Source of the DNA: an uncultured Actinomycetes bacterium
Lineage (GTDB): Bacteria > Actinomycetota > Actinomycetes > Nanopelagicales > Nanopelagicaceae
NCBI GenBank assembly: GCA_903821145.1
Contig: CAIJKC010000074.1
Span: forward strand, 1-45,987
Reading direction: 5' to 3'
DNA: 45,987 nt
Both the position numbers and the translations under genes were made by a program. The notes beneath the pieces are model-generated. The model was not told the DNA's origin. It searched no databases and saw nothing but the letters and a program-made list of their open reading frames with translations. Shown here piece after piece: positions 1-45,987 of the stretch (position 1 is the stretch's first letter; every line of letters begins with the position of its first letter).

Positions 1-804
1 CGAACGACAGATTTTGGCGATGATAAAGATCGCGTGATGATCAAATCAGATGGCTCTTTTGCCTACTTTGCTTCGGATTCGGCCTATTACATCTCCAAGC
101 GTGAACGTGGCTTTGATCTCTTGATCTACATGCTCGGCGCAGATCATCATGGTTATGTGAACCGCCTCAAAGCTCTTGCATCATGTGCTGGAGATGATCC
201 TACGAAGAATATTGATATTTTGATTGGCCAGTTAGTAAAGATCCTTGAAAATGGTGAAGAGCTTAAATTGTCTAAGCGCGCCGGCACGATTATCACTCTT
301 GAAGAGCTCATTGAAAAAGTTGGCGTCGATGCTGCTCGATATACCTTGATCCGTTATCCAGTGGACACACCTATGGTGATGGATGTTGATGTCCTGCGCA
401 GTCGCACTAATGAGAATCCCGTGTACTACGTTCAGTATGCCCACGCCCGTATTTGTGGGGTACTGCGTAACGCAAGCGATCTTGGGATCGCCTTTGGGGT
501 CGAACAGATCCATCCAGAATTGTTGGTCCATGAACGAGAGCGTGAATTGATTGGGGCACTGGGAGAATTCCCTCGAGTGGTCGCTGGCGCTGCGGAACTT
601 CGCGAGCCCCATCGCGTTGCCCGTTATGTGGAAGAGCTGGCTGGTATCTACCATCGCTTCTACGCAGATTGCCGCGTCTTACCGCTGGGGGATGAGCCAG
701 CCTCAGAACTTCATTCGGCGCGCGCGACTCTCTGTAAATCCACTGCGCAGGTGATCGCTAATTCGTTAGCCTTACTCGGAGTCAGCGCACCGGAGAAGAT
801 GTAG
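1..804 (+). CDS. argS: Arginyl-tRNA synthetase, 3' part (5' end outside window)
   Basis: Class I aminoacyl-tRNA synthetase that charges tRNA-Arg in the cytoplasm. The reading frame is open from base 1, so the N-terminal catalytic part with the HIGH motif lies upstream of the window. Visible are the end of the Rossmann fold (MLGADHHGY), the KMSKS-equivalent loop as KLSKRAG near base 270, and the C-terminal DALR anticodon-binding domain beginning around [10 protein letters not shown]. The stop TAG is followed directly by the lysA ATG with no gap, so the two are probably translated together. This argS-lysA order is common in Actinomycetota. Identity is secure; only the length is unknown. Confidence 0.95.
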
Positions 805-2127
805 ATGAAACTTTCAGAGCCATATTCAGGCAACGCCAGCTTCGATGGCGAGCTCTCGATTGCTGGCGTCAAAGCTAGCTCTCTCGCCAAAGAGTTTGGC
901 ACACCACTTTTTGTTATTGATGAGGCAGATTTCTATGCACGCGCTCTCGCCTGGCGAGATGCACTGAATAAGCATTTTGGAGAAGAGGCTGGGACTGTCT
1001 ATTACGCTGGCAAGGCCTTCCTCAATAAGGAAGTTGCGCGCTGGATCAAGAGCATTGGCATCGGTCTAGATGCGTGCAGTGGTGGCGAACTCGCTGTCGC
1101 ATCATCCGTAGATTTCCCAGTTGAGCAGATTGAACTGCATGGAAATAATAAGTCTGAAGCAGAAATTGAAAGTGCAATCAAGGCAGGCGTTGGCACAATC
1201 GTGATGGATTCCTTCCATGAGATCGAACGAGTAGCGGCAATTGCAGCGCAGCAGAAGAAGATCCAAAAGGTCTACCTGCGCATCACCTCAGGTGTTGAAG
1301 CACATACACATGAATTTATTTCAACCGCCCATGAGGATCAAAAGTTTGGTTTTTCAATTGCCAGTGGTGCGGCCTGGAAAGCAATCGAGGCTACGCTCAC
1401 CCATCCCTCTCTTAATCTCACAGGAATTCATTCTCATATCGGTTCACAGATTTTCATTCATGATGGCTTCGAGGCAGCCGCAACCCGTCTCATCGGACTG
1501 CTTGCTAAATTTCACGATCACTTTGATATGCAGTTACCTGAATTGGATCTCGGAGGTGGCTATGGAATTGCTTACCTTCCAGGTGAGAGCGCCGTTGTTC
1601 CAGATGAGGTACTTGGAGCGATCGCTGCAGTTGTGAAGTCAGAATGCGCAAAGCACGGATTACGTGTACCAAAGATTTCCATCGAACCTGGACGACATAT
1701 TGTCGGACCAACGACAACGACCATCTATGAAGTGGGAACGACGAAGAGCGTCGAACTCGATGGGGGAGAGAGCCGCCGCTATATCTCCATTGATGGTGGC
1801 ATGAGCGACAATATTCGCCCATCTCTCTATGGCGCCAAGTACACCGCTCTGCTGGCAAATCGACTTTCCGATTCAGCGACGGTTGACTCCAGAATTGTTG
1901 GAAAGCATTGCGAAACCGGTGACATCGTTATTCGAGAGATCGATCTTCCAGGGGATATCGCACCTGGCGATCTCATCGCGGTTCCGGCCACAGGGGCCTA
2001 TGGCCGATCAATGGCGAGCAATTACAACCATATTCCCCGCCCTGCTGTAGTCGCGGTCCGAGATGGCTCGGCACGCTTGATTACTAGGCGCGAGAGTATT
2101 AACGATCTTCTGGCTTTGGATATCTGA
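805..2127 (+). CDS. lysA: Diaminopimelate decarboxylase
   Basis: PLP-dependent decarboxylase of fold type III that converts meso-diaminopimelate to L-lysine, the last step of lysine synthesis. The protein has 440 residues, the normal length. The PLP lysine is Lys70 in YYAGKAF; HSHIGSQ, the glycine-rich phosphate loop DLGGGYGI, the EPGR motif, CETGD and the late YGRSMASNYN segment of the active site are all present in the expected order. The ATG directly abuts the argS stop. A 74-base gap separates it from hom and contains a hairpin, so hom may also be transcribed separately. Confidence 0.97.
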   Translation: MKLSEPYSGNASFDGELSIAGVKASSLAKEFGTPLFVIDEADFYARALAWRDALNKHFGEEAGTVYYAGKAFLNKEVARWIKSIGIGLDACSGGELAVASSVDFPVEQIELHGNNKSEAEIESAIKAGVGTIVMDSFHEIERVAAIAAQQKKIQKVYLRITSGVEAHTHEFISTAHEDQKFGFSIASGAAWKAIEATLTHPSLNLTGIHSHIGSQIFIHDGFEAAATRLIGLLAKFHDHFDMQLPELDLGGGYGIAYLPGESAVVPDEVLGAIAAVVKSECAKHGLRVPKISIEPGRHIVGPTTTTIYEVGTTKSVELDGGESRRYISIDGGMSDNIRPSLYGAKYTALLANRLSDSATVDSRIVGKHCETGDIVIREIDLPGDIAPGDLIAVPATGAYGRSMASNYNHIPRPAVVAVRDGSARLITRRESINDLLALDI

Positions 2128-2145
2128 GATACTTCTCCCATAGTG

Positions 2146-2168
2146 ATTTCGGCGAATCCTCGCCAAAT
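2146..2168 (+). promoter_or_regulatory. Hairpin between lysA and hom
   Basis: ATTT-c-GGCGA (2146-2155) can pair with TCGCC-AAAT (2160-2168) around an ATCC loop, leaving one bulged C. No T-run follows, so it is not a standard intrinsic terminator. It could be a processing or regulatory structure in the hom leader. The function is not known. Confidence 0.3.
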
Positions 2169-2201
2169 CCTCGATCTCGATCTTACGTAGGAGTTGATCT
2201 C

Positions 2202-3524
2202 GTGGCAGGCCGTACCTTGATTGGTAAGACCCTTAACGTTGGAATGCTGGGCTGTGGCAATGTTGGCGCTGAAGTTGCTCGCCTGCTTGTGGCTAATGCC
2301 TCGGACTTGGCATCTCGCGCCGGTGTTCCACTCATTCTCACAAAGATTGCCGTCCGTGATCTATCCATTGATCGCCCCGGAATCCCACAAGAGCTCTTCA
2401 CCACAGATAGCTATTCGATCGTCAACGACCCAGCGATCGATCTTGTCATTGAAGTGATGGGTGGTATCGAGCCTGCTCATGCGCTGATCCTTAAGGCGAT
2501 GAAAAATGGCAAAGCGGTTGTCACTGCGAACAAGGCTCTCCTTGCCCATCACGGAGCAGAACTCTTCCACGCCTCCGATGAAGCCGATGTTGATTTCTAT
2601 TATGAAGCGGCAGTTGCAGGAGCAATTCCAATCTTGCGACCACTTGCTGAATCACTCGTGGGTGACCACGTTGAGCGCGTGATGGGAATTATTAACGGAA
2701 CAACAAACTTTATTCTCACAAAGATGCACGAGCATCCAGGTTTTTCATTTGCTGATGCACTGAAAGAAGCACAAGAGCTCGGTTACGCCGAAGCTGATCC
2801 AACAGCTGACATAGAAGGTTTTGACGCGGCTGCGAAGGCCGCTATTTTGGCAGGGCTCTCATTCCACTCTGTAGTCACTGATGCTGATGTGTATCGTGAA
2901 GGAATTACCAAGATCACGGCTGAAGATGTGGCAGTTGTGCAGGATATGGGATTTGTTATCAAACTCCTTGCAATCGCTGAGGCTAATGAGGCTCACGGTT
3001 CACGGGAAGAGACCATCACTGTTCGAGTTCACCCCACTGCAATTCCAAAGACACACCCGCTCGCATCAGTGCGTGAGGCTTTTAACGCAGTCTTCGTCCA
3101 ATGTGAATCAGCAGGAGAATTGATGTTCTACGGTCGTGGCGCAGGTGGTGCTCCCACAGCGTCAGCCATCTTGGGCGATTTGGTAGCCGTTGCTCGAAAT
3201 CGCAATGAAGGCAGTCTCGGGCCTACCGAAACAGATTATGCAGATCTGGATATTGCACCGATTGGTGTTGCACGCACGAGATACTTGATTCGAGTGCATG
3301 TGACTGATCGACCAGGTGTTCTTGCCGCTGTTGCACAAACTTTTGCTGCAAATGCAGTCTCCATTATGACTGTTCGCCAGAGTGGTGCCGCCAATAATGC
3401 CGAGCTCACTGTGATGACTCACATCGCCGCCGAATCTGATCTGGCTAATACCGTGAAAGACCTTGAGAAGCTCGATGTGGTCTCAGATGTTGTGAGCGTC
3501 ATTCGCGTCGAGGGCATCCGCTAA
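2202..3524 (+). CDS. hom: Homoserine dehydrogenase with C-terminal ACT domain
   Basis: NAD(P)H-dependent reduction of aspartate semialdehyde to homoserine, the branch point to threonine and methionine. The 440 residues hold an N-terminal Rossmann fold ([15 protein letters not shown]), the VMGG and [11 protein letters not shown] segments, the catalytic domain with [11 protein letters not shown] and [10 protein letters not shown], and a C-terminal ACT domain (around residues 355-430, [12 protein letters not shown]) that usually gives feedback inhibition by threonine. The start is GTG, chosen because TAGGAG (2188-2193) lies eight bases upstream. The stop TAA overlaps the ATG of thrC by one base (TAATG), which points to coupled translation of hom, thrC and thrB. 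Confidence 0.97.
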
Positions 3525-4606
3525 TGTCACTTTTTGGAAAGAAGAGAGTCGGAGCGCATCAGTGGCGTGGTGTTATCGATGAGTACCGTGACCGCCTTCC
3601 TGTGTCAGCAAAGACACCGGTTGTCTCACTGCGAGAAGGTGGAACTCCACTTGTCGCAGCATGTGTTCTCTCTGAGATGCTGGGCAATGAGATTTGGCTA
3701 AAAGCAGAGGGTGCAAACCCCACTGGATCTTTTAAAGATCGCGGAATGACGATGGCGATCTCCAAGGCCGCCGAAGATGGCGCGAAGGCTGTTATCTGCG
3801 CATCGACCGGAAATACATCGGCATCGGCCGCCGCCTATGCAACGAAGGCGGGAATGATTCCTGTTGTCCTTATCCCACAGGGAAAGATTGCGATGGGCAA
3901 GTTAGCTCAAGCTATCGCGCATGGCTCTCGTTTAATCCAAGTGGATGGCAACTTTGACGATTGTCTCAACCTAGCTCGTGAGCTATCGCAAGAGTATCCA
4001 GTCGCCCTCGTTAATTCTGTGAATCCATTCCGCATTGAAGGTCAGAAGACCGCAGCCTTTGAAGTTGTAGATCTCCTCAATGATGCTCCTGATCTGCACG
4101 TGCTGCCCGTCGGCAATGCTGGAAATATCACGGCATATTGGAAGGGCTATAACGAGTATTACGCAGATAAAATGTCAACAAAGTTGCCACAGATGTGGGG
4201 CTTCCAAGCAGCAGGTGCTGCGCCTCTGGTCTTAGGTCATCCCGTCGCTAACCCAGATACGATCGCAACAGCGATCCGTATCGGTAATCCTGCTTCATGG
4301 GATCAGGCAATCGCAGCCCGAGATCACTCAGGTGGCTTAATTGACTCGGTGACTGATGAGCAGATTTTGGATGCGTACCGCCTTGTGGCTGCTCAAGAAG
4401 GTATCTTCGTTGAGCCATCATCGGCTGCCGGTATTGCAGGCCTATTCAAGAAGCAGAAAGAGGGAAGACTGCCCAAGGGGAAGAAGATCGTGATTACGGT
4501 GACGGGTAATGGGCTCAAAGATGTCGGCCATATCCTTGATCATGCTTCTGCTCCTATTGTTGTTCCTGTTGATCTCAAGGCAGCAGCCCAGGCTATGGGT
4601 CTCTAG
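3524..4606 (+). CDS. thrC: Threonine synthase
   Basis: PLP-dependent fold type II enzyme that converts O-phosphohomoserine to L-threonine. It has 360 residues, typical of the short actinobacterial form. The Schiff-base lysine is Lys71 in [10 protein letters not shown]; the phosphate-binding ASTGNTSAS loop and the VTGNGLKD segment near the C-terminus are present. The ATG overlaps the hom stop by one base, and thrB follows after 17 bases, completing a hom-thrC-thrB operon. Confidence 0.96.
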
Positions 4607-4623
4607 GAGAAGGTGAGAAGACA

Positions 4624-5544
4624 ATGACAACAACTCGACTCACATTCAAATCAAATCTTGCCCAGATCAGCGTTCCCGCAACATCTGCAAACCTTGGACC
4701 TGGCTTTGATTGCTTTGGCCTAGCCCTAGAAATGCGCGACCGTTACATTGCAAAGATTCTTGATGAAGCGATCTTTGATGTTGATGTGAGTGGTGAAGGG
4801 GCAGATGAAGTAAAGCTGGATAAAAATCATCTCGTCATTCGCTCCATGCTTCGGGGTTTTGAACATATGGGGCAGAAGCCTCGCGGAATTGCGCTGCGTG
4901 CTTTAAATGTCACACCACATAGTCGTGGTCTTGGATCAAGCGCCTCTGCCATTGTTGGTGGACTCGCGCTAGCGAAGTCGCTTGTGCACGGCGGGGAAGC
5001 GCTAATGAGCGATGATGAGATGATTGCGCTAGCAACAGAACTTGAAGGTCATCCCGATAATGTCGCGGCAGCTGTCCTTGGCGGTGCATCTATTGCCTGG
5101 CTTGAAAACGGAGTTGGTCGAGCAGTGAAGATCGCTGTGCACGAGAAGATCAAAGCTCTCGCATTTATTCCAGCTGCTGGAGTCTCAACAGCCAAGGCCC
5201 GCAAACTTCTTCCGGAGACAGTCGCTCACCTCGATGCTGCATCAAATGCTGGCAAGGCGGCGCTGCTCGTACACGCTCTCTCACATCGCCCGGACCTGCT
5301 CTTGAGCGCTACTGAGGATCGAATCCATCAGCAGTACCGTGGCAGCGTCATGGTGAAGAGCATTGAGCTCGTCGATCGTTTCCGTGCCGCTGGCGTGGCA
5401 GCAACAATCTCTGGCGCAGGTCCAACCGTGCTGGTGTTGCATACCGCTAGCGAGACTGAGGTCGAAGAGATGGTCCACGCGGCAGGCAGCTCCTTTAGCG
5501 CAAAGCACCTTGCCATCAGCCACCAGGGGTATCAACAGGCGTAG
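4624..5544 (+). CDS. thrB: Homoserine kinase
   Basis: GHMP-family kinase that phosphorylates homoserine with ATP to feed threonine synthase. The 306 residues carry the N-terminal PATSANLGPGFD motif, the ATP-binding loop HSRGLGSSASA, and the C-terminal ISGAGPTVLVL motif of GHMP kinases. AGGAGAAGG just after the thrC stop serves as the ribosome binding site for the ATG. It is the last gene of the lysine/threonine block; a new promoter for rho begins right after its stop. Confidence 0.96.
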   Translation: MTTTRLTFKSNLAQISVPATSANLGPGFDCFGLALEMRDRYIAKILDEAIFDVDVSGEGADEVKLDKNHLVIRSMLRGFEHMGQKPRGIALRALNVTPHSRGLGSSASAIVGGLALAKSLVHGGEALMSDDEMIALATELEGHPDNVAAAVLGGASIAWLENGVGRAVKIAVHEKIKALAFIPAAGVSTAKARKLLPETVAHLDAASNAGKAALLVHALSHRPDLLLSATEDRIHQQYRGSVMVKSIELVDRFRAAGVAATISGAGPTVLVLHTASETEVEEMVHAAGSSFSAKHLAISHQGYQQA

Positions 5545-5546
5545 TT

Positions 5547-5576
5547 TTGGGCATATCAGGATGGATGTGCTACCTT
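5547..5576 (+). promoter_or_regulatory. Probable rho promoter
   Basis: TTGGGC (5547-5552) and TACCTT (5571-5576) are separated by 18 bases, right behind the thrB stop. Transcription would start near 5583 and give a leader of about 180 bases before the rho ATG. That leader contains a GC-rich inverted repeat (TCGGC-CCG-GCCGA, 5720-5732). Rho often controls its own leader; that is only an inference here. Confidence 0.5.
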
Positions 5577-5764
5577 TTGCAAGTCGTAAAGCCCGCCGGA
5601 AACACCTGAGGCGAAGAACGCTTACAAGACTCACCACAATCACAAACGCACGAACGATCTATCACCATATAAATATAGAGAAAATCTAAAACGAGAAGTT
5701 ATCTCGAATGCGGATTCCCTCGGCCCGGCCGAAGAGTCCCGTTACTCATCACTTTAAGGAAAGT

Positions 5765-7474
5765 ATGTCTTCAACAGATATCGATAGCACCGAGAAGTCC
5801 GCGAAAGCAAAAAAGGACTCCGGCGAACTATCCGCCATGACAGTTACCGAGCTCAAGAAGGTTGCAAGTGCCCTCGGAGTAGATGGTGCTGCAAAGCTTG
5901 GCAAGGGCGATCTTGTTCAATCAATCGCCGACCTACAAGCAGCAAATCGTGAAGCTGCAAAGCAAGAGCGCGAAGAGAAGCGACTAGCGCGCCAAGAGGC
6001 CCGTAATAAGAAGAATTCAGGTTCTGCCACCAAGGCACGTTCAGATGATGACTCAGAGGAGTCAGAGGACGATAGCGCCCCATCGCGTGCAAACAACGAT
6101 GAGCAGAGCAACAGTGACCGCAGCGGCAACGATCGCGGCAACGATCGCGGCAATAATGATCGCAACGACCGTAGCGACCGGGGAAATAATGATCGTCGCG
6201 ACCGCGGTGATAGAAATGACAGAAATGATCGTGGAGATCGCGGCCGTGGACGTGATCGCGACCGCAGTCGTTTCCGAGATCGCGGAGATCGCCCAGAGCG
6301 CGGGGAGCGCGGTGAACGTGAAATTCAGATCTCAGAAGATGATGTTCTTCTTCCAGTAGCGGGTCTGCTCGATATCCTGGATTCATATGCCTTTATTCGC
6401 ACAACTGGCTACCTCGCTGGACCAAATGACGTCTACGTCTCACTTCAGCAAGTGCGCCGTTATGGCCTGCGCAAGGGTGATGTTATTACTGGTCAGGTTC
6501 GCCAACCTCATGAAGGTGAGCGCAAAGAGAAGTTCAATGCTCTTGCAAAGTTGGACACCGTTAACGGAACTGATCCTGAGGAGTCACGCAATCGCGTCGA
6601 TTTCGCCAAGCTTGTTCCGCTCTACCCACAAGAGCGTCTACGCCTTGAAACCGAACCTGGCATTCTCACAACTCGCGTCATCGATCTCATCGCACCTATT
6701 GGTAAGGGTCAGCGTGGATTGATCGTTTCACCACCTAAGGCTGGTAAGACGATGGTGCTGCAAGCAATTGCCAACGCGATTACGACCAATAACCCTGAGT
6801 GTCATCTCATGGTTGTGCTCGTCGATGAGCGCCCTGAAGAAGTTACCGATATGCAGCGAAGCGTGAAGGGTGAAGTCATCGCTTCCACCTTCGACCGACC
6901 AGCAGATGATCACACCTCGGTTGCAGAACTTGCTATTGAACGCGCAAAGCGACTTGTTGAACTCGGACACGACGTTGTCGTACTCCTTGATTCGATTACT
7001 CGCCTTGGTCGCGCCTATAACATCTCCGCACCTGCCTCAGGTCGTATCCTCTCGGGCGGTGTTGATTCCGCAGCGCTCTATCCACCAAAGAAGTTCTTTG
7101 GAGCTGCTCGTAATATTGAAAATGGCGGTTCACTTACCATTCTTGCAACGGCGCTCGTTGAGACCGGTTCCAAGATGGATGAAGTGATCTTTGAAGAGTT
7201 CAAGGGCACCGGAAATATGGAGCTCAAGCTCGATCGTAAATTCGCCGATAAGCGCATCTTCCCTGCAGTTGATGTAGATGCCTCTGGTACTCGTAAAGAA
7301 GAGATTCTTATGGGAACTGAAGAGCTCAGCATTGTCTGGAAGCTTCGCCGCGTACTCCATGCCCTCGATAGCCAACAGGCACTCGAGCTCTTGCTCGACA
7401 AGATGAAGGGCACCAAGTCCAACGTTGAATTCTTGATGCAGATCCAGAAGACGACTGCCGACGGGGATAAGTAA
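5765..7474 (+). CDS. rho: Transcription termination factor Rho
   Basis: Hexameric RNA-dependent ATPase/helicase that ends transcription. With the chosen ATG (AAGGA at 5756-5760) the protein has 569 residues; an ATG at 5708 in the same frame lacks a ribosome site and would add a non-conserved stretch. Order of parts: Rho_N helix-loop-helix ([14 protein letters not shown], about residues 22-60), a low-complexity Arg/Asp/Asn-rich insert (about 86-185) typical of Actinomycetota, the cold-shock-like RNA-binding domain, then the RecA-type ATPase with Walker A PPKAGKT (323-329), Walker B VVVLLDS and the Q-loop region RILSGGVD. A strong hairpin terminator follows the stop. Confidence 0.96.
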
Positions 7475-7496
7475 GCCCAAGAATTTGAGCGTGATC

Positions 7497-7518
7497 AGCG
7501 GCCTAAAAACCGCTTTTT
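7497..7518 (+). terminator. Intrinsic terminator after rho
   Basis: AGCGG (7497-7501) pairs with CCGCT (7510-7514) around an A-rich loop, and a run of T follows. It lies 23 bases behind the rho stop. Confidence 0.75.
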
Positions 7519-7544
7519 GCCTTAACCCAAGGTTTTAGTAGACT
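7517..7544 (+). promoter_or_regulatory. Probable rpmE promoter
   Basis: TTGCCT (7517-7522), a 16-base spacer and TAGACT (7539-7544) lie 70 bases upstream of rpmE. The -35 box overlaps the T-run of the rho terminator, a compact arrangement. Confidence 0.45.
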
Positions 7545-7613
7545 CACCCCATACCTACTGGTTCACCGGTACGCAAGCATCGGACCCAGCCACTTCCATA
7601 TAAAGGATTACCT

Positions 7614-7820
7614 ATGAAGCCAGAGATCCACCCAGAATATATCGAGACAACTGTTACATGCGGTTGCGGTGAAGTCTTCACCACCAAGTCCACTAAGGCC
7701 TCTGGTTCGATCTATGTTGAAGTTTGTTCCGTATGCCATCCGTTCTACACCGGCAAGCAACGTATCCTCGATACTGGCGGCCGTGTTGCAGCGTTCGAAA
7801 AGCGTTTCGGAAAGAAGTAG
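7614..7820 (+). CDS. rpmE: 50S ribosomal protein L31, zinc-binding type
   Basis: Small protein of the large ribosomal subunit, near the central protuberance. It has 68 residues, with MKPEIHPEY at the start and the four metal-binding cysteines as CGC (around 16-18) and CSVC (around 37-40), so this is the C+ type that keeps zinc. AAGGA lies eight bases before the ATG. It has its own promoter and a strong terminator. The rho-rpmE-prfA order is usual in Actinomycetota. Confidence 0.97.
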
Positions 7821-7829
7821 CTTTCTTCA

Positions 7830-7873
7830 AAGACCCCACTTCGCACCCATTGTGGTGCGTGGGGTCTTTTTTC
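7830..7873 (+). terminator. Intrinsic terminator after rpmE
   Basis: A long stem is formed by AAAGACCCCAC and CGCACC (7830-7848) with GGTGCG and TGGGGTCTTT (7855-7869), followed by T residues. This is the strongest terminator in the window and isolates rpmE from prfA. Confidence 0.9.
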
Positions 7874-7944
7874 TTGCCCAAAGGAATTGATAGCACTACC
7901 TGAACCAAAGTATTTCCCAGCACATCACAGTAAAGGAGAGCGAG

Positions 7945-9027
7945 ATGGCCGAACGTTTTGGAACTATCCCTGCACTCCTTGCTGAATACGAAAATTTAGA
8001 GCGAGAACTTGCTGACCCAAGCATCCACTCAGACCAAGGAAAAGCACGCCAGCTCGGAAAGCGTTATGCCCAACTTGGACCAGTGATTGGTGGCTATCGC
8101 GCCTACAAATCTGCTGAAGATGATCTAGTAGCCGCTAGAGAACTCGCGGCAGATGATCCAGCATTTGCCGAAGAGATTCCTGCTTTGCAGGCCACTCTTG
8201 ATGCAGCCGGGGAGAAGATGGAGGAGCTACTCCTTCCGCGTGATCCCAATGATGATCGCGATGTGATCCTTGAAATTAAAGCCGGTGTGGGCGGTGATGA
8301 ATCGGCTCTCTTTGCTGGTGACCTACTGCGGATGTATCAACGCTATGCCGAAAAACATAATTGGAAGACTGAAATCATTGATTATGCCGAATCAGAGATG
8401 GGCGGCTACAAAGAAATTTCGATGGCAGTGAAGTCCAAGGGCGTTGCTGAAATTGGTCAATCTCCCTATGCGAAGTTGAAGTTTGAAGGCGGCGTCCATC
8501 GCGTTCAGCGCGTTCCAGAGACTGAATCTCAGGGAAGAATTCACACATCGGCTGCAGGAGTTCTTATTCTTGCTGAAGCAGACGAAGTTGACGTTGAAAT
8601 CAGACAGCAGGATCTTCGAATCGACGTCTATCGCTCATCAGGCCCAGGCGGACAATCTGTGAATACGACGGACTCTGCAGTCCGTATCACCCACCTTCCC
8701 ACTGGTGTTGTGGTCTCCTGTCAGAATGAAAAGTCACAGTTACAAAATAAGGATTCAGCGCTACGTATCTTGCGTGCTCGCTTACTTGCCCATGCTCAAG
8801 AGCAAGCTGATGCCGAAGCAATGGCTCAACGCAAATCCCAGGTGAAATCAGTGGATCGCTCCGAACGCATCCGCACCTATAACTTCCCGGAGAATCGACT
8901 CTCTGACCATCGCGTGAACTTTAAAGCTTCCAATCTTGATGCCGTCCTCAATGGCGAGTTAGATGCGGTCATCGATGCACTTCTTGAAGCTGACAAGGCC
9001 GAACGTCTGGCAACAGCGGGGGAGTAA
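7945..9027 (+). CDS. prfA: Peptide chain release factor 1
   Basis: RF1 recognises UAA and UAG stop codons and triggers release of the finished peptide. It has 360 residues, the normal length. The catalytic GGQ is at 235-237 ([10 protein letters not shown]). The codon-recognition tripeptide of the PxT class is P-E-T (191-193) within [10 protein letters not shown], which marks RF1 rather than RF2. No programmed frameshift is present. AAGGAGAGCG precedes the ATG. The stop overlaps the prmC start (TAATG). Confidence 0.97.
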
Positions 9028-9878
9028 TGGCTGCCCAGGTTCGTGAACTTCTCATAGGCGGCAAGGAACGGTTAGCTGCCAGGAAGATTTCACCAGTTGA
9101 TGCAGAGCTCTTGCTCGCTCACCTTCTCGGAGTCACTCGGATGCAATTGCACGCACAAACCGTGGAACTCGATCCCGATGAGTACCTGCGAATATCTCAC
9201 GAGTATGCAGACCTCATCACCGAGCGGTTGAGTGGGCGTCCAACCCAATACATCATGGGTGAGGCACCATTTAGATATTTGAGTTTTGATGTGGGAGAAG
9301 GAGTGCTGATCCCGCGCCCAGAAACGGAATTGCTCGTGGATGAAGTCCTGCATCAACTCCATCGTTTCACCGATCCAGTCAGCGTGGTCGACTTAGGCTC
9401 TGGCAGCGGTGCAATCGCCATCTCCATTGTGAGTGAGACGGCAAGGAAGAGAGATATCAGAGTTGTCGCTGTTGAGAAGGATGCAAGCGCACTCGTCTGG
9501 CTTAATCAGAATATTTCAAAGTTTGATCTGCCAATTCGAGTCATTCATGCATCGGCTCATGAGGCATTAGAGGGAGTGAAGTGTGATGTTGTCGTTGCCA
9601 ACCCTCCTTATGTCCCAACGATTCAAGAGTTACCAGAAGAGCTCAGACATGAACCAGCGACTGCACTCTTTGGTGGATCCATTGATGGCATGGCAATACC
9701 TTATGAATTTATCTCAGCAGCCGCACGCCTTCTCAAAGCCGGTGGGTTATTTGCGTGCGAACATAATGAAGTTCAAGGCTCAGCTTTTGCTGCGGCGCTA
9801 GAGGCAGATTTTGAAGCGATTGCCTTGCACCGAGACCTCAACGATCGTCCACGTTTCACAACAGCGATTCGTAAGTAG
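9027..9878 (+). CDS. prmC: Release factor glutamine N5-methyltransferase
   Basis: S-adenosylmethionine-dependent enzyme that methylates the glutamine of the GGQ motif in release factors, the product of the gene just upstream being its substrate. It has 283 residues: an N-terminal helical domain, then the SAM-binding DLGSGSGAIAISI motif and the catalytic NPPY at 192-195. Its ATG shares one base with the prfA stop, which gives coupled translation. Confidence 0.95.
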   Translation: MAAQVRELLIGGKERLAARKISPVDAELLLAHLLGVTRMQLHAQTVELDPDEYLRISHEYADLITERLSGRPTQYIMGEAPFRYLSFDVGEGVLIPRPETELLVDEVLHQLHRFTDPVSVVDLGSGSGAIAISIVSETARKRDIRVVAVEKDASALVWLNQNISKFDLPIRVIHASAHEALEGVKCDVVVANPPYVPTIQELPEELRHEPATALFGGSIDGMAIPYEFISAAARLLKAGGLFACEHNEVQGSAFAAALEADFEAIALHRDLNDRPRFTTAIRK

Positions 9879-9917
9879 CCTGGCGGTTGCGCGATAGGGA
9901 TTACCCCCATCAATGAT

Positions 9918-10589
9918 TTATAGAATTCCCAGTAGCTGCGCGTAACGACGGCCCAAGAGAACTCGCAAATTCTGCTGCTCTGGCGCGGTTCTTACGCAAT
10001 CGACTTTGATGGCTAGGCGTTTTATTGCTGATTCAACCCCTTTTTCGGAGAGTACGAGGACCTTGGCGATTTCTGCATTCGTATCGCCTTGAACGATTCT
10101 GATGAAGAGGCGAAGTTGATCACCAGAGAGACCAAGGCGAGAGAATAAATCACTTCCATCAGCGATCGAAACAGAGTCACACTCTTGTGAATTCGTGTGA
10201 TCCCATTGCGTAATGCCTTCAACCAAGTCGGCACCACGTAAGAAACGTGATCCGGTTGGGAAATCTGATTGGTTAAGGCCTAAGAGTGCAAGGCTATGAA
10301 GGTTAGTCACAATGAGAGGAGGACGTTGTTCTGAAGTAAGTAATGAAAGTGCATGCACGATCTCTTTAAAATTATGCTTTGCAATATAAGCGATGACTTG
10401 TGACTGATCACCAAGAGAAAGAGAAAATGAGGGTAGTTCGTTCTGAGAGAAACTTTCAATATGAAGAGTGGTATCTTTGGATGAGATGAGAGAGATCAGA
10501 CCTGCACTGTGAATGGAATCAAAACCAAGAAGTGCAATATGCGTAGGCGTCAGCGAAGATTGTTCCTCATTGATTATCGCTGTCTTCAC
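9918..10589 (-). CDS. LuxR-type HTH regulator with degenerate receiver-like N-terminus
   Basis: Protein of 223 residues, probably a DNA-binding regulator. The C-terminal third (about 155-205) resembles the LuxR/NarL four-helix HTH (LSGDQLRLFIRIVQGDTNAEIAKVLVLSEKGVESAIKRL split over its helices). The N-terminal part has alternating strand/helix character like a receiver, but the strand where the phospho-acceptor aspartate should stand reads VIAYIA, so phosphorylation seems unlikely. No kinase gene is nearby. The start is GTG, placed six bases after a TAGCGT box, with no Shine-Dalgarno site, so the mRNA is probably leaderless. It is convergent with prmC. Target genes are unknown. Confidence 0.65.
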   Translation of the reverse strand: MKTAIINEEQSSLTPTHIALLGFDSIHSAGLISLISSKDTTLHIESFSQNELPSFSLSLGDQSQVIAYIAKHNFKEIVHALSLLTSEQRPPLIVTNLHSLALLGLNQSDFPTGSRFLRGADLVEGITQWDHTNSQECDSVSIADGSDLFSRLGLSGDQLRLFIRIVQGDTNAEIAKVLVLSEKGVESAIKRLAIKVDCVRTAPEQQNLRVLLGRRYAQLLGIL

Positions 10590-10595
10590 AAGGTA

Positions 10596-10601
10596 ACGCT
10601 A
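10596..10601 (-). promoter_or_regulatory. -10 box TAGCGT of the LuxR-like gene (leaderless)
   Basis: On the minus strand TAGCGT is followed by exactly six bases and then the GTG start, which puts the transcription start at the start codon. Confidence 0.5.
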
Positions 10602-10693
10602 GACTCAATGAGATCAACATTCTCTCTGAATAGACTCTTTAGAGCTGTGATCAGAACAATAGAGGGCTAACCCTACAAATATTCTTTCGCGAG

Positions 10694-11374
10694 TTAATTG
10701 ACGCTTCGAAGGACTGCGGTGACCTTTCCAAGAATCTCTGCAGTGTCTGCAGGGATTGGCGCAAAGTTTTCATTCGCTGGAAGAAGCCAGTAGTGGCCAT
10801 CTTTTTTAGAGAAGGTCTTCACTGTTGCTTCACCATCGATCATCGCGGCAACGATCTCACCCTTCTCTGCGTTCTTCTGAGCTCGGATAACGACATAGTC
10901 GCCATCGCAGATTGCAGCGTCGATCATGGAGTCGCCTTTAACCTTCAACATAAAGAGTTCGCCCTGGCCAACAAATTCTTCCGGAAGGGTGAAGCGATCT
11001 TCCACGGTCTGCTCGGCGAGGATTGGGGAGCCAGCGGCGATTGTGCCAAGGAGGGGAATAGTCGTTCCCTTGGAGGGAGCGATCTGGTCATCAGGTGTGG
11101 AGACCTCGAGGGAGCGCGCATTGGTCGCTTTGCGCTTGATGTAGCCCTTCTTGGTGAGCTCTTCGAGCTGGTACTTGACCGAGGCAGGGGAGGCGAGACC
11201 GGCAGCCTCTCCAATCTCACGCATGCTGGGCGGGTAGCCCTGGGCGTCAACGGCCTCTTTGATGACCTTGAGGATCAACTGCTGGCGCTGGGTAAGGCCG
11301 TGAGGATCAACGGCCACGGCAGAGATAGGGGTAACTGAGCCTGATACAGGCGCGGATGCGGTCTTTTTAGCCAT
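10694..11374 (-). CDS. lexA: SOS repressor LexA
   Basis: Repressor of DNA-damage genes that cleaves itself when RecA is active. From ATG at 11374 it has 226 residues; a longer frame beginning upstream has no start signal and would run through the promoter. The N-terminal winged HTH (about residues 25-85, with PPSMREIGEAAGL) is followed by the self-cleavage site Ala-Gly in AAGSP, the catalytic serine in KGDSMID, and the catalytic lysine region in the C-terminal S24 domain (ATVKTF). The start lies six bases after the -10 box TACCCT, so the transcript is probably leaderless. An SOS box overlaps its -35 box, which predicts self-repression. It is divergent from a LysM gene, as with ChiZ in mycobacteria and YneA in Bacillus. 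Confidence 0.96.
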   Translation of the reverse strand: MAKKTASAPVSGSVTPISAVAVDPHGLTQRQQLILKVIKEAVDAQGYPPSMREIGEAAGLASPASVKYQLEELTKKGYIKRKATNARSLEVSTPDDQIAPSKGTTIPLLGTIAAGSPILAEQTVEDRFTLPEEFVGQGELFMLKVKGDSMIDAAICDGDYVVIRAQKNAEKGEIVAAMIDGEATVKTFSKKDGHYWLLPANENFAPIPADTAEILGKVTAVLRSVN

Positions 11375-11380
11375 AGGAAA

Positions 11381-11409
11381 AGGGTACCCCGACTTCTGAG
11401 ATTTGTCGA
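11381..11409 (-). promoter_or_regulatory. lexA promoter
   Basis: Minus strand: -35 TCGACA (11404-11409), 17-base spacer, -10 TACCCT (11381-11386), then six bases to the lexA ATG. The -35 box overlaps SOS box 1, so bound LexA would block RNA polymerase. Confidence 0.75.
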
Positions 11410-11420
11410 ACATTTGTTCG
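11407..11420. promoter_or_regulatory. SOS box 1 (LexA operator)
   Basis: CGAACATTTGTTCG is a perfect GAAC-N4-GTTC inverted repeat, the operator type of Gram-positive and actinobacterial LexA. It covers the lexA -35 box and ends nine bases before the -35 box of the divergent LysM gene. Confidence 0.9.
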
Positions 11421-11428
11421 TATTTTTC

Positions 11429-11457
11429 TTGCCTATGTCAGTGGGGTGGGGTATCTT
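11429..11457 (+). promoter_or_regulatory. Promoter of the SOS LysM gene
   Basis: TTGCCT (11429-11434), a 17-base spacer and TATCTT (11452-11457). The predicted start of transcription, about 11464, is at the edge of SOS box 2. Confidence 0.65.
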
Positions 11458-11464
11458 TCTCATT

Positions 11465-11478
11465 AGAACAACTGTTCG
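11465..11478. promoter_or_regulatory. SOS box 2 (LexA operator)
   Basis: GAAC-AACT-GTTC is perfect and lies at +1 of the LysM promoter. Ten bases downstream there is a third, half-conserved copy (GAAC at 11488-11491 with a degenerate right arm), so two LexA dimers may bind cooperatively. Confidence 0.85.
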
Positions 11479-11519
11479 AATCCCCTCGAACAGTGTTGTA
11501 ACGGAAGTTGGTACCTGAG

Positions 11520-11831
11520 ATGACACAGACAAAACTCACACGACGTGGTCGTAATGTCGTTCGCACTTTGACAGTGGGATCGCTATTGATAGTGATTGGC
11601 GCTGGTTTTAGCGCAGTCGGTAATGCTTCCGAGACCAAAGTTATCTCAACGCCAGCTACATCAGGGTATATCCGCGTCGTTGTTGCTCCAGGTGAATCTC
11701 TCTGGTCCGTCGCTGCAATGGTCGCGGGTAACCGGGATGTGAACTCCGTCGTTGATGAGATCCTTCAGGCAAATAACCTTCAATCAACTGATGTTGCAGT
11801 TGGGACCCGGCTCTTAGTCCCGACTCGATAA
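11520..11831 (+). CDS. SOS-controlled membrane-anchored LysM protein, probable division inhibitor
   Basis: Small protein of 103 residues: a basic N-terminus (TRRGRN), one hydrophobic segment (about residues 17-37, LTVGSLLIVIGAGFSAV), a short linker, and a C-terminal LysM peptidoglycan-binding domain (about 52-101, VVAPGESLWSVAAMVAG to TRLLVPTR). The gene is divergent from lexA and has LexA boxes at its promoter. In Bacillus (YneA) and Mycobacterium (Rv2719c/ChiZ) genes of the same position, size and domain plan delay cell division during DNA damage, so that role is inferred here. No separate hydrolase domain is visible. ATG 11520 was preferred to an in-frame TTG at 11508, which has no room for a ribosome site. 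Confidence 0.8.
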   Translation: MTQTKLTRRGRNVVRTLTVGSLLIVIGAGFSAVGNASETKVISTPATSGYIRVVVAPGESLWSVAAMVAGNRDVNSVVDEILQANNLQSTDVAVGTRLLVPTR

Positions 11832-11944
11832 CCACAGCCCTTTCACCAGCGAAGGGGGTCCCCACTCAAATACCCTCAACTTTGCCTATTCTCAGGTGAA
11901 ACCTCTTCTGTTTTGATCCATGCGAGCGTAGCGTACTTTTCAGC

Positions 11945-11960
11945 GGCGCAAAGTTGCGCC
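11945..11960. promoter_or_regulatory. Palindrome upstream of the aldehyde dehydrogenase gene
   Basis: GGCGCAA-AG-TTGCGCC is an inverted repeat with seven-base arms, five bases downstream of a TACTTT -10-like box (11934-11939) and just before the AAGGAG ribosome site. It could be a repressor operator or an RNA hairpin that limits access to the ribosome site. Which one cannot be told from sequence. Confidence 0.45.
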
Positions 11961-11975
11961 CTTTAAGGAGCGGAA

Positions 11976-13499
11976 ATGACAGATTATGTCTCACCAGGGC
12001 AACCTGGAAGCAAGGCAACTTTTAGAGCTCGCTACGATCACTGGATCGGTGGCGAATATGTCAAACCTTCATCAGGCAAGTACTTTGAAAATGTCACGCC
12101 TGTAACAGGAAAAGTATTCTGCGAAATTGCTCGAGGAAATGCAGCAGATATCGATAAGGCACTCGATGCCGCACATGCCGCAGCCAAGGGTTGGGGCAAG
12201 ACCTCAGCCACTGCTCGCGCAATCATTCTCAACAAAATTGCAGATCGCATGGAGGAAAATCTCGAAGCGATCGCCGTTGCAGAAACATGGGATAACGGAA
12301 AACCTATTCGCGAAACGATCAACGCTGATATTCCACTTGCAATTGATCACTTCCGCTATTTCGCTGGCGCAATTCGTGCCCAAGAGGGATCACTCGGCGA
12401 GCTAGATGGCGACACAGTCGCCTACCACTTCCATGAGCCACTTGGCGTCGTTGGTCAGATCATTCCGTGGAACTTCCCAATTTTGATGGCAGTGTGGAAG
12501 TTAGCCCCAGCACTTGCTGCAGGTAACTGCGTCGTGCTTAAGCCAGCAGAGCAGACACCAGCATCAATATTGTTCTTGATGGAATTGATTGCCGACCTTC
12601 TTCCTGCGGGAGTAGTCAATGTTGTTAATGGATTCGGCATTGAAGCAGGGAAGCCATTGGCATCATCTCCTCGTATTGCAAAGATAGCTTTCACCGGTGA
12701 AACAACTACCGGGCGCCTCATCATGCAATATGCATCAGAGAACATCATTCCTGTAACGCTTGAACTAGGTGGAAAGTCACCAAATATCTTCTTTGCAGAT
12801 GTTGCAGCAGAGAACGATGCCTTTTACGACAAGGCGCTGGAAGGCTTTACGCTCTTCGCCCTCAACCAAGGTGAAGTCTGTACGTGCCCATCACGCGGGC
12901 TGATCGATGCGAAGATCTATGACAAATTCCTTGGGGATGTTACAGCTCGTACAAAGGCGATCGTTCAAGGACATCCTCTTGATCTATCAACCATGATCGG
13001 TGCGCAGGCATCCAATGATCAACTCGAGAAGATCTTGTCCTATATTGAGATCGGCAAGAAAGAGGGAGCAAAGATCCTCACCGGTGGCACACAAGCTGAT
13101 CTCGGTGGCGAGCTCTCTGGCGGGTATTACGTCACTCCAACGATCTTTGAAGGCAATAACAAGATGCGTATCTTCCAAGAGGAGATCTTCGGACCGGTTG
13201 TCTCAGTCACCAAATTTGATGGCTTCGATAATGCGATGGAGATCGCCAATGACACCCTGTATGGCCTCGGTGCTGGTGTGTGGAGCCGTGACATGAATAC
13301 TGCCTATCGCGCTGGTCGCGAGATTCAAGCAGGTCGTGTCTGGACTAACTGCTATCACGCCTATCCAGCAGGAGCTGCATTCGGTGGTTACAAGGCATCA
13401 GGTATTGGCCGAGAAAATCACAAGATGATGCTTGACCACTACCAGCAGACAAAGAACCTGCTTGTTTCTTACTCACCCAATAAGCTTGGATTCTTCTAA
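11976..13499 (+). CDS. NAD-dependent (acet)aldehyde dehydrogenase, AldB/ExaC/AcoD type
   Basis: Oxidises an aldehyde, probably acetaldehyde or a close relative, to the acid with NAD+. The 507 residues match the family length. The nucleotide fold motif FTGETTTGR, the general-base region LELGGKSPN, and the catalytic Cys302 in [11 protein letters not shown] are present; the paired Cys-Thr-Cys is typical of the AldB/ExaC/AcoD branch. PWNFP and the late EIFGPVVSV motif are also seen. AAGGAG stands before the ATG, next to the palindrome at 11945. The DUF779 gene follows after 80 bases, a pairing often seen with this branch of enzymes. Confidence 0.93.
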
Positions 13500-13579
13500 G
13501 CCGATGGCCTGCGAGAAAGTAAGAGAAAGTAATAGGAGAAAATAGTTAGGTAGATTGTAAGAATAGAGAAGGAAGTTAT

Positions 13580-13993
13580 ATGGAGATTCCGTCACGAGTG
13601 GATTACACCGAGAGTTGTGCAGAGTTATTGCGCGAGCTCACTGTGATGCACGGGCCGCTGATGTTTCACCAATCAGGTGGCTGCTGTGACGGATCTTCTC
13701 CCATGTGTTATCAACGGGGAGAATTTCGCGTAGGCGGACAGGATGTACTTCTTGGAGAATTTGTTATTGTCGGAATTGCCGATCCGATTCAGATATGGAT
13801 CTCTGCATCGCAATTTGAATATTGGAAACATACGCACCTCACCATCGATGTTGTTGCTGGTCGCGGCGGTGGTTTTTCATTGGAATCACCAGAAGGAAAA
13901 CGCTTTTTGATCAGGTCAAGGCTCTACACCGATGAGGAGTGGGCCCTGCTTGAGCAGGCTCCGATCCTCACGGGGCTGTCCGTTTTAGGATAG
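13580..13993 (+). CDS. DUF779 family protein
   Basis: Protein of 137 residues belonging to the DUF779 family. The hallmark is the conserved N-terminal stretch FHQSGGCCDGSSPMC (about residues 30-44), whose three cysteines could bind a metal or be redox-active. No signal peptide or membrane segment. GAAGGAAG lies in front of the ATG. The family regularly sits beside acetaldehyde dehydrogenases, and here it directly follows one, so a helper role for that enzyme is likely; no reaction has been assigned. Confidence 0.85.
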   Translation: MEIPSRVDYTESCAELLRELTVMHGPLMFHQSGGCCDGSSPMCYQRGEFRVGGQDVLLGEFVIVGIADPIQIWISASQFEYWKHTHLTIDVVAGRGGGFSLESPEGKRFLIRSRLYTDEEWALLEQAPILTGLSVLG

Positions 13994-14172
13994 TTCGGGA
14001 TATTTTTCACCCTCGTCAGAGAGCCTTAGGGCCTTGCCCCGGGGGAGTTCACCTCGACACGCCGTATGCCATCGCAAAAACCCTCAAGGACGGGTGTACG
14101 GTTGGCACAAGATGTAGGGGTCAAGGCAAGAAAATCACCCATTAGTTGTGGTTTTGCGCTAATCTCCTCCTC

Positions 14173-14201
14173 TTGCTCGAAAAGATGCTCCACAGTTAAA
14201 T
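14173..14201 (+). promoter_or_regulatory. Possible nrdR promoter
   Basis: TTGCTC (14173-14178), 17-base spacer, TTAAAT (14196-14201), 28 bases before the nrdR ATG. I saw no clear NrdR box and no cobalamin riboswitch in the 236-base gap 13994-14229 or in the 49 bases before nrdJ; a short GGGC-CTT-GCCC hairpin near 14031 is the only other structure. Confidence 0.35.
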
Positions 14202-14229
14202 AGTCCCAATTACATGAAATGAGAAGACG

Positions 14230-14769
14230 ATGAATTGCCCTTTCTGCCGCCACGATGACTCTCGAGTCGTCGATTCACGGCCGGTAGAAGAAGGTGCTCT
14301 CATCCGTCGCCGTCGCGAGTGCACAGCCTGTGGCCGCCGTTTCACCACCTCTGAGACATCAGTACTCCTCATCATCAAGCGTTCTGGGGCCACCGAGCCT
14401 TTCAGCCGTGAGAAGGTCATCAATGGCGTCCGCAAGGCCTGCCAGGGTCGACCTGTCAATGATGATGATCTAGCTCTGCTTGCCCAGCGGGTCGAAGAGT
14501 CTCTTCGCTCCGATGGCCAGGCCGAGGTAGAAGCACAAGAAGTAGGAATGGCGATCCTCGCGCCACTCCGCGAATTAGATGAGGTTGCCTACCTGCGTTA
14601 TGCCTCGGTATACCGTAACTTTGCCTCCCTCGAAGACTTTGAAGGTGAGATCGCACTTCTCCGCGCTGCTCCTTCATCTCACGATTTATCAGCACTTCCA
14701 TCTTCACAAGTTTCACCAGCTTCACAAGTATCTGCATCTCTAAAAACGCTCTCCCCGGCGAATAACTAA
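14230..14769 (+). CDS. nrdR: Transcriptional repressor NrdR
   Basis: ATP/dATP-sensing repressor of ribonucleotide reductase genes. The N-terminal zinc ribbon has CPFC (residues 3-6) and CTAC (around 31-34), with the DSR and [15 protein letters not shown] segments that contact DNA; the ATP-cone follows (about 49-139, [24 protein letters not shown] split over two elements). The 179 residues include a Ser/Pro/Ala-rich tail of about 30 residues beyond the usual end (150 to 160). GAGAAG is the ribosome site. It lies 49 bases before nrdJ, the expected target. Confidence 0.97.
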
Positions 14770-14818
14770 GTACCAGCACTACCTATAACAACCACTCACA
14801 AAATAAGGAGCAGTACGA

Positions 14819-17668
14819 ATGTCTATCGTTAATAAGCCCGCCGCGGAGCGCAAGTCCCAAGTCAAGAAGTTGGGTAAGGGCTTAACTATTGAACGTATTT
14901 ACACCACTGCTGGTGTGCATCCTTATGATGAAGTGAAGTGGGAGCGCCGCGATGTCGTCCAGACAAACTGGAAGTCAGGCGAAGTAATTTTTGAACAAAA
15001 AGGCACTGAGTATGCAGATTTCTGGTCAGTAAATGCTTCGACAATTGTGACTACCAAGTACTTCCGCGGTGCTGTTGGTCATGACAATCGTGAGTGGTCA
15101 CTGAAGCAAGTTATTGATCGTGTTGTCCTCACATACACTGCAGCAGGTAAAGAGAATGGTTACTTCGCAACTGATGCGGATGCTGAAATCTTTGAACACG
15201 AACTTACCTACATGCTCCTTCACCAGGTATTTTCATTTAACTCACCAGTCTGGTTCAACGTCGGAACGAATGCACCACAGCAGGTATCTGCTTGCTTCAT
15301 TCTCTCTGTTGATGACACCATGGATTCGATCCTTAACTGGTACCGCGAAGAGGGAATGATCTTCAAGGGCGGTTCAGGAGCAGGTCTTAACCTCTCTCGC
15401 ATCCGTTCTGCAAAGGAACTCCTTAAGTCCGGTGGAACTGCTTCCGGCCCAGTCTCATTCATGCGTGGTGCTGATGCATCAGCAGGAACTATCAAGTCCG
15501 GTGGAGCTACTCGCCGCGCTGCAAAGATGGTTGTTTTGGATGTTGATCATCCAGATATCGAAGAGTTCATCGAGACCAAGGTTCGCGAAGAAGACAAGAT
15601 CCGCGCATTGCGTGATGCAGGATTTGATATGGACCTTGGTGGCAAGGACATCATCTCCGTGCAGTACCAGAATGCAAATAACTCAGTTCGCGTCAGCGAT
15701 ACCTTCATGCGCGCATATGAGAATGGCGAGCAGTTTGGTCTCGTCGGCCGCGCTTCAGGAGATGTCATCGAGACAGTAGATGCAAAGCAACTCTTCCGTA
15801 AGATGGCAGAGGCTGCGTGGGCATGTGCTGATCCAGGAATTCAATATGACGACACCATCAATGAGTGGCACACCAACCCAGAGACCGGTCGCATCAATGC
15901 ATCGAACCCTTGCTCTGAGTACATGTCACTAGACAACTCATCATGCAACTTGGCATCCCTGAACCTCATGAAGTTCCTCAACACAGATGGTTCATTTGAT
16001 ACTAAGAAGTTTGTGAAGGCAACAGAGCTGATCATCACATCGATGGATATCTCCATCTGCTTCGCAGATTTCCCAACAGAGCCAATCGGTGAGACAACTC
16101 GTAACTACCGCCAACTCGGTATCGGTTATGCAAACCTCGGTGCGCTCCTTATGGCATCAGGCCTCGCCTATGACTCAGATGGTGGTCGTCAGCTTGCTGG
16201 TGCCATCACTTCACTCTTAACTGGAACTTCCTACCGTCGCTCAGCAGAGATCGCTGGCATCGTTGGTGCTTATGAAGGATTCGCTCGCAACGCAGATGCT
16301 CACACCAAGGTCATGAAGAAGCATGCAAATGCTTCACATTCAGCGAAGTCAGTCTCAACTCTTGACCGCGATGTCTGGACCGAAGCGAATAAGCAATGGG
16401 ATCTTGGCATCCAGATCGGTGCAAAGAATGGCTGGCGTAATGCGCAGGCTTCAGTTCTTGCTCCAACCGGAACGATCGGTCTCATGATGGATTGCGATAC
16501 AACCGGTATTGAGCCAGATCTTGCTCTCGTGAAGTTCAAGAAGCTCGTTGGTGGCGGATCGATGCAGATCGTGAACCAGACCATCCCAATGGCACTTCGC
16601 AAGCTCGGCTACGCAGAAGAGACCGTTGAAGCGATCGTTGAATACATCGCAGCAAACGGAAATGTCATTGATGCCCCAGGTCTTAAGACCGAGCATTACG
16701 ACATCTTCGATTGCGCTATGGGTATCCGCTCAATCAGCGCTATGGGCCACGTCCACATGATGGCTGCTTGTCAGCCGTTCCTCTCAGGTGCAATCTCAAA
16801 GACAGTGAACCTGCCTTCAGATGCAACTGTGGAAGAGATCGAAGAGGTTTACTACCAGGGTTGGAAGCTCGGCCTTAAGGCACTCGCTGTCTATCGCGAT
16901 AACTGCAAGGTTGGCCAGCCACTCTCTGATGGCAAGGGAGAGAACAAGGGAACAGATTCCAACATCTCTACAGCAGTTGCTGCACCAGCACGTAAGCGCC
17001 TACCAAAGTCACGCCCAGCAATGACCACTTCATTCTCTGTCGGCGGCGCCGATGGTTATATGACCGCTGGTTCATACGCTGACGGTGCGCTTGCTGAGGT
17101 CTTCCTCAAGCTCGGAAAGCAGGGTTCAACACTTGCCGGTGTTATGGATGCCTTCTCCATCGCAGTATCTATCGGACTCCAATATGGCGTCCCACTAGAG
17201 ACCTTCGTTGAGAAGTTCACCAACCTCCGCTTTGAGCCAGCAGGTATGACAGATGATGCCGATATCCGTATCGCGCAATCCATGATGGATTACATCTTCC
17301 GTCGCCTCGCACTCGATTACCTTCCATATGAAACACGTTCAGGAATGGGTCTCTACACCGCATCAGAGCGTGCTCGCGCACTCGAAACTGGCGAATACAC
17401 ACAGGATGCAGAGGCACCAGCACTCCCAAAAGCACCGGTTGCAACTGTGGCGGCTCCTGCGGTTGCAAGTAAGCCTGCATCTGTAACGATTGAAGCCAAG
17501 CCTGCTGTTGATAATTCAACAGGCGTCGGTTCATCAATGGAACTCTTCGAGAAGATGAGCGGTGTGAAGTCTGATGCACCTCTCTGCATGACGTGCGGAG
17601 TGAAGATGCGCATGGCTGGTTCATGCTTCGTCTGCGAAGGTTGCGGAAACACTTCAGGTTGTTCCTGA
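14819..17668 (+). CDS. nrdJ: Adenosylcobalamin-dependent ribonucleotide reductase (class II)
   Basis: Reduces ribonucleotides to deoxyribonucleotides with a radical generated from vitamin B12; it needs neither oxygen nor an iron subunit. The 949 residues show the large-barrel motifs FNSPVWFNVG, GSGAGLNLSRIR, the active-site NPCSEY, CNLASLNL and PTGTIGLMMDCDTTGIEPD, and a C-terminal segment with a linker rich in Ala/Pro/Lys followed by a cysteine cluster (CMTCG, CFVCEGCG) that relays electrons. AAGGAG precedes the ATG. nrdR directly upstream should regulate it. Dependence on B12 implies uptake or synthesis elsewhere in the genome. Confidence 0.97.
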   Translation: MSIVNKPAAERKSQVKKLGKGLTIERIYTTAGVHPYDEVKWERRDVVQTNWKSGEVIFEQKGTEYADFWSVNASTIVTTKYFRGAVGHDNREWSLKQVIDRVVLTYTAAGKENGYFATDADAEIFEHELTYMLLHQVFSFNSPVWFNVGTNAPQQVSACFILSVDDTMDSILNWYREEGMIFKGGSGAGLNLSRIRSAKELLKSGGTASGPVSFMRGADASAGTIKSGGATRRAAKMVVLDVDHPDIEEFIETKVREEDKIRALRDAGFDMDLGGKDIISVQYQNANNSVRVSDTFMRAYENGEQFGLVGRASGDVIETVDAKQLFRKMAEAAWACADPGIQYDDTINEWHTNPETGRINASNPCSEYMSLDNSSCNLASLNLMKFLNTDGSFDTKKFVKATELIITSMDISICFADFPTEPIGETTRNYRQLGIGYANLGALLMASGLAYDSDGGRQLAGAITSLLTGTSYRRSAEIAGIVGAYEGFARNADAHTKVMKKHANASHSAKSVSTLDRDVWTEANKQWDLGIQIGAKNGWRNAQASVLAPTGTIGLMMDCDTTGIEPDLALVKFKKLVGGGSMQIVNQTIPMALRKLGYAEETVEAIVEYIAANGNVIDAPGLKTEHYDIFDCAMGIRSISAMGHVHMMAACQPFLSGAISKTVNLPSDATVEEIEEVYYQGWKLGLKALAVYRDNCKVGQPLSDGKGENKGTDSNISTAVAAPARKRLPKSRPAMTTSFSVGGADGYMTAGSYADGALAEVFLKLGKQGSTLAGVMDAFSIAVSIGLQYGVPLETFVEKFTNLRFEPAGMTDDADIRIAQSMMDYIFRRLALDYLPYETRSGMGLYTASERARALETGEYTQDAEAPALPKAPVATVAAPAVASKPASVTIEAKPAVDNSTGVGSSMELFEKMSGVKSDAPLCMTCGVKMRMAGSCFVCEGCGNTSGCS

Positions 17669-17700
17669 TAATCCTGATAATAAAGTCCTAGGAAAGTAAG

Positions 17701-17730
17701 AAAGGCTGCCAGTCACCTGGCAGCCTTTTC
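17701..17730. terminator. Two-way intrinsic terminator between nrdJ and the lysine-rich gene
   Basis: AAAGGCTGCCAG (17701-17712) and CTGGCAGCCTTT (17717-17728) form a perfect 12-bp stem with a TCAC loop. T-runs flank it on both strands, so it can end nrdJ from the left and the convergent gene from the right. Confidence 0.92.
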
Positions 17731-17739
17731 TCTTGAAAT

Positions 17740-18012
17740 TTATCGTCTGGAAGATTTAGCCTTTTTGGCAACTTTCTTCACTGTTTTCTTCGCCGGTGAC
17801 TTCTTGGCAATCTTTTTTGCAACCTTTTTTGCAACGCGCTTTGCTGGCTTTTTCGCCACTTTCTTGAGGGATTTCTTTGCTGCGCTCTTCTTCACGGCAG
17901 ATCTCTTCACGGTGCGCTTTTTAGCCACCTTCTTGACGGAAGCCTTCTTCACGGCAGCCTTCTTCTTCACCCTGCGAATCGGGACCTCGGGGATCTCGAA
18001 TACATATTCCAT
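17740..18012 (-). CDS. Lysine/alanine-rich histone H1-like protein
   Basis: Protein of 90 residues. After a short N-terminus (MEYVFEIPEVPIRR) the rest is a lysine/alanine repeat built from variations of V-A-K-K, K-K-S and P-A-K units, very basic and without acidic residues. Such tails bind DNA without sequence preference, as in bacterial H1-like proteins and the C-terminus of actinobacterial HU, so a nucleoid role is inferred. ATG 18012 was chosen because TACCCT lies exactly six bases upstream (leaderless); an upstream in-frame start would need translation of the promoter. It is convergent with nrdJ. The strand composition is strongly purine-biased, as expected for lysine codons. Confidence 0.75.
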   Translation of the reverse strand: MEYVFEIPEVPIRRVKKKAAVKKASVKKVAKKRTVKRSAVKKSAAKKSLKKVAKKPAKRVAKKVAKKIAKKSPAKKTVKKVAKKAKSSRR

Positions 18013-18018
18013 GGGGTA

Positions 18019-18024
18019 AGGGTA
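18019..18024 (-). promoter_or_regulatory. -10 box TACCCT of the lysine-rich gene (leaderless)
   Basis: TACCCT, six bases, ATG on the minus strand. Confidence 0.5.
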
Positions 18025-18106
18025 GAGCGAAGAGAGAGAAAAGCGGTTACACGCCACAGCCTTCTGGGAGGCAGTGGAAAGTCATAAGCAGAGGGCGTTA
18101 GCGTCA

Positions 18107-18112
18107 TAAGAT
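18107..18112 (+). promoter_or_regulatory. -10 box TAAGAT of the DinB-like gene (leaderless)
   Basis: TAAGAT, six bases (CCTCAC), ATG. No Shine-Dalgarno site is present. Confidence 0.5.
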
Positions 18113-18118
18113 CCTCAC

Positions 18119-18580
18119 ATGGCCCTTCACGAACTCATCATCGCCTACGAGGCTGCCACATCGAGCTTCCTTGCCGCAGCAGAGCAATTGGAGAGCACTC
18201 ATCTTGATAAGGGCCCTGCCGGAGAGTGGACACCTCGAATGGTGGTGCATCACCTAGCTCATGCTGATGTGTATTGCTTATCGCGCATCATCCAAGTTCT
18301 CTCAGAGCCAGGTAGTGATATTCGCTCCTTTAGTGAAGAGGCGCTGGCAACAAGTGAGGTCCTTGCATACAGCACAGCACCTATCGAACCGGCACTCGCG
18401 CTCTTTGCTGCGACTCGACGTGAAACAGCTCGCTTACTCAAAGCGGCGACAGAATCTGATCTCCTGCGAACCTGCAATCACTCTGAATATGGCCCTATTA
18501 CTCTTGAGACGATGATCACACTCTTTACCAATCATCCCGTGGGTCATGTTCAGCAGATTTTGGATGCAGTAAATAGTTAA
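18119..18580 (+). CDS. DinB/YfiT-like four-helix protein
   Basis: Protein of 153 residues with the all-helical plan of the DinB superfamily, whose members use a histidine triad to bind a metal. Candidate ligands are the histidines of VVHHLAHAD (about residues 42-50) and the late HPVGHVQQIL (about 140-149). WTPRMVVHHLAH is the usual first metal motif. The reaction is unknown; relatives include thiol-dependent transferases. The stop TAA abuts the GTG of the DinG-type helicase gene, so the two are co-transcribed. Confidence 0.7.
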   Translation: MALHELIIAYEAATSSFLAAAEQLESTHLDKGPAGEWTPRMVVHHLAHADVYCLSRIIQVLSEPGSDIRSFSEEALATSEVLAYSTAPIEPALALFAATRRETARLLKAATESDLLRTCNHSEYGPITLETMITLFTNHPVGHVQQILDAVNS

Positions 18581-20614
18581 GTGAGCGAATCAAATACCGT
18601 TTTCCTGAAAAAAGTTCGCTCGGCTCTCGATGCTGCTGTTACTGCCATTGGCGGTGATGCCCGCGAGGGTCAGATCGAAATGGCAGAAGCTGTCGCCAAT
18701 GCCCTGGCAGATCGACATCACCTCTTGGTTCAGGCAGGAACAGGAACTGGAAAGTCACTTGCTTATCTTGTTCCAGCACTTGTGCACGGAAAGAAAGTTC
18801 TCGTTGCCACAGCAACTCTCGCCCTTCAACGCCAGCTCGTTGAGCGGGATCTGCCAAAAATAAAAGGTGCACTTGAGAAAGAGTTGGGTCGAGAGCTGAC
18901 CTTTGCTGTCTATAAAGGCGTCGGCAACTATGTCTGTCTGCAGAAGATGAATGCTGAAGGCAGTGACCCCGATGGTGAAGTGTTGATGGAGATCGGCGCA
19001 CTTGAAAAGGATGCGAAGCGGCTGCGGGCCTGGGTAGAGACACCTGGCGCATCAGGGGATCGTGATGATGCACCTGTTGTTGATCGCAGAGTCTGGCTTG
19101 CTAACAGCACCTCGGGTCGAGAGTGCATGGGGGCGGAGGAGTGTCCATTTGGATCGCGCTGCTTTGCCGTAAATGCCAAGGCAAAGGCCCAAACAGCCGA
19201 TGTTGTCGTCACAAACCACACCTTGCTTGCGATTGAGATCGTTGATTCTCATCCGATCCTGCCTGAGCGTGATGCGATTATTCTCGATGAGGCACATGAA
19301 TTTATGGACCGCACAACTCAAGCCGTGACTGAAGAGCTGACTGCTGGGCGAGTGGAGCGCGCGGCCAAGATGGCAAAGAAACATATGCCAGGCAAGGCTT
19401 CGATCGCTTTTAACAAGGCGGCAGATGAATTTGCTGAAGCACTGACCGACTATGCCAATGATGTTCGCTTAGATCCCACGAAGGCTGGTCGAATGCCGGA
19501 GCTTCCGGGCGCCCTTGAATCTCCCACTCGCAAGATCAAAGAGTCTGCCGCAGCGGTGATTGCACTGATCAATGCCGACTCTGAAATAATCGAACCAGAT
19601 TCACTTGCTGAGCGAGCACGCGTGAAGGGTGCGACTCAAGAAGTTCTCACGACAGCTACGAAATTATTAAAGCCTGGCCATGGCCAAGTCATGTGGTTTG
19701 AGCCGAACTTCTCAACGATCTATCTTGCCCCACTTCAAGTCTCATCAGTTCTTCGTGAAAATCTGCTGACACAAACCCCTGTGATCGCAACTTCCGCCAC
19801 ACTCTCGGTAGGCAAGTCATTTGATGCGATAGCAGCCTCCATTGGATTTGTTGTGAATAAGAATTCATCTGAGGATGAAGAGAGTGAGAGCTTTGAGGCG
19901 GGGAATATCGATCCAGCTAATGTTCAAATGCTCGATGTTGGCTCACCCTTCGACTTTGCCAACCAAGGGATGCTCTATCTGCCAAAACACATTCCAGAGC
20001 CAGGTCGTGATGGTCCAAGCATTGAGGCCCTCACCGAACTGGGTGAATTAGCTGAGGCTGCTGGTGGCAGAACCCTTGCTCTCTTTAGCTCCTGGCGCGG
20101 TGTTGAAATGGCAGATGAACATCTTCGCAAAGTCTTAAAGGAGTTGAATCTCCCCATCATTACGCAACGACGTGGTGATTCGGTAGGGCCACTTGTGGAC
20201 CGCTTTGCCCAAGATCCACGTTCTATTCTGTTGGGGACAATCTCACTCTGGCAAGGTATCGACGTCCCTGGTCCTTCCTGCACACTTGTCGTTATTGATC
20301 GCATTCCCTTTCCACGCCCCGATGAACCAGTGATGGCAGCTCGTGCAGCAGAAGCTGATGAAGCAGGTGGCAGCGGATTTATGCAGGTCTCACTTCCTCG
20401 CGCTGCACTCTTACTTGCTCAAGGGACAGGGCGTTTGATTCGTTCCATCGATGATCGGGGAGTGGTTGCGATCTTAGATTCACGCATTACCACCAAGCGC
20501 TACGGGTCAATCCTTCTGAACTCAATGCCACCATTCTGGCGAACGTCAGATTCTAAAATTATTAAAGAGTCACTTAAACGCTTAGATGCTCAGTTCACTC
20601 AAGAGGGCTTGTAG
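18581..20614 (+). CDS. DinG/XPD-type ATP-dependent DNA helicase
   Basis: Superfamily 2 iron-sulfur helicase of 677 residues that unwinds DNA 5' to 3' and is linked to repair and removal of R-loops. Walker A is GTGTGKS (Lys58), the DEAH box is at 236-239, and four cysteines between them (CLQ, then CMGAEECPFGSRC, about 123-200) fit the [4Fe-4S] cluster domain. NHTLL, SATLS and the C-terminal motif VI QGTGRLIRS are present. Starts with GTG immediately behind the DinB-like stop. No LexA box precedes it. Its last 33 bases overlap the convergent Nudix gene. Confidence 0.92.
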   Translation: MSESNTVFLKKVRSALDAAVTAIGGDAREGQIEMAEAVANALADRHHLLVQAGTGTGKSLAYLVPALVHGKKVLVATATLALQRQLVERDLPKIKGALEKELGRELTFAVYKGVGNYVCLQKMNAEGSDPDGEVLMEIGALEKDAKRLRAWVETPGASGDRDDAPVVDRRVWLANSTSGRECMGAEECPFGSRCFAVNAKAKAQTADVVVTNHTLLAIEIVDSHPILPERDAIILDEAHEFMDRTTQAVTEELTAGRVERAAKMAKKHMPGKASIAFNKAADEFAEALTDYANDVRLDPTKAGRMPELPGALESPTRKIKESAAAVIALINADSEIIEPDSLAERARVKGATQEVLTTATKLLKPGHGQVMWFEPNFSTIYLAPLQVSSVLRENLLTQTPVIATSATLSVGKSFDAIAASIGFVVNKNSSEDEESESFEAGNIDPANVQMLDVGSPFDFANQGMLYLPKHIPEPGRDGPSIEALTELGELAEAAGGRTLALFSSWRGVEMADEHLRKVLKELNLPIITQRRGDSVGPLVDRFAQDPRSILLGTISLWQGIDVPGPSCTLVVIDRIPFPRPDEPVMAARAAEADEAGGSGFMQVSLPRAALLLAQGTGRLIRSIDDRGVVAILDSRITTKRYGSILLNSMPPFWRTSDSKIIKESLKRLDAQFTQEGL

Positions 20615-21043
20615 CGCGGGCCACGATTTCGCAAAACTGGGATGCAGATTTTTGCTTGCAACCTCTTTGTAAGGAACCCACTCAACTTGCAGGGCTTCAT
20701 CGTTGACGTGGTGAGCTTCGACATCCTGATCAGCCTCGCAGATCACCGTCCAATACGCCCAATCGCCATGATCATCAACAAAGGTCTCAATCGGTCTAAT
20801 CAAATCTTTCTCTATGCCGCACTCTTCATGCGCCTCACGAGCGGCAGCATCAAAGATCTCTTCATGCGAATCGCGTGCACCTCCTGGAATACCCCAGGTA
20901 TCGCCATTATGAACCCACGGCGCACGGTGTTGAAGCAAGATCGACCCATCACGCACAAGCAAGAGGCCAGCTGCGCCATTGAGTCCCCAATGGCGGTTGC
21001 CACAGGAACATTCAATCCATCCATCACCATCACGCACAGCCAT
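20582..21043 (-). CDS. Nudix hydrolase
   Basis: Protein of 153 residues that should cleave a nucleoside diphosphate linked to another group. The Nudix box is complete (GGARDSHEEIFDAAA followed by REAHEECGI, about residues 54-77). The N-terminal CSCGNRHWGLNGAAGLLL resembles a zinc-ribbon-like start seen in several actinobacterial members. The substrate is not predictable. ATG lies six bases after TAGGTT (21050-21055), so the mRNA is probably leaderless. The 3' end overlaps the helicase gene by 33 bases in the opposite direction. Confidence 0.9.
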   Translation of the reverse strand: MAVRDGDGWIECSCGNRHWGLNGAAGLLLVRDGSILLQHRAPWVHNGDTWGIPGGARDSHEEIFDAAAREAHEECGIEKDLIRPIETFVDDHGDWAYWTVICEADQDVEAHHVNDEALQVEWVPYKEVASKNLHPSFAKSWPALQALLSELSI

Positions 21044-21049
21044 GATGCA

Positions 21050-21055
21050 AACCTA
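21050..21055 (-). promoter_or_regulatory. -10 box TAGGTT of the Nudix gene (leaderless)
   Basis: TAGGTT, six bases, ATG on the minus strand. Confidence 0.5.
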
Positions 21056-21119
21056 CCCCTTCTCGATGCGTTATCCACAGTGAAAAGATGCTCCGCTCTT
21101 CCGATAAGCGAAATCCTCT

Positions 21120-21125
21120 TACCCT
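21120..21125 (+). promoter_or_regulatory. -10 box TACCCT of the PKD gene (leaderless)
   Basis: TACCCT, six bases (CACCTA), GTG. It is divergent from the Nudix promoter, 64 bases away. Confidence 0.5.
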
Positions 21126-21131
21126 CACCTA

Positions 21132-21911
21132 GTGATTCGCGCCAAAGTCTCCGCAACGACTCTCTTTTTGATGGTCTTCTCGCTCTGCATTGCCATGCCA
21201 GAGCACGCTCCTGCATCACAGTGCACAAATAGTGTCTGCATTGATGTTCACACAGACCCAACTACCGGCAAGGTGATCATTGATGCGACCAAGGTTATTC
21301 CAGGCTCAACTCCAGCCCCCAAGCCCACGGTGAAGAGAACTCCTGGGCCACTACCCAAACCTTCTGTAAAGCCCACACCTAAGAGAAGTGTGAACCCAAC
21401 ACCTCGGCCTTATGTGAGGCATGTGCCGTACGTTTATCATCCACCTAAACCCAAACCGGCACAGACAATTGCCACACCCAAAGCCGTTGAGGCAGTCAAT
21501 TTGGCAGATCAAATCTCACAACTACTCCCGATGCGAAATATTTTTATTCAACCAGCCTCAGGAGTTATTGCCCAGATACCAACTTTTTTCTGGACTGATA
21601 CCAACGCGCTCTTCAGAACATCAACACAGATTTTAGGGGTCGCGGTCGGAGTGAATCTCAACCCCAGTTTCTACTGGCAATTTGGTGATGGCAGTTCAAA
21701 GATTTCAGACCAACCTGGACAAGCACTGCCTGATAAAACAATTGAACACACCTATAAGAAATCGGGCATCTACACAGTCACGCTAACGGTCTCCTGGCTG
21801 GGTACGTGGAGTGCAGGCGGGTACTCCTACCCGGTTACTGGCGGCGCGATTATTCAGACCTATGTCACGCGAGTAACTGTTGCGCCTGCACCAACCGTCT
21901 TTGGACATTAA
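21132..21911 (+). CDS. Secreted protein with Pro/Thr/Lys-rich linker and PKD domain
   Basis: Protein of 259 residues. A signal peptide (residues 1-28, MIRAKVSATTLFLMVFSLC to the PASQC region) is followed by a short cysteine-containing segment, a basic Pro/Thr/Lys-rich linker with repeated P-T/P-K units (about 55-110), and a C-terminal PKD fold (about 165-250) with the signature WQFGDGS and HTYKKSGIYTVTLTV. PKD domains mediate binding at the cell surface; there is no enzymatic domain. The start is GTG, six bases after TACCCT. The downstream DUF4192 gene begins 71 bases later on the same strand. Confidence 0.7.
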   Translation: MIRAKVSATTLFLMVFSLCIAMPEHAPASQCTNSVCIDVHTDPTTGKVIIDATKVIPGSTPAPKPTVKRTPGPLPKPSVKPTPKRSVNPTPRPYVRHVPYVYHPPKPKPAQTIATPKAVEAVNLADQISQLLPMRNIFIQPASGVIAQIPTFFWTDTNALFRTSTQILGVAVGVNLNPSFYWQFGDGSSKISDQPGQALPDKTIEHTYKKSGIYTVTLTVSWLGTWSAGGYSYPVTGGAIIQTYVTRVTVAPAPTVFGH

Positions 21912-21982
21912 CAAGAGGAAGATCTCCACAGCCACCGACTCCTTGCATGGCAGAGAGATCATCAAGGCGAGAACCTTCGCCT

Positions 21983-22987
21983 ATGACAACACTTACAAAC
22001 TCGCATGACTTATTAGCCGCAGTCCCATTTCTCATTGGCTATCACCCAGAAGACTCACTTGTGATTATCTCCATACGAGATAAGTCAGTGGGTGTAGCGA
22101 TGCGTATCGATTACCCCCAAGTCGCCGACCGAGAGCAGATAGAGTTACTCGTCTCACATATAGAAAAACACTCGTGCGACGGTGTCCTCATTGTCTCCTA
22201 CATCCCAGAACGTTGCACAAACCACAATGAAATTGGGAGAGCCTTGACTCAATCACTAGAGAACGCAGATATCAGCGTGCGAGAGAATCTAGAAGTTCGA
22301 GCCGGCCGCTGGCGCTCACTCATATGCGAGGATGAAAAGTGTTGCCCGCCGGGCGGTAATCAGTTGCCGGAATTTACTGACTCCACCATTACTGCTGAGC
22401 AAGTTGCCGATGGAGTTCCGCTTCCATTTTCGGGGGTAGCCGCTCTTAAAGCATCGCTCTATGCAAAGCAGCCATCACTGCCTCTTCTGGCTGCACTCTC
22501 TAGGGTCGAACCGATGGATTATTCCCATGCAAAAGTACAGAAGATGCAGCGCGAGGGCGCCCTTGCGGTCAAGAGACTAGTCAAAGAGTTCGCAGAGAAA
22601 GGTGTGGCAGTAGATGGTGATTTGGTGGCACTAGTCCTTGTTCGCCTACAAGATCTCCAGATTCGCGACTACGCCCTAGGAATGGCGACTGTGGAGAACC
22701 AAGAGACCCTTACATCACTATGGCGCTGGTGCACTTCGATTGCACCGCAGGGTTTTGCAGCAGCCCCGGCAACGCTCTACTCCGAGTTGATGTATGAAAA
22801 TGGGGAAGGTGCGATTGCCACACGTGCGCTCGAGCGGGCTCTGGACGATGTGCCGGATTATGCACTTGCCAAACTCCTGCGTAGGACCTTTGCCGCTGGT
22901 TGGGAGCCCTCTGCGTTTAGGCAAATGCGAAGTGAACTCCATCCAAAGATTTGTGAAGCGCTCTTTATGGAGGCCGGCGAGGAGTAG
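21983..22987 (+). CDS. DUF4192 family protein
   Basis: Protein of 334 residues of the actinobacterial family DUF4192. Typical is the N-terminal LLAAVPFLIGYHPEDSLVII. The middle contains CEDEKCCPPGG with three cysteines, a feature of the family. No membrane segment or known catalytic motif. ATG 21983 was chosen because it is where the family begins; an open frame upstream would overlap the PKD gene. AAGGCGA (21965-21971) is a weak ribosome site. Function unknown; ald follows on the same strand. Confidence 0.8.
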   Translation: MTTLTNSHDLLAAVPFLIGYHPEDSLVIISIRDKSVGVAMRIDYPQVADREQIELLVSHIEKHSCDGVLIVSYIPERCTNHNEIGRALTQSLENADISVRENLEVRAGRWRSLICEDEKCCPPGGNQLPEFTDSTITAEQVADGVPLPFSGVAALKASLYAKQPSLPLLAALSRVEPMDYSHAKVQKMQREGALAVKRLVKEFAEKGVAVDGDLVALVLVRLQDLQIRDYALGMATVENQETLTSLWRWCTSIAPQGFAAAPATLYSELMYENGEGAIATRALERALDDVPDYALAKLLRRTFAAGWEPSAFRQMRSELHPKICEALFMEAGEE

Positions 22988-23058
22988 GATGAATTCAAGA
23001 GCAGATCAAGTATCGGCATAAAGCATGTTGGGACTACTCAATGACGAGGAGATGCACA

Positions 23059-24138
23059 GTGATTGTTGGCGTGCCAAAAGAGATTAAGAACAATGAATCA
23101 CGGGTGGCGCTCACCCCAGCAGGCGCCCATTCACTAGCTGCCAGTCATACCGTTCTTGTTGAAAGTGGAGCAGGACTTGGATCTGCCATCACCGATGATC
23201 AATTTCGCAGCGCAGGTGCAACGATCGTTAATAGCGCTGAAGAGGTCTGGGAACGCTCTGATCTCATTTTGAAAGTAAAAGAGCCGATTGCAGTGGAATA
23301 TCCGCGGATGAGACGCAATCAAGTGATATTCACCTATCTCCACCTTGCAGCAGATAAAGAGTTAACTCTGGCTTTGATGGCTAGTGGGGTAACAGCAATT
23401 GCCTATGAGACCGTTGAAATTGGACGCACCCTGCCACTGCTAGCTCCGATGTCTGAGGTTGCAGGTCGGATGTCGATTCAAGTGGGCGCCACAGCACTTC
23501 AACGGCCTAATGGTGGCCGAGGAGTACTCCTGGGCGGCGTTCCTGGAGTTAAACCGGGGAAGGTTGTTATTTTGGGCGGGGGAGTTGCTGGCCTGAACGC
23601 GGCGGCGATGGCACATGGACTTCGTGCCGATGTTTCGATTCTTGATCTCAATCTCAATCGCCTTGCCGAGATCGACAATATTTTCAATGGTCAGGTTAAG
23701 ACAATTGCCTCATCAGCACATGCGATTGAAGAAGAGTTACTCGATGCCGATCTGGTGATTGGTTCAGTCTTGGTGCCAGGGGCTAAGGCACCGAAATTAG
23801 TGAGCGATTCGTTGGTCTCGCGAATGAAACCAGGATCAGTTCTCGTTGATATTGCGATCGATCAAGGTGGATGCTTTGAAGGTTCACATGCAACCACACA
23901 TGCTGACCCAACCTTTGCCGTGCATAACTCGCTCTATTACTGCGTGGCAAATATGCCAGGTGCGGTCCCTGCAACATCGACCTATGCTCTCTCCAATGCA
24001 ACAATCAAATACGCTCTCGCACTTGCCAATAAAGGCTGGGAGAGGGCGCTCAATGATGATGCTGCGCTAGCTGCTGGGCTCAATATTCACGAAGGCAAGA
24101 TTATGTATGCGGCAGTTGCGCAAGCACACGGGCTATAA
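23059..24138 (+). CDS. ald: Alanine dehydrogenase
   Basis: NAD-dependent reversible oxidative deamination of L-alanine to pyruvate and ammonia. The protein is 359 residues from GTG 23059; this start is preferred over an ATG at 23041 because GAGGAG (23046-23051) lies seven bases in front of it, inside the longer frame, and the family starts with VGVPKEIKNNE. Substrate residues are in RVALTP and in the HLAAD region; the nucleotide fold is GGGVAGLNAA, and the C-terminal part has VDIAIDQGGCFE and ANMPGAVPATST. It stands before glutamine synthetase, joining ammonia-releasing and ammonia-fixing steps. Confidence 0.93.
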   Translation: MIVGVPKEIKNNESRVALTPAGAHSLAASHTVLVESGAGLGSAITDDQFRSAGATIVNSAEEVWERSDLILKVKEPIAVEYPRMRRNQVIFTYLHLAADKELTLALMASGVTAIAYETVEIGRTLPLLAPMSEVAGRMSIQVGATALQRPNGGRGVLLGGVPGVKPGKVVILGGGVAGLNAAAMAHGLRADVSILDLNLNRLAEIDNIFNGQVKTIASSAHAIEEELLDADLVIGSVLVPGAKAPKLVSDSLVSRMKPGSVLVDIAIDQGGCFEGSHATTHADPTFAVHNSLYYCVANMPGAVPATSTYALSNATIKYALALANKGWERALNDDAALAAGLNIHEGKIMYAAVAQAHGL

Positions 24139-24183
24139 GAGCCACTTAACATTGATGTAACAATGCGCTGAGAGTGTATGCCT

Positions 24184-25488
24184 ATGAGTGATGAGATGAG
24201 TAAGCAAGAAGAGTTCGTTCTTCGTACCTTGGAAGAGCGCTCCATTCGCTTTGTGCGCTTGTGGTTCACCGATGTCCTCGGCTTCCTCAAGTCCGTGGCT
24301 ATTGCCCCGGCAGAGCTGGACTCAGCATTTGCTGAAGGCATTGGCTTTGATGGCTCTGCTATTGAGGGGTACGCCCGTATTACTGAGTCAGATATGTTGG
24401 CAAAGCCTGATGCTTCAACCTTTGCCATCTTGCCATGGCGAACAACAGCGCCAGGGGCAGCTCGTATGATCTGTGACATCACAATGCCTGATGGACGACC
24501 TTCTGAATCTGATCCTCGACAGGTCTTAAAGCGCACCCTCAGCCGCGCCGCGGAAATGGGTTTTACCTGTTACACACATCCTGAACTTGAATTCTTCCTC
24601 TTCAAAAATTCACCTGAAGCTGGCACTACTCCCATTCCCGTAGATCAGGGTGGCTATTTCGATCACACGCCCACAGCGATCGGCCAAGATTTCCGGCGCC
24701 AAGCAATCACCATGCTTGAGGCGATGGGTGTCTCTGTTGAGTTCTCCCACCATGAAGGCGCACCTGGCCAACAAGAGATTGATCTGCGTTACGCCGATGC
24801 ACTGAGTACTGCAGATAACATCATGACGGCACGGCACGTCATCAAAGAGGTGGCCCTTGATCAAGGTGTCCACGCATCCTTCATGCCAAAACCATTTACA
24901 GAGCATCCAGGTTCTGGCATGCATACTCACTTCTCACTCTTTAAGGGTGAAGCAAATGCCTTCCATCAGGAGGGTGCACCATTTGGTCTCTCCCCAGTGG
25001 GACGCTCCTTCATCGCAGGTATTCTCAAGCATGCACGAGAGTTCACTGCAATCACCAATCAATTTGTGAACTCCTATAAGCGAATCTCTGGCGAAGGTGA
25101 AGCACCAGCTTTCATCACCTGGGGTCATAATGATCGCTCTTCCCTTGTTCGCATTCCTGCCTATAAGCCTCTTAAGGAGAACTCGACCCGAGTTGAAGTG
25201 CGCTCACCAGATTCAGCATGCAACCCTTACCTCGCCTTCGCTGTGATCATTGCTGCAGGCCTTGAAGGAATCGAGGGGAAGTATGAACTCACGGATAATG
25301 CAGATCCGCAGGCGCTTCCCATGAACTTAGATGAGGCGATTAAGGCGATGGAGAGTTCTACGCTCGTTCGTCAGACGCTGGGGGAGCCAGTCTTTGAATA
25401 TGTGCTTCGTAATAAGCGCGCTGAGTGGACTGAGTACAGCAAGCAGGTCAGCGCCTACGAGATCGATCGATATTTGCCGATCCTGTAA
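24184..25488 (+). CDS. glnA: Type I glutamine synthetase, GlnA2-like (not adenylylated)
   Basis: Forms glutamine from glutamate, ammonia and ATP. About 434 residues, shorter than the main GlnA1 type (about 475). The N-terminal beta-grasp (RFVRLWFTDVLGFLKS), the loop FDGSAIEGY, metal ligands in HPELEFF, the ATP site GMHTHFSL and the NRSS-like region with RIP are clear. The adenylylation loop usual in the larger enzyme (NLYDLP) is absent, the region reading ALPMNLDEAI, so control by adenylylation is unlikely. Three in-frame ATGs (24178, 24184, 24196) are possible; GAGAG at 24170 best suits 24184, but mycobacterial GlnA2 aligns near 24196. The last codons contain the leuA -35 box. Confidence 0.92.
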   Translation: MSDEMSKQEEFVLRTLEERSIRFVRLWFTDVLGFLKSVAIAPAELDSAFAEGIGFDGSAIEGYARITESDMLAKPDASTFAILPWRTTAPGAARMICDITMPDGRPSESDPRQVLKRTLSRAAEMGFTCYTHPELEFFLFKNSPEAGTTPIPVDQGGYFDHTPTAIGQDFRRQAITMLEAMGVSVEFSHHEGAPGQQEIDLRYADALSTADNIMTARHVIKEVALDQGVHASFMPKPFTEHPGSGMHTHFSLFKGEANAFHQEGAPFGLSPVGRSFIAGILKHAREFTAITNQFVNSYKRISGEGEAPAFITWGHNDRSSLVRIPAYKPLKENSTRVEVRSPDSACNPYLAFAVIIAAGLEGIEGKYELTDNADPQALPMNLDEAIKAMESSTLVRQTLGEPVFEYVLRNKRAEWTEYSKQVSAYEIDRYLPIL

Positions 25489-25502
25489 AGCTGACTTAGA
25501 GT
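25474..25502 (+). promoter_or_regulatory. leuA leader promoter
   Basis: TTGCCG (25474-25479), 17-base spacer, TAGAGT (25497-25502). The leader-peptide ATG starts seven bases later, so the leader is probably translated from the very 5' end of the mRNA. The -35 box lies in the last codons of the glutamine synthetase gene. Confidence 0.75.
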
Positions 25503-25509
25503 TACTCCT

Positions 25510-25554
25510 ATGAAGCGCAGCCTCCTCCTTAGCTGCCGTGGCGGGGCCAAGTAA
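25510..25554 (+). CDS. leuL: leuA leader peptide (Leu-Leu-Leu)
   Basis: Fourteen codons reading M-K-R-S-L-L-L-S-C-R-G-G-A-K and a TAA stop. Three leucine codons in a row (CTC CTC CTT) in so short a frame, directly upstream of 2-isopropylmalate synthase and with its own promoter, mark it as a leucine-sensing leader. Slow translation when charged tRNA-Leu is scarce should change the folding of the following RNA. Leader-peptide control of leuA has been proposed for other Actinomycetota from comparative studies. Confidence 0.85.
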   Translation: MKRSLLLSCRGGAK

Positions 25555-25588
25555 CCGGTCCCCTCGCCGCGGGGTTTGGTGTTGCCGG
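25540..25588 (+). promoter_or_regulatory. Alternative hairpins of the leuA leader
   Basis: GGCGGGG (25540-25546, inside the leader frame) can pair with CCCC-tc-GCC (25560-25568). The same CCCC can instead pair with GGGG (25571-25574), with an outer CCGG/CCGG stem (25555-25558 with 25585-25588). The two folds exclude each other. No T-run follows, so the output may not be simple intrinsic termination. Confidence 0.65.
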
Positions 25589-25637
25589 TAAAGAACCCGA
25601 TACCCGCAGAAAGAACCGCACTCACCAGTCGCACTAA

Positions 25638-27371
<1,734 letters not shown>

Positions 27372-27378
27372 AGAGCAC

Positions 27379-27384
27379 TACCTT
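27379..27384 (+). promoter_or_regulatory. -10 box TACCTT of recO (leaderless)
   Basis: TACCTT, six bases (CTGAGG), GTG, just behind the leuA stop. Confidence 0.5.
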
Positions 27385-27390
27385 CTGAGG

Positions 27391-28122
27391 GTGGCGGTAT
27401 ATCGAGATCAAGCAGTTGTGCTTCGCACCCAGAAGTTAGGTGAAGCTGACCGCATCATTACTCTCCTTACCCGCGAGCATGGGCGAATTAAGGCGGTTGC
27501 AAAAGGTGTGAGACGAACAAAGTCTCGCTGGGGCGCACGCCTTGAGCCGGCCAGCCATGTCGATCTGCAACTCTATTCAGGTAAATCACTCGACACCGTG
27601 ACTCAAGCGGTCAGCATTGAGAACTTCGGTGATCGCCTGAGTGAGAATTACCAACATTGGACAGTTGCCAATGCCATCCTTGAATCGGCAGAGCGCTTTA
27701 CCCAAAATGAACATGAGCCGGCGCTGCAGCAATACCTCTTGATTACTGGGGCGCTGAAGGCTCTGGCCTACGAAAGCTATGACCCATCGTTGATCCTGGA
27801 TGCTTACATGCTGCGCTCGCTCTCGATAGCCGGGTATGCACCATCGCTGATGAACTGTTCAGTCTGCGATGCACCTGGCCCACACAAGTTCTTCTCACTC
27901 GTTGGTGGAGGATCGGTCTGCACTACCTGCAAGCCATCGGCTGCCCCAACGCCCGCTCCTGAATCACTGGCGCTCATGTCTGATCTGCTTTCAGGTGATT
28001 GGGTTTCGGCATCTCACTCCGAGCTTCGTCATCGCCGCGAGGCATCTGGATTGATCGCCGCCTATCTGCAATGGCACTTAGAAAGAGGTTTACGTTCACT
28101 TCCCTTGGTTGAGAGAATATAG
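27391..28122 (+). CDS. recO: DNA repair protein RecO
   Basis: Recombination mediator that works with RecR to load RecA on single strands. The 243 residues begin with the OB fold ([23 protein letters not shown]), followed by a helical domain and a zinc finger with CSVC and CTTC (about residues 153-190). GTG start, six bases after TACCTT. uppS follows two bases behind the stop, an actinobacterial arrangement. Confidence 0.93.
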
Positions 28123-28124
28123 CT

Positions 28125-28892
28125 GTGGCCCAACGAAAAGTTCTTCCTCCACCTGCTCATCCCTCTGGAGTGAAGCCACCGCGCCTTAAAGCAGATCAGA
28201 TTCCAGCGCACGTTGCGCTTGTGATGGATGGCAATGGTCGATGGGCGAAAGAGCGCGGCTTACCGCGAACAGCAGGACATGAAGCCGGCGAAGCATCACT
28301 GCTCGATGTTCTGCACGGAGCCATTGAAATTGGCGTCAAAGAGATCAGCGCCTATGCATTCTCTACTGAGAATTGGCGACGATCACCTGAAGAGGTGAAA
28401 TTTCTTATGGGATTTAATCGTGAAGTCATTCGCAGGCGCCGGGATGAGATGAATGATTTAGGAGTTCGCATTAGGTGGGTCGGGAAAGAGAAGCGACTCT
28501 GGAAATCAGTCATCGCCGAACTTCACGAGGCAGAAGAGCTCACCGAGAAAAATAAAGTGCTCACATTGAATATGTGTGTGAACTATGGGGGACGAGCAGA
28601 GCTCGTTGATGCGACAACTGCTATTGCCAGAGAGGTAGCGCGCAGAAAGCTTAAGCCGGAGGAGATCACTGAGAAAGTTATCGCCCAGCATCTTTATAAC
28701 GCGCAGATGCGCGATGTCGATCTCTTCCTGAGATCATCGGGTGAGCAGCGGACCTCCAATTTCTTGCCTTGGCAATCTGTCTATGCAGAGATGGTCTTTA
28801 TGGATGTCTTGTGGCCAGATGTCGACCGCAGAACGCTCTGGAAGGCGATTGAAATCTATGCCGAACGCGAGCGTAGGTTCGGAAAGGCGTAA
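28125..28892 (+). CDS. uppS: Isoprenyl diphosphate synthase (cis-prenyltransferase, UppS type)
   Basis: Extends an allylic diphosphate with isopentenyl units in cis to give the lipid carrier of cell-wall synthesis. The 255 residues carry all family motifs: VMDGNGRWA (catalytic Asp), GHEAG, the [11 protein letters not shown] segment, and the late [15 protein letters not shown] and YAEMVF. The GTG start is two bases behind recO. Chain length of the product cannot be told. Confidence 0.95.
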
Positions 28893-29000
28893 CCTTCCTC
28901 CCGCGCGATTGGCGTAGTCAGAGTCAGATTGCGGGTAAAATTAGCAACCTTGCAGCCCGCAAGAAGAGTAAAAGCCGACAGCCAGCCGGAGGAGAAAATC

Positions 29001-30380
29001 ATGGCCGCAGATCGTTTAGAGACAATTGTTAGTCTGGCCAAGCGCCGTGGGTTTGTTTACCCATCATCAGAAATTTATGGCGGATTACGCGCATCATGGG
29101 ATTACGGCCCACTTGGTGTTGAACTCAAGAACAATGTGAAGCGCCAATGGTGGCGGGCGATGGTTCAAGGCCGTGAAGATGTCGTTGGACTCGATTCCTG
29201 CGTCATCCTTGCTCGCGAAGTCTGGGAAGCATCAGGACACGTAGAGACATTCACCGATCCATTGACTGAGTGCACTGAGTGCCACAAGCGTTATCGCGCA
29301 GATCATTTGGAAGAGGGCTTTGAAGCGAAGAATGGTCGCATGCCGACTTCTATGGATGAAGTGAACTGCCCCAACTGTGGCAATAAGGGAAAGTTCACCC
29401 AGCCAAAGCAATTCTCTGGTCTACTCAAGACCTATCTTGGCGCAGTTGAGGATGAGAGTGGTCTTGCCTATCTTCGTCCAGAGACAGCGCAGGGAATTTT
29501 TATCAATTTTGATAATGTTGCACAGACATCGCGTAAGAAGCCACCCTTCGGTATTGGCCAAATTGGAAAGTCCTTCCGCAATGAGATTACGCCAGGAAAC
29601 TTCATCTTCCGTACCCGCGAATTTGAACAGATGGAGATGGAGTTCTTCGTCGTTCCAGGAACCGATGAAGAGTGGCATCAATACTGGATCGATACTCGTC
29701 TTGCTTGGTATACCGGACTGGGGATTAATCCAGATCGTCTGCGGCTTTTTGAGCACCCTAAAGAGAAACTCTCACACTATTCAAAGCGCACAGTCGATAT
29801 CGAATACAAGTTTGAATTTAATGGCACTGAGTGGGGTGAGCTCGAAGGCATTGCGAGCCGTACTGATTTCGATCTCAAGGCACATGGCGCAGCCTCTGGC
29901 AAAGACCTTTCATGGTTTGATCAGGAGAAGAATGAGCGCTGGGTGCCTTACGTCATCGAACCTGCAGCTGGTGTAGATCGCTGCGCTCTGACCTTCATCA
30001 TGGATGCTTACACCGAAGATGAAGCACCAAACTCCAAGGGTGAGATGGAGAAGCGTGCTGTTATGAAGCTCGACTATCGTCTTGCACCTGTCAAGGTAGC
30101 CGTACTTCCACTTTCACGTAATGCCGACCTCTCGCCCAAGGCACGTGATCTCGCTGCCGAGCTTCGCCAATACTGGTCTGTTGATTTCGATGACTCTGGC
30201 GCCATTGGTCGTCGTTACCGTCGTCAAGATGAGATCGGAACACCGTTTTGCATCACGATCGACTTTGAGAGTCTTGAAGATCATGCAGTGACTATTCGTC
30301 ATCGTGACAGCATGGAACAAGAGCGCATCGCAATCGATCAAGTACAGGCGTGGCTTGCACCGCGTCTGCTCGGGTGCTGA
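29001..30380 (+). CDS. glyS: Glycyl-tRNA synthetase (dimeric type)
   Basis: Class II synthetase that charges tRNA-Gly, homodimeric type. The chosen ATG has GGAGGA (28988-28993) in front, giving 459 residues; a start at 28929 would add 24 non-conserved residues. Motifs: [23 protein letters not shown], a zinc-type insertion (CTECHKRY and CPNCGNKG), motif 2 in [21 protein letters not shown], and the anticodon-binding domain at the C-terminus. The 108-base gap before it shows no clear T-box or riboswitch. The dus gene overlaps its end by seven bases. Confidence 0.96.
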
Positions 30381-31540
30381 CCAGACCTGCGCCACTTCGG
30401 CTCCCTATTGCTAATGGGGGGTTTGCTAATAACGAGGTGGTTCTTGAAACCCCCGTTGTGCTTGCCCCTATGGCCGGTATTACCAACTCCGCCTTTCGCA
30501 CTCTCTGTCGCGAGCAAGGAGCTGGACTCTTTGTCTCTGAGATGGTGACTGCACGTGCGTTGATTGAACGCCATCCAGAAACACTTCGGCTTATCACTCC
30601 AGGTAAGGGTGAAACCCCACGATCTGTGCAGCTCTATGCCGTAGATCCCATCGTGGTGGGAAAAGCGATCACGATGTTGATGGAGGAGAACCTCGCCGAT
30701 CACATCGATCTCAACTTTGGCTGCCCAGTCCCTAAAGTGACACGACGTGGCGGGGGAGCAGCTCTTCCTTATAAGCGCCGCCTCTTTGAAAATATTGTTA
30801 AGGCATCGGTAGATGCTGCGAAACCTTATGGCGTGCCGGTGACAGTAAAGATGCGCGTTGGAATCGATAGCGACCACCACACCTACCTTGATGCTGCGAT
30901 GTCTGCAGCAAATGCTGGTGTTGCTTGGGTTGCCTTGCATGCCCGCACCGCTGAACAGATGTATGACGGTGAAGCAGATTGGTCAAAGATTGCCACACTC
31001 GTTGAACACCTTAAGCCGACCGGTGTTCCAGTTCTAGGTAATGGTGATATCTGGAGCGGGGAAGATGGCGCTCGAATGATGGCGCAGACTGGGTGCGCGG
31101 GGGTTGTCGTGGGAAGAGGCTGCCTGGGGCGTCCTTGGCTCTTCGCCGATTTAGTCCGCTCCTTACGCGGTGATTCCACAAAATCTGAACCCTCACTCTT
31201 TGAAGTGCGCGATGTCATGATTCGTCACGGGCACCTGCTTGTTGAATTCTTCGAGGCGGAAGGCCGCGCAATGCGTGATCTTCGCAAACATATGGCCTGG
31301 TATCTCAAGGGCTTTACTGTTCCACGCGAGATTCGTTCAGCCCTTGGCATGGTTGCATCTCTGGGTGAATTGGAACACTTGCTGGGGCAACTCGATGATC
31401 AGCCATATCCCACAGCAGTGTCGGAAGCTCCACGAGGAAGAAAATCTCACGGACGACCACCGACCCTTCCGGATGGATGGCTCAAAGACCCAGATGAGAT
31501 TCCCGCAATCACAATCGATGATTCGGTTTCAGGCGGATGA
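30374..31540 (+). CDS. dus: tRNA-dihydrouridine synthase (DusB-like)
   Basis: FMN-dependent reduction of specific uridines in tRNA. From GTG 30374 it has 388 residues; a TTG at 30350 in the same frame is an alternative but lies deeper in glyS. Motifs in order: [12 protein letters not shown], the substrate loop [11 protein letters not shown] with the catalytic cysteine, [19 protein letters not shown], and the FMN phosphate site GNGDIWS with [13 protein letters not shown]. The stop overlaps the next ATG (ATGA). glyS-dus-YdcF-like-dgt form one co-directional block. Confidence 0.92.
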
Positions 31541-32166
31541 TTTTTCTCTTTCGTCTCCTGCGTCGACTCTTTACCTTTCTCCTGTTGTTGATCATTGTGG
31601 TGCCAGGATATTTTGCCTATTCCATTTGGAATGAAGGACATCGTGCTCACCCAGTAAAGAGTGATGCCATTGTTGTGCTTGGGGCAGCGCAATTTAATGG
31701 CGTCCCCTCAGATATCTTGCAATCGCGTATCGATGAGGCAGCCCGTATCTTCAAGCAGGGGTATGCACCCCGCATCATCACTGTTGGCGCTAATGCAAAA
31801 GGTGATAATTACACCGAAGCGTCAACAAGTCGGTTGACACTGCTCCACGATAAAATTTCAAAGAGCGCCCTAGCCTCGATTCCTCTCGGGCGAGATACAT
31901 TAAGCAGCACTGTGGCATATGTGAGCTATCTGCGTTCTCACTCATATACGTCGATCATTATTGTTACCGATCCTTACCATTGCTATCGGGCTGAGGCAGA
32001 GGCTAAAGATCTAGGAATCAGTGCAAGCTGCGCACCGGCCACAGGTGGCCCGGCAGCGATTGGGTCAGCTGGGTGGCGATATATAGCCCGTGAAACAGGT
32101 GCCTATTTGGCCTATAAGACGGTTGGTCAATTTGGCATTCACCTAACAGACCAGATCAAGAAGTAG
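31537..32166 (+). CDS. YdcF/SanA-like membrane protein (DUF218)
   Basis: Protein of 209 residues with one N-terminal membrane segment (about 5-27, rich in Leu/Phe) and a DUF218 domain (DAIVVLGAAQFNGVPSDIL, then RIITVGA and TDPYH). The domain most likely faces outside the membrane. Members such as SanA and YdcF are linked to envelope integrity, but the reaction is not known. The ATG overlaps the dus stop by four bases. Confidence 0.88.
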   Translation: MIFLFRLLRRLFTFLLLLIIVVPGYFAYSIWNEGHRAHPVKSDAIVVLGAAQFNGVPSDILQSRIDEAARIFKQGYAPRIITVGANAKGDNYTEASTSRLTLLHDKISKSALASIPLGRDTLSSTVAYVSYLRSHSYTSIIIVTDPYHCYRAEAEAKDLGISASCAPATGGPAAIGSAGWRYIARETGAYLAYKTVGQFGIHLTDQIKK

Positions 32167-32178
32167 AGTTCACTCACT

Positions 32179-33420
32179 ATGGTCCTTCAACAAGCAAGCG
32201 AACATCCAGGGTATACACCTGCCGATCGCGAGCGCTTCTTAGATGAGCCAGCAAAGCGTGGTGGACGAACTGAATTTGCTCGAGATCGAGCTCGCATCAT
32301 TCACTCCTTTGCACTGCGCCGCCTTGCCGCCAAGACTCAAGTGGAAGTTCCGTGGGCATCAGATTTCCCTCGAACTCGCCTCTCTCACTCACTCGAGTGC
32401 GCGCAGGTTGGTCGAGAATTAGGGGAGGCACTTGGTGCCGATCCCGATTTGATGGAGGGCGCCTGTTTAGCTCATGACTTGGGCCACCCACCCTTTGGCC
32501 ACAATGGTGAAGATGCACTCAATGAAATCAGTCATGCTGCCGGTGGCTTTGAGGGAAATGCTCAGTCACTTCGATTGTTGATTCGTCTTGAAGCAAAGAC
32601 TGTGGATGCACATGGTCACTCGATTGGACTTAATCTCACTCGCGCCTCACTCGATGCGGCGACGAAGTATCCATGGCCTCGTGCAACCAATCTTCGCAAG
32701 TTTGGTGTCTATGACGATGACCTTGAAGTCTTCCATTGGATTCGCAGAGGTGCACCAGATGGTGCGCAAGCGATGGAAGCCCAGATCATGGATTGGTCTG
32801 ATGATGTCGCCTACTCGGTTCATGATTTGGAAGATGCAATTGTTTCGGGTCAAGTAAAACTTGAAGGCTTGCATGCTGATATCGGCGATCTCTTTCTGAT
32901 GGCCAAGAGCACGAGCCTGCCTGATATCACGGAAGAGGAAGCCAGTTCTGCTCTCACTAAGTTGCAGTCGCTCTCGTGCTGGCCAACCACCTATGACGGT
33001 TCACATCGTAATTTGGCACGGCTTAAGGATCTCGCATCCCAATTAATCGGCCGTTTCGCTCTCGCTGCAGAATCTGCAACCCGCGATCAGTACGGAGATG
33101 GAAATCTCACTCGCTACAGCGCCAATCTTGTCGTTCCTCGCGAGCAACGCGTTGAAGTCGCTCTCTTAAAGGCTATCGCTGGACACTATGTGATCAGCGC
33201 CGAGTCATCCCAGAAACGGTATGCGGAGCAACAAGTCCTCATTAAGGAACTGGTGGAGATGGTCTTTACCGGGGGTGAGGCGGCTCTTGAGAGTTTCTTC
33301 ATCGAGGATTGGCGCCAGGCGAGCACGGATGCACAGCGGCTGCGCGTTGCGATCGACCAGATTGCATCCCTCACAGACCCTGGTGCCTACGTTCTCCACA
33401 ATAAGCTCGCCAATCGCTAA
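32179..33420 (+). CDS. dgt: dNTP triphosphohydrolase, Dgt-like (HD domain)
   Basis: HD-superfamily enzyme that removes triphosphate from dGTP or other dNTPs. It has 413 residues. Metal ligands are seen as RLSHSLEC, then the HD pair in CLAHDLGHPPFGHNGE, and the later aspartate in WSDDVAYSVHDLED. It is 12 bases behind the YdcF-like stop, without an obvious Shine-Dalgarno site. It sits before dnaG, a common actinobacterial pair linking dNTP control with replication. Confidence 0.93.
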   Translation: MVLQQASEHPGYTPADRERFLDEPAKRGGRTEFARDRARIIHSFALRRLAAKTQVEVPWASDFPRTRLSHSLECAQVGRELGEALGADPDLMEGACLAHDLGHPPFGHNGEDALNEISHAAGGFEGNAQSLRLLIRLEAKTVDAHGHSIGLNLTRASLDAATKYPWPRATNLRKFGVYDDDLEVFHWIRRGAPDGAQAMEAQIMDWSDDVAYSVHDLEDAIVSGQVKLEGLHADIGDLFLMAKSTSLPDITEEEASSALTKLQSLSCWPTTYDGSHRNLARLKDLASQLIGRFALAAESATRDQYGDGNLTRYSANLVVPREQRVEVALLKAIAGHYVISAESSQKRYAEQQVLIKELVEMVFTGGEAALESFFIEDWRQASTDAQRLRVAIDQIASLTDPGAYVLHNKLANR

Positions 33421-33437
33421 GCCGTCGGGATTCTCGT

Positions 33438-33443
33438 TAGGAT
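33438..33443 (+). promoter_or_regulatory. -10 box TAGGAT of dnaG (leaderless)
   Basis: TAGGAT, six bases (AGTTGC), ATG. Confidence 0.5.
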
Positions 33444-33449
33444 AGTTGC

Positions 33450-35279
33450 ATGGCTGGCCGTATAAGAGATGAAGATGTCGCGCATGTGCGCGAGCACAGC
33501 CATATCGATGATGTCGTTGGCGATTATGTCCAACTCAAAGGTGCTGGTGGGGGACAGAAGAAGGGGCTCTGCCCATTTCATGATGAGAAGTCACCTTCCT
33601 TCCATGTCACACCATCGAAGGGCTACTTCCACTGCTTTGGTTGCCAGACTGGCGGAGATGTCATCGCCTTCCTGATGAAGCTTGAACACTTGACCTTTAC
33701 GGAAACCGTTGAGCGCCTGGCAGAACGAATCGGCTACCAACTCACCTATGACTCAAGTGGCCCCTCTACTCCAGGAATTAATCGATCAAGACTCGTTGCC
33801 GCAAATACCGTAGCCGCAAAGTTCTATCAAGAAGAACTCGGCAAGCCCGGTCCTGCGCAAGTTGGCCGTGATTTTCTCAATGGCAGAGGCTTTGATCGCG
33901 CAGCGGCAGATCTCTTCGGTGTTGGCTATGCCCCCGATGAGTGGGACGCTCTCTATAAGCATTTATCTGGACTTGGTTATTCTGACACTGAACTCAATAC
34001 TGCAGGTCTGATCAAAGAAGGTTCACGCGGTGGCTTCATCGATCGCTATCGCAATCGCCTGATCTGGCCAGTGAAAGATATTTCTGGAGATGTTGTCGGC
34101 TTCGGCGCCCGAAAGCTTGCCGGCGATGATAAAGACCAAGGACCAAAGTATCTCAATACCTCAGAGACTCCACTCTATAAGAAGTCACAGTTGCTCTATG
34201 GACTTGATATGGCGAAGAAAGAGATCGCCAAGAAGCGCCAGGTCGTTATCGTTGAAGGCTATACCGATGTTATGGCAGCGCACTTAGCTGGAGTGAGCAC
34301 GGCAGTTGCCACCTGTGGCACAGCATTCGGAGATGACCACATTCGTATCATTCGACGTCTCTTGATGGATGATGATGCATTCCGCGGTGAGGTGATCTTC
34401 ACCTTTGATGGCGATGCTGCCGGACAGAAGGCAGCCCTACGAGCCTTTGATGATGATCAGAAATTTGTTGCGCAGACCTTTGTTGCAGTCGCTGCCAATG
34501 GTATGGATCCATGCGATCTTCGCCAAAGTGGTGGAGATGAAGCGGTCCGCGATCTGGTCGCGCGCCGTGTTCCGCTCTTTGAATTTGCGATGAAGTCGGT
34601 CATTGCCGGCTATGACACAAAAACACCAGAAGGACGTGTAAGCGCTCTCAATCAGGTGGCACCACTGATCAGCAAGATTAAGGATGCTTCATTGCGCCCT
34701 GAGTATGTCCGATCAGTTGCCGCATGGCTTGGTATGGAAGTCGATGTAGTGAATAGTGCAGTCAAGAGCAGTGGCCCTAAGGGTGGCACACAGAGACAGA
34801 ACGTGGTTGCAAGCGATGGCGTCAATCTCAAAGATCCGATCTTGATGCTGGAACGGGAAGTCTTAAAGGTGAAACTTCAGGTGAGCGAACTAGCACTTCC
34901 TTGGTCTGAGCTTGAGCCTGAGGCATTTACTTACGGTCCTTATGCAGCCTTACGTTCGCGTATCGATGAGTCACCTGATCAAGTAATCACCGATCTCCTT
35001 GACCGAACTGAAGATGAAGAGATCCGTTCATTGATCACCGAGCTGACAGTGGAACCGATTCGAACCGATGGTGAGATTTCAGAGCGCTACATCCAATCGA
35101 TCTTTGCACGCCTTCGTGAGGTAGCCCTCAGTCGTGAGATCGCCGAGATTAAGTCCAGTCTTCAGCGCCTTAATCCCGTCGAAAATGAGGCGGAATACAA
35201 CGAAACCTTCACGAGATTGGTCGGCCTTGAGGCCAAGCGCCGCACTCAGCGAGAATTGGCGGTCGGGGAGGGGCTTTAG
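33450..35279 (+). CDS. dnaG: DNA primase DnaG
   Basis: Makes RNA primers for replication. The 609 residues show the CHC2 zinc finger (Cys41 in CPFHDEKSPSFHV, then CFGCQTGGD), the RNA polymerase core, and the Toprim domain (EGYTDVMAAHLAG, then FDGDAAG). The C-terminal helicase-interaction domain (about residues 460-609) is less conserved, as usual. ATG six bases after TAGGAT. tRNA-Asn follows 18 bases behind the stop. Confidence 0.96.
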   Translation: MAGRIRDEDVAHVREHSHIDDVVGDYVQLKGAGGGQKKGLCPFHDEKSPSFHVTPSKGYFHCFGCQTGGDVIAFLMKLEHLTFTETVERLAERIGYQLTYDSSGPSTPGINRSRLVAANTVAAKFYQEELGKPGPAQVGRDFLNGRGFDRAAADLFGVGYAPDEWDALYKHLSGLGYSDTELNTAGLIKEGSRGGFIDRYRNRLIWPVKDISGDVVGFGARKLAGDDKDQGPKYLNTSETPLYKKSQLLYGLDMAKKEIAKKRQVVIVEGYTDVMAAHLAGVSTAVATCGTAFGDDHIRIIRRLLMDDDAFRGEVIFTFDGDAAGQKAALRAFDDDQKFVAQTFVAVAANGMDPCDLRQSGGDEAVRDLVARRVPLFEFAMKSVIAGYDTKTPEGRVSALNQVAPLISKIKDASLRPEYVRSVAAWLGMEVDVVNSAVKSSGPKGGTQRQNVVASDGVNLKDPILMLEREVLKVKLQVSELALPWSELEPEAFTYGPYAALRSRIDESPDQVITDLLDRTEDEEIRSLITELTVEPIRTDGEISERYIQSIFARLREVALSREIAEIKSSLQRLNPVENEAEYNETFTRLVGLEAKRRTQRELAVGEGL

Positions 35280-35297
35280 TATCATTCCCCTGTTCAA

Positions 35298-35373
35298 TCC
35301 CCTGTAGCTCAGTTGGTAGAGCACTCGACTGTTAATCGAGATGTCACAGGATCGAGGCCTGTCGGGGGAGCCA
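35298..35373 (+). tRNA. tRNA-Asn (anticodon GTT), CCA encoded
   Basis: Cloverleaf of 76 bases. Acceptor TCCCCTG pairs with CGGGGGA (last pairs include one T-G); the D arm is GCTCAGTTGGTAGAGC; anticodon stem CTCGA/TCGAG around loop CTGTTAA with anticodon GTT; T stem ACAGG/CCTGT. Discriminator G and CCA are encoded. The T loop reads ATCGAGG, so position 54 is A instead of the almost universal T. Confidence 0.95.
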
Positions 35374-35422
35374 TCTAGTCATCTGGCCAGCAATTCTCAG
35401 GTAGATGCTGTTAAATACCCGC

Positions 35423-36310
35423 ATGGCATCAAAGAAGATCGGTCTGGCCTCCTGGCGCAATCAACCTCTCGGAATCACTGTTCTTCGACTCTGGCTTGGC
35501 GGTACGTGGGTCTATGGCGGTTGGGTGAAGGCAAGTGATGCAGCTTTCTTAAGCAAATCTGGGCCGAATTCTTTTAGTGGTCAACTCACCAGTTATATCG
35601 GTCACTCACCACTGACTTTTGCACTGCGTCATATGCTCGAACACGCAACTCTCTTTGCCTGGTTTGTGATGCTCTCTGAATTTGCGATCGGTATCGCTGT
35701 CTTAACTGGCGTAGCGATGGACGCTGCAATTCTTGGTGGTTTCTCGGTCTCAATGATTCTCTGGCTCTCTGTTACCTATCACGTGCACCCATATTTCTTA
35801 GGCAGCGATCTCGCCTTTGCGGCTTCTTGGCTCGCACTCTTCTTCCTATGGCGTGCTCACTCACGCTCTGGCTCACGAGGGCGAACAACGGCTCTTGGTG
35901 GCATCATTCCCAATCTCAAGGATCGACGTGAAGTTGTTGGCATTATGGGAGTTGCAGCAGGTGCTGTAATTGCCTCACTCGCTGGTGGGTCCTTTAGACC
36001 CAAGATCAAGGTTGGCGCAGCGATTGTGAAAGTCGCAGATTTTCCAGTCGGATCGACCATGCCCTTTACGGCCAATGATGGAAACCCAGCAATACTCTTT
36101 CGCACCAAAGCTGGCGTCTTCGCTTATAGCGCGATGTGTACTCATCAGGGTTGCACCGTCGCTTATGACGCTCTCTCACACGCTTTGAACTGCCCATGCC
36201 ATGGTGCCAAATTTGACTCGGCCACAGGAGCTGTTCTCGCAGGTCCTGCGCCTACGCCACTTCCAAAGATTGGCGTTCAAATCTCCGGCGCTAATATCGT
36301 CCAAATTTAA
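35423..36310 (+). CDS. DoxX-like membrane domain fused to a Rieske [2Fe-2S] domain
   Basis: Protein of 295 residues from ATG 35423, preceded by TTAAAT and six bases; an ATG at 35405 is an alternative. The N-terminal half (about 10-150) has four hydrophobic segments typical of DoxX/DoxD quinone-linked proteins (WLGGTWVYGGW, FAWFVMLSEFAIGIAVLTG and others). After a loop and a further hydrophobic anchor (about 168-188) comes a C-terminal Rieske domain with both cluster motifs, CTHQGC and CPCHGAKFD. DoxX domains can reduce quinone from thiosulfate or thiols, so electron transfer between quinone pool and the Rieske centre is inferred. The donor is not known. Confidence 0.82.
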   Translation: MASKKIGLASWRNQPLGITVLRLWLGGTWVYGGWVKASDAAFLSKSGPNSFSGQLTSYIGHSPLTFALRHMLEHATLFAWFVMLSEFAIGIAVLTGVAMDAAILGGFSVSMILWLSVTYHVHPYFLGSDLAFAASWLALFFLWRAHSRSGSRGRTTALGGIIPNLKDRREVVGIMGVAAGAVIASLAGGSFRPKIKVGAAIVKVADFPVGSTMPFTANDGNPAILFRTKAGVFAYSAMCTHQGCTVAYDALSHALNCPCHGAKFDSATGAVLAGPAPTPLPKIGVQISGANIVQI

Positions 36311-36338
36311 TTGTAATCTTCGCGTAATGCAGATGAGG

Positions 36339-36344
36339 TAGGTT
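36339..36344 (+). promoter_or_regulatory. -10 box TAGGTT of the ACT-domain gene (leaderless)
   Basis: TAGGTT, six bases (CTGGTT), ATG. Confidence 0.5.
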
Positions 36345-36350
36345 CTGGTT

Positions 36351-36587
36351 ATGGCTCAATTCGTACTAGAAGTAGCACTCCCAGACCGTCCGGGTTCTCT
36401 TGGCGCTGTAGCGTCTGCGATCGGCTTTGCCGGTGGCGATATTAGAGGCCTTCAAGTCCTCAAGAATGAAGCCGGTCGCGGTTTCGACGAGATCATCGTT
36501 GCAATTCCAGGCTCTGACACAACCGACTTGGTAGATGTTCTCAATCAGATTGGTGGCGTTGAGGTTCTCTCAATTAAGCCGCTGTAA
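36351..36587 (+). CDS. Stand-alone ACT-domain protein
   Basis: Only 78 residues, a single ACT fold (VALPDRPGSLGAVASAIG is the ligand-binding strand-helix). ACT domains bind amino acids; free ones may regulate a partner enzyme. No partner is adjacent. The gene is convergent with galE, two bases away. Start is fixed by TAGGTT six bases upstream. Confidence 0.85.
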   Translation: MAQFVLEVALPDRPGSLGAVASAIGFAGGDIRGLQVLKNEAGRGFDEIIVAIPGSDTTDLVDVLNQIGGVEVLSIKPL

Positions 36588-36589
36588 GG

Positions 36590-37546
36590 CTACTGAATAC
36601 TCTCAAAGGTATCGGAGATCATCGACTCAAGATTGAGAGTCGGCTCCCAGCCGAGTAGCTCTTTCGCCTTTGTAATACTTGCGATCAGAGTTGCAGGGTC
36701 ACCATCTCGTCTCTGTGTCTCTTCAGTTGGGATTGTGTAACCAACCACCGCGCTGGCGGTATCAATTACTTCACGCACTGAATATCCGCCACCGCTTCCG
36801 AGATTAATGATCTCGTGGACGCCTGGCACCAACGCAGCAAGGGCCTGCATATGAGCTAGGGCGAGATCCTTGACGTGGACATAGTCTCGGACACAGGTGC
36901 CATCTTTCGTATCCCAGTCCGTACCGAATATCTTCAATGGATTCGAAGGTGTTGCCTTCAAGAGATTTGGAATCAAATGAGTCTCTGGGCTGTGTCGCTC
37001 GGCTAGCCACTTCCCATCTCGTGTGATCGCGCCGGCCACATTGAAATAGCGAAGGCTAATTGCTGCAAAACTCTCTTGCGCCGCCAAGTCAGTCAATAGA
37101 TTATCAACGGCCAACTTTGTTTCACCGTAAGGATTGGTGGGCTCTGCCTTCTGGGTTTCAAGAATCGGTTGCACCCTCGCATCGCCATAGGTTGCAGCAG
37201 AGGAAGAGAAGACAATACGAGAGACTCCTGCGCCATCCATCTCATCGAAGAGGATCTGACTTCCAATGACGTTGTTGGTGCGATAGAGATCAGGTTTGAG
37301 CACTGATTCGCCCACCAGAGATTTAGCAGCGAAGTGAATAACGCTCTCGCAGCCCTGCAACGCCATCTTTACCACGTTGCCATCGAGGAGGGATCCTTGG
37401 AAGAAGGTGGCTGCTTCTGGTACCGAATCTGCATGACCAGTACTGCAATCATCGAGAACTGTTACCTCATAGCCACTCTCAAGCAGAAGGGCGACGGTCG
37501 CGCTACCGATATAGCCAGCGCCACCTGTAACCAGAACTCTGCTCAT
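36590..37546 (-). CDS. galE: UDP-glucose 4-epimerase
   Basis: Short-chain dehydrogenase-type epimerase that interconverts UDP-glucose and UDP-galactose. The 318 residues begin with the NAD-binding TGGAGYIGS; the catalytic SSAATYG and YGETK (YxxxK) motifs are present, and the sugar-binding HLIPNLL and DGTCVRDYVHV segments follow. ATG is six bases behind TACAGT (minus strand). It supplies sugars for the cell envelope. Confidence 0.95.
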   Translation of the reverse strand: MSRVLVTGGAGYIGSATVALLLESGYEVTVLDDCSTGHADSVPEAATFFQGSLLDGNVVKMALQGCESVIHFAAKSLVGESVLKPDLYRTNNVIGSQILFDEMDGAGVSRIVFSSSAATYGDARVQPILETQKAEPTNPYGETKLAVDNLLTDLAAQESFAAISLRYFNVAGAITRDGKWLAERHSPETHLIPNLLKATPSNPLKIFGTDWDTKDGTCVRDYVHVKDLALAHMQALAALVPGVHEIINLGSGGGYSVREVIDTASAVVGYTIPTEETQRRDGDPATLIASITKAKELLGWEPTLNLESMISDTFESIQ

Positions 37547-37552
37547 GGGTTC

Positions 37553-37558
37553 ACTGTA
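37553..37558 (-). promoter_or_regulatory. -10 box TACAGT of galE (leaderless)
   Basis: TACAGT, six bases (GAACCC), ATG on the minus strand. Confidence 0.5.
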
Positions 37559-37568
37559 CTTGATCGCT

Positions 37569-38867
37569 TTAGTTGCGAATCTGTCCCGCGCATGAATCGA
37601 CAGGGGGTGCCTTTGTTTTCGTTGGAGTTGGCAGCGGGGTAGGCGTGCTTGTTGGAGTTGGGGCCTGGCTCACATTGAATTCAATGGGCAGCTCAGTGGC
37701 TGCATGCGTACCAGATTGATCGGTGAAGTAAACGACCCCTAGATAGTCACCTGCAACGAGAGAATTGACCGTGATGGTCCAACGACCTGTCGCTGCACGC
37801 TTTACTGTCTGGGTTCCAATAGTCATGGCATCGTCGAGGGATTTGAAACGCACGGTTCCCGTAACGACAGGCGTCCCATCTGGACGCAGAACATCGACTG
37901 TGACAATGAGTGGGTCCGCAGTTGTATTGGCACTCTGACTGACGATCTGCATAGTCGTTGCTTCGTTCTGGGGGAGTGAATCAGCTGGCTCTGGAGTCCA
38001 CGTGCCATGGGTGAGGGCAAGAAATTTTGTTGTGTTGCCAGCAAAGAGATTGAGGTCCACGCGAGTTCCCGGGACACCATACTTACCGGCGATTCCACAC
38101 GATGAGTACTGCCAGAACTGCCATTGCGCTGTGCAATTAGCGTTGCTCCACGGGTGTGCGAAGCACCCACCGGATTTGGAATTTGGTTGTGAGGTGGAGA
38201 TGGCTGGGTCAATTGAATAGTGCGCCATCCAGAGTGGGTATTGACGTAGCACGGGATCACCAGCCATCGCCCCCTCTAAGAATTGCGCGTATGAGTAGAA
38301 GATTGGTTTGCGATGAGATTTCTTTGCAACGCTGGCAAGCCACGTCTTTGCCCACAGCGTCACATTGGCCCGTGACATATATTTTGTGCAGGTACCAGAG
38401 TTATTCACACGCTGACAGTTATTTTCAAGGTCGAGAGCAACAGGCAAATCGCGTGCGTTATAGCCACCAATCTGCCCAATGCGCCAGATGACTTTGCGAG
38501 CCTGGGCATTTGCATCGTTGATGATAAAAGTTGGATCTGAGCTATCTGGCAGGTAGGCGTAATAATAGAAGCCGGTATAGAGATGGGCTTTCTGGGCTGC
38601 TAGTCGATCAACGAGCAGATACTTGAGCGCCATCGCATCAGCTGCCGTTTGTGCATCCCCGCCCTTGATCATGACAAAGCGAATCCCTGCCGAATACATC
38701 TTCTTAAAGTCGATAGGCGCACCACCTGCATGGTTCCAATGGCTCACATCAAGTCCTGCGATCCGCCCACCTGGTCCCAACTGGGCGATCTTGGCTGGCG
38801 ATAGCGCCCAGACAGAATCTGTGAGGAGAGTAAGGCAAAGCGCAAGTGCAATGAGAAGACGTTTCAC
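37569..38867 (-). CDS. Secreted GH25 lysozyme-like protein with Ig-like domain
   Basis: Protein of 432 residues. A signal peptide (1-21, MKRLLIALALCLTLLTDSV...) precedes a glycoside hydrolase 25 domain (about 35-265) with LDVSHWN at its start, FVMIKGG, the catalytic acid region ALDLENN, and WQFWQYSS near its end. It is followed by an Ig-like domain (about 305-400, PLIVTVDVLRPDGTPVVTGTV) and a Pro/Thr-rich tail. Family members cut the glycan strands of peptidoglycan. GTG start, overlapping the stop of the small gene upstream (GTGA), so the two are coupled. Confidence 0.85.
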   Translation of the reverse strand: MKRLLIALALCLTLLTDSVWALSPAKIAQLGPGGRIAGLDVSHWNHAGGAPIDFKKMYSAGIRFVMIKGGDAQTAADAMALKYLLVDRLAAQKAHLYTGFYYYAYLPDSSDPTFIINDANAQARKVIWRIGQIGGYNARDLPVALDLENNCQRVNNSGTCTKYMSRANVTLWAKTWLASVAKKSHRKPIFYSYAQFLEGAMAGDPVLRQYPLWMAHYSIDPAISTSQPNSKSGGCFAHPWSNANCTAQWQFWQYSSCGIAGKYGVPGTRVDLNLFAGNTTKFLALTHGTWTPEPADSLPQNEATTMQIVSQSANTTADPLIVTVDVLRPDGTPVVTGTVRFKSLDDAMTIGTQTVKRAATGRWTITVNSLVAGDYLGVVYFTDQSGTHAATELPIEFNVSQAPTPTSTPTPLPTPTKTKAPPVDSCAGQIRN

Positions 38868-39151
38868 TCTTCGACAATCTCAAGTTCTGTAGCGGTCACT
38901 TCTAAGATCGCACTCTGCAAAATAGCGATGTGCTTGGGATTTCGAGCGATACTAAAATTATGTTCCCCACCAAACTTTGTGACATCTGAAAAGGTAATCG
39001 TGAGAGCTTGCGGCGTGAGAGAGACGAGTCTTGCATCAAAGAAGGCGAGCCAGGCGATCCGATCCTGATCAAGGACTCGATCCAGGACCTCATTCCAGCA
39101 CCCTTTGAGCTTCTCAAGGGTGATCGCCTCGGAGTCGCTGGTCGGGTTCAT
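38864..39151 (-). CDS. Stand-alone protein resembling the DnaX (tau) C-terminal domain
   Basis: Protein of 95 residues. The pattern WNEVLDRV, then DARLVSLTPQALTITFSD, then RNPKHIAILQSAILEVTATELEI resembles the C-terminal domain of actinobacterial DNA polymerase III tau (DnaX), where the same order of helix, two strands and helix is seen. No ATPase part is nearby, so it may be a separated domain, a paralogue, or a chance look-alike. ATG lies six bases behind TATTCT (39158-39163). The stop overlaps the GH25 start. Divergent from katG. Confidence 0.55.
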   Translation of the reverse strand: MNPTSDSEAITLEKLKGCWNEVLDRVLDQDRIAWLAFFDARLVSLTPQALTITFSDVTKFGGEHNFSIARNPKHIAILQSAILEVTATELEIVEE

Positions 39152-39157
39152 GCTCCA

Positions 39158-39163
39158 AGAATA
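39158..39163 (-). promoter_or_regulatory. -10 box TATTCT of the DnaX-C-like gene (leaderless)
   Basis: TATTCT, six bases (TGGAGC), ATG on the minus strand. Confidence 0.5.
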
Positions 39164-39213
39164 AGGTAAGGCGGCCTTGAAATTGTCGAGATGAGACAGG
39201 TGCGGGAAGTAGA

Positions 39214-41379
<2,166 letters not shown>

Positions 41380-41390
41380 TTTCACGCGAG

Positions 41391-41464
41391 TGGGGCGGGT
41401 CGGGCTCGAACCGACGACGACGGAATTATGAGTTCCGGGCTCTAACCAACTGAGCTACCGCCCC
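41391..41464 (-). tRNA. tRNA-Met (anticodon CAT), CCA not encoded
   Basis: Cloverleaf of 74 bases on the minus strand. Acceptor GGGGCGG/CCGCCCC is fully paired, D arm GCTCAGTTGGTTAGAGC, anticodon stem CGGAA/TTCCG with loop CTCATAA, T arm GTCGG-TTCGAGC-CCGAC, discriminator A. A paired first base argues against initiator tRNA. Elongator Met is most likely; an Ile tRNA with modified CAT (TilS substrate) cannot be excluded. Confidence 0.92.
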
Positions 41465-41466
41465 CA

Positions 41467-41482
41467 GATGCGAATTCGCATC
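41467..41482. repeat. Perfect 16-base palindrome upstream of tRNA-Met
   Basis: GATGCGAATTCGCATC is fully self-complementary, two bases before the tRNA 5' end and 15 bases behind the monooxygenase-like stop. It may fold as a small hairpin in the joint transcript or act as an operator. No T-run follows on either strand. Confidence 0.5.
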
Positions 41483-41497
41483 AGTGGCGTGAGTTTA

Positions 41498-42622
41498 CTA
41501 GTTACGAGCCACACCTAAGACACCCAAGCACATCTCATCGGATGAGCCTTCTCCCCATGTCACATAACGAGGCGCAACCTTCTTTAATTGCGGCAATATT
41601 GCGCGAAGTGAGGGGTCAAAGGTGCACTGAACACGGACCACATCGCCCACCTTGAGAACGACTGGCTTACTGAGAACCGTGGGGGATTGGTCATCAAAGT
41701 TATAGCGAGGCCGATCAAGGAGTATTTTCTCGCCAGGTGTTCCTGGGTTGAGGATCATGCGCAGAGATTTTCCAAGCAAATGCATATGTGGGGTTGCCTT
41801 GACAACAGTCTCGCTCTGGGTGATTATGCGATCGCACGTCGAGGTGTTATTGGGAGTTGGCTTAAAGGCGCTTTGACCACAAAGTAAATTCAGGCCAGCC
41901 GATTCCATCGCACTTGCCGTACTTGTTCTACGGGCAAGGTCAATAAGAGATTTGCTTCGATCGCAGAGGTCCCCGCTCACTCCGGTTGGGCACGCTAGTT
42001 CAACAGGAGCTGGGAAGAGATCAGCATAAAGGGCTTTAAGACGTGAGCCAGCTGCCGGTGCAGTAGTGAGAACAACACTTGACCGATCCTTCGGAGTCGA
42101 ACCAAAATCAATAGCTAAGAGGTTGTAGTGAATCTGAATAACGAGGAGGTCACCCTTTGCGATGGGTGTCCCATAGCCAGCTGGCATCACATCGGTATTT
42201 CGACCTGGTGCCCAAGAGGAGAGCCATGGGGTTGTGAGAAAGGATGAGAAGGATGAACCAAGACCTGATCCACCAAAGCAGGACCAGCCTGCACCGTTAT
42301 TGTCGAGTGCAAGCGCATCTGCACGGTCCTTCTGTGTAATTTGAAAGAGAATCATGTGATGGACAAGGAGCTTTTGCTGGGGCTTGAAGGTGACCGCTGT
42401 GATGATGGAGTTCGTTGAGACATGAGGATCAATGACAAAGCAGTGATAGTCATCTGTTCCACCATTAGTAGGAGCCGGTTGATACTCCTTGCTCATTGTG
42501 GCGGTGAAGGCGCGGGAGGTGCTAGCGGAGTTCGTTGCACTCGCAATTGGCATGATGGAAACCACCATGATGAGAGTTACGGGCAAGAGCAGGGCTGCGA
42601 GGGTCAGGCGAAGTGACTTCAT
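41498..42622 (-). CDS. Secreted copper type II monooxygenase-like protein (PHM/DBH family)
   Basis: Protein of 374 residues from ATG 42622, which has TAGAAT seven bases upstream; the longer open frame beginning at 42778 would cross the divergent gene. A signal peptide (about 1-27, MKSLRLTLAALLLPVTL...) precedes two domains like peptidylglycine hydroxylating and dopamine beta-monooxygenases: N-terminal with DDYHCFVID and the HHMILFQI copper pair, then IQIHYN; C-terminal with the HxH motif TPHMHLLG and the methionine in GEGSSDEMCLG. Conserved cysteines (HCF, WSCFGG, LACP, TSTCDR, QCTF, EMCLG) suggest disulfides. A copper-dependent oxidation outside the cell is inferred; the substrate is unknown. 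Confidence 0.75.
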   Translation of the reverse strand: MKSLRLTLAALLLPVTLIMVVSIMPIASATNSASTSRAFTATMSKEYQPAPTNGGTDDYHCFVIDPHVSTNSIITAVTFKPQQKLLVHHMILFQITQKDRADALALDNNGAGWSCFGGSGLGSSFSSFLTTPWLSSWAPGRNTDVMPAGYGTPIAKGDLLVIQIHYNLLAIDFGSTPKDRSSVVLTTAPAAGSRLKALYADLFPAPVELACPTGVSGDLCDRSKSLIDLARRTSTASAMESAGLNLLCGQSAFKPTPNNTSTCDRIITQSETVVKATPHMHLLGKSLRMILNPGTPGEKILLDRPRYNFDDQSPTVLSKPVVLKVGDVVRVQCTFDPSLRAILPQLKKVAPRYVTWGEGSSDEMCLGVLGVARN

Positions 42623-42629
42623 ACTCACA

Positions 42630-42635
42630 ATTCTA
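42630..42635 (-). promoter_or_regulatory. -10 box TAGAAT of the copper monooxygenase-like gene
   Basis: TAGAAT, seven bases, ATG on the minus strand; near-leaderless. Confidence 0.45.
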
Positions 42636-42672
42636 CAGATCTTTTCACATGGCATCTCTTCGAAGTGGACGA

Positions 42673-42678
42673 TAGCGT
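42673..42678 (+). promoter_or_regulatory. -10 box TAGCGT of the hydrolase-ABC fusion (leaderless)
   Basis: TAGCGT, six bases (ACCTAT), GTG. Divergent from the monooxygenase-like gene across 62 bases. Confidence 0.5.
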
Positions 42679-42684
42679 ACCTAT

Positions 42685-45159
42685 GTGAAGAGGTTAACCC
42701 CCATCCCTGCTCTGATTGCTTCGACCTCGATAGCCCTTCTGGGAATCTTCGTAGTTGCTCCTGAGAGAGCTTTGGCATCGCAACAGATCACCATTACAGA
42801 ACAACGCATCAACGGTGCAGGTGGTGTCACACTCGATACATCGTTGTATTTACCTCTGAAGATTCCGGCTCCAGCAATTCTCTTAGCGCATGGCTTCACT
42901 GGCGATAAGAGTTCGGTAGCGGTGCAGGCAAAAATGTTAGCCGAGCATGGGTATGTAGTTCTTGCCTGGACAGCTCGTGGATTTGGTAAATCAACGGGTG
43001 AGATCACGATGAATTCACCCAATGGCGAAGTGGCAGATGTTTCACATCTCATCGATTATCTTGCAACCCGCAAAGAAGTAATTCAACAGGGCACAAAGGA
43101 TCCGCTTGTTGGAATCACCGGCGACTCCTACGGTGGGGCGGTCTCTCTTTTGACCGCTGGCTATGATCATCGCATCGATGCGGTGGCAGCAAATATCACG
43201 TGGAGTAATTTGAGCAACGATCTCTTTCCGCAAAATTCACAGGATCCAAGCTACGGTCCTTATAAGAAGTTCTGGGCCGGTACTTTCTTCGCTCTAGCAG
43301 CTCTTCCTAATGCCTTTGGCGGGGAATGCGGCACCTTCTCTAAAACGTGGTGCACTGCTTTTAAAGATGCGGTAGCAACGGGAGTCCCTACTGCGGCAGA
43401 TGAGAAGCTACTACTAGCCTCATCACCATCAACAATCGCCTCCAAGATCACCGCGCCGACACTCCTTATGCAAGGTGAAGCGGACTCACTCTTTCCGCTC
43501 ACTGATTCAATCGCCAATGCCACAGCAATTCATCAAGGTCACCCTGATGTTCCCATTGCCATGATCTGGCATAGCGGTGGCCATGATGGCGGCACCGATG
43601 AAACAAAACGCCTCCAACTTGCTACATCACGGTGGTTTGATAAATATTTGTTGCATCAGAAGATCGCCTTCCCCGCATTCCAGGTCACAGATACCAATGG
43701 TTCGATCTCCCTTATTGATTCCTCGGTGATCCCAAAGTTGCTTCAAAGTAATGTTCTTCCAACGGCTCCTGTCTATTCCACTATTCCGATTACCACGCCC
43801 TTCGCAGCTCTCATCGCCCCAATCGGTGGAATCCCTGGGGCAATCTCTTCACTGCCTGGAGTGGGATCGGCGTTATCTTTGGCTGGAAATATTGGGGGAG
43901 TATCAGCCGCGTTCTTACCTGGGCAGAGTGGTTTCTTAGAGACAGAGCCACTGACGCATCCACTGAGCATCGTTGGACCCTCACATGTGAGCGTAAAGGT
44001 CTCATCCAACAAAAGCGATGCCACCCTCTTCTTCTCACTCGTCATTCGCACTGCATCTGGTCAGACAAAGCAACCCAATGGCATCGTGGCACCCGTCCAC
44101 TTATCGCACTTGGCTGCAACCGGATCTCTCTTCACGATTAATCTGCCTGCGGTTGTGCTGGATGCAGCAGTGGGTGACAAGCTAGCAGTTGCGATTTCAA
44201 CTACCGATCAGGGTTATGCAATGCCAGCAGATGGCCGCCTCTATACCGTTACTGTGGCGAGCCCATTGAGTTACTCACACCCACTCTTCACCTCATCTAA
44301 GGGCAAAGGTGCACTCTTCACCTGGCCTCTCGTTGCTGTTGTTGTTCTTATTCTCTCGATCTGGATGATCTATCTGCGCAGGCCCCGTCATAACACCGAG
44401 CCGGTTGAACCAACTGATTCACTCGTCACGGTAAGCAACCTGTCCAAGGTCTATAAGGATGGTTATAAGGCCGTTGATAATCTCTCCTTCCACGTCAAGC
44501 GAGGACAAGTTCTTGGATTGCTTGGCCCAAATGGGGCAGGCAAGACAACAACTCTTCGCATGATGATGGGCCTGATCTACCCAACTGAGGGTGAGATCAG
44601 CATTAACGGAAAGCCGATCTATCCAGGGTCTCCAACACTTGCCGAGCTTGGATCCTTCGTTGAAGGATCAGGATTCTTACCGCATCTTTCTGGTCGGGAA
44701 AATCTTGATCTCTACTGGAAATCAATTGGCCGCACTGATGACCCATTCTTTGATGAGGCAGTGAAGATCACCGATCTTGGCAATGCTCTGGATAAGAAGG
44801 TTCGTTCCTATTCACAAGGTATGCGACAGCGCCTAGCGATTGCCCAAGCGATGCTTGGCATGCCAGATCTGCTGGTTCTTGATGAACCAACAAATGGCTT
44901 GGACCCCCAACAAATTAAGGCTATGCGTGAAGTCCTGAAGGATTACGCCAAGACTGGCCGCACAGTAATTGTCTCCTCACACCTGCTCTCAGAAGTGGAG
45001 CAGACCTGTTCCCACGTGGTCTTGATGCACCGTGGAAAATTGATCGCCTTTGGAACTCTCAAGAACATCCTCACAAAGGCGGGCAAGAAAGCGGGTTCCC
45101 TTGAGGAGATCTTTATCGAGCTCATCGGTGATGACCTGACGATCGGAAAGGAGTCCTAG
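42685..45159 (+). CDS. Fusion of secreted alpha/beta-hydrolase and ABC transporter ATPase
   Basis: Protein of 824 residues in one open frame. Residues 1-32 are a signal sequence or anchor. The hydrolase (about 35-330, CocE/S15-like) has the nucleophile Ser148 in GDSYG, the likely acid Asp267 in GEADSLFP and His300 in SGGHDGG. A beta-rich domain follows (about 420-530). One membrane segment (544-563, LFTWPLVAVVVLILSIWMIY) ends in RRPRH, which by the positive-inside rule places the rest in the cytoplasm. The ABC ATPase (about 578-810) is complete: Walker A GPNGAGKTT (614-622), signature YSQGMRQR, Walker B LLVLDEP, H-loop SSHLLS. An ABC-2 permease gene follows. Hydrolysis outside thus seems physically tied to an exporter motor inside. 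GTG start. Confidence 0.88.
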   Translation: MKRLTPIPALIASTSIALLGIFVVAPERALASQQITITEQRINGAGGVTLDTSLYLPLKIPAPAILLAHGFTGDKSSVAVQAKMLAEHGYVVLAWTARGFGKSTGEITMNSPNGEVADVSHLIDYLATRKEVIQQGTKDPLVGITGDSYGGAVSLLTAGYDHRIDAVAANITWSNLSNDLFPQNSQDPSYGPYKKFWAGTFFALAALPNAFGGECGTFSKTWCTAFKDAVATGVPTAADEKLLLASSPSTIASKITAPTLLMQGEADSLFPLTDSIANATAIHQGHPDVPIAMIWHSGGHDGGTDETKRLQLATSRWFDKYLLHQKIAFPAFQVTDTNGSISLIDSSVIPKLLQSNVLPTAPVYSTIPITTPFAALIAPIGGIPGAISSLPGVGSALSLAGNIGGVSAAFLPGQSGFLETEPLTHPLSIVGPSHVSVKVSSNKSDATLFFSLVIRTASGQTKQPNGIVAPVHLSHLAATGSLFTINLPAVVLDAAVGDKLAVAISTTDQGYAMPADGRLYTVTVASPLSYSHPLFTSSKGKGALFTWPLVAVVVLILSIWMIYLRRPRHNTEPVEPTDSLVTVSNLSKVYKDGYKAVDNLSFHVKRGQVLGLLGPNGAGKTTTLRMMMGLIYPTEGEISINGKPIYPGSPTLAELGSFVEGSGFLPHLSGRENLDLYWKSIGRTDDPFFDEAVKITDLGNALDKKVRSYSQGMRQRLAIAQAMLGMPDLLVLDEPTNGLDPQQIKAMREVLKDYAKTGRTVIVSSHLLSEVEQTCSHVVLMHRGKLIAFGTLKNILTKAGKKAGSLEEIFIELIGDDLTIGKES

Positions 45160-45160
45160 T

Positions 45161-45987
45161 ATGTATTCGCCACGGACCACACTTCCATACCGCGTTGAGA
45201 TGTATCGACAACTCAAGCGAAAGCGCACCTTCTTTGCTTATCTCTTTGTGATGTCACTACCAATTATCGTTGCACTCGCTGTGAAATTTGGAACGACAGG
45301 CAATAGCACGGGCCCTACTCGCTTTGGTGCGGGGACTGCTGACCTCATAGGTCTTGCTACTAAGGGCGCTGCAAATTTCACTGCCACGATGTTCTACTTC
45401 GCCACGCCATTCCTCTTGATCGCAGTAGTGGCACTCTTTAATGGTGACACTGTTGCGTCAGAGGCTTCCTGGTCAACTCTGCGTTACCTACTTGCCGCCC
45501 CCGTACCACGAGCAAGGCTGCTTGTGCAGAAGTTGAAGGTGAGCCTGACACTCTCTGCTGTTGGAATTCTCTTGCTCGCTGGAACCTCATTTGCTGTGGG
45601 AGCTCTCGCCTTTGGCACTGCGCCCCTGCAGACGCCACTTGGTGTGACGATGGCCAACCCACTTGCAATTGAGCGTCTGGCGATAGTCGCTGGATATCTG
45701 GCAATCACGCTTCTTGTCGTAGCAGCAATCGCCTTCTATTTTAGTGTCACTACTGATGTTCCCCTTGGAGCTGTTGGGGGAGCGATCGGCATCATGATCC
45801 TCTCGAATATCTTGGACGCAATCACAGGACTTGGGTCACTTCGCAATGGGCTGCCTAGCCACTTCTCATTTTCTTGGTTTGATGCGCTCTCCAGTGAGAT
45901 CGACTGGACACAGATGATTCGTGGCGCCGCCTATGCCGTAATTCTCGCGGCGATTCTGACCTCTCTTTCATTCATTCGATTTGCGAA
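45161..45987 (+). CDS. ABC-2 type permease (3' end outside window)
   Basis: Open frame of 275 codons that runs off the window. Begins MYSPRTTLPYRVEMYRQLKR, then has about six hydrophobic segments: residues 24-43, about 72-92, about 130-150, about 175-198, about 203-223 and about 255-272. Between the first two lies an extracellular loop; GDTVASEASWSTLRYLLAAP is the hallmark coupling region of ABC-2 permeases. AAGGAG lies eight bases before the ATG, one base after the fusion's stop. It is therefore the membrane part of the transporter driven by the fused ATPase. Confidence 0.9.
   Translation, partial: MYSPRTTLPYRVEMYRQLKRKRTFFAYLFVMSLPIIVALAVKFGTTGNSTGPTRFGAGTADLIGLATKGAANFTATMFYFATPFLLIAVVALFNGDTVASEASWSTLRYLLAAPVPRARLLVQKLKVSLTLSAVGILLLAGTSFAVGALAFGTAPLQTPLGVTMANPLAIERLAIVAGYLAITLLVVAAIAFYFSVTTDVPLGAVGGAIGIMILSNILDAITGLGSLRNGLPSHFSFSWFDALSSEIDWTQMIRGAAYAVILAAILTSLSFIRFA

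Follow-up and report, generated by a model that had tools for sequence, protein, structure and literature searches.

The prodrug-activating serine peptidases ZmaM, EdeA and PamJ are fused to parts of ABC transporters, an extracytoplasmic serine hydrolase and a C-terminal ABC part forming one chain with the enzyme outside and the motor inside (PMC9889268). Their hydrolase is of the S12 type (PF00144), it is fused to a half-transporter, and the genes lie inside biosynthetic clusters, mainly in Firmicutes. The antimicrobial peptide exporters LanFEG and BcrAB have an ABC-2 type permease adjoining the ATPase gene, a single one in BcrAB (PMC4239024). Their ATPase is a free cytoplasmic subunit without an extracellular domain. 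A Peptidase_S15 domain followed by PepX_C, with a Ser/Asp/His triad, is the arrangement of CocE/NonD enzymes and Xaa-Pro dipeptidyl-peptidases (MEROPS S15), of which the known members are free enzymes. CocE has an oxyanion tyrosine, LanF has Glu at the Q-loop position, and the ABC-2 systems of the LanF/BcrA/DrrA kind export drugs or peptides of hydrophobic character. Here we describe an actinobacterial protein in which an S15-type hydrolase and an ABC ATPase share one chain, with an ABC-2 permease gene directly behind it. A search of open-access papers found none describing an S15–ABC fusion. RefSeq WP_232066410.1 (Tsukamurella tyrosinosolvens), which has the same fused architecture and an overlapping 'ABC transporter permease' directly downstream, carries only the automatic name 'alpha/beta fold hydrolase', with the ATPase part unmentioned.

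The protein is encoded in a window of 45,987 nucleotides, the whole stretch of DNA analysed, which lies on one contig of a 1.3-Mb genome that is 98% complete. Its gene (42685..45159, +) starts with GTG and, as the preliminary description had read it, runs through 824 codons without interruption. The 824-residue product joins a putatively secreted S15-type hydrolase, a membrane helix and an ABC ATPase, as delimited by the open frame and its Pfam domains, and the same parts are fused in more than 60 loci. ZmaM is the nearest precedent for the logic of such a protein, though its hydrolase and transporter parts are unrelated: the hydrolase here is S15 instead of S12 (Pfam found no PF00144 match in the window protein), and it is fused to the ATPase only, with the ABC-2 permease in a separate gene, where the ZmaM group has the ABC membrane domain and the ATPase in one chain. 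No excess of promoters or terminators was seen in the fusion region.

The N-terminal half has the predicted anatomy of an exported enzyme. Residues 1–32 (42685..42780, +) read as a probable Sec signal peptide, with a hydrophobic core at about residues 7–25 (hydropathy 2.29) and ALA-SQ at its end. A Peptidase_S15/CocE-like alpha/beta hydrolase domain follows at residues 47–300 (42823..43584, +; PF02129, E 6.8e-18), scoring 65.7 bits against a curated Pfam cut-off of 23. Its catalytic residues Ser148 (43126), Asp267 (43483) and His300 (43582) are invariant in the alignment of 47 fused homologues (47/47). Between the hydrolase and the membrane helix lies a second domain of secreted type that the preliminary description had missed, a PepX_C-like beta-sandwich at residues 419–516 (43939..44232, +; PF08530, E 9.1e-6), which passes its cut-off in the window protein (26.2 versus 22.5 bits) and more strongly in homologues (E down to 1.7e-14). 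At the level of named families the window protein stays below the NCBIfam cut-off for CocE_NonD (52.1 versus 66.3), which a Streptomyces-like homologue exceeds (109.2), and far below that of the Xaa-Pro dipeptidyl-peptidase model NF003780 (23.7 versus 642 bits). As read from the alignment, the strand that would correspond to the one with the CocE oxyanion tyrosine ends in HGF.

Hydropathy gives just two hydrophobic segments in the whole fusion, the N-terminal one and residues 544–562, the latter within a single membrane helix at about residues 542–564 (44308..44376, +; hydropathy 2.48) that coincides with a low-confidence AlphaFold helix at 541–564. The sequence YLRRPRH follows the segment 544–562, and nearly all fused homologues have basic residues after the helix. 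By the positive-inside rule this would place the hydrolase and the PepX_C domain outside the cell and the ATPase in the cytoplasm, the topology proposed beforehand; neither hydropathy nor the charge rule put both domains on one side of the membrane. AlphaFold models from shallow alignments reached a mean pLDDT of 51 for the hydrolase and 49 for the whole fusion, and we therefore claim no contact between domains.

The ABC ATPase domain occupies 44422..45129 (+; PF00005, E 1.3e-30), with the ABC_tran match spanning residues 598–737. Walker A (44524–44547), the signature YSQGM (44809–44823), the Walker B DE (44881–44886) and His766 (44980) are all present. Lys620 of Walker A, Ser710 of the signature and Asp733/Glu734 of Walker B do not vary in 47/47 homologues, and His766 is kept wherever the alignment has a residue at that position (46/46); the intact active sites claimed earlier for both halves are thereby confirmed. 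A point missing from that account is Glu660 at the Q-loop position (44662), which is Glu in 46/47 fused proteins. The best NCBIfam matches are the lantibiotic-protection family (TIGR03740) and DrrA. Since the fusion ATPase is below the cut-off of every NCBIfam family among the matches listed (184.8 versus 309.75 for TIGR03740), its export class is assigned by resemblance, and it appears closest to the LanF/BcrA/DrrA group. Unfused relatives of the ATPase were located in a lantibiotic immunity locus, a lanthionine-synthetase locus and a daptide RiPP cluster. The same genome also encodes an unfused paralogue of the lantibiotic-protection group (contig C18 of G000, L159:828-1760, −; TIGR03740 210.7 bits). 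It, too, has Glu at the Q-loop position, and the adjoining 264-codon frame is probably its permease. As proof of a LanF-type pump this Glu is weakened by two other ATPases of the genome, LivF-like in look, which share it. An anti-phage system was considered and rejected, the PADLOC match being confined to the ATPase part.

The permease gene (45161..45987, +) begins with ATG at 45161, one base past the fusion stop at 45159, exactly as first described. It encodes about six membrane helices and matches ABC2_membrane_4 (PF12730; E 3.9e-6, 27.4 bits versus a cut-off of 27). Alignment with homologues of 281 aa shows that it is short of about 6 residues where the contig ends. No solved relative of the permease was found by sequence. 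In 47/47 first-round loci with enough downstream sequence a permease lies directly 3′ of the fusion, one in each, as in BcrAB, and the same pairing was found at every fused second-round locus, which answers the question of whether the permease always follows. In the closest relatives a small secreted protein is encoded after the permease (L003:8210-8809, L004:9317-9913, L014:9305-9907); that of L003 has an M23 peptidase domain, and the L004 and L014 proteins look alike.

The fused architecture is widespread. One scan of a genome collection found 13 more full-length relatives (65–86% identity) in as many MAGs of uncultured Actinobacteria, all of them fused and all followed by a permease, and a profile of the hydrolase part gave a full or contig-cut match in 29/251 genomes of the order. 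In one genus with Streptomyces-sized genomes, 10 of the 11 genomes for which any match was listed have a frame of about 880–980 residues; a class-wide sample added many families, and the fusion is also present in Tsukamurella and Nonomuraea. Fetched loci were tested with profiles of the three parts (hydrolase, ATPase and permease). Altogether the fused frame was found in more than 60 loci (independent loci are slightly fewer, some genomes being present in two collections) from about 20 verified families of its own class and at least one other class of Actinomycetota. Just two plasmid records cover most of the protein, both actinobacterial. Of 20 second-round loci, 17 have the fused ATPase and the permease, a number that includes L178 (2659-5828, −), where the hydrolase part lies in two overlapping frames through a frameshift or sequencing error and the locus is otherwise fused. 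The other three are stand-alone S15 hydrolases with neither ATPase nor permease nearby, and unfused relatives therefore exist. The preliminary interpretation thus holds for the joint polypeptide, for its out/in topology and for the permease, which followed in every test; any rarity that it may have implied does not hold.

The three parts have also descended together. In three comparisons among the trees of hydrolase, ATPase and permease, the strongly supported conflicts numbered 0, 1 and 0 and the distance correlations were 0.84, 0.85 and 0.90; this near-complete agreement indicates that the parts travelled as one unit. A weakly supported branch (64/42) separates the fused ATPases from seven unfused ones, an arrangement that would allow a single origin of the fusion. 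The simplest history would be one fusion of an S15–PepX_C secreted enzyme to a BcrA/DrrA-like ATPase, followed by inheritance together with the permease.

The upstream window genes that were scanned are housekeeping genes. A GH25 muramidase-like protein (37572-38867, −) and a catalase-peroxidase (39226-41379, +) are also encoded upstream, with similar neighbours in L003 and L004; a tRNA-Met(cat) gene (41390-41464, −) lies between the catalase-peroxidase and the next gene, which is divergent from the fusion gene and encodes a secreted protein resembling copper type II monooxygenases (41498..42616, −). Its matches to PF01082 and PF03712 are both slightly below the curated cut-offs, and by eye its HHM, IHYN, HMH and EMC motifs resemble the copper ligands of PHM/DBM. 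Within this order the gene co-occurs with the fusion (25/29 versus 36/222; Fisher p 6e-14) and usually shares an intergenic region with it. Each is also found without the other, and we therefore treat the copper monooxygenase-like protein as a possible partner, not as a part. An obligate link was rejected: the gene stands alone in many genomes, and the same phmmer search did not detect it in Streptomyces-like and other distant fusion loci. The gene is a neighbour of the fusion in this order only, and a functional link is uncertain. In Streptomyces-like genomes the neighbours of the fusion are an aldehyde dehydrogenase, an amino-acid permease and a VWA lipoprotein.

The explanation that we consider best, and to which we give an even chance, is a two-gene ABC-2 exporter of BcrAB/DrrAB size whose ATPase tethers an extracellular S15/CocE hydrolase that cleaves the exported compound. 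The ATPase subunit of such an exporter would have acquired the serine hydrolase by way of one membrane helix, and, going by ABC-2 exporters in general, one pump would consist of two fusion copies and two permeases. The permease would receive its substrate, a peptide- or ester-like compound of hydrophobic or amphipathic character, from the cytoplasm or the membrane; the inner domain, by hydrolysing ATP, would drive it outward, and the tethered hydrolases, two per pump at the exit, would cleave it. The anatomy and the ZmaM precedent make the proposal of the preliminary description plausible, namely that export or extraction is coupled to surface cleavage. A hydrolase anchored next to a pump would not, all the same, have to act on what the pump exports. 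A general role in the envelope or in detoxification seems likelier to us than the maturation of a single specific product, since the pair is common in the Streptomyces-like genus sampled, where it stands beside metabolic genes, and since it lies among housekeeping genes here. A broader statement, which we hold more tentatively, at somewhat less than an even chance, is that of a phylum-wide class of actinobacterial ABC-2 exporters whose ATPase chain itself bears the extracellular hydrolase. A compound's ATP-driven expulsion would then be physically coupled to its cleavage, and the whole would be a general expel-and-cut machine of the envelope.

A narrower, protective version of this exporter reading is a resistance or immunity device, in which antimicrobial peptides or membrane-active compounds would be cleared from the membrane as by LanFEG or BcrAB and destroyed outside. 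The resemblance of the ATPase to the lantibiotic-protection/BcrA group, the closest among curated families, the Glu at the Q-loop position and the single permease, as in BcrAB (PMC4239024), all point this way. The missed TIGR03740 cut-off and the fact that neither a two-component system nor a LanI-like lipoprotein was seen beside the fusion point the other way, and we think such a device possible but rather unlikely. Export-coupled maturation, by which the pump would secrete an inactive precursor of the cell's own making (a peptide or ester conjugate) and the surface hydrolase would free the active form, draws on the serine peptidases fused to ABC parts in ZmaM, EdeA and PamJ, whose logic of outside hydrolase and export motor is the same. 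It is nevertheless improbable in our view, given that the upstream window genes scanned include no biosynthetic cluster, that the loci examined have no biosynthetic neighbour in common, and that broad occurrence in one large genus speaks against a single special product. We are equally doubtful of a regulated envelope enzyme, for which transport of a soluble compound would not be the point and the ATPase and permease would serve to shift or gate either the hydrolase or a lipid substrate in the turnover of envelope lipids or cell-wall esters: presence in many actinobacterial families is in keeping with it, as are the ABCA-type lipid transporters among the closest solved relatives of the ATPase by sequence, but likeness to ABCA is a generic feature of ATPases of this class, and no lipid-enzyme neighbours were found at the loci examined. 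An error of sequencing or assembly, or chance, joining two genes, the objection raised in the preliminary description, we reject as close to impossible despite the split hydrolase of L178, because more than 60 continuous fused frames recur across independent assemblies, complete single-contig genomes among them.

The exporter with a tethered hydrolase, if the coupling is true, would be a conserved machine for transport and hydrolysis in Streptomyces-like and other tractable actinobacteria, hidden under the name 'alpha/beta fold hydrolase', and the export of drugs or peptides would through it be tied to inactivation or activation at the cell surface. Many Streptomyces-sized genomes carry the fusion and thus offer a ready test case.
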